From contig CALUWB010000010.1 in the NCBI GenBank assembly GCA_944324375.1, positions 1 through 43,506 of the forward strand: a stretch of DNA of 43,506 bases, read 5' to 3'. The notes beneath the pieces were generated by a model. It was not told the origin of the DNA and searched no databases. It saw only the letters and a program-made list of their open reading frames with translations. How positions within the stretch are numbered: the first letter of the stretch is position 1; each line of letters starts with the position of its first letter. Shown here piece by piece: positions 1 through 43,506 of this stretch. The position numbers and the translations under genes are program-made. The DNA comes from Candidatus Gastranaerophilales bacterium (GTDB lineage Bacteria > Cyanobacteriota > Vampirovibrionia > Gastranaerophilales > Gastranaerophilaceae).

Positions 1-40
1 GCACCCTCTCCGAGGGAGAGGGTTTGGGTGAGGGTTAATT
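1..40. repeat. GC-rich hairpin at the contig edge
   Basis: The arms ACCCTCTCC (from position 3) and GGAGAGGGT pair almost perfectly around a short loop and are followed by TTGGGTGAGGG. The stretch is far richer in GC than the flanking sequence. It lies just downstream of the minus-strand HAD gene, so it could act as that gene's transcription stop, but no T-run is visible inside the window. Its position at the contig edge suits a dispersed repeat that interrupted assembly. Confidence 0.45.
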
Positions 41-66
41 ATAATTAATTTCTAAAGTTAATAAGA

Positions 67-747
67 TTACTTCGGAACAACAAAATTAATGTCCCTCGTA
101 ATGACGTCACAAGTGGTTGCTTCTAGTTCCTCTACTGTTTTTACTACTGTATCAGAATTGTTGATTAAATTACTCTTATCTTCTCCATATCCCCACAAAA
201 CACCAATGCCTCTTACTCCAGCCTCTCTTGCGTATATTACATCTGATGCAGCGTCACCTATCATTACGGTTTCTTCTCTTTTTAAACCATATTTATCTAT
301 TATCATATTTATCATTTGGGTTTTTGTTATATCTTCCCCAAATTTATCTATTGTGTAAACTTCATCAAACATATCTAATCTAAATTGTCGTACTATCCTC
401 TGTGTTGGAAAATCTGGTTTATACGTCGCCATAAAGATTCGTTTGTCTGATTGCTTTAGCATACACAAGAATTCATACATGCCTGCATAAATCTCGCTGA
501 TATCATTCTCATCATAATCATATATTTGATGAAAATTACTTACAACTTTATCTAAATTAATTTTGTCTATCTCAGGTGCAATTAGTTTAACTATCTCTGG
601 TAGTGGTGGCCCTATTATATTATGAGTCAAGCGTGATTTATCAATAGGATAATTCGCTTGCGCAAATGCTTTTTCAAAACAAATCATTACCTCTTTTGAG
701 GAATTAATTATTGTTCCATCCAAATCAAATATAAAATTATTAAACAC
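67..747 (-). CDS. HAD family phosphatase (phosphoglycolate phosphatase-like)
   Basis: A 226-aa cytosolic haloacid dehalogenase-superfamily hydrolase, predicted to dephosphorylate a small phosphorylated metabolite. Motif I is DLDGT at residues 8-12, with nucleophile D8 and acid/base D10. A motif II-like MATYKP follows a helical cap region, and motif IV GDAASD lies near residue 165. Length and order fit the Gph/PpaX-type C1-cap group. The start is GTG at 745-747, embedded in the last codons of the upstream aldolase gene (8-base overlap) with a GGGG tract about 7 bases upstream, which implies translational coupling. The substrate cannot be told from sequence. The adjacent aldolase-like gene suggests a shared sugar-phosphate or 2-keto acid pathway, but that is inference. 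Confidence 0.85.
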   Translation of the reverse strand: MFNNFIFDLDGTIINSSKEVMICFEKAFAQANYPIDKSRLTHNIIGPPLPEIVKLIAPEIDKINLDKVVSNFHQIYDYDENDISEIYAGMYEFLCMLKQSDKRIFMATYKPDFPTQRIVRQFRLDMFDEVYTIDKFGEDITKTQMINMIIDKYGLKREETVMIGDAASDVIYAREAGVRGIGVLWGYGEDKSNLINNSDTVVKTVEELEATTCDVITRDINFVVPK

Positions 748-1456
748 TTATTGCCCCACTTCGTTTTTCTAAGTTTTCTAATCGTTTGTAGTCTTCTATT
801 GATTTAATATTCTTGTTTTTTATCCACAAAATTTCAAATTCAATAGCTTTATGTATACTTTCTATATCTGCATCTTTATCAAGAATTACTTTTCTGGTTT
901 CAAATCTTGTAATAGGTAATTTTTTTATAAACGGTAATGATTTTTCTGTTATTTTCCCTCCAATAACAAATTCCTTATCTTTAATCTTTTTTGAAATTTC
1001 TTCTGCTATTTCAAAAATTCTACTATCTTCAACATTCCCTATTCCCATAGATTCTGCTAAATCATTTCTCCCGAATACAATTCCTTTGATATAATTAAAA
1101 TCTTTATCATTAATGATTTCATCTATAGCTTTGAACCCTGTAATTGTTTCGATATTTATATATAAATTTATTTTTTCATCTTCTGAATAAACTTTTCTAA
1201 CAGTTTCAATGAATTTATTTAATGCATATTTAGATTCTATCATCGGAGCTACAATTGATGATACTCCAATTTTTTTTGCTTCTTCAATATCTCTTAATGC
1301 TCCACAACCACCTATTTTTAATACAATTGGCAAATTATTCTTATCCCCAAGTTTTTTGAGCGCTAAAACTTCTTCATATGTTGAACCTTCTGATTCAAAT
1401 TCTGCTTTTAATCCAACTGCATGAAAATTTTGTTTTAAATTCTCTGATAAATTCAT
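740..1456 (-). CDS. HpcH/HpaI aldolase / citrate lyase-like TIM-barrel protein
   Basis: A 238-aa protein resembling the HpcH/HpaI aldolase and citrate lyase beta-subunit superfamily, which makes or breaks C-C bonds of 2-keto acids with a divalent metal. Family-like signatures include KIGGCGALRDIEEA, VAPMIES, the metal-region INIETITGF and a late FGRNDLAESMG (the family GxNDLxxSxG loop). It lacks an obvious N-terminal extension and is slightly shorter than typical HpcH (~250 aa). An AGAGG-like ribosome site precedes its ATG. It is the first gene of a two-gene unit with the HAD phosphatase. A dedicated substrate cannot be assigned; divergence from classic HpcH is noticeable. Confidence 0.75.
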   Translation of the reverse strand: MNLSENLKQNFHAVGLKAEFESEGSTYEEVLALKKLGDKNNLPIVLKIGGCGALRDIEEAKKIGVSSIVAPMIESKYALNKFIETVRKVYSEDEKINLYINIETITGFKAIDEIINDKDFNYIKGIVFGRNDLAESMGIGNVEDSRIFEIAEEISKKIKDKEFVIGGKITEKSLPFIKKLPITRFETRKVILDKDADIESIHKAIEFEILWIKNKNIKSIEDYKRLENLEKRSGAISV

Positions 1457-1502
1457 AACTAGCCTCTAAAATTAAGATTAATTATATCACAAATTTTGAT
1501 GG

Positions 1503-1508
1503 TATAAT
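1503..1508 (+). promoter_or_regulatory. Probable -10 box for the glycosyltransferase gene
   Basis: A perfect TATAAT lies 20 bases before the ATG at 1529, with a GAGG ribosome site between them. No convincing -35 is present at 17 bases. It sits in the 72-base divergent gap between the aldolase and glycosyltransferase genes. Confidence 0.4.
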
Positions 1509-1528
1509 AAAACACAAGCGAGGTTTTT

Positions 1529-2518
1529 ATGAGTAAGTTGTATACAAAAGAAAATATTGAAGCATTTATTTTTACAAGTAATAAAAAAGATTTCTTAAAA
1601 GAATCTATCACAAGTATTCTTAATCAAACAATCGGTGATATTTCAATTACAGTAATTGATATTGCAAGTTCTGATGGTACAGGTGATTTAGTTTATCAAA
1701 TGTCTAAAGAATATCCGAATATTAAATATTACTGGCATGGCGATTCTGAAAATCAAGTTGAAGCTTTTAAAAAAGCGATTGAACTTACTAAAACTGAATA
1801 CGTTTTGATGTTTCATTCAGAAGATGTTTTGCATCCAAGTTATTTAGAATATGCAATCTCTGCAATAAACAAATTCCCTAATACATCAATCGTTTCTACA
1901 CATTATCAAGGTTGGTCAAATCCTACAAATGATAATTGGCAAGATGCGTCAAAAAGGTTTGACTACTGTCCTGATAAGAAAACTTTTGCAAATTATTTAT
2001 ATCGTATGCAACGTTTTGCTTTTTCACCAACGGTTTATAAAACTCAAAACCTAAGAGATCATATTTTTGATATGGCATATTATGGACAGTTTGGTGGTAT
2101 TGGAGATAAGCCATTTGCTGCAAATACTATGCAAGAAAATGATGGGGCAATAATTTTTAGAAGTAAAAAATTACTAAGATATAGAACCTATGTAGGAAGA
2201 CATGATATAGGACCTAGTTATTCTGAAATTATTGCATTTAATCATTTCTTTAAACAATATATGTATGACTCAGTATACTCAATATTTATGTATAACTTAA
2301 TTAATTATAAACAATTAAGAAATGCATATTTCTGGGGACATGATTTTACTATGTCTCTAGAAGAATTTATTGAACAAGCAATAAATGAAGATGCAGGTTG
2401 TATATGGACAAGATTATGTATTATTCCATATTTAGGTGTCATTTTTAGAGAAACAGCCCATATTTTAAGAAAATTCTTTAAGACACAATATAAACGTGTT
2501 TTTAATTTATCTATCTAA
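1529..2518 (+). CDS. Glycosyltransferase family 2 protein
   Basis: A 329-aa GT-A fold glycosyltransferase predicted to move a nucleotide-activated sugar onto a surface glycan or protein. The N-terminal half has the GT2 pattern: FIFTSNKKDFLKESITSIL, then VIDIASSDGTGDL (nucleotide binding) and MFHSEDVLHP, where the ED pair takes the place of the DxD metal motif. The C-terminal half is rich in aromatic residues and ends in a basic amphipathic stretch that could touch the membrane. No transmembrane segments are obvious. It is a single gene, and its stop overlaps the convergent secreted-protein gene by 4 bases. Donor and acceptor are unknown. Confidence 0.82.
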   Translation: MSKLYTKENIEAFIFTSNKKDFLKESITSILNQTIGDISITVIDIASSDGTGDLVYQMSKEYPNIKYYWHGDSENQVEAFKKAIELTKTEYVLMFHSEDVLHPSYLEYAISAINKFPNTSIVSTHYQGWSNPTNDNWQDASKRFDYCPDKKTFANYLYRMQRFAFSPTVYKTQNLRDHIFDMAYYGQFGGIGDKPFAANTMQENDGAIIFRSKKLLRYRTYVGRHDIGPSYSEIIAFNHFFKQYMYDSVYSIFMYNLINYKQLRNAYFWGHDFTMSLEEFIEQAINEDAGCIWTRLCIIPYLGVIFRETAHILRKFFKTQYKRVFNLSI

Positions 2519-3465
2519 TAATATAATTTTACATCTTGTTCAAATTTTATTCTAAATGGTGTATTCGCTGGAATATATACAGAACCACCTTTGCAGAATA
2601 TAGATACAATAGGTGATGCAACTGTGCTGATTGTTCCTAAAGTTAATCCATATACAAAAGTGAATGGAGCAAGGATAACAGTTGTTTTATCTTGGACTAA
2701 ATTTGCTGATAATTTGTTCATCTTATGGAATGTATTACGTCCCCATTTCCCTTTATTAACCGTATTTTTCCAATAAGAACGTTTACCTTTTATATCTTCA
2801 AAGAAAACTTTTTTGCCCCCAACTCTTATAACTCTTGTATCAATATGTTGGTATGTTCCACCAAATATAATTGAACATACTGATAAGTTTACTAATCCAC
2901 CGTTTCCTGAAATTTGAGGAGTATGTGATTCAACAATCTCACCAACAAATTTTGTACCTTCTGGAATTGTATAATATGCTGTTTTTATTGGCTTTGTTGA
3001 TTTAAATACAATACTTGTTCCTACTCTTTGTTTGTCTGATATTGCGTTAACATTTACAATATCAAATACCATCCCTTTTCTTAGTTGCAAAATTTTTTTA
3101 TTAGTTTTTGTAATCGTTTTTTTTATTGGTTTTTGAGTATATGTTTTTATCGGTTGTGATTTAATTGTACTTGTATTTGAACTAGATGAACCACTAGTAT
3201 TTTTAGGTAATGCAGGGAGCTTTGGTAATGGTTCAGATACTGTTGTTTTTTGTACTGGTTTTGGAGTTGGCTTTGTTGGTTGAGTAACATTTTTATTAGG
3301 ATTATTTCCGCCTATGTTGTTAATCTGATTAACATTATAATTTTTTCTTATCGCATCATCTACTGTATAATCTAGGTCTATACCAAATACAGGCATTAAA
3401 AATAATGCCTGTATTAGAAATGTTATAAATAATTTTTTATTATTATTTTGTTGCAAGATATTCAT
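2515..3465 (-). CDS. Secreted protein with Pro-rich linker and beta-rich C-terminal domain
   Basis: I chose the ATG at 3463-3465 (316 aa) over the longer open frame because it gives a clean signal peptide: NNNKK followed by a hydrophobic run ending near VFG (residues ~10-28). Upstream residues in the longer frame only mirror gltA. After the signal come a short helix, an Asn/Pro/Lys/Thr-rich linker (~50-130) and a predicted beta-rich domain (~140-316) with IPEGTKFVGEIVE and VYIPANTPFRIKFE, two similar strand-turn elements. It ends in LYY. It probably acts in the periplasm or outer membrane; I do not recognise a named family. The start codon lies inside the last codons of gltA (23-base overlap), suggesting coupling. 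Confidence 0.65.
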   Translation of the reverse strand: MNILQQNNNKKLFITFLIQALFLMPVFGIDLDYTVDDAIRKNYNVNQINNIGGNNPNKNVTQPTKPTPKPVQKTTVSEPLPKLPALPKNTSGSSSSNTSTIKSQPIKTYTQKPIKKTITKTNKKILQLRKGMVFDIVNVNAISDKQRVGTSIVFKSTKPIKTAYYTIPEGTKFVGEIVESHTPQISGNGGLVNLSVCSIIFGGTYQHIDTRVIRVGGKKVFFEDIKGKRSYWKNTVNKGKWGRNTFHKMNKLSANLVQDKTTVILAPFTFVYGLTLGTISTVASPIVSIFCKGGSVYIPANTPFRIKFEQDVKLYY

Positions 3466-4819
3466 TAATAGCCTTTGCTGCTTTTTTACCTGCGCCCATT
3501 GCGTTAATTGCGTTTGATGTTCCAACAGGAGCAACGTCTCCACCTGCATAAATCTTAGGAATAGATGTTTCTCTTGTTTCTTCATCAACTGTGAAGTAAC
3601 CACGTCTATCTGTTTCAAAATTAATACCGTCAGCTTCTGATGATTTTTGGATAATAGGGTTAGGGCCTGTTCCTAATGCTACGATTACAGAATCAACATC
3701 TAATGTTTCAAACTTGCCAGTTCCTACTGGTTTGCATCTGCCTGATTCATCAGGTTCGCCTAATTCCATTATCTCAAATTTCATGCCTGCAACATATCCT
3801 TCGTTATCAAGGATTTCAGAAGGTGCGTGTAAAAATTTGAAGATTACGCCTTCTTCTTTTGCGTGTCTGATTTCTTCTAATCTTGCAGGAAGTTCTTTTT
3901 CTGTACGTCTATATACAATGTAAACTTCTTCAAAACCAACTCTAACGGCTGTTCTTGCAGCATCCATTGCAACGTTTCCACCACCGATTACAGCAACTTT
4001 TTTACCAACTTTTAATGGAGTTGGAGTGTTTTCATCGTTAGCTTGCATTAAGTTTACACGTGTTAAGAATTCGTTTGCAGAGAATACGCCATTTAAGTTT
4101 TCTCCAGGAATATTCATCATCTTAGGAAGGCCTGCACCTGAACAAATAAATATTGCATCAAATCCATCTTCTTCTAATTGTTTAATAGTAATAGATTTAC
4201 CAACAATAACATTTTTCTTAAATTCAACACCCATTTCTTTTAGAGAATCAATTTCTCTATCTAAAACAACTCTTGGTAATCTGAATGGTGGGATACCGTA
4301 TCTTAAAACGCCACCGAATTTGTGTAATGCTTCAAATACAACAACTTCGTGTCCTGCTTTTCTAAGGTCAGCTGCAGCTGTTATACCTGCACAACCTGAA
4401 CCGATTACGGCAACTTTCTTGCCTGAAGGTGTAATTTCTGCTTTTTCAGGTCTTGTGTTATCACCAACGTATCTTTCTAAAGCGCCGATAGCAACTGCTT
4501 CACCTTTAATGCCTAAAACACATTTGCCTTCGCATTGTCTTTCTTGAGGACAAACTCTACCGCAAACTGATGGTAACATACTTGTTTGACGAATAATTTC
4601 GCCTGCTTTGTTTAAATCATCTTCTTTGATTGCTTGTATAAATTGTGGGATTTGAATATTTACAGGGCAACCTTGCACGCATCTTGGGTTTTTACAATTT
4701 AAACATCTTGATGCTTCTAGTTTTGCTTGTTCTGGTGTTAAGTTCTCTTCTACTGCATCAAAATTACTTCTGCGTTCTATCATATCCTGTTCTTTAGGTC
4801 TTTGACGTTCCATATTCAA
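3443..4819 (-). CDS. gltA: NADPH-dependent glutamate synthase small-subunit type oxidoreductase
   Basis: A 458-aa flavoprotein of the GltD/GltA family, which passes electrons from NADPH through FAD and Fe-S clusters, classically to make glutamate from glutamine and 2-oxoglutarate. The N-terminal domain has the cluster cysteines CLNCKNPRCVQGCPV (~38-51) and CGRVCPQERQCEGKC (~87-101). An FAD-binding VIGSGCAGITAA follows near 138, an NADPH-binding VIGGGNVAMDAA near 277, and the FAD-closing YAGGDVAP near 425. Full length for the stand-alone family. No large glutamate synthase subunit or NfnA partner is adjacent, so a role as an NfnB-like or general electron-transfer subunit is also possible. Confidence 0.9.
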   Translation of the reverse strand: MNMERQRPKEQDMIERRSNFDAVEENLTPEQAKLEASRCLNCKNPRCVQGCPVNIQIPQFIQAIKEDDLNKAGEIIRQTSMLPSVCGRVCPQERQCEGKCVLGIKGEAVAIGALERYVGDNTRPEKAEITPSGKKVAVIGSGCAGITAAADLRKAGHEVVVFEALHKFGGVLRYGIPPFRLPRVVLDREIDSLKEMGVEFKKNVIVGKSITIKQLEEDGFDAIFICSGAGLPKMMNIPGENLNGVFSANEFLTRVNLMQANDENTPTPLKVGKKVAVIGGGNVAMDAARTAVRVGFEEVYIVYRRTEKELPARLEEIRHAKEEGVIFKFLHAPSEILDNEGYVAGMKFEIMELGEPDESGRCKPVGTGKFETLDVDSVIVALGTGPNPIIQKSSEADGINFETDRRGYFTVDEETRETSIPKIYAGGDVAPVGTSNAINAMGAGKKAAKAINEYLATK

Positions 4820-4902
4820 ATCTCTCCTTATAATTACTTCCCGTTAACTTTACTCTATTTTATATCAAAATTGTGAAAATGTAAAAATATTTACTGATAA
4901 TT

Positions 4903-5982
4903 TTATATGAATTCGGATAGTATAATATTACTTAAAAGAAATCCTTGATTAGATAATTTATATCCATTTTTTGTTTTTATGATGTGACCTGTATGCAAGT
5001 ATTTATCAATAATATTTTTATATTGTAAATCAAAATCTATATTATATTTTTCATTTAAATTTTTAGTATTTATTCCTTCTTCAATTCTAAAACCCAAAAA
5101 TATGCTTTCTTCAAGTTTTTCTTGTTCTGTAAGAAATTTTCCGAATTCTCTTTCAGTTGGATTGGTTAAATATTTATCAAATGTTTCATAATTTGAGTAT
5201 CTAATTCCATCTATAAATCCGTGAGCTGAGATTCCAAAACCATAATATTCGTTTTCTTTCCAATAGTTAAGATTATGTTTTGATTCAAACCCCTTTTTTG
5301 CAAAATTACTGATTTCATAATGCTCAAAGTCTTTTAATTTTTCTATAGCTGTTAAATACATATCTGCTTGAGTATCATCGTCAGGAACATTTTCTGGATA
5401 ATGTTTATAAAAATAACAACCTTCATCAATTTTTAATCCGTATAGTGAAACATGCTGAATAGGTAAGGAATTCACTATATCCAAGTCTTTTTTGAACATA
5501 TCAAGTGTTTGGTTCGGTAAACCATAAATTAAATCTACGCTTATATTTTTAAAACCTGCTTTTTGAGCAAGTTCAATTGTTTGAAATATTTGGCTAGAAT
5601 TATGTCTACGGCCTATTTGAGAAAGTATCTCATTATCAAAAGATTGTGAACCAATACTTAATCTGTTAAAACCAATATCTTTTAGTTCAAAAAGATATTT
5701 TTCATCAATAGAGTCTGGATTAACTTCAATGGTTATTTCTGTATCAGATGATAAATTAAATTTATTTAATATTTTTTTTAATTCTGAAATTTCCATTAAA
5801 GATGGTGTGCCACCACCAAAATAAATAGTATTTAATAATTCACCTTTATAATAATAGTCTATTTCTTTTAATAATGAATATAAATACCCTATTTTTTTAT
5901 CAATATTGGTAAACGATATAAAAGAACAATATTTGCATTTGCTTAAACAAAATGGAATATGAATATAAACGCTATTTGTCAT
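4903..5982 (-). CDS. hemW: Radical SAM heme chaperone HemW
   Basis: A 359-aa radical SAM protein of the HemN/HemW family. The cluster motif is C12-x3-C16-x2-C19 in HIPFCLSKCKYCSF; the fourth cysteine of true coproporphyrinogen oxidase (CxC) is replaced by SF, which marks HemW, a heme-trafficking chaperone, rather than HemN. The SAM-binding YFGGGTPSLM (~55-64) and EVNPDS follow, and the C-terminal HemN domain with YGFGISAHG and YEISNFAKKG is present. Its ATG directly abuts the stop of the upstream gene (zero spacing), implying co-transcription with the membrane glycosyltransferase. Heme-related function suggests cytochromes or imported heme in this otherwise anaerobic-looking organism. Confidence 0.88.
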   Translation of the reverse strand: MTNSVYIHIPFCLSKCKYCSFISFTNIDKKIGYLYSLLKEIDYYYKGELLNTIYFGGGTPSLMEISELKKILNKFNLSSDTEITIEVNPDSIDEKYLFELKDIGFNRLSIGSQSFDNEILSQIGRRHNSSQIFQTIELAQKAGFKNISVDLIYGLPNQTLDMFKKDLDIVNSLPIQHVSLYGLKIDEGCYFYKHYPENVPDDDTQADMYLTAIEKLKDFEHYEISNFAKKGFESKHNLNYWKENEYYGFGISAHGFIDGIRYSNYETFDKYLTNPTEREFGKFLTEQEKLEESIFLGFRIEEGINTKNLNEKYNIDFDLQYKNIIDKYLHTGHIIKTKNGYKLSNQGFLLSNIILSEFI

Positions 5983-7542
5983 TTATTCTTTATCTTTGCC
6001 TATTCCTGCTTCTATTGCTTCTACAAGATTTACAATATTAATTTTAGAAAAGTTATCGCAAGAGTTCCATAAAACAGTAGGAAGAATATCTCCAGGTGTT
6101 CTATTTGAAAACTCAAATTTACAACATCCTTTAACCATATTAGTAGAACCGTCTTGTGTTGGTTCAAAATACTTACAATGTTGGCAAATTTTTAGAACCA
6201 TACCATGTTCTTCTAATTTTGAAGAAATTTCTTTTATTGCATCAATAACTCTTATATGTTGAGTTTTTGTAGTATATTTTTTCTTTCTATTAATAAATAC
6301 AACTTTAACTAATCCACTATCTGATATAATTTCTAATTTGCAAGGATAATGTCTTCTTCCATCGAAAACAAAAACATCAACTAGTAGTTTTTCAATATGT
6401 TTTGCTTCTGTTTTTCCGAACATAAGATTTCTTACAAATCTTATAGGTGGGAAGTTATAAATAACTTTACAGAAGGTATATGCAGGATATGCAAAAAGAT
6501 ATAAATGTTCTTTAGCAAATATTTTTGTATTTAATAAACTTGCGCAAAAACTTATTGTAAGAGCTGCAAACATTAATGCTATAACATAAATATTAACAGA
6601 GAATATATATTTATATGCATACATAAGTAATGCAAAATAACCTAAAATAACTGTTAAACAATTTGGTGCAATTAAAGAGAAGATAAGTTCTGTAAGACTT
6701 TTATTTTTAAAACTAATTTGTTTAATTGCATTAAAGAACATAGAACATCTATGACTTAAAGATGGGATTCTTAAATCATAATGTTCCATATCAAGATAAA
6801 CTTTAATATTAGAATCAAAGATACATTTACAATTTAATTTAGCAAGTAAAAGAGTATATTTTAATTCATCATTTATGCTTTTGAAATTTACAGAACCAAT
6901 TGCATCAACAATTTGTTTTCTAATAACTAATGCATCAGAATTTATTAAGCTACTAAGTCCTAATTTAGCTCTAGATTTTTGGATGAAATTATTACAATAT
7001 TGGTTATAATTATATTTAATATTTTCAACTAAAGATAATTCATCTTTGCAAATAAGATTAACAGCTCCGGTTACGACGTGATTTTTTTGTAATGAATTGT
7101 TTATATTTGTAAGAAAATCAGAATTTACATAATATTTAGCATCAAGGAAAACATATGCATCAATATTATTAACAGTAGATAATCTTTCGGTCATAATTGA
7201 TATAGCTTGGTCTTTACCAACTGTATCAACATTTTTGATGTTTAAAACATTAACATCTAAATCACTTTGGAATAAAAATTCAGATTCGTCATTACAGTTA
7301 TCTAAGATAACATTTATTGAGTAATTTCTTCTTGGGTAAGTTTGAGTTTTTAACTGCTTAACTAAATTCTCAATAGTTTTAGCATTGTTATGAGAATATA
7401 TTACAACACATAGATTGTGTTCTCTTATGTTGTATGTATCTCTTTGTTTTTTCTCATGTTTTAAGCTCATTACAGTTAGTGTAATGAAATAAATTGTAAA
7501 AATAGATAAATATAAAAATAATAAAATCATAATAGTCTCCAA
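5983..7542 (-). CDS. Membrane glycosyltransferase family 2 with Cys-rich tail
   Basis: A 519-aa inner-membrane GT2 protein. Residues 1-25 form a transmembrane anchor. The GT-A domain (~40-260) has VVIYSHNNAKTIENL, an acidic strand VFLDAKYYVN in the DxD position and a late NDELKYT. Two or three transmembrane helices follow (~285-355), the layout of processive or membrane-linked GT2 enzymes. The C-terminal ~120 residues are cytosolic, beta-rich and basic, and end in a cysteine cluster (CQHCKYF, then KGCCKFEF, then SCDNF) that looks like a metal or Fe-S site and is unusual for GT2. A GGAG ribosome site precedes the ATG. First gene of the pair with hemW. The acceptor is unknown, possibly a surface polysaccharide. 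Confidence 0.75.
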   Translation of the reverse strand: METIMILLFLYLSIFTIYFITLTVMSLKHEKKQRDTYNIREHNLCVVIYSHNNAKTIENLVKQLKTQTYPRRNYSINVILDNCNDESEFLFQSDLDVNVLNIKNVDTVGKDQAISIMTERLSTVNNIDAYVFLDAKYYVNSDFLTNINNSLQKNHVVTGAVNLICKDELSLVENIKYNYNQYCNNFIQKSRAKLGLSSLINSDALVIRKQIVDAIGSVNFKSINDELKYTLLLAKLNCKCIFDSNIKVYLDMEHYDLRIPSLSHRCSMFFNAIKQISFKNKSLTELIFSLIAPNCLTVILGYFALLMYAYKYIFSVNIYVIALMFAALTISFCASLLNTKIFAKEHLYLFAYPAYTFCKVIYNFPPIRFVRNLMFGKTEAKHIEKLLVDVFVFDGRRHYPCKLEIISDSGLVKVVFINRKKKYTTKTQHIRVIDAIKEISSKLEEHGMVLKICQHCKYFEPTQDGSTNMVKGCCKFEFSNRTPGDILPTVLWNSCDNFSKINIVNLVEAIEAGIGKDKE

Positions 7543-7612
7543 TAAAAGTTTATTCTAAACAATAAAAAATTTCAAATATACAGGCATGCTTTGGTTGTAA
7601 TAGAATATAATT

Positions 7613-8395
7613 ATGAAAACATATGTAATAACAGGAACGACATCAGGAATAGGGAAATCGTTAGCAGAAGAATATTCAAAACATAATATTGTTTTTGCAG
7701 GATATAGGAATGAAAGATTAAAGTTGGAAGGAGAAAATATAATCCCTTTTTATATTGATTATTCAAAGCCTGAAACAATCCAACAAGCAATAGAATTTAT
7801 TAATTCTAAGACAAAAAAAATAGATACAATATTTAATGTAGCAGGGTGTGTTGTTGCAGGGGCTTTAGAGCTAATTGATATGAGCGAATTACGTCGCCAA
7901 TTTGATGTTAATGTATTTGGCGCATTAGAATTAACCAGAGGTTTACCTGTAAATAAAGTAATAAATATAAGTTCAATGTCATCATTTGGTATATATCCAT
8001 TTATTGCACCTTATTGCGCATCAAAAAGAGCTTTAGACATTTTATTTAATTTGTATAGTTTAGAGTCAGGGATTAAGGTTATTTCATTGAAATTAGGTTC
8101 AATAGCGACTCCTATTTGGTCAAAATCTATACAAGAAAATAATACTGTCCTAGAAAACTCAAAAGGATATGAAGCTGAATGTAAGTATTTAGTGAAAAAT
8201 GCTTTGAAAAATGAAGTAAAAGGTATTCCAGTAAATAAAATAATTACTAAAATAATAAAAATAGAAAAATTATCTAGTCCAAAACCCTCATATACGATTG
8301 GTTTTGACGCAAAAGTAACCGAAATATTTTCACATTTACCACAAGGCTTTATCAATTTTGTAATAGAAAATAAATTAAAAAGAATGCGAAAATAA
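7613..8395 (+). CDS. Short-chain dehydrogenase/reductase (SDR)
   Basis: A 260-aa NAD(P)-dependent oxidoreductase with the classical SDR pattern: TGTTSGIG at residues 7-14 for cofactor binding, NVAG near 75-78, the catalytic serine in NISSMSSFG (~118-126), and Y134-x3-K138 in YCASK. The C-terminal ~70 residues, with an amphipathic Lys-rich end, resemble lipid- or sterol-acting SDRs. No ribosome-binding site is visible; a TAGAAT/TATAAT -10-like stretch lies just upstream of the ATG, so the mRNA may be leaderless. It is monocistronic, facing away from the glycosyltransferase operon. Substrate unknown. Confidence 0.85.
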   Translation: MKTYVITGTTSGIGKSLAEEYSKHNIVFAGYRNERLKLEGENIIPFYIDYSKPETIQQAIEFINSKTKKIDTIFNVAGCVVAGALELIDMSELRRQFDVNVFGALELTRGLPVNKVINISSMSSFGIYPFIAPYCASKRALDILFNLYSLESGIKVISLKLGSIATPIWSKSIQENNTVLENSKGYEAECKYLVKNALKNEVKGIPVNKIITKIIKIEKLSSPKPSYTIGFDAKVTEIFSHLPQGFINFVIENKLKRMRK

Positions 8396-8498
8396 ATGTC
8401 AAATTTCTTAAAAAATGTTAACAATCTGAATTAAAATGGCAAAAAAGATTTATTTTTTGACTTAAATATTGTATCATATCATGTGTAGGTAATTTATT

Positions 8499-10349
8499 TT
8501 GGAACGTAATAAAGAACAAATATTCAAGGAAGATACGAAAAGGCATTTTCCCAATAGTACAAATGCTACATCGCCCCTATCAGCAAGTAAAATAGTGGCG
8601 AAGGTAAATTTATTGTCTTCAACATCAGTGCCTAGTAGAGTTTCTACTTTGGTTTCAAATCCAAATAGAAATAGAAATGAGTCACAAGTATATCGTCAAG
8701 TAATAGATGCAATATCTTCAATTACTCCATCTAAAGATATATCTTCATTTTATTTACAAGTACATAAAATTCTTACAAATTATTTAGGATGTTCTTTTAC
8801 AGCTTATGGTCTTTATAATGAAATTTCAGGCTGTATCAATTTAAAATTAATAGATAAAATGGATAATTCTTTTGTTTCAAAAGTTTTTAAGACAGATTCA
8901 AATAATCCTATATATCAAGTATTTTCTACAAAATCTATTATTTCAAAGAAAAATGTAAACTTTTTAAATTTAGCATATTTCCATAATCATTCAATAACAA
9001 TTTTACCAATGATATCAGTTTCTAAATGTATTGGTGTAATGATTGTTGCAGATGAATTAGATGAAACTTATAGAAACTTATGTGCATTTATATCTAATTA
9101 TGTAGCGACTGTATTTGATAATTATTCATTAATAGAAGCTGCGAATGCTCATATGAATACAGATTCTTTAACACAATTATATAATCATAGAGGCTTCCAA
9201 GAATGTTTGACTAAAGAGTTATGTCAAGCTGAGGAATCAGGACAAGATTTATCTATAGTAATGTTAGATGTAAATAATATTTCCAAAATAAATAGAGAGT
9301 TAGGCCATGCAAAAGGTGACGAGGTTATAAAACTTGTTGCTGAAAAAGTTAAACATAATATGAGAAAATCTGATATGGCTGGTCGTTATGGTGGAGATGA
9401 GATAGCTTTGATATTACCTAATACAAATGTGTCAGAGGCAAAATATATAGCAGAATATATTACTTATAGTTTGTCTTGTTGTTTTGTAGATGATGTAGGT
9501 CCAGTAAAGGTTTCTGTAGGTATTGCATCTTATCCTGAGTGTGCAAAAGAACAAGAAAAATTATTAATATTAGCAGAACAAGCTATGTATATATCTCAAG
9601 CTCAAGGATATAAAGATGGCATGTCAGCAATTATCAGTTCTTCTGATTTCAATTTCTGGGATGATGTTGCACTTCATTCATATGCTGAAGTTTTATCAAA
9701 ACGTCATTCACAAATGGGAATGAATTTTGAAGAAGAATTGTTGAAGAAATTCAATAATGAACAAATAAATTCCGTAAATCATTTATCAGAAATTGCAACA
9801 TCATTAGCAGGAGCTATTGATGCAAAAGACCCTTATACAAAAGGTCATTCAACTTCTGTTTCAAGATATTCTGAAGCATTGGCAAGAGCAATTAATCTTC
9901 CAGAAGATGAAGTACAAAGAATTAAATTAGGTGCATTGTTACATGATGTAGGAAAAATTGGTATTCCAGAAAATATTTTGAAAAAACCTGATAGATTATC
10001 CGATGATGAATGGAATGTAATGAAACAGCACCCAACAATTGGAGCAGATAAAGTATTAATGCCAAATGAAGCATTAAGAGATTTAATTCCTATTGTTAAA
10101 TATCACCATGAGCATATTGATGGAAGTGGTTATCCTGAAAAATTAAAAGGTGATGAAATTCCACTTGCAGCAAAAATTGTTGCTGTAGCAGATGCGTTCC
10201 ATGCTCTAATTAGTGATAGACCATATAGAAAAGGTCTAAGCCTTGATGTTGCTTGTAATATTCTAACAGAAGGTGCAGGAAAACAATGGGATTCTAATTT
10301 AATTCGTAAATTTATCCAAATAGCCCCTTCTTTATCTACAAAGATATAG
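8499..10349 (+). CDS. GAF-GGDEF-HD-GYP cyclic-di-GMP turnover protein
   Basis: A 616-aa cytosolic signalling protein. After a Ser/Asn-rich N-terminal stretch (1-65) a GAF-like sensor domain spans ~70-210. The diguanylate cyclase domain follows (~220-385), with LTQLYNHRGF and the active site GGDEI. An RxxD inhibitory site (RKSD) lies exactly five residues before GGDE, so product inhibition is likely intact. The HD-GYP phosphodiesterase domain (~425-610) has HDVGKIGIP and HHEHIDGSGYP. Both making and breaking c-di-GMP are therefore possible. The start is TTG at 8499, preceded by GTAGGT; no in-frame ATG fits better. It ends 3 bases before a convergent gene with no terminator. It probably controls motility or surface properties. 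Confidence 0.88.
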   Translation: MERNKEQIFKEDTKRHFPNSTNATSPLSASKIVAKVNLLSSTSVPSRVSTLVSNPNRNRNESQVYRQVIDAISSITPSKDISSFYLQVHKILTNYLGCSFTAYGLYNEISGCINLKLIDKMDNSFVSKVFKTDSNNPIYQVFSTKSIISKKNVNFLNLAYFHNHSITILPMISVSKCIGVMIVADELDETYRNLCAFISNYVATVFDNYSLIEAANAHMNTDSLTQLYNHRGFQECLTKELCQAEESGQDLSIVMLDVNNISKINRELGHAKGDEVIKLVAEKVKHNMRKSDMAGRYGGDEIALILPNTNVSEAKYIAEYITYSLSCCFVDDVGPVKVSVGIASYPECAKEQEKLLILAEQAMYISQAQGYKDGMSAIISSSDFNFWDDVALHSYAEVLSKRHSQMGMNFEEELLKKFNNEQINSVNHLSEIATSLAGAIDAKDPYTKGHSTSVSRYSEALARAINLPEDEVQRIKLGALLHDVGKIGIPENILKKPDRLSDDEWNVMKQHPTIGADKVLMPNEALRDLIPIVKYHHEHIDGSGYPEKLKGDEIPLAAKIVAVADAFHALISDRPYRKGLSLDVACNILTEGAGKQWDSNLIRKFIQIAPSLSTKI

Positions 10350-10352
10350 AAT

Positions 10353-11654
10353 TTAATTTGAGCTTTCTTGGTTTATATTTTTGATATTTTCTTCTAGAGG
10401 AGAGTTGTTTTCTGATGGTGTAGTTGTAGTTTCTTGAGGTGCAACATTTCCATCAACTCCAGACATGCCAGGTTTACTGTTCTTTTTATATTCTTTTACT
10501 CTTAACCGATATTGCATTTTAAGTTCTTTTAGTTTCTTTTTATATTGAACTTTCTTTTCTTTATTTACTTTTTTTAGTTCTTTTTTTGCTTTTTTCTTAT
10601 TACTTTTTTCTAATTTTTCTTGTCTTGCATTTTCCCATTCAACTTCTTCTCTTGGAACATAACTGTCGTGAACTAATTTATATCCAACAATACAAACAGA
10701 ATGGTTAGTTCCTTCTAAATCTATTAATTGAGTTCTTTCTCCATTAACATCAACAGCCCAAGTTCCCAAGAATATAGGAACACCTCCTGTATATGCATAA
10801 CCTGTTACAAGAATTCTTGTAGGATCAGTTTGATCAAATCCTAAAGGATATATGTCCCATCTGTAGTCATCAAATTCAACTCCTGAAACATTATGCCAAT
10901 AATCTGTAATTGTTTCTCTTGCTTCTGTAAGTTTTTTTGACTTACCTGTCATAAAATCATGAACAAGTAATTCTGTTTTCCATATCCCATCAAAAATATA
11001 ACCTGTTTTTTCTTTCGCAACTATATATCTATTATCAGGAGAATAATCTACAGGTGTAATTGTTCTAAAAGCTCCTTCTTCTGATAAATCCTTAATTGTT
11101 GAAAAAATAGGTTCAGGGATTTTTTTAATAACATTTGCTTTTTGAACTCTTTCAACTCGATTTAATTTAGTATCTAGAGGTATAACAAAAACATCGCAAG
11201 CTGTACATCTTTGTTTTGGATAGTAATAAATTGAAGGATATACAAGTTTTGTAAAATCTCCTGATACAATACCTTGTGCATTCACAATTCTTTCAAACTC
11301 GATTTTTCTTGGAATATTTAATTCCGGAGTTCCTGGAGGGTTGTTATATCTTACAAGTTTATATGTGGGTTGAGGAACATATTTCATATCTACAGGTTTA
11401 GGGTATTTTCTATCTTCGACTATTCGATTTTCATTATCTATACCTGTTGATTGTTGTTGGTATTCTTCTTCGAGCATAAAGCCAGATTTCGGAAGAATAC
11501 TTTTTTCGTATTCTTCTTTTAAATTTTCTTTTTGAGCTTCATATTCGTATTGATATTGTCTAAGTACAGGATTTTTTTCTTTGAATACATGCATATCCTC
11601 TACTTGAACTCTAAAGAATGTTACAAAAGCTATAGCAATAATTGCCCAAAACAT
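10353..11654 (-). CDS. Membrane-anchored protein with propeller-like domain, unknown function
   Basis: A 433-aa protein beginning with a signal anchor (FWAIIAIAFVTFF, residues 2-14). A charged coiled segment follows (~25-55), then a long beta-rich part (~75-320) with repeats such as VDYSPDNRYIVAKE, reminiscent of TolB or WD-type propeller blades, and a CTACDVF pair. Residues ~335-395 are extremely rich in Lys and Glu and probably form a coiled coil. The tail is Pro/Thr/Asn-rich. It probably lies on the periplasmic side. It is the last gene of a three-gene operon with a response regulator (1-base gap) and a kinase, so it may be a target or sensor of that system. Not recognised as a named family. 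Confidence 0.6.
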   Translation of the reverse strand: MFWAIIAIAFVTFFRVQVEDMHVFKEKNPVLRQYQYEYEAQKENLKEEYEKSILPKSGFMLEEEYQQQSTGIDNENRIVEDRKYPKPVDMKYVPQPTYKLVRYNNPPGTPELNIPRKIEFERIVNAQGIVSGDFTKLVYPSIYYYPKQRCTACDVFVIPLDTKLNRVERVQKANVIKKIPEPIFSTIKDLSEEGAFRTITPVDYSPDNRYIVAKEKTGYIFDGIWKTELLVHDFMTGKSKKLTEARETITDYWHNVSGVEFDDYRWDIYPLGFDQTDPTRILVTGYAYTGGVPIFLGTWAVDVNGERTQLIDLEGTNHSVCIVGYKLVHDSYVPREEVEWENARQEKLEKSNKKKAKKELKKVNKEKKVQYKKKLKELKMQYRLRVKEYKKNSKPGMSGVDGNVAPQETTTTPSENNSPLEENIKNINQESSN

Positions 11655-11655
11655 T

Positions 11656-12327
11656 TTATACTAAACCCTCATCCATTGCTTTTCTTGTTGCTTGAGTTCT
11701 AGTTGCAGTTGAAAGTTTTTGTAGAACACTATGAACATGAGCTTTTGCAGTTGCTCTAGTAATAGTTAATTCTTCTGCAATTTGTGGATTTGTAAGTCCG
11801 TTAACAATAAGTGCTAAAACTTCCATTTCTCTTTCAGTTAATCCATACATGGATTTTCCAGCTTTATAATTTATTCCATTTGATATCCTTGTCTCGTTAC
11901 TAGCTGAAGGAGCTTGAATGCTTGATAGTACAAGTTTTGCAATAGCAGGATCAATCCAAGCTACTCCTTCATTAACAGAACGTATAGCAGTATGAATATT
12001 TTCTGTGCTTGCTCCTTTCATGATATAACCGTCAGCTCCTGATTTGAAAGCTGCAAATACATCATCTTCAGCATCTCTTGAGGTAAAAATTAAAACTTTT
12101 ATTTGAGGGTTAAAATCTTTTATTCTTTTTGTTGCTTCAATGCCATCAATATTAGGAAGCCCAATATCCATAAGTACAATGTCAGGTGATAGTTGTTTAG
12201 CAAGTTCTACCCCTGATAGTCCATTTTCAGCTTCTCCTACAAGAGTTATGTCTTCGGCTTTATCAATCATTATTGACAACCCCATTCTTACAAGTTCATG
12301 ATCTTCAACAAGTAAAACTCTTATCAT
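11656..12327 (-). CDS. NarL/FixJ-type response regulator
   Basis: A 223-aa DNA-binding response regulator. The receiver domain (1-120) keeps the acidic pocket at E8/D9, the phospho-acceptor D54 in VLMDIGLP and the conserved lysine K104. A linker (~125-155) leads to a LuxR-type helix-turn-helix (~158-215) with LTEREMEVLALIVNGLTNPQIAEEL. It lies 1 base after the kinase stop and 1 base before the next gene, so the three are co-transcribed, and the kinase is its likely partner. Targets are unknown; the adjacent envelope protein and c-di-GMP gene suggest a surface or motility role. Confidence 0.92.
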   Translation of the reverse strand: MIRVLLVEDHELVRMGLSIMIDKAEDITLVGEAENGLSGVELAKQLSPDIVLMDIGLPNIDGIEATKRIKDFNPQIKVLIFTSRDAEDDVFAAFKSGADGYIMKGASTENIHTAIRSVNEGVAWIDPAIAKLVLSSIQAPSASNETRISNGINYKAGKSMYGLTEREMEVLALIVNGLTNPQIAEELTITRATAKAHVHSVLQKLSTATRTQATRKAMDEGLV

Positions 12328-12328
12328 T

Positions 12329-13891
12329 TTATTTTATTTTAACCTCTTCTTTTGTACTATTTTGTTTGTTTATTTCGACTACATTTGTTAGTAGGAATGA
12401 AAATTCACTTCCTTTATTTAATTTGCTTTCAAGCCAAATTTTACCATTATGAGCTTCTATTATTTGTCTAGAAAGATATAATCCAAGCCCTGTTCCTGTT
12501 GAACGTTTTTGACTTGTTCCTTGAGAAAATCTTTGGAATAAGTGAGGAATATCTTCTTTAGGTATTCCATTTCCGTTATCAAGAACGGAGAATATTAAAT
12601 CATTTTTATCTATTTTAACAGATATAATGACTTCCCCTCCATTATTTGTATAGTTAATAGCATTACCACATAAGTTACAAATAACTCGTCTTATTTCACC
12701 ATTGTCTGCATGTATTGTAATGTTATTTTCAGGAATTTCCAGTTTAAAATCTATATTTTTCTTTTGAGCAAGTGGGAGTAATTCATTGTAGACTTGTTTG
12801 ACTAATGAGTTGAAGCAGAAATTGGTCTTACAAAGAACAAGTTTTTGAGCATCAAATCTATAAACTTCTAATAATGCATTAACTAATCCTAATAAATCTT
12901 CATTACTTTTTTGCATTGTAGATAATAGGACTTTTTGTTTATCCGAGATTTCACCTAAAGAACCGTCTATAAAGAATTTTAATGTTTGGATAGCTGCTAA
13001 TAAAGGAGTTCTCAAATCATGTGTAAGTGTTGCAATAAAATCATCTCTAAGTTTATCTGATTCTTTTTGTTCAGAAATATCATGGATTACTCCAACATAA
13101 CTGGTATCAGAAATTTTCGCAAGACTTATATCGATAGGTATTTGAGAATTACTTAAAAGATTTAAGATATAACAATCTCTGACATGGAATTCATTGTCTT
13201 CAGTTGATTTTATTGAATCCATTATGTCGATTTTGTCAGAACATATGAATTTTTCAATATGTAATTTTTTAAGATTTTCTTCGCTTAAACCTGATAAAGT
13301 TTCGCAAGCAGGGTTTGCTTGTTCAATTTTCCCTTGATTGTTAACAACAAAAATTCCGTCTGCTGAATTTGTAATAATACTGCTTAGTTTTGCATTTGAT
13401 TCTACAAGATCAGCAGTTCTTTCTGCAACAATTCTTTCAAGATTGTGAGAATAATTTTCAAGTTCTTTTTTGGCAACTTCGAGTTCTGCAATTTTTTGTC
13501 TTAATTGAGATAATAAATAACTTCTTTCAATCCCATTTTTTATATTGATTATTAAATCGTCATTATCCCAAGGTTTCTCAATATATCTGTAAAGTCCGAC
13601 TTCATTAATAGCTCTTATAGCATTCTCTTTATCAGCATAACCAGTAAGTAGAATTTTACTTACTTCTGGGTGTAATTTTTTAGCTTCTGTCAAAAATTCT
13701 AATCCGTTCATTTCTGGCATGAGAAAATCAGAGATTATAAGGTCTGGGGTGTTGTTTTTTAAAAATTCAAGAGCTTCTTTAGGATTGTTGAAAAATTCAG
13801 CATTATCAAAGCCTTCAACCATTAATAAAGTTTTAAAGGCTGAGGTTACTATTTTTTCATCATCGACTACAACAATCTTCCCACTTTCCAT
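12329..13891 (-). CDS. Receiver-PAS-histidine kinase
   Basis: A 520-aa cytosolic signalling protein with a reversed hybrid order. An N-terminal receiver has phospho-acceptor D55 in LIISDFLMPE and K106 in IEKPW. A coiled coil (~125-170) follows, then a PAS domain (~170-275), a HisKA helix with H291 in LTHDLRTPL, and an HATPase domain with NAINYTNNGG, DNGNGIP and GTGLGLYL. There is no transmembrane helix. The receiver-first layout is common where the kinase takes input from another phosphorelay protein. First gene of a three-gene operon. A -10-like TATGAT ends 6 bases before the ATG and no ribosome site is seen, so the mRNA may be leaderless. Confidence 0.92.
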   Translation of the reverse strand: MESGKIVVVDDEKIVTSAFKTLLMVEGFDNAEFFNNPKEALEFLKNNTPDLIISDFLMPEMNGLEFLTEAKKLHPEVSKILLTGYADKENAIRAINEVGLYRYIEKPWDNDDLIINIKNGIERSYLLSQLRQKIAELEVAKKELENYSHNLERIVAERTADLVESNAKLSSIITNSADGIFVVNNQGKIEQANPACETLSGLSEENLKKLHIEKFICSDKIDIMDSIKSTEDNEFHVRDCYILNLLSNSQIPIDISLAKISDTSYVGVIHDISEQKESDKLRDDFIATLTHDLRTPLLAAIQTLKFFIDGSLGEISDKQKVLLSTMQKSNEDLLGLVNALLEVYRFDAQKLVLCKTNFCFNSLVKQVYNELLPLAQKKNIDFKLEIPENNITIHADNGEIRRVICNLCGNAINYTNNGGEVIISVKIDKNDLIFSVLDNGNGIPKEDIPHLFQRFSQGTSQKRSTGTGLGLYLSRQIIEAHNGKIWLESKLNKGSEFSFLLTNVVEINKQNSTKEEVKIK

Positions 13892-13927
13892 ATAATAATC
13901 ATATCTTATTATTATGATTAAGACAAA
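13889..13927 (-). promoter_or_regulatory. Likely leaderless promoter of the kinase operon
   Basis: On the minus strand, TTGTCT (13922-13927), an 18-base spacer and TATGAT (13898-13903) are followed by only 6 bases before the ATG (13889-13891). An inverted repeat AATCATA / TATGATT (13897-13903 and 13913-13919) overlaps the -10 and may be an operator. Confidence 0.5.
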
Positions 13928-13950
13928 TTGTAAACAATAATAAAGTTAAT

Positions 13951-13992
13951 AAAAAATACCGATAAAACTTTGAAATTCTACCGGTATTTTAT
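13951..13992 (-). terminator. Terminator after rpsP
   Basis: Arms AAAATACCG (13954-13962) and CGGTATTTT (13983-13991) pair across a 20-base loop. Read on the minus strand it ends in a T-rich tail, placing it 24 bases after the rpsP stop. Confidence 0.55.
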
Positions 13993-14015
13993 GTGTGTGT
14001 GAATTAAATATTTTA

Positions 14016-14396
14016 TTATTCAGCAGCAGCTTCTTCTGCAGGTGCTTCTTGAGCTTCAGCAGCTGCTTTTTCAGCTTCAGCCTTAGCTGCAGCTTCAGCT
14101 TCTTGTTTTGCTTTAGCTTTTTTAGATAATTTAACTACATCAGATTTTTTGTAGTTTAAAGTACCATCATCGTTGCAGTTTTTAAGTAAATATGCAACTG
14201 TATCAGTAGGTTGAGCTCCTTTAGAAATCCAAGATTCAGCAGTTGCTTTATCTAATTTCATTTCTTTAGATTTAGGATTATAGAAACCTAATTCTTGAAT
14301 TGGTCTACCTTCTCTTTTAGTAGTAGAGTTGATAACGATAATTCTGTATATTGGAGCCTTTTTAGCACCTAATCTTTTAAGTCTGATTTTTAACAT
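14016..14396 (-). CDS. rpsP: 30S ribosomal protein S16, with long Ala/Glu tail
   Basis: Residues 1-~85 match S16: [19 protein letters not shown] at the start, then [21 protein letters not shown]16 binds 16S rRNA early in small-subunit assembly. The protein is 126 aa against the usual 80-90. The extra C-terminal ~40 residues are nearly all Ala, Glu and Lys, a charged extension seen in some lineages. An AAGGA ribosome site precedes the ATG. No rimM, trmD or rplS follow, so the usual rpsP operon is split here. The 5' leader contains several inverted repeats. Confidence 0.96.
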
Positions 14397-14433
14397 GTTT
14401 AATTTTCCTTCTTAATTTATTATTCTCTAGTGT

Positions 14434-14488
14434 AAAGATTCGCCGCTTAATCTTTAGCTAAATAAGCCTAAGAGGAATAGCTTATTCC
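14434..14488 (-). promoter_or_regulatory. Structured leader of rpsP
   Basis: Three perfect inverted repeats stand close together upstream of rpsP: AAAGATT/AATCTTT (14434-14455, 8-base loop), AATAAGC/GCTTATT (14461-14486) and the overlapping GGAATA/TATTCC (14474-14488). The last two are mutually exclusive, which allows a switch. This may be an autogenous ribosomal-protein leader. Confidence 0.4.
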
Positions 14489-14586
14489 ATGATAATCAAA
14501 CCATAAAGAGATATTGAATGCAAGCGTATAAAACTATTCTGTTAAGAATTTTGAAATACCTGATTGCCTGATGAAAAAATCAAAGG

Positions 14587-14625
14587 AGGGGTAAATAATA
14601 GGGGTAAATAGTAGGGGTAAATAGT
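14587..14625 (+). repeat. Three tandem copies of a 13-base G-rich unit
   Basis: The unit AGGGGTAAATARt occurs three times head to tail with a strict 13-base period, just upstream of the glutaredoxin gene. A looser cluster of the same AGGGGTAAAT word occurs at 41534-41564. The function is unknown; the candidates are a protein-binding iteron or a low-complexity expansion. Confidence 0.7.
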
Positions 14626-14660
14626 AGTAAAATTATTATAATTAATAAGGAGAATCTAAA

Positions 14661-14888
14661 ATGTTAGAATTATTTATGTTGCCAACTTGTCCATATTGTT
14701 TAAAAGTAATGAAATTTCTTGATGAAAATGGAATATCTTATAGAAAGATAGATATAACTAATCCTCTAAATGAGGAGGTATTAATAAAAATTGGAGGTAA
14801 GCGTCAGGTTCCATTTTTAGTAGATAAAGAACATGGAGTTGAAATGTATGAGTCTGGAGATATAATTGAGTACTTAAAAACATTGTAA
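14661..14888 (+). CDS. Glutaredoxin-like thiol oxidoreductase
   Basis: A 75-aa thioredoxin-fold protein. The active site CPYC is at residues 10-13 (LPTCPYCLKV), the cis-proline loop is QVPFLVD (~52-58), and the glutathione-type SGDIIEYL is at the end. Its length suits small bacterial glutaredoxins or NrdH-like proteins; the dithiol CPYC is typical of glutaredoxin 3. It probably reduces disulfides or mixed thiols in the cytosol. A strong AAGGAG ribosome site lies 8 bases before the ATG. It is a single gene with its own weak terminator. Confidence 0.88.
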   Translation: MLELFMLPTCPYCLKVMKFLDENGISYRKIDITNPLNEEVLIKIGGKRQVPFLVDKEHGVEMYESGDIIEYLKTL

Positions 14889-14929
14889 CAAAATGTAAAC
14901 ACTCATGATTTAATAATATATTGATTTTT

Positions 14930-14958
14930 GCCTTGAAACACCATGAACAAGGCAATTT
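14930..14958 (+). terminator. Weak terminator after the glutaredoxin gene
   Basis: GCCTTG (14930-14935) pairs with CAAGGC (14948-14953) and is followed by AATTTTC. The stem is short, so it may be only partly effective. Confidence 0.4.
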
Positions 14959-14967
14959 TCATGTAAT

Positions 14968-14997
14968 AAAAAACTTTATATAAGTACGGGAATTGAG
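14968..14997 (+). promoter_or_regulatory. Upstream block shared with the gene at 39613
   Basis: AAAAAACTTTATA followed by a GGGAATTGAG element is nearly repeated at 39564-39595 (AAAAAACTTTATA, then GGGGAATTAAG). Both copies stand upstream of lineage-specific genes, so it is likely a common promoter or binding site. Confidence 0.5.
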
Positions 14998-15087
14998 ATA
15001 CGAAAGAAAGTACTACTTTTTAGTGGTCTATTTTGTATTGAGAAATTTTATATATAAATGTTACTGGGGATATAGGAGTAAGAACAA

Positions 15088-17088
15088 ATGTCAGGTGGAA
15101 TTGGCGCATACTCTTCACAAGATTTATTTGCACAAGAAGCAAGACGAAGAGCAGCAATGTATGCAAATCAGAATATGCAAACAGGATATGTAAACCAAGC
15201 AGGATATGCAAACCAAGCAGCAATGCAACAACAATATTTGGATGAGATGTCATTGATGTCAGCTCAACAACAGCAACAAGCACAACAAATTCAACAAGCA
15301 AAAGGTTGCACCGATGGCAAAGATGATGGTGAAATTAATGGTTGGCAAAAGATAAAACATTTTGGTAAAGGTATTGGTAACTTCTTTAAAGGACTTATTG
15401 GTTGTGATAGAGATTGGAATTTTAGTGCAGGCAGATTGCTTAAAAATGTAGCAATGGGTGCTGCAATAGCAGGAGTTTGTCTATTAACAGCAGGTACAGC
15501 TGTTCCTGCAATTATCGCAGGTGCAGGAGTTTTGACTGCAGCAGGTGGTATTGCAAAATCTGCTTATCAAGCTAATCAGGCAAAAACAGATGCAGAAGCA
15601 AGGGCAGCTTGGGAAGGATTGGGTTCTAATACAGTAGCACTGGCTGCATCGGTTGTTGGTGCGAAAGCTACAATGAAGCAAGTTCCAGGAGTTGATGCAA
15701 CTAAATATACAGGAATTAAAGGTACATTTAAGGCAGCATGGGATTCAACTACAATTGGATTTAAACAAGCAGGAAGTGCATTAAAAGCAGGTTATCAAGC
15801 ATATAAAGCAGGTGGATGGCAAGCATTAAAGACAACTGTAACAGATTCTGCTCAAGGTTTCTGGGGTACAGTAAAAGGTAATTGGAATAATGCAACTAAA
15901 CGATTAACAGTTCAAGAAAATCAAAACAATAGAATTAAAGATTTGGATAATCAAATTAATGAATTTAAAGCAAAAGCAGAAGCTGCTACAGGTCGTGATA
16001 AAGCAAAATATAATGCTCAAGTAAGACGATTAGAAGCAAGAAAAGCTGATATAGCAAGTGCTTATGATGATATTAATTCAGTAACATCATTAAAAGATGC
16101 TCAGGCAAAAATAGTAGAAATTGAACAGCAAATTGCTAAAAAACAAAATGCTTTAACTAATACAACAAATAAACTAACTCAAACAAAATTAAATCAAGAA
16201 CTTTCAGCATTACAATCAAAATTAGAAGTATATAATCAAGTAACAAGTCAAAAAGTATCTTTAGGTAGAAATATAAGAAGTGAACTAGAATCTATTGCTA
16301 AAAAAGAAGCAGATGGTAAAGGTTCAGCTCAACTAACAGCTAGAAAGAATGAATTGTTAGCACAACAAAGAGAATTGAAGTTTGAATTACCAAACAAATC
16401 AGAATATTCAACATATGCAAAAAAAGTTTCTGAATCTGCTCAAGAATTAGTTAAGAAACAACAAAATTTAGATAAAGCTAAGGCAGAATATGCAGCAGCA
16501 GAAAAAGCATACAAAAAATTTGAAGCAGGAAATACATCAGCAGAAAGATTAGAAGCATTTAGAACATTGACAGATGCTAAAGATGCATATAGATTAGCAA
16601 CAAGAGAATTACAACAAGTACAAATTCAAAATAATGTATACAAAACATATCAGTCAGCATCATCAGGTTATGATTATGTAGGTACATATTTAGATAAAGC
16701 TGCACAATTTGGTAAAACATTCAATAATTTGTATGGTTCAAAAGATATTCCTTTAGTAGGAGGTAAAAAAGTTCCATTTACTAAATATACAGTACCAACA
16801 TCAATCCCTCGCTCATACATGATGGTTGCAGCAAATGAATATGTAAATCCATCAGTAGGTGGTCCAAGTTTAGACGAAATGTTATTAGCAGAAATGGGGT
16901 ATTCTCCAGAACAAATCAAGGCTATGCAACAAGAAATTTCTCAGATGAATCAGTTAGCAGCAATGCAACAATCAGCTTCTCAAGGATATATGGGTTATCC
17001 AACAGCTCAACCAACCACAGGGCATGCTCCAACATTAGCAGATTATCAACAATTAGACGCAATGTTAAAGATGTATGGTATAGCATAA
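15088..17088 (+). CDS. Large Ala/Gln/Lys-rich coiled-coil protein, unknown function
   Basis: A 666-aa protein without a signal peptide. Residues 1-75 are Gln/Ala/Asn-rich with short repeats (YVNQAGYANQAA). A conserved-looking region follows (~85-110, KHFGKGIGNFFKGLIG), then two hydrophobic Ala/Gly-rich helices (~112-158) that could insert in a membrane. Residues ~280-530 are long charged heptad-like helices, predicted coiled coil. The last ~100 residues have short motifs and a Met/Gln-rich end. The pattern (no Sec signal, hydrophobic pair, coiled coil) resembles translocators or effectors exported by type III or flagellar machinery, but that is only inference. A GGAG site precedes the ATG; a terminator follows. 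The family is not recognised. Confidence 0.7.
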   Translation: MSGGIGAYSSQDLFAQEARRRAAMYANQNMQTGYVNQAGYANQAAMQQQYLDEMSLMSAQQQQQAQQIQQAKGCTDGKDDGEINGWQKIKHFGKGIGNFFKGLIGCDRDWNFSAGRLLKNVAMGAAIAGVCLLTAGTAVPAIIAGAGVLTAAGGIAKSAYQANQAKTDAEARAAWEGLGSNTVALAASVVGAKATMKQVPGVDATKYTGIKGTFKAAWDSTTIGFKQAGSALKAGYQAYKAGGWQALKTTVTDSAQGFWGTVKGNWNNATKRLTVQENQNNRIKDLDNQINEFKAKAEAATGRDKAKYNAQVRRLEARKADIASAYDDINSVTSLKDAQAKIVEIEQQIAKKQNALTNTTNKLTQTKLNQELSALQSKLEVYNQVTSQKVSLGRNIRSELESIAKKEADGKGSAQLTARKNELLAQQRELKFELPNKSEYSTYAKKVSESAQELVKKQQNLDKAKAEYAAAEKAYKKFEAGNTSAERLEAFRTLTDAKDAYRLATRELQQVQIQNNVYKTYQSASSGYDYVGTYLDKAAQFGKTFNNLYGSKDIPLVGGKKVPFTKYTVPTSIPRSYMMVAANEYVNPSVGGPSLDEMLLAEMGYSPEQIKAMQQEISQMNQLAAMQQSASQGYMGYPTAQPTTGHAPTLADYQQLDAMLKMYGIA

Positions 17089-17112
17089 TTAATAACAAAT
17101 TAATATATAAAT

Positions 17113-17150
17113 AAAACGGTTAGAAAATATTAGTTATTTCTAACCGTTTT
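17113..17150 (+). terminator. Rho-independent terminator
   Basis: AAAACGGTTAGAAA pairs with TTTCTAACCGTTTT, a 14-base perfect stem ending in T residues, 25 bases after the 666-aa gene. A-rich and T-rich flanks make it work in both directions. Confidence 0.85.
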
Positions 17151-17170
17151 ACTAAAATAAGTATTAGAGT

Positions 17171-17205
17171 TAAAACCCTTGATTTATAAGGGTTTTAGTT
17201 TTTTA
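17171..17205 (+). terminator. Second terminator-like hairpin before flagellin
   Basis: TAAAACCCTT pairs with AAGGGTTTTA, followed by GTTTTTT. It backs up the first terminator and isolates the flagellin gene. Confidence 0.65.
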
Positions 17206-17240
17206 TCTCCTACATATGGTTGATATATTTCATAATGAGT

Positions 17241-17268
17241 TAAACTTTTAAATTCTGTCTGTCGTTAA
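17241..17268 (+). promoter_or_regulatory. Possible sigma-28 promoter of flagellin
   Basis: TAAA (17241-17244), a 16-base spacer and GTCGTTAA (17261-17268) resemble the flagellar sigma consensus TAAA-N15-GCCGATAA with two -10 mismatches. It lies 43 bases before the flagellin ATG. Confidence 0.5.
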
Positions 17269-17310
17269 CATGTGCATAACTACAAAGACGAATATTGAAA
17301 GGAGATAGTT

Positions 17311-18372
17311 ATGAGTCTAAGTATTAACACAAACGTTATTTCATTAACTGTTCAGAGACACTTTAACTCTACAACTAGCAGAATGAATGACGCTATGGAA
17401 AAAATGACTACAGGGTTTAAAATAAACTCTGCAGCAGATGACGCAGCTGGTTATGGTGTAGTTAAGAAAATGGAATCAGTTCTTAGTACCTATAATGTAG
17501 CTGAAACAAATGGTCAAATGGGTTCAAGTTTATTACAAACACAAGAAGGTGTATTAGAAATTATCGGAAGTTACCTTCAACGTATTAGAGACTTGACCGA
17601 ACAAGCAGCTAACGGAACATATGCAACATCTTCAAGAGTTGCGATTGCATCAGAAGTTGCACAAAGAATGCAAGAAATGAACCGTTTATGTGATATTACA
17701 GATTTCAACGGATTAAAACTATTAGATGGTTCACAAACAGATGGTGTTAACCTTCAAGTTGGTATTAATTCTGGCGCTGAGAACGTAATTACTTTAGATA
17801 AATCATTATTTGCAAGTGCAAAAATCACTTCTCTTATGCAGTTAAATACAGGTGCTGGCCAAAAAATGGGCTTTATCAACAGTGCTACTTATAATGGTTT
17901 AACTGATGCTGAAAAACAAAATTATTATGCGAATGCTGATGGTACATACTATTTTGAAAGTGCAACAATTGCAGCATTGTATGATACAGACTCAGCTGCA
18001 TTTACTGGTGTAACTGGTGCAAATGGTACAGCGACAGTAGTAGAAAATGCATTAACAATTACTACAATCTGTAATGCAGTATTCACAAATGATAATTCAG
18101 CTCGTATGTTCTTAGACACAGTTGACTTAGCAGTAAATGACGTAACAGCAAGAGCAACTGAAATCGGGTCTTATATGAACAGAGTTGATTCAGCAGTAGA
18201 AAGTTTAGCAGTTCAAGGTGATAACTTAACTGAAGCAAAATCTCTAATCAAGGATGCTGATATTGCTGAAGTATCATCTGAGTTCATAGCAGCTCAAATC
18301 TTACAACAAGCAGGTGCTTCAATGTTAACAACTGCTAACCAAACTCCTAGTATTGCGTTAAACTTAATTTAG
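17311..18372 (+). CDS. fliC: Flagellin
   Basis: A 353-aa flagellin, the main subunit of the flagellar filament. The N-terminal D0/D1 helices (1-~165) carry SLSINTNVISLTVQRHFN, the TGFKINSAADDAAGYGV motif and RIRDLTEQAANGTYAT. The C-terminal D1/D0 (~255-353) has VDSAVESLAVQGDNLTEAKSLIKDADIAE and an end like LTTANQTPSIALNLI. Between them lies a ~90-residue surface domain (D2-like), rich in Ala, Thr, Asn and Tyr and variable by nature. It is exported by the flagellar type III apparatus without a cleaved signal. A strong AAAGGAG site precedes the ATG. A possible sigma-28 promoter and a terminator make it a single-gene unit; no fliS, fliD or flaG is next to it. Confidence 0.97.
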   Translation: MSLSINTNVISLTVQRHFNSTTSRMNDAMEKMTTGFKINSAADDAAGYGVVKKMESVLSTYNVAETNGQMGSSLLQTQEGVLEIIGSYLQRIRDLTEQAANGTYATSSRVAIASEVAQRMQEMNRLCDITDFNGLKLLDGSQTDGVNLQVGINSGAENVITLDKSLFASAKITSLMQLNTGAGQKMGFINSATYNGLTDAEKQNYYANADGTYYFESATIAALYDTDSAAFTGVTGANGTATVVENALTITTICNAVFTNDNSARMFLDTVDLAVNDVTARATEIGSYMNRVDSAVESLAVQGDNLTEAKSLIKDADIAEVSSEFIAAQILQQAGASMLTTANQTPSIALNLI

Positions 18373-18418
18373 TAAGAAGAACGTAATTAATATATAACTA
18401 ATGTTCCTTTCAATAGTA

Positions 18419-18447
18419 AGCCGGATTGATTAATTCAGTCCGGTTTA
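18419..18447 (+). terminator. Terminator after flagellin
   Basis: CCGGATTGA (18421-18429) pairs with TCAGTCCGG (18435-18443), with one G-U pair and a T-rich tail. Confidence 0.8.
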
Positions 18448-18563
18448 TACTTATATTTGTAACTTGTATTTGTAAAATTATGTAACAAACTTTTATCTAA
18501 TTAGACAATTATTTAATATTAAATTACTTTATGATAGTATAGTAGTGTGTAGAGGTTCAATCA

Positions 18564-18872
18564 ATGTTTAATTCTTGGAAAAACTTAAAGTTAATTCAAA
18601 AGCTAAAGAATGTAGACCCCAAAGCTCTATGGTTAAGTTTTGCGAATTCGCAAAAAAATAGCCGTAAAGAATATGTTGATATGTTGATTGACAACAAAGA
18701 AATTCAAACTCTTTCTGACGAGAGAAGGTTGGAAGCGATGGTCAGAGAACAAATCAAGATGGAATTTCCAAATATTGAAAATTCATCTACTTATGAACTA
18801 TTAGTTGATGCTGTAGTTCATAATATTAAGAAAAAACAGCTTCAAGCCACCGACAATATTCGTTTTGAGTAA
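18564..18872 (+). CDS. Small hypothetical protein, 102 aa
   Basis: A small, charged, mostly helical protein with no signal peptide or membrane segment. It has a basic N-terminal helix (NLKLIQKLKN), a central acidic and amphipathic part (DNKEIQTLSDERRLEAMVREQIKME) and a short C-terminal helix. It stands alone between flagellin and the photolyase, with a GAGG ribosome site, a TATAGT-like -10 and its own strong terminator, which support a real gene. Codon use resembles its neighbours. I do not recognise the family; a chaperone or regulator linked to motility is possible but unsupported. Confidence 0.7.
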   Translation: MFNSWKNLKLIQKLKNVDPKALWLSFANSQKNSRKEYVDMLIDNKEIQTLSDERRLEAMVREQIKMEFPNIENSSTYELLVDAVVHNIKKKQLQATDNIRFE

Positions 18873-18887
18873 TGTCAAATTCACACA

Positions 18888-18912
18888 AGGCGAGCATAAA
18901 GCTCGCTTTTTT
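18888..18912 (+). terminator. Rho-independent terminator
   Basis: GCGAGC (18890-18895), loop ATAAA and GCTCGC (18901-18906) are followed by six T residues. It ends the 102-aa gene and separates it from the convergent photolyase gene. Confidence 0.9.
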
Positions 18913-18917
18913 AATGC

Positions 18918-20060
18918 TTAATTTTGATATTTTGAAATATAATCATTTATTTTGTATTTAGATTTTATCCCATTATATGTCATGCGTCTTATTTTTCCTG
19001 TAACTTCGTAATCTGAAAACGCTCTATCATGTAAGCCACCTATTGACCAAAGGATACCTACATAACCATTAGGGGATGGTGCATCAAGCGCGTATTTATC
19101 ATTTAAGTATATTGCAATTGATATTGCTTCTTCTGGGTTTTTACTCCATTCAAGAATCTTTTTTGCCCAATACATCCTTATATAACTATGGATTATTCCT
19201 TTTTTTATTAATTGTTTTTGAGCTGCATTCCACAATATGTCATGGGTTCTGGCATGCTCAAATTCTTCTTTTGTATATAAATATGTTCTTATATCTTTTT
19301 TATGAAAATTCAGGCTCTCTCTTGCCCATTCAGGTATCCCATTTATGTTGTTAAAATTTTTGTTATATAGACAAAAATTATCTGCAAGTTCCTTTCTTAC
19401 AATAATTTCTTCTAAAAACTCTTCTTTGTTTTCTTTATTGGTATTAGAATTTAACACTTCTAATACAACTCTTTGTGATGATATAAAGCCTCGATTTAGA
19501 TATATAGATAATCCTGATGTAATATTTTTATCAGGGTGGTTTCTGTATTCTGAATAGTAATCTAATTTGTATTTTATAAAATTATCTAAAACTTTTCTGG
19601 CATGCTTATTTTTTATCTCTTTTTCTGGATATTGGGTTAAATAATTATTAATGAGTGAATATATTTTTCTTCTAAAGGTTACGGCAGAATATTCTTGTTT
19701 GTCAGATGCAATTCTTGCAGGAACAATATTATGTGAATCTACTTCATATATTTTGCAATCAATATTATTTAGCATACTGTAATTTCTAATTGGGTTAAAA
19801 TCTATTATCAAAACCCCAAACTTTTCTTGTCTTAATTCATATAATGAATGAACAATTTTAACTTTATTAGATTTTTCATAAGCAAAATTAAGAGCAAAAT
19901 TATCTTCTTCTCTTAATTCTCTTTCGCATAAATAAACTATTTTATTTGATTTCTCAGGTTTTTTATTAAAATCAAATATCCTATCTTTATTCACATTTGA
20001 TTCAATATCAAAATCATCTTTTAAATAATTCAATAGAGTATTACGTTTAATATTCTTCAT
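18918..20060 (-). CDS. Class II CPD photolyase-like protein with shortened N-terminal domain
   Basis: A 380-aa flavoprotein related to class II cyclobutane pyrimidine dimer photolyases, which use FAD and light to split UV dimers in DNA. Class II signatures are strong: YEVDSHNIVPARIASDKQEY, LWNAAQKQL-like HDILWNAAQKQLIKKG, RMYWAKKILEWSKNPEEA and LNDKYALDAPSPNGYVGILW with GGLHDRAF near the end. The family is usually ~450 aa. The shortfall is mainly in the N-terminal alpha/beta domain, where the stretch from VYLCERELREEDN to LIIDFNPIRNY lacks roughly 40-60 residues. The FAD and DNA-binding half is intact. No ribosome site is seen; a TATATT lies 6 bases before the ATG. Confidence 0.85.
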   Translation of the reverse strand: MKNIKRNTLLNYLKDDFDIESNVNKDRIFDFNKKPEKSNKIVYLCERELREEDNFALNFAYEKSNKVKIVHSLYELRQEKFGVLIIDFNPIRNYSMLNNIDCKIYEVDSHNIVPARIASDKQEYSAVTFRRKIYSLINNYLTQYPEKEIKNKHARKVLDNFIKYKLDYYSEYRNHPDKNITSGLSIYLNRGFISSQRVVLEVLNSNTNKENKEEFLEEIIVRKELADNFCLYNKNFNNINGIPEWARESLNFHKKDIRTYLYTKEEFEHARTHDILWNAAQKQLIKKGIIHSYIRMYWAKKILEWSKNPEEAISIAIYLNDKYALDAPSPNGYVGILWSIGGLHDRAFSDYEVTGKIRRMTYNGIKSKYKINDYISKYQN

Positions 20061-20130
20061 ACAAATAATATATATATAAACAATTCTTGATTAATCCGAA
20101 TAAAGGATTAGTACAAATTATTAATAGGGG

Positions 20131-20178
20131 TTGCAAAAAATAAAACAATATGCTATTATTAGTAATAATTACTAATAA
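20131..20178 (+). promoter_or_regulatory. perR promoter and palindromic PerR/Fur box
   Basis: TTGCAA (20131-20136), a 17-base spacer and TATTAT (20154-20159) form a good housekeeping promoter. A perfect palindrome of 11+1+11 bases (20156-20178; half-site TTATTAGTAAT) covers the -10 and transcription start. Size, AT-rich sequence and place match a Per/Fur box, so PerR probably represses its own operon. Confidence 0.8.
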
Positions 20179-20187
20179 GGAATGATT

Positions 20188-20613
20188 ATGATTAATATAG
20201 AATCAAAGATAGAATTGTTAAAGCAAAAGTGTTCAGAGGCAAATATGCGTTTGACACCACAAAGGATAGAGGTATTAAAGATGATAGCATCAACAGATAC
20301 TCATCCAGATGCAGAGACAGTTTATGAAAAAGTAAAAGAAGTCATGCCTTTTATATCTTTAGATACTATATATAGGACATTGGCATCATTAGAGGATTTG
20401 GGTCTGATATTTAAGGTTGATAATGAATTACCTAAAAGTCGTTATGATGCAGATTTGTCTCCACATTGTCATTTCATATGTGTAAAATGTGGAGCTGTAT
20501 ATGATATCCATATGGATAAAAGTATAGAGCCTCCTAAAGAAAGTTTTAAGTACGGAGAAGTTCTTCAAACCAATTTGCAGGTAAAAGGAATTTGCCATAA
20601 ATGCAGAGGGTAA
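20188..20613 (+). CDS. perR: Peroxide-responsive repressor, Fur family
   Basis: A 141-aa metal-dependent repressor from the ATG at 20188. That start sits 6 bases after AAGGA, while the earlier ATG at 20182 touches it and is too close. A winged helix (~20-80, MRLTPQRIEVLKMIA) precedes a dimerisation domain. The sensor ligands H39, D87, H93, H95 and D106 keep the same spacing, offset by two, as H37, D85, H91, H93 and D104 known in Bacillus subtilis PerR. The structural zinc pairs are C98/C101 and C136/C139. This supports peroxide sensing by iron-catalysed histidine oxidation. It heads a cluster with rubredoxin and rubrerythrin, the expected targets. Confidence 0.9.
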   Translation: MINIESKIELLKQKCSEANMRLTPQRIEVLKMIASTDTHPDAETVYEKVKEVMPFISLDTIYRTLASLEDLGLIFKVDNELPKSRYDADLSPHCHFICVKCGAVYDIHMDKSIEPPKESFKYGEVLQTNLQVKGICHKCRG

Positions 20614-20649
20614 TCCCTAGTTAGTATACACAGTATAAGGAGACAAAAA

Positions 20650-20790
20650 ATGGAAAAATTTGTATGTGATGTTTGTGGTTATGTATATGATCCAGCAGAA
20701 AATGATAATGTATCATTCGCAGATTTACCAGAAGATTATGCTTGCCCATTATGTGGCGTAGGAAAAGATCAATTCAGCCCTGCTGAATAG
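20650..20790 (+). CDS. Rubredoxin, short form
   Basis: A 46-aa iron-sulfur-type redox protein, [17 protein letters not shown] at the start and [11 protein letters not shown] near the end. It has the two CxxCG knuckles (C6/C9 and C32/C35) that bind one iron. Typical rubredoxins are 52-54 aa; here the loop between the cysteine pairs is about 7 residues shorter. Rubredoxin passes electrons to rubrerythrin or superoxide reductase in anaerobes, matching the next gene. An AAGGAG site lies 7 bases before the ATG. Its gap from perR is only 36 bases with no terminator, so it is co-transcribed. Confidence 0.93.
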
Positions 20791-20803
20791 TAATATAGAT
20801 TTG

Positions 20804-20823
20804 CAGGGCTTATATAAGCCCTG
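20804..20823 (+). promoter_or_regulatory. Perfect 20-base palindrome between rubredoxin and rubrerythrin
   Basis: CAGGGCTTAT is followed directly by its reverse complement. The outer part (AGCCCTGC near 20775) also repeats at the end of the rubredoxin gene and could pair with the left arm instead. No T-run follows. It may be an mRNA-processing or attenuator hairpin that tunes rubrerythrin expression. Confidence 0.5.
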
Positions 20824-20854
20824 TCTATCTTTAAAAAGAAAGGAATATTAACCT

Positions 20855-21394
20855 ATGGAATTAAAAGGAAGCAAAACAGAAAAGAATTTACAAACAGCAT
20901 TTGCAGGTGAATCTCAAGCAAGAAATAAATACACATATTTTGCCTCTCAAGCTAAAAAAGAGGGTTATAATCAAATAGCTAAGATATTTGAGATGACTGC
21001 TAATAATGAAAAAGAACATGCAAAAATATGGTTTAAACTATTGGAAGGCGGAGCGATAGGGGAAACTTTAGATAATTTAAAATCAGCAGCAGAAGGTGAA
21101 AATTATGAATGGACAGATATGTATTCAACTTTTGCAAAAGAGGCTAGAGAAGAAGGATTTAATGATATAGCGTTTTTATTTGAAAAAGTTGCTTTAATAG
21201 AAAAAGAACATGAAGAACGTTATAGAAAATTATATGAAAACATCGTAAATAATAAGGTATTTGAAAAAGACGAAAAAGTTGTTTGGGAATGTGCTAATTG
21301 TGGTCATTCTATAACTGGAGAAAAAGCCTTAGAAATTTGTCCTGTTTGTAAACATCCGAAATCATTTTTTGAAATAAAGATGAATAATTATTAA
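20855..21394 (+). CDS. rbr: Rubrerythrin
   Basis: A 179-aa non-heme iron peroxidase that reduces H2O2 in anaerobes using electrons from rubredoxin. The four-helix ferritin-like domain (1-~135) carries paired diiron ligands: [31 protein letters not shown] and [10 protein letters not shown]. The C-terminal rubredoxin-like domain has CANCGHSI (~147-154) and [12 protein letters not shown] (~164-175). Length and order are typical of classic rubrerythrin. An AAAGGA site precedes the ATG. It is the third gene of the perR cluster and ends at a strong bidirectional terminator. Confidence 0.97.
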
Positions 21395-21412
21395 TATTGA
21401 AAAATAAAAAAT

Positions 21413-21451
21413 AAAAAATAGTCGGAAGTAATATTCTTCCGACTATTTTAT
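21413..21451. terminator. Bidirectional terminator between rubrerythrin and lysS
   Basis: AATAGTCGGAAG and CTTCCGACTATT form a 12-base perfect stem around TAATATT. An A-run on the left and a T-run on the right let it stop both the plus-strand rbr and the minus-strand lysS transcripts. Confidence 0.9.
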
Positions 21452-21466
21452 TTATTATTGGAAAAT

Positions 21467-22969
21467 TTAGTTATCAATTCTTCTCATTGTAGGGAATGCA
21501 ATAACATCTCTGATAGTTTGAGAGTCAGTTAATAACATAACTAATCTATCAATACCCATTCCCATACCACCAGTTGGAGGCATGCCGTATTCAAGAGCGT
21601 TGATATAATCTTCATCAATAGCCATAGCTTCTTCATCGCCATTAGCTTTAGCTAATGCTTGAGCTTCAAATCTATATCTTTGATCAATAGGATCAGATAA
21701 TTCAGAGAATGCGTTAGCAATTTCCCAACCATTAACACGAGTTTCAAAACGTTCAGTTAATCTATCGTTTTCTCTATGAACTTTTGCTAATGGAGAGATT
21801 TCTCTTGGGTAGTCAATAATGTGGCATGGTTGAATCAATGAAGGTTCAACTTTTGCTTCAAAAACTGCATCAACAACTTGTCCCCAGTTCATATCATCAT
21901 CAACACTAACATTGATTTCACGAGCTTTTTGGATAGCTTCTTCTGCAGTAAAGATATCTAAGAAATCAATACCTGTAGCTTCTTTGATAGAACCAATCAT
22001 TGTTTTTCTATCCCAAGGAGGAGTTAAATCAATTTCATTTTCTCCATATTTGATTTTTAAAGTTCCAAGAACTTCTTGAGCAACATATGCAACCATGTTT
22101 TCAGTTAATGTCATCATATCATTATAATCTGCATATGCTTGATATAATTCAATCATAGTAAACTCAGGGTTGTGACGTGTATCAATACCTTCGTTTCTAA
22201 AACATTTTCCGATTTCATAAACTCTTTCAGACACTCCACCAACGATTAATCTTTTTAGATATAACTCAAGAGCAATTCTCATAGTTAAATCCATATCAAG
22301 AGCATTATGGTGTGTGTTGAAAGGCCTTGCGTTAGCACCAGATGCTAAAGTTTGAAGGATAGGAGTTTCAACTTCCATATATCCATCATTGTTTAAAAAT
22401 TCTCTAATTTTTGAAATAATTAAACTTCTTTTTCTGAAAGTATCTCTAGTTTTTTCATTAACGATTAAGTCAACATATCTTTGGCGATATCTTGTTTCAA
22501 CGTCTGTTAAACCATGGAATTTTTCAGGTAATGTTTGAAGTGATTTAGAAAGAATTTTATAAGAAGTAGCTTTGATAGAAAGCTCTCCACGAGGAGTTCT
22601 TCTAATTGTTCCATAAAACCCTAGAATATCACCAACATCAACAAGTTTAAGTGTTTTAACCATTTCAGGATCCATATTTTCTTTATGAGAGAAAATTTGG
22701 ATTTTTCCAGTTGCGTCCATTAAGTCGATGAACATGCCAGTATTTCTGATAGCCATGACACGACCTGCAACAGCATATTTATCTTCAGTTTCTTCACCAG
22801 CTGGTAAATCTTTGTATTTTTCTTGTAAGTCAACAGCGTTAGCATTTTTATCAAAAGTGTACGGATAAGGATTAATACCTTTATCAACTAGTTCAGCAAG
22901 TTTTTCTAATCTTCTTTGTCTGATAGATTCTTTTGCCGAAATAGGTTCTCGGATAGCGTTTTCTGACAT
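21467..22969 (-). CDS. lysS: Lysyl-tRNA synthetase, class II
   Basis: A 500-aa class IIb aminoacyl-tRNA synthetase that attaches lysine to tRNA-Lys. The N-terminal anticodon-binding OB-fold is at ~65-150 (YAVAGRVMAIRNTGMFIDL). The catalytic core has motif 1 (near FLNNDGYMEVETPIL), motif 2 (CFRNEGIDTRHNPEFTMIEL) and motif 3 (GMGMGIDRLVML) near the C-terminus. Full family length. A -10-like TATAAT sits upstream on the minus strand, and a GAGG site precedes the ATG. No T-box or other leader is recognisable. It is a single housekeeping gene bounded by the bidirectional terminator. Confidence 0.97.
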   Translation of the reverse strand: MSENAIREPISAKESIRQRRLEKLAELVDKGINPYPYTFDKNANAVDLQEKYKDLPAGEETEDKYAVAGRVMAIRNTGMFIDLMDATGKIQIFSHKENMDPEMVKTLKLVDVGDILGFYGTIRRTPRGELSIKATSYKILSKSLQTLPEKFHGLTDVETRYRQRYVDLIVNEKTRDTFRKRSLIISKIREFLNNDGYMEVETPILQTLASGANARPFNTHHNALDMDLTMRIALELYLKRLIVGGVSERVYEIGKCFRNEGIDTRHNPEFTMIELYQAYADYNDMMTLTENMVAYVAQEVLGTLKIKYGENEIDLTPPWDRKTMIGSIKEATGIDFLDIFTAEEAIQKAREINVSVDDDMNWGQVVDAVFEAKVEPSLIQPCHIIDYPREISPLAKVHRENDRLTERFETRVNGWEIANAFSELSDPIDQRYRFEAQALAKANGDEEAMAIDEDYINALEYGMPPTGGMGMGIDRLVMLLTDSQTIRDVIAFPTMRRIDN

Positions 22970-23039
22970 AAATTTTTCCTCATTTTGTTATAGATAATTA
23001 TACTTTAGTTACATGTTAGCATAAAAATATAATAAATAA

Positions 23040-23198
23040 TGCACAAAAACTATACCTAAGGTTGTAAATGAAAAATCATACGTTTCTATGATTTCATTTT
23101 GCTTAACAGCTGTTAACATTACCGTATACTCCTTAAAAAACGACGATACACATATCCCTAATCAACAGCTATGTAAGATTTTTACATAGCTTTTTTTT
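23040..23198 (+). ncRNA. Candidate small RNA with terminator
   Basis: A TATAAT at 23028-23033 is followed by a strong hairpin (23066-23099: AAATGA...ATCATA pairs with TATGATTTCATTT, two-base bulge), a perfect palindrome TTAACAGCTGTTAA (23103-23116), and a classical terminator (AGCTATGTAA / TTACATAGCT, 23167-23191, then eight T residues). No coding gene precedes that terminator on the plus strand, which suggests a ~150-base RNA transcribed divergently from lysS. The -35 is weak. Confidence 0.45.
23167..23198 (+). terminator. Orphan Rho-independent terminator
   Basis: The 10-base stem AGCTATGTAA / TTACATAGCT is followed by an unbroken T-run. It has no upstream plus-strand gene, so it either ends the candidate small RNA or marks an insertion point. 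Confidence 0.85.
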
Positions 23199-23212
23199 AC
23201 GGATTTTGGCAA

Positions 23213-23575
23213 GTGCGACGGTTGCGAAGCAACCTAGACACGTCCATGTGAACAAGTTGATGGAGTGTAGGTTTTATTTATAAAACCGAAACGGAATGGA
23301 AACTTGTGAACGGCCAATAATCCAAGAACAAGCCGAGCAGAGGCACGAACGAAGTGAGAGACGAGCAAGAATCAACGGAAACGTTGAGTTTTCGTTGTGA
23401 TTGCGAGTGGTGCCGTTTACTGCGAGGCGCAGTAAGACGTAGGTAGGTTACGACTAAATTCTGGTTTGGTTTAGGACTACAAGTTGGAATTATGCTTACT
23501 AGATATCACCACCAAACATCTGTTCACTGCTACGCAGGTAGATATGTTACGTTGTAAGTCCGGTTTGATTTAGAA
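23213..23575 (+). ncRNA. Structured RNA, possibly the 5' domain of a group II intron
   Basis: Starting at GTGCGAC, a group II intron-like 5' end (consensus GTGYG), many local helices can be drawn: GGTTGC-GAA-GCAACC; ACACGTCCAT with ATGGAGTGT; GGTTTTAT with ATAAAACC; GGCAC (near 23341) with GTGCC, enclosing CAACG-GAAA-CGTTG with a GNRA loop; TTACTGCG-AGG-CGCAGTAA; CTAAA...TTTAG with an 11-base loop; and GGACTACAA with TTGTAAGTCC. Multi-helix order and GNRA loops suit domain I of a group II intron. No reverse-transcriptase frame and no domain V are present, so it would be a truncated remnant. An unrelated structured RNA is the alternative. Confidence 0.45.
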
Positions 23576-23613
23576 TAATTGCTTTTTAACTTCGATGTGA
23601 TTATTTATCTATA

Positions 23614-23913
23614 TTAATCTATGTCCATTGCAATCATCATTATAGCAAGCATTTCATCTTTATATTTTGCCTTAAGAATATTATTAAGGCTTTCCTTAGT
23701 TAATTTTCCCCCTTTAAAACCATAATGATCAGTGTAATGTTTTGAAACGTGAGTTCTTTCATTATTTACTTTTTCAGTGATAGCAAGCACTTGTGATATT
23801 GTTTCTGGTGTAAGTTTTTTACTTTCTAAATTAATTAAAAAATTGAAGTTTTCTTTTGCTTGTTCCGGATTTTTAGATTCTTTTATTCTTTTTTTTATTT
23901 CGTTAAATTTCAT
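23614..23913 (-). CDS. Small hypothetical protein, 99 aa
   Basis: I chose the ATG at 23911-23913 because AAGGAG lies 8 bases upstream; the longer frame starts without a ribosome site. The product is helical and charged, without signal or membrane segments: MKFNEIKKRIKESKNPEQAK, a middle LTPETISQVLAITEKVN and an end with ILKAKYKDEMLAIMMIAMDID. HVSKHYTDHYGFKGGKLTKE is a distinctive Gly/His-containing loop. It stands alone beside the structured RNA region. I do not recognise the family. Confidence 0.65.
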   Translation of the reverse strand: MKFNEIKKRIKESKNPEQAKENFNFLINLESKKLTPETISQVLAITEKVNNERTHVSKHYTDHYGFKGGKLTKESLNNILKAKYKDEMLAIMMIAMDID

Positions 23914-24115
23914 ACTAATACTCCTTAACCCCTGCAATAAATTATTAATGATAAATGTATAAATAAAAAGTTAAAATATGTAACAAATATATCATTATTA
24001 TATCTTATGTTGTAAATTTTTTCAATTCTTCTAACTTTATATAAATAAAGATATATAATAAGGATAAGCATGCTTAACAAAGCATGTTAAATTCTTGATA
24101 GGAACACAGGGTATA

Positions 24116-24574
24116 ATGAATAACTATAACATAGCAGGTTCAACGCCTAATATAGATTATGGTGATGTAAAATCTGTAAAGGAATTGATATTTAATAAAG
24201 CTCGCGAAAAATCAACATCACTTGCAAAAGCTAGTGAAGATCAGATGACATCGTCGATACAAAATGATGTAATGAATCAAGCAAGAGATTCGATTGCATC
24301 ATCAAATATTAAGCCTTTTGGTATGTTAATAAAATCATCTTCAGAGTCAGTATTGCAGGATGAAAAGTCTAATATTTCGGACTCTGTTCCAGAATTAAAA
24401 CATAAAATCCAAAGTGTAGATAATTCAGTTTATACTGCATCAATGCGCGATGAAACAATGAATGCGGCAAGGAATCAATTTAGTAAAAAACCTACATTAA
24501 TGGAAACGTTACACTTTTTAAATACCCAAGCTGCAATAAAGATGGTAAGTAAAACTCATTCAAAAATTGTATAG
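24116..24574 (+). CDS. Hypothetical protein with internal repeat, 152 aa
   Basis: The reading frame opens at TTG 24095, but ATG 24116 is the more natural start; neither has a strong ribosome site, and a TATAAT overlaps the ATG, so the start is uncertain. The product is hydrophilic, Ser/Asn/Met-rich and helical without a signal peptide. Two related segments, IQNDVMNQARDSIASSN and MRDETMNAARNQFSKK, suggest a duplicated ~70-residue unit. A hairpin (CATGCTT / AAGCATG, 24069-24086) lies upstream and a strong terminator downstream. It precedes the axial-like 543-aa gene. Lack of Sec signal and repetitive helices could fit an exported or chaperone-bound protein; no family recognised. Confidence 0.6.
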   Translation: MNNYNIAGSTPNIDYGDVKSVKELIFNKAREKSTSLAKASEDQMTSSIQNDVMNQARDSIASSNIKPFGMLIKSSSESVLQDEKSNISDSVPELKHKIQSVDNSVYTASMRDETMNAARNQFSKKPTLMETLHFLNTQAAIKMVSKTHSKIV

Positions 24575-24605
24575 TTATTGATTTTAAATGGCATTTAAAT
24601 AATAT

Positions 24606-24631
24606 AAAACTCATCTTAATAGATGAGTTTT
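24606..24631 (+). terminator. Rho-independent terminator
   Basis: AAAACTCATC pairs with GATGAGTTTT around TTAATA, followed by ATTGTATTT. It closes the 152-aa gene. Confidence 0.85.
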
Positions 24632-24643
24632 ATTGTATTTAAT

Positions 24644-24670
24644 TACAGAATATTTTTTTTTGTCCGACAA
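24644..24670 (+). promoter_or_regulatory. Possible sigma-28 promoter of the axial-like gene
   Basis: TACA (24644-24647), a 15-base spacer and TCCGACAA (24663-24670) match TAAA-N15-GCCGATAA at 3 of 4 and 6 of 8 positions. A start of transcription near 24677 would leave a ~90-base leader. Confidence 0.4.
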
Positions 24671-24764
24671 CATGTTTGACTTATCAAAAAAAATTCTTAA
24701 ATAAGAAATTGTAGAAGTTAAGTAAAACAAAAGTTACAAAATAAATAATATAGGAGATTTTGTC

Positions 24765-26396
24765 ATGGGTATGGCAGCATCACAAGCTCGTTATTTGGGC
24801 TTAACAGCAAGAAAAACTAACTGTGAATGGGAAGGACAACAAATTAACCAAGCACGTACAGCTTTAGCAAACCAAAGTGCTAATTTGTTCAACCAAATGT
24901 TGGCATTATCTGTTCCTGATTGTCCTGACAAAACTGACTTTACGACACTTCAGTATTCATATTCAGATGGTAATAATGAATCAGTAATTGATAACTGGAG
25001 ACAATTATCTGATTCAACAAAAGATTACAACTATGTAGTAGACCATTGGTATTATGCTGATATCTATACAGGATCTAAAAAATTAATGTCAGATCCACAA
25101 GTTACTATTAAAAATGATAGTACACAGCAATTATATAATACAACAGCAGGTTCAGTTGTGTTTAATCCTGACGGAAAATCATATACTTTCAGTACTACTG
25201 ATGAAGATGGAGAACCAATTGAATTAGTTTATGATGATTTAACAAATTATAAATTTGACCCAGAACTTCAAAATGCTATTTTGGACTTAGCTGCTCAAGG
25301 TTATATTCAAACAAATGAGTTTGGAGAAGTAGATACTGCTACATTAAATAGTTTAAGAGGTTATCATGATGGTACATCTTGGCATTTTGCAACTGTAGAA
25401 GATTTAGAAAATGCTTCAAATAAAGAAGTTGGCCTTGAAAATGGAACTTGGACATTAAATAATGGATATGTAGATTTATCAGGATTTGATTTAACTACAC
25501 CTCAAGGTTTGGATAATGATCAAGCTTTAGCTATAGGTAAAATATTAAATGATGCTGGTGCAACAGGCTTTGATCATGAAGATGCTACAGAAGTTAGAAA
25601 TTGGTTAGATACAGCCGCCGCAGGTTTAGGCGATAAGACAAGCGGTTACTATCGCATCAATGGTACAACTTTAGAAGATGCGACAATGGCTCAAGTATAT
25701 ACAACCCCAGGTATTAATGATATGACAACAACATTCTCTCCAACATATGTAGGGAATGCAAAATTAACAGAGTTACATGCATTGTCTCAACAAGATGAAG
25801 CTGCATTAGCACAAATCATTAAAGATTGTCCTGATTCATCTATTGCCAAATATATAACTTTAAATCCTGATGGTAGTATTGAATATGCAGGAACAGGTAT
25901 ATATTCATTTGAATGGAATGGGGTTCAAAAATTCACTACTTATGATGATTTAGTTGATAGTATGCAAACTCCATTATTTGATGAAAAACCAATTGATGCA
26001 CAACAAAAACTAGCAACTTATGAAGCTGCATATATTGAGACAGAAGTAAAAGAAACAGATAAAGCATTAATTGAAACAGATGGTGACGGAAGATTTAAAA
26101 CAATTAAATTTGAAGATGATTCTATAACATATACATTAAACTGTGAACAAGTAGCAGATGAAGATGCATATAATGATGCAATGAATTCTTATTATCATGA
26201 CGTTGCAGAATATGAAAAGAAAATTGCAGATATCAATGCTCAAACTGAAATTATTCAACAACAAGATAGAACTCTTGAATTAAGATTGAAACAATTAGAT
26301 ACAGAACAAAATGCTCTTCAAACGGAAATGGAAGCAGTTAAGAAAGTAATTTCTAAGAACGTTGAAATGACATTCAAGACATTCAGTGGTTCATAG
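24765..26396 (+). CDS. Flagellar axial-like / export-substrate protein, 543 aa
   Basis: No Sec signal. The N-terminal 45 residues form one amphipathic helix (MAASQARYLGLTARKTN, then EGQQINQARTALANQSANLF) of the kind that caps rod, hook and filament proteins. The C-terminal ~70 residues are a heptad-rich coil (KKIADINAQTEIIQQQDRTL onward). A long, variable, acidic, Tyr/Asp/Thr-rich beta-type middle (~60-460) lies between them. This helix-variable core-helix layout parallels flagellin and hook proteins, and the gene has a sigma-28-like promoter and a strong AGGAG site. Sequence identity to FlgE, FlgK or FliD is not apparent, so a lineage-specific filament, cap or type III-exported protein is inferred. 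A terminator follows. Confidence 0.6.
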   Translation: MGMAASQARYLGLTARKTNCEWEGQQINQARTALANQSANLFNQMLALSVPDCPDKTDFTTLQYSYSDGNNESVIDNWRQLSDSTKDYNYVVDHWYYADIYTGSKKLMSDPQVTIKNDSTQQLYNTTAGSVVFNPDGKSYTFSTTDEDGEPIELVYDDLTNYKFDPELQNAILDLAAQGYIQTNEFGEVDTATLNSLRGYHDGTSWHFATVEDLENASNKEVGLENGTWTLNNGYVDLSGFDLTTPQGLDNDQALAIGKILNDAGATGFDHEDATEVRNWLDTAAAGLGDKTSGYYRINGTTLEDATMAQVYTTPGINDMTTTFSPTYVGNAKLTELHALSQQDEAALAQIIKDCPDSSIAKYITLNPDGSIEYAGTGIYSFEWNGVQKFTTYDDLVDSMQTPLFDEKPIDAQQKLATYEAAYIETEVKETDKALIETDGDGRFKTIKFEDDSITYTLNCEQVADEDAYNDAMNSYYHDVAEYEKKIADINAQTEIIQQQDRTLELRLKQLDTEQNALQTEMEAVKKVISKNVEMTFKTFSGS

Positions 26397-26455
26397 AGTT
26401 AAGTTTAAAAAATATAATAAAATCCATTTTATTGATACACGTACACACCTTTTAA

Positions 26456-26497
26456 ACCTTATTGCATCATTTGATGCAGTAAGGCTTTATTTTTTTA
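26456..26497 (+). terminator. Terminator after the axial-like gene
   Basis: CCTTATTGCATCA (26457-26469) pairs with TGATGCAGTAAGG (26472-26484) with one wobble, then CTTTATTTTTTT. A 13-base stem with a T-run. Confidence 0.9.
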
Positions 26498-26528
26498 GTT
26501 TATGTTTGTATTTTAAATAAATATTTTA

Positions 26529-27458
26529 TTATGCTGTTGTTTGTGTTGGTGTTGAAGATGTTGTGCCTGTTGGTTCTGTTGCAGTTGCAGTTTCTGTTTC
26601 TAAACCTTGGTTATTTTCTTCAACTTTTGATTGTTCAACTGTTTGAATGTTATTTTGTGTTCTTGTTAGTGCAACATTGTTATCTTTAGCTATTGCTTCT
26701 GCTAATTTCTTAGTAGAATCAGACATTCTTTCAGTTAATTCGCCTTGTTCAATTGTTTTTTTAGCTTTTGCTTTTCTTCCAAATCTCCACCATTTTGACG
26801 AACTTTTTAATTCTTCGCCAGCTTGTTGTGCTCCTGTACCTGCTTGTTTAGACTCTTTTGTGCATACTATTGTTCCTTCAAGAACTTTTTGTATTTCTTC
26901 AAGAGAAAAATTAATTTCATTAAGTTCATTTGAAGTTTGTGAGTTTAATGCTATATAAAATTCTATTTTTTGTCTATTTTTTTTAGAAAAAAGTTTTCCC
27001 CCTGACATATCATTTGAAATTTCATCGAGGGCTTTACTTACTTCTGATGTAGAATTATCTCCAGTTTGTTCATCACTTGGAACTTGTTGGATATAAGGGC
27101 TCATTCTTTGTACATTTTGTAAGTCTCTTTTTTCCATTATTTCACTGAGACCTTTTAGAATCATACATTGCATTTCTATACTAAAGCCTGCATTTTCTAG
27201 AGAATCTTTATATGAAACGTTATCTTGTTCTCCTTCTGCACTTGTTCCTGATTGAGATGATTTATATGTTTCTTTACTATCAGGATTTTCTTTTGCCCAA
27301 CTTAAAATCTCTGTTGGTATAGTTTCTCCTGCTTTTTCAGCATTAAGTATTTCCTGAGCTGTCATATTTGTATAATCTTTTTTATCAGGAATTAATGTTG
27401 TATCGTTTGATCCTGTTGGTGTTGTTTCTGATACTTTTTCGATTGCTTGTACTGCCAT
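26529..27458 (-). CDS. Hypothetical Thr/Glu/Ser-rich protein, 309 aa
   Basis: A hydrophilic protein without signal peptide or membrane segment. The N-terminal ~100 residues are disordered, with MTAQEILNAEKAGETIPTEIL as a possible short helix pair. A folded helical core spans ~88-260 (SIEMQCMILKGLSEIMEKRD; KIEFYIALNSQTSNELNEINF). A basic KWWRFGRKAKAKK patch is near 225, and the last ~45 residues are Thr/Glu/Pro-rich. Its shape recalls exported or surface-associated proteins of the same lineage block, but no family is recognised. Upstream on the minus strand lies a 9+9-base AT palindrome (27471-27492). It converges on the axial-like gene with a terminator between. Confidence 0.65.
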   Translation of the reverse strand: MAVQAIEKVSETTPTGSNDTTLIPDKKDYTNMTAQEILNAEKAGETIPTEILSWAKENPDSKETYKSSQSGTSAEGEQDNVSYKDSLENAGFSIEMQCMILKGLSEIMEKRDLQNVQRMSPYIQQVPSDEQTGDNSTSEVSKALDEISNDMSGGKLFSKKNRQKIEFYIALNSQTSNELNEINFSLEEIQKVLEGTIVCTKESKQAGTGAQQAGEELKSSSKWWRFGRKAKAKKTIEQGELTERMSDSTKKLAEAIAKDNNVALTRTQNNIQTVEQSKVEENNQGLETETATATEPTGTTSSTPTQTTA

Positions 27459-27470
27459 ATAAACTCTCTA

Positions 27471-27492
27471 ATATATATGATTTCATATATAT
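27471..27492 (-). promoter_or_regulatory. AT-only palindrome upstream of the 309-aa gene
   Basis: ATATATATG and CATATATAT are perfect inverted repeats around a 4-base loop, just upstream of the minus-strand ATG and downstream of lpxB. No T-run follows on the minus strand, so an operator or mRNA hairpin is more likely than a terminator. Confidence 0.35.
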
Positions 27493-27543
27493 AAAGTTAT
27501 TTTTTTAATCTTTATTTCAAAGGAATTATTATTGTTTACAAAA

Positions 27544-28662
27544 CTATAAATTTTCTATTATTTGATTTGCAACTTCTTCGGCTGAATACATATCAGATAG
27601 TTTTGATTTTACTTCTTTTAAATCATTGATTCTTTGTTCTCGAATATTATTGTTATATAGATTTTTTTCTGTTTCATCAACAATATTTTTAACTGATAAT
27701 TTTCCTTGGATTAATTCAGGAACTGTAATTTTCCCTAAAATAATATTTGGTAATGAAACCATATTTATACATCTTACTAATAAATATACTAAATAAAATA
27801 ACCAAGGTCCTTTATATGCAATTATCATTGGAACATTATATAAAGCAGCTTCAAGTGCAACTGTTCCTGATGCTAAGATAAGACTGTCTGATACGCTTAG
27901 TAATGCTTGATTTTCTCCTTTTATAACTTTAAAATCAGTATTTTTTAAATATTTATTATAAACCTTGTCTGATAAGTTTGGAGCATGTGAAACACAAAAT
28001 TGGATATCAGGATGTTTTTCTTTTAATTTGTATCCAGCTTTTATAAATATTTTCATCAAATGATTTAATTCAAATTCTCTTGAGCCTGGGAATATTGATA
28101 CTAATTTTTTATTTTTATCTAAGCCATGTTTTTCAAAGAATTCATCCCTGTTAGTTTTTTCTGGTAATTGTTTGACTAATGGGTGTCCACAATAATGTGT
28201 ATCTATTCCATATGATTTATACATATCAACTTCAAATGGAAATATACAAAGAACTTTATCAATATTTTTTTTGATAGTATTAATTCTCCACTTTCTGCTT
28301 GCCCATACTTGAGGAGGAATATAATAATAAGTTTTTATACCTGCTTTTTTTAAGAATTTAGATACGCTTAAATTAAAAGCTCCATAGTCAATTAAAAGTA
28401 CAATATCAGGTTTGTATTCTTTAGTTATGTAATCAACTACTCTTTTACCTAAAGTTAAATGTTCTATTAATATTTTAGGTGTTAATCCAACAGCACCCAT
28501 TTTTGATTGGTTAGTGAAAAGTTTTACTCCAGCATTTTTAAGATTTTCTCCTCCAATGCCTTCAATTTCTAATTCAGGATTTTTCTGTTTTAAAATTTCA
28601 GCAACACGACCGGCATGAATATCTCCAGAATAATCTCCAGTTATAATAAAAATCTTTTTCAT
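27544..28662 (-). CDS. lpxB: Lipid-A-disaccharide synthase
   Basis: A 372-aa GT19 glycosyltransferase that joins UDP-2,3-diacylglucosamine and lipid X into the lipid A disaccharide at the inner membrane. Signs: GDYSGDIHAGRV at the N-terminus (family GExSGD), GAVGLTPKILIEHL, YYIPPQVWASRKWR, IFPFEVDMYKSYG, SIFPGSREFELNHL and SGTVALEAALYNVPMI in the sugar-nucleotide site. Its length is normal (~380 aa). Its ATG directly abuts the stop of lpxI, its functional predecessor. This shows the organism builds an LPS outer membrane. It is the last gene of the long minus-strand operon. Confidence 0.95.
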   Translation of the reverse strand: MKKIFIITGDYSGDIHAGRVAEILKQKNPELEIEGIGGENLKNAGVKLFTNQSKMGAVGLTPKILIEHLTLGKRVVDYITKEYKPDIVLLIDYGAFNLSVSKFLKKAGIKTYYYIPPQVWASRKWRINTIKKNIDKVLCIFPFEVDMYKSYGIDTHYCGHPLVKQLPEKTNRDEFFEKHGLDKNKKLVSIFPGSREFELNHLMKIFIKAGYKLKEKHPDIQFCVSHAPNLSDKVYNKYLKNTDFKVIKGENQALLSVSDSLILASGTVALEAALYNVPMIIAYKGPWLFYLVYLLVRCINMVSLPNIILGKITVPELIQGKLSVKNIVDETEKNLYNNNIREQRINDLKEVKSKLSDMYSAEEVANQIIENL

Positions 28663-29478
28663 CTAAACCGCCATAATTACAATATTATTTTTATCTGCAA
28701 ATTTTACAACTTCATCTTGGTCAACTATTATAGTTTCTCCAGCTTCAACAGCAATTAAACTTGCTTTATATCTTTTCATTGTTTTTAATGTTCTAAGCCC
28801 TATTGCAGGAATATCAAAACGTTTGTCTTGTTCAGGTTTTGCTACTTTTATAACACAAGCTCCTTTTTTAGCTAATTTACAACCACGGCGAATACATTTG
28901 TCTGTTCCTTCAATAGCTTCTACTGCCATAATCATTTTATCTTTGATTACAACAGATTGCCCTATATCAAGTTTACCTGTTTCTTTTGCTAACCAATAAC
29001 CATAATTAACATCATCTACTTGATCCTTTGTTGGTTGAATTTTACCTAGAACTCCTGATGGTATCATTAGATTTTTTATAAAAGTTGTTTGATCAATTAT
29101 TGTAATACCTAATTTTTCTAATTCCTCTATAATCATAAGCATTACTTTATCATCATTAAGTCTTACAGCTTGTTTAAGAAGTTCAACAGCTCTTTTATCA
29201 AATTTTGGACGTTTGATTAAAATACTTTTGCTAACTTTTCCTAAAAAAGTTAATTGCTTAATTTTTTCTGTTTTTAGAATGTTTTCAATTTTATTAATTT
29301 CTCCTGGACAACAAGAATATACTTTTGAACAATATTTTTTTAATTCTCTATAATTATCATTAGATAATGAAATTGCAACAACTTCAAATCCGTTTTCTTT
29401 TGCATATTGAGCCATTTTTACAGGTAATAAGCCATCTCCTGCGATTAATCCTTGAATTTTTTCCAGTGTAATTGCCAT
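28663..29478 (-). CDS. lpxI: UDP-2,3-diacylglucosamine pyrophosphatase LpxI
   Basis: A 271-aa enzyme that hydrolyses UDP-2,3-diacylglucosamine to lipid X, the role LpxH plays in many proteobacteria. It has the LpxI (DUF1009) pattern: GLIAGDGLLPVKMAQYA at the N-terminus, FLGKVSKSILIK near 75, and a C-terminal catalytic half with VVIKDKMIMAVEAIEGTD, CVIKVAKPEQDKRFDIPAIG and SLIAVEAGETIIVDQDE. Length matches the family. It sits directly before lpxB with zero spacing and 18 bases after aroB. LpxI use, rather than LpxH, is seen in alpha-proteobacteria and deep-branching diderms. Confidence 0.93.
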   Translation of the reverse strand: MAITLEKIQGLIAGDGLLPVKMAQYAKENGFEVVAISLSNDNYRELKKYCSKVYSCCPGEINKIENILKTEKIKQLTFLGKVSKSILIKRPKFDKRAVELLKQAVRLNDDKVMLMIIEELEKLGITIIDQTTFIKNLMIPSGVLGKIQPTKDQVDDVNYGYWLAKETGKLDIGQSVVIKDKMIMAVEAIEGTDKCIRRGCKLAKKGACVIKVAKPEQDKRFDIPAIGLRTLKTMKRYKASLIAVEAGETIIVDQDEVVKFADKNNIVIMAV

Positions 29479-29496
29479 TTTATTTCCCTTTGTTTC

Positions 29497-30579
29497 CTAC
29501 ATTTCAAATAATGATTCATCAGTAATTTCTGTTTCGATAACAGAACCTTTTCTATCTGGTAGAATCATTGTTATTATTCCTGCATTCGCTTTTTTGTCTG
29601 ATTTCATGATATTAATAATTTCTTCTCTATTGTATTTTACAGGTTTAATAGTTTTATATCCATATTTTTTGAATAAATCATATGCTAAATTATAATATGT
29701 ATGATTAATCATTTTTGTACTTAGTGCGTAATCAAAAGCTAACATCATTCCATATACAACAGCTTCTCCGTGTGTATATTTTTTATAATGTGTAATCGTT
29801 TCTAAGGCATGACCATATGTATGTCCAAAATTTAAAACTTTTCTTAAACCACTTTCGGTTTCGTCTTTTGTGACAACTGAAATTTTTAATTCTAAACATA
29901 TTTTAATGAGTCTTTCAATAAGATTCATGTTATTTTCAAGAATTCTATCTGCTGCTATTGATAAAAATTCTAATAATAAATATGATTTTTCAGACTTACA
30001 ACTATTTTCAATAAAAGCATATTTTAAAATTTCGCCAAAACCTGATAACATTTGTCGTTTATCAAGTGTTAGTATAAAGTTTAAGTTTATGAACACCATT
30101 TTAGGTTGATAAAAAGCTCCAATATAATTTTTTGCATAAGGTAGATCTATAGCTGTTTTCCCTCCAACAGAAGAATCTACAAATGCTAATAAAGTAGTAG
30201 GAACTTGAATAAATTCAATTCCTCTCATATAAGTTGCAGCTACGAATCCAGCTAAATCACCAACAACACCACCACCTATTGCAATTATTAAATCTTTTCT
30301 TGATAAACCTAATTGAATAGCTTTTTCAATAATTCTTTGATAGTTTTTAATGTTTTTTTGGTTTTCACCATCTTTTAGTATAAAAATTTCTTCTTTTTTG
30401 AAGTTAAATTCATTTTTATATAATTTATAAACTTTGTTACTAATAATAATAAGTCTTTTTTTATTCGCAGAAAGTTTATTAAGTTTTTTAGCCAAATCCT
30501 TTACAGGTTCTTTATCAATATATATAGGATATGATTTAAAATTGTCCTGAGGAATTTCAACTAAGATTGACGGTTTCAT
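29497..30579 (-). CDS. aroB: 3-Dehydroquinate synthase
   Basis: A 360-aa NAD- and metal-dependent enzyme that cyclises DAHP to 3-dehydroquinate, step two of the shikimate pathway. Signs: NAD-binding GGGVVGDLAGFVAATYMRG (~98-116), the catalytic lysine region VPTTLLAFVDSSVGGKTAID, YQPKMVFIN, and the metal-binding histidines in LNFGHTYGHALE and HGEAVVYG. Typical length. Its start overlaps aroK by 23 bases, so the two are translationally coupled. The C-terminal end is a little acidic and unremarkable. Confidence 0.97.
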   Translation of the reverse strand: MKPSILVEIPQDNFKSYPIYIDKEPVKDLAKKLNKLSANKKRLIIISNKVYKLYKNEFNFKKEEIFILKDGENQKNIKNYQRIIEKAIQLGLSRKDLIIAIGGGVVGDLAGFVAATYMRGIEFIQVPTTLLAFVDSSVGGKTAIDLPYAKNYIGAFYQPKMVFINLNFILTLDKRQMLSGFGEILKYAFIENSCKSEKSYLLLEFLSIAADRILENNMNLIERLIKICLELKISVVTKDETESGLRKVLNFGHTYGHALETITHYKKYTHGEAVVYGMMLAFDYALSTKMINHTYYNLAYDLFKKYGYKTIKPVKYNREEIINIMKSDKKANAGIITMILPDRKGSVIETEITDESLFEM

Positions 30580-31084
30580 TTACTCTCCTTAAAATCTCTT
30601 TCGCTGTCAGTTCTGGATTTAAAGAACTTGTATCAATAATATAATCAGCTTTTCTATAATTTTTATCCCTGTTATCTAGTATTTCTGTAAAAATTTTAAA
30701 AGGATTTTTACATTGTAATAAAGGTCTATGCCCTTCTGTTTTTATTCTATCATATAAAGTTTGAGAGTCAGCAAATAAATAAAAAACTTTACCAGAATTT
30801 AATAAAATGTTTCTATTTTCTTCTGATTCAAACGCTCCTCCACCTGTTGATATAATCAAATTAGAATTTTTACATACGTCTTCAATTGTTAATGTTTCAA
30901 TTCTTCTAAATCCTTTTTCGGTATAACGTTCAAATATTTCAGAAATAGAAATTCCTTCATCTTCTTCTATTTTAGAATCAATATCAACTAAGCTGAAATT
31001 AGGAAGCATTTTTTGTAAATATTTTCCAACAGTAGATTTCCCAGCTCCCATCATTCCAATCAGGATAATATTATTCCCTTTCAT
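30557..31084 (-). CDS. aroK: Shikimate kinase
   Basis: A 175-aa P-loop kinase that phosphorylates shikimate. The Walker A motif GMMGAGKSTVGKYL is at ~10-23, the shikimate-binding DIDSKIEEDEG and FRRIE at ~36-63, GGGAFES at ~82-88, and the lid arginine in GHRPLLQ near 118. Full family length. It overlaps aroC by 14 bases upstream and aroB by 23 bases downstream, forming a coupled aroC-aroK-aroB block. Confidence 0.96.
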   Translation of the reverse strand: MKGNNIILIGMMGAGKSTVGKYLQKMLPNFSLVDIDSKIEEDEGISISEIFERYTEKGFRRIETLTIEDVCKNSNLIISTGGGAFESEENRNILLNSGKVFYLFADSQTLYDRIKTEGHRPLLQCKNPFKIFTEILDNRDKNYRKADYIIDTSSLNPELTAKEILRRVNETVNLS

Positions 31085-32240
31085 AATTGTTTTTTATTTC
31101 CTTTAAACTATCTCCACCGAATTTTTTAAGAAATTCATCAACTAAAACAATAGCTACTCGAGCTTCTGCAACAACAGCACAAGCAGGAACAGCACAAGTA
31201 TCAGAACGTTCAAAATGTGCTTGAGTTTGAGAATAATCTAATAAATCAACTGTTGATAATGGTGTTCTCATTGTTGGAATAGCTTTCATTGTGCCTTTAA
31301 TAACAATGCTTTCACCATTTGTCATACCACCTTCTAGTCCACCTGCATTATTGGTTTTTCTGTATATATGTTTTCCTTCAACAAAAATTTCATCGTGCAT
31401 TTGACTTCCAGATAATTCTGCAGCTTCAACTCCAGCTCCGACTTCTACAGCTTTAACTGCAGGAATACTCATTATAGCTTGTGCTAGTAATCCATCAAGT
31501 TTTCTATCCCAATGTACATAAGAACCTAAACCTACAGGGATGTTTCCAAAAATTACTTCGAATTTACCTCCTAAAGTATCCCCTCTTTGTTTAGCTTCAT
31601 CAATTGCATCTTTCATTTTTTCAGTTGTGTATTTATCAAAGCATCTAAGTTCAGATTTTTCAGAACATTCTTTAATTAGAGTATAATTATCTTCTTTAAT
31701 ATCAACTTTGACATCTCCAATCTGAATAACATGAGAAAAACCTGTTATTCCAAATTCTTTTAAAATTTGTTTTGCAATAGATCCTACAGCAACTTCAATT
31801 GCAGTTTTTCTGGCACTTGAGCGTTCTAATACATCTCTTAAGTCTTCTAAATTATATTTTACAGAACCGGCATAATCAGCATGGCCTGGACGCACTTTGG
31901 TAAATGATTTTTCTGCAATTTTTCTTAGAATATCAACATCATTAAAATTAACTTTTTCTGTGCACATTGGTAGTTTCCAGTTTTCAAAGTCTTTATTTTT
32001 TATTTCAAGACAAATAGGAGCTCCTGTTGTTTTTCCAAATCTTACTCCAGATTTTATTTCTACTGTATCATGCTCTATACTCATTCTAAGTCCACGACCA
32101 TATCCACCTTGACGTCGTTTTAAATCTTTATTTATTTCATCTTCTAAAATTGTAAATCCTGAAGGTATTCCTTCAATAATTGCATTTAAAGATTTGCCGT
32201 GACTTTCTCCTGAAGTCAAAAATCTGAATACACTTCCCAT
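31071..32240 (-). CDS. aroC: Chorismate synthase
   Basis: A 389-aa FMN-dependent enzyme that makes chorismate from EPSP, the last step of the shared aromatic pathway. All three signature stretches are seen: FLTSGESHGKSL at the start, RRQGGYGRGLRMSIEHD (~43-59), and ERSSARKTAIEVAVG (~139-153). GSQMHDEIF, TNNAGGLEGGMTNGE and the C-terminal AVPACAVVAEARVA are also typical. Ribosome site AAAGGGA precedes the ATG. It heads the aro block, with an intercistronic hairpin just upstream. Confidence 0.98.
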   Translation of the reverse strand: MGSVFRFLTSGESHGKSLNAIIEGIPSGFTILEDEINKDLKRRQGGYGRGLRMSIEHDTVEIKSGVRFGKTTGAPICLEIKNKDFENWKLPMCTEKVNFNDVDILRKIAEKSFTKVRPGHADYAGSVKYNLEDLRDVLERSSARKTAIEVAVGSIAKQILKEFGITGFSHVIQIGDVKVDIKEDNYTLIKECSEKSELRCFDKYTTEKMKDAIDEAKQRGDTLGGKFEVIFGNIPVGLGSYVHWDRKLDGLLAQAIMSIPAVKAVEVGAGVEAAELSGSQMHDEIFVEGKHIYRKTNNAGGLEGGMTNGESIVIKGTMKAIPTMRTPLSTVDLLDYSQTQAHFERSDTCAVPACAVVAEARVAIVLVDEFLKKFGGDSLKEIKNNYERE

Positions 32241-32255
32241 AATTCCCTTTCTTAT

Positions 32256-32288
32256 AAATAAATTTGAGGAAATACCTCAAATTTATTT
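32256..32288 (-). terminator. Intercistronic 14-base stem-loop between the NTF2-like gene and aroC
   Basis: AAATAAATTTGAGG (32256-32269) pairs perfectly with CCTCAAATTTATTT (32275-32288) around five bases. On the minus strand it begins at the stop codon of the upstream gene and is followed by a T-poor ATAAGAAAGG, so it is a weak or partial terminator, or an mRNA stabiliser inside the long operon. Confidence 0.55.
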
Positions 32289-32754
32289 ATTTTGCATTGA
32301 TTAGCATTTGAACTTTTGTTTGCATCATCTCTTCTGTTATTATCCAATGACCATCAGATTTTTGTTTTACAATCATATATGCTTTAAGTTTATATGATTC
32401 TCCAGATGGTTGTCTAAGTGAAGAAATTTTAAAAGTATTATTTCCCATAGGTGTAACAGAAATATTTGTATAATAATTCTTATAGTTTCTTATTTTTGCA
32501 ACTGCTTGTCCCTTTTTCATTTCACTAATGTATCTTTGAGTATTTGTTTCTCTTGTAACTAAAGATCCATCAGGTTTAACTACTTGTCTAATAATTTTTG
32601 CATCAGGTGCATACATTGTTGTAATTATTGGGTTATAAGAGTTTGCAGCACTAACATACCTGTTAAAAAAGCTGAGAGCATCTTGAGATGTTGCAGCAAA
32701 TGATATTCCTGCAAAAAATAAAATAGATAATAAACTTAAGATTAATTTTTTCAT
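32287..32754 (-). CDS. Secreted NTF2/SnoaL-like protein, 155 aa
   Basis: A periplasmic protein with a clear signal peptide: MKKLILSLLSILFFAGISFA, with cleavage expected near residue 20. The mature part (~135 aa) has the pattern of the NTF2/SnoaL cone fold: an N-terminal helix (SQDALSFFNRYVSAANSYNP), then strands with MYAPDAKIIRQVVKPDG and SYKLKAYMIVKQKSDGHWIITEE. Such domains bind small hydrophobic ligands or act as accessory modules. Its ATG directly follows the lysC stop, inside the aspartate and aromatic operon. The function is not predictable, and its presence in a biosynthetic operon is odd. Confidence 0.7.
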   Translation of the reverse strand: MKKLILSLLSILFFAGISFAATSQDALSFFNRYVSAANSYNPIITTMYAPDAKIIRQVVKPDGSLVTRETNTQRYISEMKKGQAVAKIRNYKNYYTNISVTPMGNNTFKISSLRQPSGESYKLKAYMIVKQKSDGHWIITEEMMQTKVQMLINAK

Positions 32755-34026
32755 TTAATTTAGCTCCTCTTCAGGTAAAGTTCCTTTTACTTCAGCAACT
32801 TCATCGCAGCCTAGTCCATATGTTTCATGTAATGCTACAAGAGCACGTTTTGCATCATTCTCATCAACTAGACAGCTTACCTTAATTTCACTTGTTGAGA
32901 TCATCTTAATGTTTATACCCAATTTAGCTAAAGTTTCAAACATTGAAGCTGCAATCCCAGGTCTGTCAATCATTCCAGCCCCAACAATAGATACTTTCGC
33001 AATATTATCATCTACTTGGAATCTGCTTGCTTTGATTTCTGATTTTAATTCATCAAGTGTTTTAAGAGTTTTATCTAAATCACCTTTATCAATAGTAAAA
33101 GCAATATCGTTAGTATTTTCAATTTTTCTTGCATACGATTGAATAATCATATCAACAGAAATATTTGCTTCAGATAGTTTAGTAAAAATTTTAGCAGCAT
33201 GACCTGGAGTATCAGGTACATCACATACTACTATTCTTAATTGTGTTAAATCTGCTGCTACACCTGTAACCGGTTTATGAAGTTCCATATCATCTACTCC
33301 TACAATTAAAGTACCTTTGTTTTCAAGTTTAAAGCTACTTCTTACTCTTAAAGGAACTTTAAACTGTTTAGCAGTTTCAACTGCTCTAGGGTGTAATACA
33401 TTTGCTCCAACTCTTGCAAGTTCTAACATTTCTTCGTAAGAAACTTCTTCTAATCTTGATGCATTTGGAACAATTCTAGGATCTGTTGTATAAACCCCTT
33501 CAACATCTGTATAAATATCACATCTTTCAGCTTCAAGCGCAGCTGCAAGTGCTACTGCTGATGTATCAGAACCTCCACGACCTAATGTTGTGATTTCTCC
33601 ATCTTCAGTTACACCTTGAAACCCTGCAACAACAACAACTTTACCTTCTTTAAGATGTTTTTTTAACTTATCTGTTTTTATATCAACAATTCTTGCCTTA
33701 TTATGAATATTTTCAGTTATAATTCCAACTTGCATCGCGTTCATACTAACAGCATTACATCCAGCTGTTTGCAATGCCATGGCTAATAATGCTATAGAAA
33801 TACCTTCTCCTGTTGATAATAACATATCAAGTTCTCTACTAGGAGGGGTATCTGATATTTCTTTTGCAAGTTTTACTAAATGATCTGTTGTATGTCCCAT
33901 TGCTGATACAACGACTACAACATCATTACCTAAGTTGCGTTCGTGCATTACTACATCTGCAACATGTTTTATTTTTTCTGTGTCGGCTACAGATGTCCCA
34001 CCGAATTTTTGAACTATTATACTCAC
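32755..34026 (-). CDS. lysC: Aspartate kinase
   Basis: A 423-aa kinase that phosphorylates aspartate, the first step to lysine, threonine and methionine. The N-terminal kinase domain has VQKFGGTSVAD (4-14), VVSAMGHTTD, LSTGEGIS, TTLGRGGSDTSAVALAAAL and YTDVEGVYTTDPRIV. Two C-terminal ACT domains (~265-340 and ~345-415, with VSIVGAGMIDRPGIAASMFE) allow feedback inhibition. Monofunctional type, normal length. It overlaps the upstream TPR gene by 4 bases (ATGA-type), and no lysine riboswitch is seen because it lies inside the operon. Confidence 0.97.
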   Translation of the reverse strand: MSIIVQKFGGTSVADTEKIKHVADVVMHERNLGNDVVVVVSAMGHTTDHLVKLAKEISDTPPSRELDMLLSTGEGISIALLAMALQTAGCNAVSMNAMQVGIITENIHNKARIVDIKTDKLKKHLKEGKVVVVAGFQGVTEDGEITTLGRGGSDTSAVALAAALEAERCDIYTDVEGVYTTDPRIVPNASRLEEVSYEEMLELARVGANVLHPRAVETAKQFKVPLRVRSSFKLENKGTLIVGVDDMELHKPVTGVAADLTQLRIVVCDVPDTPGHAAKIFTKLSEANISVDMIIQSYARKIENTNDIAFTIDKGDLDKTLKTLDELKSEIKASRFQVDDNIAKVSIVGAGMIDRPGIAASMFETLAKLGINIKMISTSEIKVSCLVDENDAKRALVALHETYGLGCDEVAEVKGTLPEEELN

Positions 34027-35528
34027 TTTTCCCTCGAAATACTTGTTAGTTCTTTGTACTCTTGATCAAAACAAAAATTATTAGGATATTTTGTTTTAAT
34101 TTTTTCTGCAAGCATTATTGCTTTCATCCCATTATATCCATAAAGATTTCCTTTTGCAATATTGTAATTAACCTTGAATGCTAAACATAGCACATCAAAT
34201 TTGTCTCCTGCAATTTTTTCTAATGTAATTAGTTTTTTTGTTGCTTTTTCATAGTTTTTTTGTTCATCAAGAGATTCTATATATTCAATCATTACTTGAA
34301 TATTTTCTCTATCATATTCAAGTGATTTTTCATAATATTGATTTGATTGTTCGAAATCTTCAATATGTTTATAACATTGGGCAAGGCGCAAAAATGTTAT
34401 TGATTTTGTTTCTGAATTTTTTAAACATAAATTTAACTGTTTGATAGCTTCTGTATAATTTTTTTCTTCAATATAAACATCTGCAATAATTTTATTGGCC
34501 ATATAGTTTTCTTTAGATATTTCGATAGCTTTTTGTGCATTTATTTTAGCTTCTTCTTTGTTGCCTAATATGAAATAGCATTTTGCTAATCTTGCATATA
34601 TTTCATCATTAGTAACATTTTTATTTAATTCTAATCCTTGCTTAAATTTTTCAATTGCTTGTTCATATTGTTTATTTTTTTGTAATGCTGTTCCCCATGA
34701 TAAATATAAGAATAATGATTTTAAATTTCTGTTTTCTGCAAGTTCATATATATTTATAGCTTCATCTATCTTATTAACTAATACATATGTATCTCCAAGT
34801 AATAAATATGTTTCTATTTTAAATGGATTGCAAGATAGTGCTGTTAGTGCATACAAAATAGCCTTTTCATAATCTTTTTTCTTAAAATGAATATAAGCAA
34901 CGTTATGGCAGGCACCTATATCTTTGTCAGAAGATTCTATTAAAAACATTAGTTTTTCTAGTGCAGAGTCATATAGACCTAATTCGATTTCAACTGTTCC
35001 TAGCATAAATAAACTTCTAGCATCTTTGGGGTTATATTTAATTGCTGATTCAAATTTTTCTTTGGCTTCATTGTATTTATGCTCTTTTAATAAAACTATA
35101 CCCCAAAATAAATATGCTTCGGATGTTTTTTTATCTATTTCAATAGCTCTTTCATATTTTTTTATTGCATCTTCATTGTTGTTCTGAAATGATAAACAAT
35201 TGCCCCAAAGACATAATGCTTTTACATTTTTAGGGTCTTTTTTTAATGCTTTTTTGTAATATTCAATAGCTTTTTCATAATCATTTTTTGATTGTTGAAC
35301 AACTCCTAGATTTACAAAAGCATCTGAAGATTGTGAGGCAAAATTTATCGCATTATTGAGTAATTCTTCTGATTGTTCTATGCTGCCTTTTAAGAATAAA
35401 TAATCTGCTAAATTAACAAATGCACGATAAGGCATTGCAGGGATTTTACCAATTTTAGTATATTCTTCAACTGCATTATTTAATTTTTTTACTTCTTTAA
35501 ATATTTTTTTTATATACTTGTTAGGCAA
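34023..35528 (-). CDS. Tetratricopeptide repeat protein, 501 aa
   Basis: An all-helical protein made mostly of ~12 TPR units of 34 residues (for example AFVNLGVVQQSKNDYEKAIEYYKKAL and AKCYFILGNKEEAKINAQKA). No signal peptide or membrane segment is present, so it is probably a cytosolic scaffold for protein-protein contacts. The C-terminal ~40 residues (YNIAKGNLYGYNGMKAIMLAEKI) depart from the repeat. Its start overlaps the kdsC-like gene by 19 bases and its end overlaps lysC by 4 bases, so it is tightly coupled. Association with fliO, neuB-like and kdsC-like genes suggests a part in flagellar or glycan assembly, but this is inferred only. Confidence 0.85.
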   Translation of the reverse strand: MPNKYIKKIFKEVKKLNNAVEEYTKIGKIPAMPYRAFVNLADYLFLKGSIEQSEELLNNAINFASQSSDAFVNLGVVQQSKNDYEKAIEYYKKALKKDPKNVKALCLWGNCLSFQNNNEDAIKKYERAIEIDKKTSEAYLFWGIVLLKEHKYNEAKEKFESAIKYNPKDARSLFMLGTVEIELGLYDSALEKLMFLIESSDKDIGACHNVAYIHFKKKDYEKAILYALTALSCNPFKIETYLLLGDTYVLVNKIDEAINIYELAENRNLKSLFLYLSWGTALQKNKQYEQAIEKFKQGLELNKNVTNDEIYARLAKCYFILGNKEEAKINAQKAIEISKENYMANKIIADVYIEEKNYTEAIKQLNLCLKNSETKSITFLRLAQCYKHIEDFEQSNQYYEKSLEYDRENIQVMIEYIESLDEQKNYEKATKKLITLEKIAGDKFDVLCLAFKVNYNIAKGNLYGYNGMKAIMLAEKIKTKYPNNFCFDQEYKELTSISREK

Positions 35529-35989
35529 TCGACAACCTCTCTGAATGCTCCGTTTCCACCTTGGCGAGTTGTAATTTGGATCCCTTCGATTTCTTTTACT
35601 GATTGTACAGCATCTGGAACGGTAATTCTATTTTTGGCAAATTTTAATGAATCAATATCATTTATATCATCACCGATGTATAAAAACTCATCTTCTTTTA
35701 GATTATATTTTTCTACTATTGATTTGATAACATCAATTTTTATTCTAATATTCTGATGAACTTCATCTATATTAAATTTATTATTAATAAGTTCAATAGC
35801 AGAATTTTCTTCTCCTGATATAATCCCAATTTTATATCCCTTTTTCTTTAAAATAGAAAAAGCCATTATATCTTTGAAGTTAAGTTTTCTTGTACACTTT
35901 CCATTTTCATCAATATAAACACAATTATCAGTGATGATTCCATCAAAATCAGTAATAATCATTTTTATTGTATTAGGGATATTTAGCAT
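35510..35989 (-). CDS. KdsC-like HAD phosphatase
   Basis: A 159-aa HAD subclass IIIA phosphatase, a small cap-less member that forms tetramers. Motif I is DFDGIITDN at D14/D16, motif II is GIISGE, and the late acidic motif is GDDINDID near 107. It matches KdsC (KDO-8-P phosphatase) or the 9-phosphate phosphatases of sialic acid-type pathways. The gene next door is NeuB-like, so a nonulosonate 9-phosphatase is at least as likely as KDO-8-P. The C-terminal GGNGAFREVVDCL is a typical KdsC ending. The 6-base gap to the neuB-like gene and 19-base overlap with the TPR gene show co-transcription. Confidence 0.9.
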   Translation of the reverse strand: MLNIPNTIKMIITDFDGIITDNCVYIDENGKCTRKLNFKDIMAFSILKKKGYKIGIISGEENSAIELINNKFNIDEVHQNIRIKIDVIKSIVEKYNLKEDEFLYIGDDINDIDSLKFAKNRITVPDAVQSVKEIEGIQITTRQGGNGAFREVVDCLTSI

Positions 35990-35995
35990 TTAAAA

Positions 35996-36865
35996 TTACC
36001 CCTTTCTTCTTAATTTTTCTCTGATAGGTATTTCTCTTTCGTAAACAACTTTTTTCCCGTCAGATAATAATGCAGGTACTTGTCTAATATCTCTTATCAT
36101 ATGGAATAATCCCGGAGTTTCTAAACTTGCAGCTTGATCAGAACCCCAATTTGTTCTATCTGATGTTATATGACGCTCAACTGAACATGCGCCTAAAGCA
36201 ACAGCAAGAACAGATGGAGCAATCCCTCTTTCGTGTCCAGAGTAGCCTACAGGACAACTAAATTTTTGTTTAAATGTTTTTATGCAATTCAAATTAATTT
36301 CATTCGTGTTAGATGGATATGTTGCTGTGCAGTGGAATATAATAGTATTTTCTTCCCCTAATATACTCATTGCATGTTCAATTTCTTCCATTGTACTCAT
36401 ACCTGTAGATAAAAGAATTGGTTTTCCTTTAGATTTAGTATATTTCAATAATTCATCATCAGTTAAAGATGCAGAAGCAATTTTATAACAAGGTGGATTA
36501 AATTGTTCAATAAAATCAACAGCTTGTTCGTCCCAACAAGATGCAAACCACATTATTTTCTTTTCATTACAATATTGATTAATTTGTTTGTATTCTTCAT
36601 ATCCAAATTCTAAGCCTCGTTTTAAATCTCCATTCGTTTCGCCAAATGGATTTGGTCTAGGTTTAGCAAGTTCTTCTTTCGTATATACAATATCTATTGT
36701 TCTTTTTTGGAATTTAACAGCATTACATCCTGTTGCAACGGCTATATCAATTAGTTTTTTTGCTTCTGTAATGCTTCCGTTATGGTTTATACCTATTTCT
36801 GCAATAATAAAGCAAGGATAGTTATCTCCTACCATAATATTGCCAATTTTTACTTCTCTTGTCAT
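35996..36865 (-). CDS. NeuB-family nonulosonic acid synthase, lacking SAF domain
   Basis: A 289-aa TIM-barrel enzyme related to NeuB, which condenses phosphoenolpyruvate with a hexose derivative into sialic, legionaminic or pseudaminic-type acids. Signs: IAEIGINHNGSITEAKKLI near the start, AVKFQKR, WFASCWDEQAVDF, YKIASASLTDDELL, STGMSTMEEIEHA, HCTATYPS, PVGYSGHE and CSVERHIT. Most NeuB proteins are ~340 aa with a C-terminal SAF (antifreeze-like) domain. Here only the barrel and a short basic end are present, a SAF-less form. The neighbours fliO and kdsC-like genes fit flagellin or LPS glycan synthesis. Confidence 0.9.
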   Translation of the reverse strand: MTREVKIGNIMVGDNYPCFIIAEIGINHNGSITEAKKLIDIAVATGCNAVKFQKRTIDIVYTKEELAKPRPNPFGETNGDLKRGLEFGYEEYKQINQYCNEKKIMWFASCWDEQAVDFIEQFNPPCYKIASASLTDDELLKYTKSKGKPILLSTGMSTMEEIEHAMSILGEENTIIFHCTATYPSNTNEINLNCIKTFKQKFSCPVGYSGHERGIAPSVLAVALGACSVERHITSDRTNWGSDQAASLETPGLFHMIRDIRQVPALLSDGKKVVYEREIPIREKLRRKG

Positions 36866-36869
36866 AAAA

Positions 36870-37409
36870 TCACCTTAAATATTTTTTATAAAGCCCAAAA
36901 TCTTCTTCATTAATAGTATGATCTTGTTTTGTTTTATCTTCCACTTCTGATTTTTCATATAATATATTCATAGCTTCTTGTGTTGTTGGTTCTGCTATAT
37001 TGGATTTATATGTATTATTTTCATTTTTTGTTTCTTTTCCAATAGTTTTTATTAAACTAATAGAATGTTGTGAAACTCCTATTAATAATTTTTCTCCTGC
37101 AATTTCAATGACTTGTAAGGTTTTGTCATGCCCTATAGGGGTTGTAGATAAAACGATAGGTTTTATATCAGAATTTTCTCTGAATTCATTTTTTACAGTT
37201 TTTACACTAACTTTATTTAGTTTTGTATATAAAATTCCTGTTACGTATATTAGGAATACTACAAATATTAAAGACATTAAAACAGAAAAATAATTTGGTT
37301 CATAGCCACTTGATTTAAGAACCGAACTAATATTTTCTGTTTCTGAGCTTGCAAAAGCTAGATTTGATAATATAAATAAACTAGATAGTGAATAAATAAA
37401 TCTTTTCAT
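36870..37409 (-). CDS. fliO: Flagellar biosynthesis protein FliO-like
   Basis: A ~179-aa membrane protein of the FliO family, an assembly factor for the FliP ring of the flagellar export gate. From the ATG at 37407-37409: a signal-like N-terminal segment (MKRFIYSLSSLFILSNLAFA), a transmembrane helix (~42-62, FSVLMSLIFVVFLIYVTGI), and the FliO hallmark TTPIGHDKTLQVIEIAGEKL, then GVSQHSISLIKTI. The open frame extends to a TTG at 37427, which I do not favour. The C-terminal ~60 residues are charged and disordered. First gene of the eleven-gene operon. Other fliPQR genes are not in the window. Confidence 0.82.
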   Translation of the reverse strand: MKRFIYSLSSLFILSNLAFASSETENISSVLKSSGYEPNYFSVLMSLIFVVFLIYVTGILYTKLNKVSVKTVKNEFRENSDIKPIVLSTTPIGHDKTLQVIEIAGEKLLIGVSQHSISLIKTIGKETKNENNTYKSNIAEPTTQEAMNILYEKSEVEDKTKQDHTINEEDFGLYKKYLR

Positions 37410-37479
37410 TCCAAAATATAATCCCAAATTGATTTGTGTATGTTATGATTATATCATAAAAAAAATATTAGGTATTTAT

Positions 37480-38772
37480 ATGAGTTTACATATTAACTTA
37501 TATGTATTATTAATTCTTTTAATTATTACTCTTTTAGGTGTGATAAATACCTTAATGGCAAAAATTAACCAAACAAAAAACCAACATAATGATATTTCGG
37601 ATTACGTTTCAAGTATTATTAATACAATAAATTCTGTAAGATATGGAAATTTAATTGCGAGATTAGATAAGCATCCAAATAAAAATTTTAATGAAGTATC
37701 TAAATGTATTAATAGAATGATAGAAACATTGAATGATAGAGAAAAAATGATTGTTGAGTATCAAGGGGAATTAAGAAGAAAAAATGATTTTTTAAAAGTT
37801 ATAATTAATTCTTTTTCTGATTGTATTTTAGTTTTAGATGAAGATTATAGAATAATTCAATATACTGCAAATATTTCTCAATTGTTTGGTGAAGGTATAA
37901 AATATTTAAATACTTTAATAGAGAAATATATAAAAATATCAAGTGATAAAGATATAAAAGAATTAAATGATGATGAAATTTTTATAGAAAATTCGCCAGA
38001 TAAAAGATATACAGCAACTGTTACAAAATTGAATTCAGAAGAACATAGTAATAATTATCTAATGATAATAAAAGATGTAACAAATCAAAAAGAAATAGAA
38101 ACATTAAAGGAAGATTTTGTTGCAACACTTACTCATGATTTGAAAGTCCCAATTATAGCAGAATCTAATATGTTAAATTTTTTATTATCCGAAAAATTTG
38201 GTGCACTAAATGAGAAACAAAGAGAAGCAATAGAAAATATGCAAAATTCTAATAAAGAATTGTTAGAATTAGTCCATATTGTTCTTGATACTTATAAATT
38301 GAAAGATTCAGGAATAGAACTATATAAACAACCTGTAGTATTATCAAAACTTATTAATGAAGTAACTCAAGAAATGCAGCCAATAGCAGATGTTACAAAA
38401 AATTCTTTAATTATAAAAATAAAAGAAGATAATGAGCTTTTGCTGGATAAAATGCAAATGAAAAGAGTTTTAAAAAATCTTATTCAAAATGCAATTTTAT
38501 ATGGTAAAAGTAATTCAGATATAGAAATAAAACTGTCTGAGAAGGACAAAAAAGCTCTTATTAAAGTCAAAGATTATGGTAAGGGTATTCCGAAGGAAGA
38601 TATAGCAAAGGTTTTTAATAAATATTTTTCAGCGAATAAAAAATTTAGAAAGATTGGTACAGGTCTAGGACTATATCTTTCAAAAGCTATAGTTGAAGCT
38701 CATGAAGGGACTTTGGTTGTTCAAAGTGAAGAGAATAAATATACAGAATTTTGTATTACTCTACCTCTATAA
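37480..38772 (+). CDS. Membrane-anchored PAS histidine kinase
   Basis: A 430-aa sensor kinase from the ATG at 37480. The longer open frame starts at TTG 37429 but overlaps a promoter-like stretch. One transmembrane helix (6-24, NLYVLLILLIITLLGVINTL) is followed by a HAMP-like linker (~40-95), a PAS domain (~105-205), HisKA with H219 in TLTHDLKVPI, and HATPase with NLIQNAILYG, DYGKGIP and GTGLGLYL. The phosphotransfer half closely resembles the kinase at 12329 (shared FVATLTHDL and GKIWL/GTLVV endings). No response regulator is adjacent, so it is an orphan kinase. Its end overlaps the convergent MBL gene by 17 bases. Confidence 0.9.
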   Translation: MSLHINLYVLLILLIITLLGVINTLMAKINQTKNQHNDISDYVSSIINTINSVRYGNLIARLDKHPNKNFNEVSKCINRMIETLNDREKMIVEYQGELRRKNDFLKVIINSFSDCILVLDEDYRIIQYTANISQLFGEGIKYLNTLIEKYIKISSDKDIKELNDDEIFIENSPDKRYTATVTKLNSEEHSNNYLMIIKDVTNQKEIETLKEDFVATLTHDLKVPIIAESNMLNFLLSEKFGALNEKQREAIENMQNSNKELLELVHIVLDTYKLKDSGIELYKQPVVLSKLINEVTQEMQPIADVTKNSLIIKIKEDNELLLDKMQMKRVLKNLIQNAILYGKSNSDIEIKLSEKDKKALIKVKDYGKGIPKEDIAKVFNKYFSANKKFRKIGTGLGLYLSKAIVEAHEGTLVVQSEENKYTEFCITLPL

Positions 38773-39502
38773 TGTCACCAGTGCAAACTTCTTCAATATC
38801 AATATATTTTGATAAGATTATTTTAGATTTTAAATTGCAACAATGTATTGGCGCAAGATATTCAATTTTTTCATCTTTAAAAAACAACCCAATATTATTT
38901 ATTTCATCTTCGCTTTTGTCTATAAGATGTAATCCTCCAATGATGCCGTATATTTTGTTAATTCCGGTTACTTTTTTAGCATATTTTATAATGTTAATAA
39001 TACCGGCATGGGAGCATCCTGTAATTATAAAAAGTCCTTTATTAGATAAATACACAATTGCAGAATCATCAATATCTTTAGTAGGATTGTTTGGAATTTC
39101 TCCTAAGAACCATAATTTATCAGATATTTTAATAGGTTTTTTAGTTAGATTTAATTTATATCTATTCTCTAATTCTTCTTTTGATACCGGACAACTATAA
39201 TCAACTATATCAAATTTTTTATCAAAAATATTTGTGTGAGCTGTAAATATTGTAGATGAATTTCCTATACTTTTACTGATTAATCCTCCGGTATGATCAT
39301 CATGCCCGTGAGAAATAATAATGTCAGTAATATTTTCTAAATCTATTCCTAATTGTTTAGCATTTTGCTCAAATATACTACTATAACCACAATCAAACAA
39401 AATTTTCTTGCCGTCACATTCTATGAAAAGACTTAATCCAGCCTCTGAAAGCAAGTAATTGTCTATTCTTGAATTATTTTCTACTAATAATGTAATTTTC
39501 AT
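38756..39502 (-). CDS. MBL-fold metallo-hydrolase
   Basis: A 248-aa metallo-beta-lactamase fold hydrolase from the ATG at 39500-39502. Metal-binding motif SHGHDDHTGGL and the later TGCSHAGIINIIKYA, GIIGGLHLID and LAPIHCC match the subgroup annotated as 7,8-dihydropterin-6-yl-methyl-aminobenzene 5'-phosphate synthase-like, found in archaea and anaerobes. The substrate is unproven. No ribosome site is seen and a TATAAT lies 7 bases upstream of the ATG, so translation may be leaderless. Convergent with, and overlapping, the sensor kinase gene. Confidence 0.87.
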   Translation of the reverse strand: MKITLLVENNSRIDNYLLSEAGLSLFIECDGKKILFDCGYSSIFEQNAKQLGIDLENITDIIISHGHDDHTGGLISKSIGNSSTIFTAHTNIFDKKFDIVDYSCPVSKEELENRYKLNLTKKPIKISDKLWFLGEIPNNPTKDIDDSAIVYLSNKGLFIITGCSHAGIINIIKYAKKVTGINKIYGIIGGLHLIDKSEDEINNIGLFFKDEKIEYLAPIHCCNLKSKIILSKYIDIEEVCTGDIIEVE

Positions 39503-39563
39503 AAAATTAATTATATTACAATTTGTAAACAAATTAAAATAGAAAAGTCAATTTTGAAATTAA

Positions 39564-39595
39564 AAAAAACTTTATAAAAACACAGGGGAATTAAG
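39564..39595 (+). promoter_or_regulatory. Upstream block shared with the 666-aa gene
   Basis: AAAAAACTTTATA then CACAGGGGAATTAAG matches 14968-14997 over ~30 bases. Both lie upstream of lineage-specific genes, so it may be a common promoter or regulator site. Confidence 0.5.
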
Positions 39596-39612
39596 AAAAG
39601 GAGATTTTTACT

Positions 39613-40338
39613 ATGACTTTTGGAGCATTTAACGCATACGGCAATGATTTTACATTTGGAAGCAATACAAAATATAATCTAGGTTCAAATGCAGTAAGAA
39701 CATCATTTGAAGGTGCGATGCTTTTAGGTGAAACAAAAAATGGTGCTGTTACAGGAGATGCAAGTATTTATTTTGGTTATGGATCTCCACAAAAAGGCAC
39801 TCAATATAGAGAATATGGATTAGATGCAAATGTTCAATATAATAAATATGTTGGAGATAATTTTGATGTTGGTGTAAAAGCCGGTGTTGATGCTGGATAT
39901 GGCTATACTTTTACAGGTGGAAATGATGTTGCTCTTGGTTCTTGGCCTGGATATGGTGTTATAAGTATTGAGGGCGAACAATATCCAGTAGTAAGACCTC
40001 ATTTATATCCTTATGTAGAAAAACGTAATCCAAGAGTTTTTCAAGACGGAGGTTTCCAAGTAACACCTAGTGTATCAGCTGAAGTTGGATATACAAATTT
40101 CAATGATGCAAGAACAAGTATTTATGGTACAGTTGGTAAGGATATTGTAAATGGTGATACATTTAAAAGAGTTGGCGCTAGATATGAAACGCCTGTTCCT
40201 TTTATTGAAGATTATATAGGTGCAGAAGCAACAGTTTTTGTAAATGCTGATTATACATTCAATAATAAAAATAAAACAACATCATTTATTAATCGACAAG
40301 GTGCTTCAATTGGTATTGGTGGAAGAGTCACATTCTAA
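39613..40338 (+). CDS. Beta-barrel-like protein without signal peptide, 241 aa
   Basis: The sequence alternates hydrophobic and polar residues, is rich in Gly, Tyr, Asn and aromatic girdles (IYFGYGSP, GVKAGVDAGYGYTF, VSAEVGYTNF), and ends in a typical outer-membrane strand with C-terminal Phe (GIGGRVTF). This strongly suggests an outer-membrane or porin-like barrel. There is no Sec signal: the product starts MTFGAFNAYGNDFTFG after a clear AAAAGGAG site. The signal may be missing because the protein uses another export route, or because it is a cytosolic or phage-like structural protein. A terminator follows. No family recognised. Confidence 0.65.
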   Translation: MTFGAFNAYGNDFTFGSNTKYNLGSNAVRTSFEGAMLLGETKNGAVTGDASIYFGYGSPQKGTQYREYGLDANVQYNKYVGDNFDVGVKAGVDAGYGYTFTGGNDVALGSWPGYGVISIEGEQYPVVRPHLYPYVEKRNPRVFQDGGFQVTPSVSAEVGYTNFNDARTSIYGTVGKDIVNGDTFKRVGARYETPVPFIEDYIGAEATVFVNADYTFNNKNKTTSFINRQGASIGIGGRVTF

Positions 40339-40355
40339 TAACAAAAATTTATATA

Positions 40356-40383
40356 AAAAAGGCCGGTTAATTCCGGCCTTTTT
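40356..40383. terminator. Bidirectional terminator
   Basis: AAAAAGGCCGG pairs with CCGGCCTTTTT around TTAATT. The A-run and T-run let it serve both the plus-strand barrel gene and the minus-strand flavoprotein gene. Confidence 0.92.
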
Positions 40384-40384
40384 A

Positions 40385-41020
40385 CTATCTGACAAAATTT
40401 GTTAAAATCTGTTCTTCTAACACAGGTTTATTTAATCCATTGTTCTTGCCAAGCTCAATACATTTTAATAACCAAGCCATGTTTTTGCCAAGGTTTCTCA
40501 TAATTTGTAAACCTTCCAAATCCTGTTTAACATCTTCAGGCTTGTTTTGACCTCCGTGTACCATTGGCCAATAACTTGATGAAACAACAGGCATGTTGTT
40601 TATTGTAAAATGTTTTAGCATAGCATCAAGTGAAGCTGTAGTTCCTGCTCGTCTTGCAGATACAATTGCAGCTGCTGGCTTAAATGCAAGATTAGCTCCA
40701 CCTGCATAGAATAATCTATCCATAAAAGATAATATTCTGCCTGATGGATGTGCATAATAAACAGGAGAACCAAAAATAAACCCGTCGGCTTCTTTTGCTT
40801 TCTCAATAACTTCATTTACGATATCATCGTTAAATACACACTTGCCATCGGTCATATTTCTACAACCACCACAACCTATACAATCTCTAATACCTTTGCT
40901 TCCAACTTGTATAATTTCAGTTTCAATACCTTCTTGGTTTAGACTATCTGCAACTTCTTTTAATGCAGTATATGTACAACCTTGTCTGTTACAGCTACCA
41001 TTAAATAACAAAACTTTCAT
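40385..41020 (-). CDS. Iron-sulfur flavoprotein / flavodoxin-fold NAD(P)H reductase
   Basis: A 211-aa flavodoxin-fold protein. The FMN phosphate loop is GSCNRQGCTYTALKE (~8-22). A cluster-type motif CIGCGGCRNMTDGKC (~47-61) suits the iron-sulfur flavoproteins of anaerobes. FGSPVYYAHPSG (~84-95) is the typical flavin-contact stretch. It probably reduces electron acceptors, metals or quinone-like compounds. Ribosome site AAGGAGCG lies upstream of the ATG. Convergent with the barrel gene, separated by the terminator, and divergent from yjbQ. Confidence 0.88.
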   Translation of the reverse strand: MKVLLFNGSCNRQGCTYTALKEVADSLNQEGIETEIIQVGSKGIRDCIGCGGCRNMTDGKCVFNDDIVNEVIEKAKEADGFIFGSPVYYAHPSGRILSFMDRLFYAGGANLAFKPAAAIVSARRAGTTASLDAMLKHFTINNMPVVSSSYWPMVHGGQNKPEDVKQDLEGLQIMRNLGKNMAWLLKCIELGKNNGLNKPVLEEQILTNFVR

Positions 41021-41121
41021 AAAAACGCTCCTTATTATACCTTTTACAATGTAACAAATTTTTCCTTGTCCTGCAAGTTATTGTAAAATGACATCACGTA
41101 TTTAGATAAGGAGTATAATTT

Positions 41122-41535
41122 ATGAAATTTGCAACAGAATATTTATGGTTTTGTACTGAAAAGCACAGAGAATATATCAATATAACAGATGAAGTAGAGG
41201 AAATTGTTAGAAAAAGTGGTATAAAAGAAGGGATGGTTTTGGTTTCAGCAATGCATATTACAGCAGGTGTATATGTAAATGATGCAGAAAGTGGACTAAT
41301 TGCAGATATTGATAAATGGTTAGAAGAATTAGCGCCTTTTGATATAAACTACAATCACCATAGAACAGGCGAAACAAATGGTGATAGCCATTTAAAGAGT
41401 TTACTAATCGGTCATGAAGTAATTGTTCCAGTAACTAATGGAAGATTAGATTTTGGAACTTGGCAACAAATTTATTATGCCGAATTTGATGGTCAACGCA
41501 AAAAACGTGTTATCGTTAAAGTAATGGGCGAGTAG
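41122..41535 (+). CDS. yjbQ: YjbQ family protein (secondary thiamine phosphate synthase)
   Basis: A 137-aa beta-rich protein of the UPF0047/YjbQ family, which includes enzymes with low thiamine-phosphate synthase activity. Signs: [19 protein letters not shown] (~42-60), [20 protein letters not shown] (~80-99) and [16 protein letters not shown] (~112-127), all typical; the histidines would bind metal. The length is as expected. A strong AAGGAG site precedes the ATG. A single gene followed by G-rich repeats; the physiological role is uncertain in all species. Confidence 0.93.
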
Positions 41536-41564
41536 GGGGTAAATTTATAGGGGTAGGGGTAAAT
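41534..41564 (+). repeat. G-rich repeat cluster after yjbQ
   Basis: AGGGGGTAAAT, AGGGGT and AGGGGTAAAT occur in a row, starting inside the yjbQ stop. They match the 13-base unit at 14587-14625. Confidence 0.55.
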
Positions 41565-41654
41565 GTATTATGAACTCAAACTCATCCTGTAATTAGTAAA
41601 CAAATATAAGGTGTAAAAAGCTTAAGATTAAATCAATTATTTATAGATAATGTA

Positions 41655-41682
41655 TTGAAAAATATGAAAAATATGTTAAAAT
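41655..41682 (+). promoter_or_regulatory. Promoter of the DUF3800 leader RNA
   Basis: TTGAAA (41655-41660), a 16-base spacer and TAAAAT (41677-41682) place the transcription start at the first base of the leader hairpin, near 41688. Confidence 0.55.
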
Positions 41683-41687
41683 ATAAA

Positions 41688-41748
41688 TGGGCTGGTCGTA
41701 ATGACCTCGGTCCACCACGGCAGGTGTTATACCTGCCTTTTATATTTT
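41688..41748 (+). ncRNA. Structured leader RNA of the DUF3800 gene
   Basis: Two stacked hairpins precede the gene. The first (41688-41714) has an outer stem TGGGC/GGTCCA and inner stem GGTC-GTAAT-GACC. The second (41719-41737) is GGCAGGT-GTTAT-ACCTGCC, followed by TTTTATATTTT, a terminator-like end. DUF3800 genes are known to carry diverse conserved RNA motifs upstream (the DUF3800-I to -XI candidates), and this fits that idea, although I cannot match a specific class. It might attenuate DUF3800 expression or act with its product. Confidence 0.65.
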
Positions 41749-41766
41749 CAGAGAAAGGATTCTTTG

Positions 41767-42476
41767 TTGACAGATTTAAGTATTTTTATCGATGAATCAG
41801 GGGATTTTGGTGACTATCAAGATTATTGCCCTTTTTATATTATTTCTTTAGTTTTTCATGAACAAAATAACTTAATTAATTCTCAGGTTAAAAAACTTGA
41901 TGATTTTCTAATTCAGTGTAACCTTAAAAATCATAATATCCATACGGCTCCACTTATACGAAAAGAAAAGAGCTATAAAAATATGGATATTAATATTAGA
42001 AGTAAACTATTCAAACAATTATTTAATTTTATAAGAAATGTTAATATAACTTATAAAACAATAGTTGTTGATAAAAGAATATATAAGAATCAAGTTGATA
42101 TAATAAAAGTAATTACCAAAGAATTATCTTCTTTTTAAGAGAGAATTATACTTATTTTAATCAATTTGAAAATATTATAATTTATTATGATAATGGTCAA
42201 ATTCAGTTAACAAAAACATTAATTGCAATTTTTGGTGCAATGTTTGGTGAAAACATTGAATTTAGGGCTATAGAACCGAATAATTATAAATTATTTCAGT
42301 CAGCAGATTTAATATGTACATTAGCTTTGATAAAAAATAAATTATTATCAGGTAAAGATTTAACAAATTCTGAAGAAAAATTTTTTGGTTCAGTTTCAAA
42401 ATTAAGAAAAAATTATCTTAAATTTTTTGAAAAAATTGAATTTGATAAAAGAATAAAACAAAATTCTTTTTTCTGA
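41767..42476 (+). pseudogene. DUF3800 protein gene with a one-base frameshift
   Basis: The start is TTG 41767, with AAAGGA 7 bases upstream; an earlier ATG at 41701 lies in the leader RNA and is rejected. Residues after it read LSIFIDESGDFGDY, the DUF3800 N-terminal signature with its acidic residues (RNase H-like fold). The frame stops with TAA at 42136-42138, straight after the run TTCTTTTT. Adding one T restores a continuous frame that passes through IIIYYDNGQI and LFQSADLICTLAL (the family QxADL end) to 42476. This is either a real mutation, an assembly error in a T-run, or -1 slippage on TTT-TAA. The full product is ~236 aa. Confidence 0.75.
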
Positions 42477-42484
42477 TTATTCTT

Positions 42485-42706
42485 TCAAATATGTAGAATT
42501 TCTTCGATATTACAAAATATTTTATACATTTCTTGTATTCTTTCATTTAAAATGATGAGCAAGTTATTGATATCTCCTTGTGTAATGTTGTCGTTATCTG
42601 TTGCAATGTTTTCGATAACTTTGCCTAAACTGCGTATTATGGAAATTTTGCACCCAACATCTAGCATTTTATCTTCTATCAAATTAATTTCAATGCTGTT
42701 TTTCAT
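42485..42706 (-). CDS. Small hypothetical protein, 73 aa
   Basis: A small helical protein (MKNSIEINLIEDKMLDVGCK, then ISIIRSLGKVIENIATDND and ERIQEMYKIFCNIEEIL), mildly acidic with no membrane segment. An AGAGG site lies 4 bases before the ATG. It faces the DUF3800 gene convergently (8-base gap) and diverges from the HTH gene, sharing the repeat-rich promoter region at 42738-42769. The family is unknown. Confidence 0.6.
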   Translation of the reverse strand: MKNSIEINLIEDKMLDVGCKISIIRSLGKVIENIATDNDNITQGDINNLLIILNERIQEMYKIFCNIEEILHI

Positions 42707-42737
42707 ATAACCTCTTTATAAAGTTTTATTGCTAGTA

Positions 42738-42769
42738 AATATACAAATAAGTCAAATAATATACAAATA
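42738..42769. promoter_or_regulatory. Two 12-base direct repeats in a divergent promoter region
   Basis: AATATACAAATA occurs at 42738-42749 and 42758-42769, spaced exactly 20 bases (about two helical turns), between the 73-aa and HTH genes. It is likely an operator, perhaps of the neighbouring HTH protein. Confidence 0.5.
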
Positions 42770-42799
42770 TATTGATTATTTTAGTCTAAGTTGTCATAT

Positions 42800-42838
42800 T
42801 TGTCAAGAAATAAACAATAAAATATAATAAATATTATG
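42800..42838 (+). promoter_or_regulatory. Near-consensus leaderless promoter
   Basis: TTGTCA (42800-42805), a 17-base spacer and TATAAT (42823-42828) are followed by only 7 bases before the ATG at 42836. No ribosome site fits, so transcription should start at or next to the start codon. Confidence 0.7.
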
Positions 42839-43048
42839 CAAATGTTAGTAAGAGAACAAGTAAAAACATTATTAGCCCAAGAAGGGATTAAGATGAAAGA
42901 TCTTGCAATAAAAATGGAAGAGATTTCAGGACGTACTTATTCATTGCAAAATTTATCTCACAGACTCAGACGCGGAACTCTTACTTATAATGAAATGTTA
43001 TTAATTGCAGATATTTTGGGCTATGAAATAAGTTTTAAGAAACAATAA
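42836..43048 (+). CDS. Small HTH-like protein, 70 aa
   Basis: A 70-aa basic protein with a helix-turn-helix-like pattern: REQVKTLLAQEGIKMKDLAIKMEEISGR, turn, SLQNLSHRLRRGTLTYNEMLLIADILG and a final strand YEISFKK. The family of such small proteins (a Cro-like core with RRGTLTYNEML) is common but poorly characterised. It is likely a DNA-binding regulator acting on the repeats beside it. The ATG at 42842 is an alternative start. Monocistronic, with a leaderless promoter. Confidence 0.75.
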   Translation: MQMLVREQVKTLLAQEGIKMKDLAIKMEEISGRTYSLQNLSHRLRRGTLTYNEMLLIADILGYEISFKKQ

Positions 43049-43080
43049 TTTTCAAGAATGAATCTTTTATTTTGCATTGC

Positions 43081-43130
43081 TGTATTATTATTTGTATTGA
43101 AATTGTATTAACAATGTATTATAATGTAAT
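43081..43130 (+). promoter_or_regulatory. Antitoxin promoter with phased TGTATT repeats
   Basis: TGTATT occurs at 43081, 43093, 43104 and 43115, and TGTAAT at 43125, about one DNA turn apart (12, 11, 11, 10). They cover a promoter TTGAAA (43097-43102), 17 bases, TATAAT (43120-43125). An inverted copy AATACA is at 43138. It looks like an operator for a multimeric regulator such as the RelB-type antitoxin. Confidence 0.6.
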
Positions 43131-43159
43131 TACATATTAATACAATTGAGGTGTAAATT

Positions 43160-43435
43160 ATGTCAAAAACTATTCAAATTCGTGTTGATGATGTCTTAAA
43201 AAAAACAGCTGATGAATTATTCTTAAGTTTAGGACTTGATACAAGTACAGCAATTAGAATTTTTTTAACAATGGCAGTAGAAACAGGTGGAATCCCGTTT
43301 GATGTAAAAATTCCTAATACATCCTTAAAACAATCAATGTTAGATGTGATAAATAGAAAAAATTTAAGTCCACGATATAAAACAGCAGAAGGAGCACATA
43401 GCACCACTGGCGCTGTGTGCTCCTTCTGCTGTTAG
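43160..43435 (+). CDS. RelB/DinJ-type antitoxin, truncated by a sequence junction
   Basis: The first ~78 residues are a ribbon-helix-helix antitoxin of the RelB/DinJ family: SKTIQIRVDDVLKKTADELF, LGLDTSTAIRIFLTMAVETGGIPF, then the toxin-binding end with NRKNLSPRYKTAE. In relatives this continues as an acidic helix and the toxin gene follows. Here the last ~13 residues (GAHSTTGAVCSFCC) do not fit and derive from the foreign hairpin sequence from ~43378 on. The gene is therefore broken at its 3' end and no toxin gene is visible. A GAGG site precedes the ATG. Confidence 0.8.
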   Translation: MSKTIQIRVDDVLKKTADELFLSLGLDTSTAIRIFLTMAVETGGIPFDVKIPNTSLKQSMLDVINRKNLSPRYKTAEGAHSTTGAVCSFCC

Positions 43436-43506
43436 AAAACGCTTGTGTCAGGTCCGCTCCAGAATCTCCTCGCAGGCGGTCTGCAGAGCGGGAATGTCCT
43501 CATTCA
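43378..43506 (-). other. Foreign GC-rich end: gene tail plus terminator (contig chimera)
   Basis: From about 43378 base composition rises sharply. Read on the minus strand the end shows a C-terminal reading frame (about NEDIPALQTACEEILERT, then stop near 43448) and a strong terminator hairpin (AGCAGAAGGAGCACA pairs with TGTGCTCCTTCTGCT over ~20 bases, then GTTTTAT). Thus a foreign gene end meets the antitoxin gene at a microhomology around AAAACAGCAGAAG. A metagenome misassembly is the likeliest cause. Confidence 0.65.

Follow-up and report, generated by a model that had tools for sequence, protein, structure and literature searches.

RNA motifs lying in front of DUF3800 genes have been catalogued, and we know of no function assigned to any of them. 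One such locus, close to the end of a contig of Candidatus Gastranaerophilales whose 43,506 nucleotides are referred to here as the window, raises the question of what an RNA of roughly 50 bases, placed immediately 5' of a predicted nuclease gene, may do. The initial annotation had described a promoter setting the start of transcription at a two-part hairpin, a strong terminator-like second hairpin and a TTG-started DUF3800 gene, and all three were borne out (Table 1). The promoter position places the predicted start at approximately 41688-41690, the first base of hairpin 1; in Gastranaerophilales-type relatives the -10 box begins 11-14 nt 5' of the RNA. Hairpin 1 consists of an outer stem of 6 bp and an inner stem of 4 bp with a 2-nt bulge on the 3' side, and the linker CCAC joins it to hairpin 2, at which an intrinsic terminator was found (1 site vs 0.1 expected). 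The folding energy of 41688-41741 was -24.8 kcal/mol, compared with -14.6 +/- 2.7 for shuffled sequences (z -3.75), none of the 200 shuffles being as stable. Moreover, a promoter directly 5' and a terminator 3' of the RNA were present in every lineage inspected. The gene starts 30 nt 3' of hairpin 2, with an alternative in-frame TTG at 41764, and its 5' part matches PF12686 with 28.4 bits, above the Pfam cut-off of 21.

Table 1. Coordinates of the features discussed (window positions unless a record is named)
Feature	Position	Strand	Details
Sigma-70-type promoter	41655-41682	+	TTGAAA-16-TAAAAT, extended TG; -10 spacing as in Gastranaerophilales-type relatives
-35 box	41655-41660	+	TTGAAA
-10 box	41677-41682	+	TAAAAT; spacer 16 nt
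DUF3800-XI RNA (RF02975), whole element	41688-41737	+	Rfam 30.6 bits; own covariance model R1 67.7 bits (window copy belongs to the R1 training set)
Hairpin 1	41688-41714	+	Outer stem UGGGCU/GGUCCA, bulge UC, inner stem GGUC/GACC, loop GUAAU
Hairpin 2, intrinsic terminator	41719-41741	+	GGCAGGTG/TACCTGCC + TTTT
Ribosome binding site	41752-41758	+	AGAAAGG, from sequence
DUF3800 gene, 5' part	41767-42138	+	TTG start; FIDESGDFG motif; PF12686, E 3.1e-6
DUF3800 gene, 3' part	42139-42476	+	Out of frame; YYDNGQ and QSADLICT motifs
Presence/absence cassette (promoter, RNA, DUF3800)	41566-42480	+	About 0.9 kb; junctions approximate
RelB-type antitoxin ORF, near contig end	43160-43435		
Cow-rumen-3 RNA (RF03083), near phage tRNA genes	L337:549-692; L344:5352-5474		

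Further downstream, positions 43381-43506 have a G+C content of 56% (window, 30%) and open with a perfect inverted repeat (AACAGCAGAAGGAGCACA..TGTGTGCTCCTTCTGCTGTT), which lies within the RelB-like ORF. This end of the contig is probably chimeric or foreign, and no partner toxin of the RelB-type ORF is visible before it.

As regards the identity of the RNA, an Rfam scan of the window at the gathering cut-off returned zero matches, while at a relaxed threshold the best match was DUF3800-XI (RF02975), over its full length, with 30.6 bits (E 2e-4) against a cut-off of 37.8. Relatives in the genome family of the window score similarly (28.5-34.9 bits), and those collected by protein or core pattern pass the cut-off with 47.9-72.9 bits, the highest value being reached in Clostridia. 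All 10 hairpin 1 pairs of RF02975 form in the window, around the same 2-nt bulge (UGGGCUGG..GGUCCACC); the two-helix structure, the core sequence and the place upstream of a DUF3800 gene are common to both, and window RNA and accepted members form a continuum in one covariance model. In addition, another Candidatus Gastranaerophilales record (L069) carries the RNA of G052, which belongs to the family of the window. The RNA is a divergent, Gastranaerophilales-type lineage of DUF3800-XI. The initial annotation had left the choice between a new and a divergent class and had suggested a search with the DUF3800-I to -XI covariance models; the search settled for divergence, and a new class was rejected, given the full-length fit of DUF3800-XI. 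No other Rfam DUF3800 class was found at the relatives' other DUF3800 loci, and the abiF RNA (RF03085) gave no match in the Rfam scans. To the published family the present work adds a further hairpin (hairpin 0), phage copies free of DUF3800, and copies before other defence genes. Hairpin 1 also resembles the alanine acceptor helix (G3.U70, A73, CC). Mimicry of tRNA-Ala or tmRNA was rejected, since among loci collected via the protein the G3.U70 pair becomes G-C (L251) or A-U (L263) and AUC replaces ACC (L243, L246, L250), so that alanine identity is not conserved.

Covariation among homologous leaders, on which the initial annotation had made its reading depend, is present. Because pattern scans fix the hairpin core, core conservation was assessed only on alignment A2, comprising 21 leaders collected by relatedness or via the protein and aligned by MAFFT without structure. 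In this alignment 96% of the cells pair, 31 cells are changed on both sides (7.6 in shuffles), and every slid structure collapses. The compensatory changes sit in the inner stem of hairpin 1 and in hairpin 2. The outer stem hardly varies, with G.U, A-U and G-C at pair 4, as would be expected from recognition by a protein. That the leader might be functionless and of an ordinary terminator-like kind, as hairpin 2 and its U tract, an intrinsic terminator, could suggest, is hardly credible: covariation, Rfam membership, the nearly invariant outer stem and the phage copies described below all contradict it.

The RNA is also tightly linked to one clade of DUF3800. A profile search (A1) of 386 relatives in the phylum gave 9 unbroken loci of the window's clade, all 9 with the RNA, and viral loci of this clade collected by protein likewise carry it. 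Conversely, 10 of the 12 RNA copies in the host phylum precede a DUF3800 gene, the exceptions being those of G150 and G297; in the latter (L283 1501-2466) 80 nt separate the RNA from a convergent gene that is DUF3800-like but belongs to a different clade (YIDESGE). Distances between RNAs and between proteins are correlated (Mantel r 0.72, a value reached by 0 of 2000 permutations), as joint inheritance would lead one to expect. A sister DUF3800 clade (about 194 bits) has a leader of the same layout, its outer stem being AGACU/GGUCU and its hairpin 2 almost the same. This leader (AGACU..GGUCU plus a GGCGGGG hairpin; L268-L271, L274 and L275) is uncatalogued and could become a new Rfam entry; no phage copies of it were found. 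In pattern-selected Clostridia loci, 36 of the 49 DUF3800-linked copies have hairpin 0 ahead of hairpin 1 (10.9 expected from shuffles), and the stems of hairpin 0 differ between copies yet keep pairing. A -10-like hexamer lies just 5' of it in many of them, so there too the transcript probably starts at the first helix. In two loci of the GGTCCATC subclass, L310 and L309, an extra hairpin (AGATGGGGAGGTTCCCCATC) separates hairpin 1 from the terminator.

In the window the DUF3800 gene is frameshifted, with a stop at 42136-42138 and the remainder in another frame; at the same locus of G003 the ortholog is intact and open over 265 aa. An AlphaFold2 model of the protein (pLDDT 92.6), compared with the PDB by Foldseek, matched RNase HII/HIII first, with E values from 3.8e-7 to 8.8e-4 at a TM of about 0.4, the best match being RNase HII (E 3.8e-7, TM 0.42). 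D9, E10, D142 and D181 are invariant across 21 DUF3800 proteins, and on this modelled basis an RNase-HII-like fold with a D-E-D-D set is predicted. The D-E-S-G motif recalls the D-E-A-G of RNase HII, and the acidic residues are invariant; the proteins differ from RNase HII/HIII, their nearest solved fold, in the low TM, in the lack of a sequence match and in the linked RNA. An RNase H fold of DUF3800 had been noted earlier (PMC10910872; PMC12669027). PADLOC, NCBIfam and PDB sequence searches made no call of DUF3800 as a toxin or defence protein.

The sister species G007 and G005 align to the window up to 41565 and again from 42481, with 92-96% identity and some 68 nt between; as these flanks are nearly joined, promoter, RNA and gene constitute a presence/absence cassette. 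Further copies were sought by pattern in genomes and viral contigs, and the hits were re-scored with a covariance model, in which real copies reach 35 bits or more and noise does not exceed 26. The census, in which genome completeness varies, gave at least 99 assessable copies, at least 63 linked to DUF3800 (61 after removal of two duplicated viral loci) and at least 36 solitary, without DUF3800. Among the matches listed, 48 of the 56 linked copies with enough DNA have an intact gene and 8 a broken one; the RNA thus persists where the gene breaks, at these 8 loci as well as in the window. Several copies may occur in one genome, with as many as 9 matches if fragments are included, many of them broken. 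Copies within one genome are about 64-76% identical and so do not stem from recent transposition, and they share flanks only in one tandem duplication. The latter, at L262/L273 (G264), spans 2.2 kb of RNA and DUF3800 that are 99-100% identical. A hairpin of a mobile element or recombination site (REP/attC-like), with DUF3800 as transposase or recombinase, would suit the RNase-H-type fold, the multiple and often broken copies and the presence or absence of the cassette. It was rejected as very improbable, given the divergence of the paralogs, the absence of shared ends and of a second copy at the other end, and the retention of compensatory RNA changes, promoter and terminator.

Solitary copies show that the RNA is found beyond this gene. 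Among the matches listed, 19 are bacterial copies in named genomes, 14 of which lack a DUF3800 of the clade; the RNA may have another partner there, and incomplete genomes could explain part of the absence. Hairpin 0 is not recognisable in about half of the solitary bacterial copies. A defence-type gene, matching PADLOC, adjoins 8 of the 19 solitary copies, compared with 2 of 20 genes flanking linked loci, a small control (Fisher p 0.03). The neighbours are AbiLi (three times), AbiEi, DUF3644/PDC-S19, MNT/PDC-S09, PDC-S01 and SIR2/PDC-S25, the last on the strand opposite to the RNA. The PADLOC models are broad in scope, homology to another AbiLi was the ground for scoring L116, and three matches were left out by judgement as generic domains (mad2 at L097 and, among the controls, a sigma-54 regulator and a radical-SAM protein). 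At seven loci (L106, L116, L148, L132, L113, L110 and L043) the RNA lies directly upstream, on the same strand, of genes for AbiLi (three), AbiEi, DUF3644, an MNT nucleotidyltransferase and AAA/DUF4143; L106 and L116 share the RNA and about 90 nt 3' of it, their AbiLi proteins being divergent. On such grounds hairpin 1 could be taken as a signal of a general kind, recognised or processed by a host RNA-binding protein or RNase and common to DUF3800 leaders, other defence leaders, gene 3' ends and phage tRNA arrays, with DUF3800 as one client. The enrichment of defence neighbours and the nuclease-free solitary genomes favour this reading; nevertheless, the predominance of DUF3800 beside the RNA, in the census among the matches listed and in the host phylum, together with the joint divergence of RNA and protein, make it unlikely.

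Phages carry the RNA as well. Comparison of flanks distinguished about eight independent phage lineages with the RNA and free of DUF3800, with one hairpin copy in each record, and terminase, portal and tail families confirm the phage origin of several of these records. In three lineages (L170/L209, L182/L214/L222 and L241) the copy stands in a tRNA array, and in two of these a tRNA follows it after 4-6 nt. Elsewhere the copy is followed by terminase-type genes (L183/L225/L239, L238/L242) or has other surroundings (L237, L240, L177). No DUF3800 was detected in any of 12 phage records, including ones of 126, 139, 183 and 184 kb, which may be incomplete, while a positive control was detected. In several phage copies hairpin 2 keeps its pairing by a different sequence and has no U tract; hence hairpin 2 is not only a terminator. 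Of 7 real viral copies of the GGTCCATC subclass, 6 are linked to DUF3800, so most of the solitary phage copies are of the GGTCCACC subclass. A search of INPHARED with the 51-nt RNA gave no match, plasmids gave chance-level matches only, and the clade of DUF3800 proteins gave one partial match in named phages and one in plasmids.

A second RNA family leads to the same hairpin. The 3'-terminal hairpin of cow-rumen-3 (RF03083) is hairpin 1 of DUF3800-XI, 2-nt bulge included; unlike DUF3800-XI, cow-rumen-3 measures 141 nt and has further hairpins 5'. The window scores 22.2 bits against RF03083, below the cut-off of 86.7, and only the 3' hairpin matches well. In the present analysis cow-rumen-3 turned up solely in phage records that lack DUF3800, close to tRNA genes: a member of 121 bits in a record of 182,655 bases and a weaker one within an array of 12 tRNAs. 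Among the papers searched, none discusses this link. New here are the copies without DUF3800, among them those in phages and those ahead of other defence genes.

These observations bear on two further alternatives. In the first, the leader would act in cis only, as a two-hairpin attenuator limiting or autoregulating DUF3800 mRNA, and would have no role in trans. The order of promoter, hairpin, terminator and gene fits this, as do the solitary copies upstream of defence genes on the same strand. Nevertheless, the tRNA-array phage copies lack a U tract, stand before no gene that could be attenuated and keep both stems, hairpin 1 is retained as the last element of cow-rumen-3, and the outer stem is conserved in sequence beyond the needs of attenuation; we regard this explanation as improbable, if slightly less so than that of a general signal. 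In the second, the RNA would be a cofactor or scaffold required by the nuclease, an RNA-dependent effector instead of an inhibited one. Strict linkage and co-divergence agree with it, and DUF3800 proteins accompany some CRISPR effectors (PMC10910872, PMC12669027). All copies lack a variable guide segment, however, and the RNA occurs in nuclease-free phages and in bacteria whose gene is broken or absent, so that this too is unlikely, a shade more so than a general signal.

The reading we prefer, at about an even chance, is that of a trans-acting RNA inhibitor of the RNase-H-fold nuclease DUF3800, with the phage copies as antidotes. It is drawn by analogy, since the layout resembles those of abiF/RCd22 and ToxIN: the abiF/RCd22 RNA binds AbiF directly and neutralises this toxin both in cis and in trans (PMC12373285), and phage phiTE carries mimics of the ToxI antitoxin (PMC3475682). 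It is favoured by the linkage of RNA and gene, the RNA's own start and stop, covariation, co-divergence, the predicted nuclease fold, the survival of the RNA beside broken genes and the phage copies lacking DUF3800. A single promoter would make a short, abundant, structured RNA, most transcripts ending at hairpin 2, and rare read-through would give little nuclease mRNA, keeping the RNA in excess over the nuclease. The DUF3800-XI RNA would thus serve as a specific RNA antitoxin of the DUF3800 encoded behind it, holding the nuclease inactive through bound hairpin 1 (outer stem and bulge). The nuclease would be freed when the RNA drops, for example as a phage shuts down host transcription, and phages carrying hairpin 1 alone, several in tRNA arrays, would bring an antidote. 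Expression, RNA-protein binding, toxicity, release during infection and the antidote role are what we infer within this scheme. The earlier proposal of one arm of a DUF3800-RNA defence or regulatory pair gains support from strict linkage, covariation and co-divergence, and also from phage copies without DUF3800 and from copies ahead of other defence genes.

The likeness to known systems has its limits. With abiF/RCd22 (RF03085; PMC12373285) the locus shares promoter, small structured RNA, terminator and protein gene, but AbiF is an Abi_2 (HEPN/Cas13-related) toxin and its RNA is different, with two motif copies. With ToxIN (PMC3475682) it shares the layout of RNA, terminator and nuclease and the phage-borne antitoxin mimics, whereas ToxIN has tandem RNA repeats and an endoribonuclease of the ToxN fold. 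In fact, of the features of type III toxin-antitoxin (TA) systems, the common promoter and the terminator between RNA and nuclease gene are present; every leader read has a single unit in place of tandem repeats, and the predicted fold is RNase-HII-like instead of ToxN/AbiQ. Lacking the repeats and the ToxN fold, the system is not filed under type III, even if it would work like one. More tentatively, and somewhat short of an even chance, DUF3800-XI may be the RNA antidote to an anti-phage nuclease of RNase-HII fold, carried by unrelated large phages, several with tRNA arrays, as counter-defence, alone or fused into cow-rumen-3, and constitute a protein-RNA TA kind separate from ToxIN and AbiF. 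The main weakness lies in the solitary bacterial copies in nuclease-free genomes, and the set of partners may be wider. Against the preferred reading also count the silence of PADLOC, NCBIfam and PDB sequence searches on DUF3800, the single RNA unit and the solitary bacterial copies in which hairpin 0 is not recognisable.

Two orphan RNA families, DUF3800-XI and cow-rumen-3, are tied together by a common hairpin and by phage tRNA arrays. If the proposed mechanism is true, the antidote role may extend to other DUF3800 RNA classes, and RNA-based counter-defence could be sought in phage tRNA arrays.
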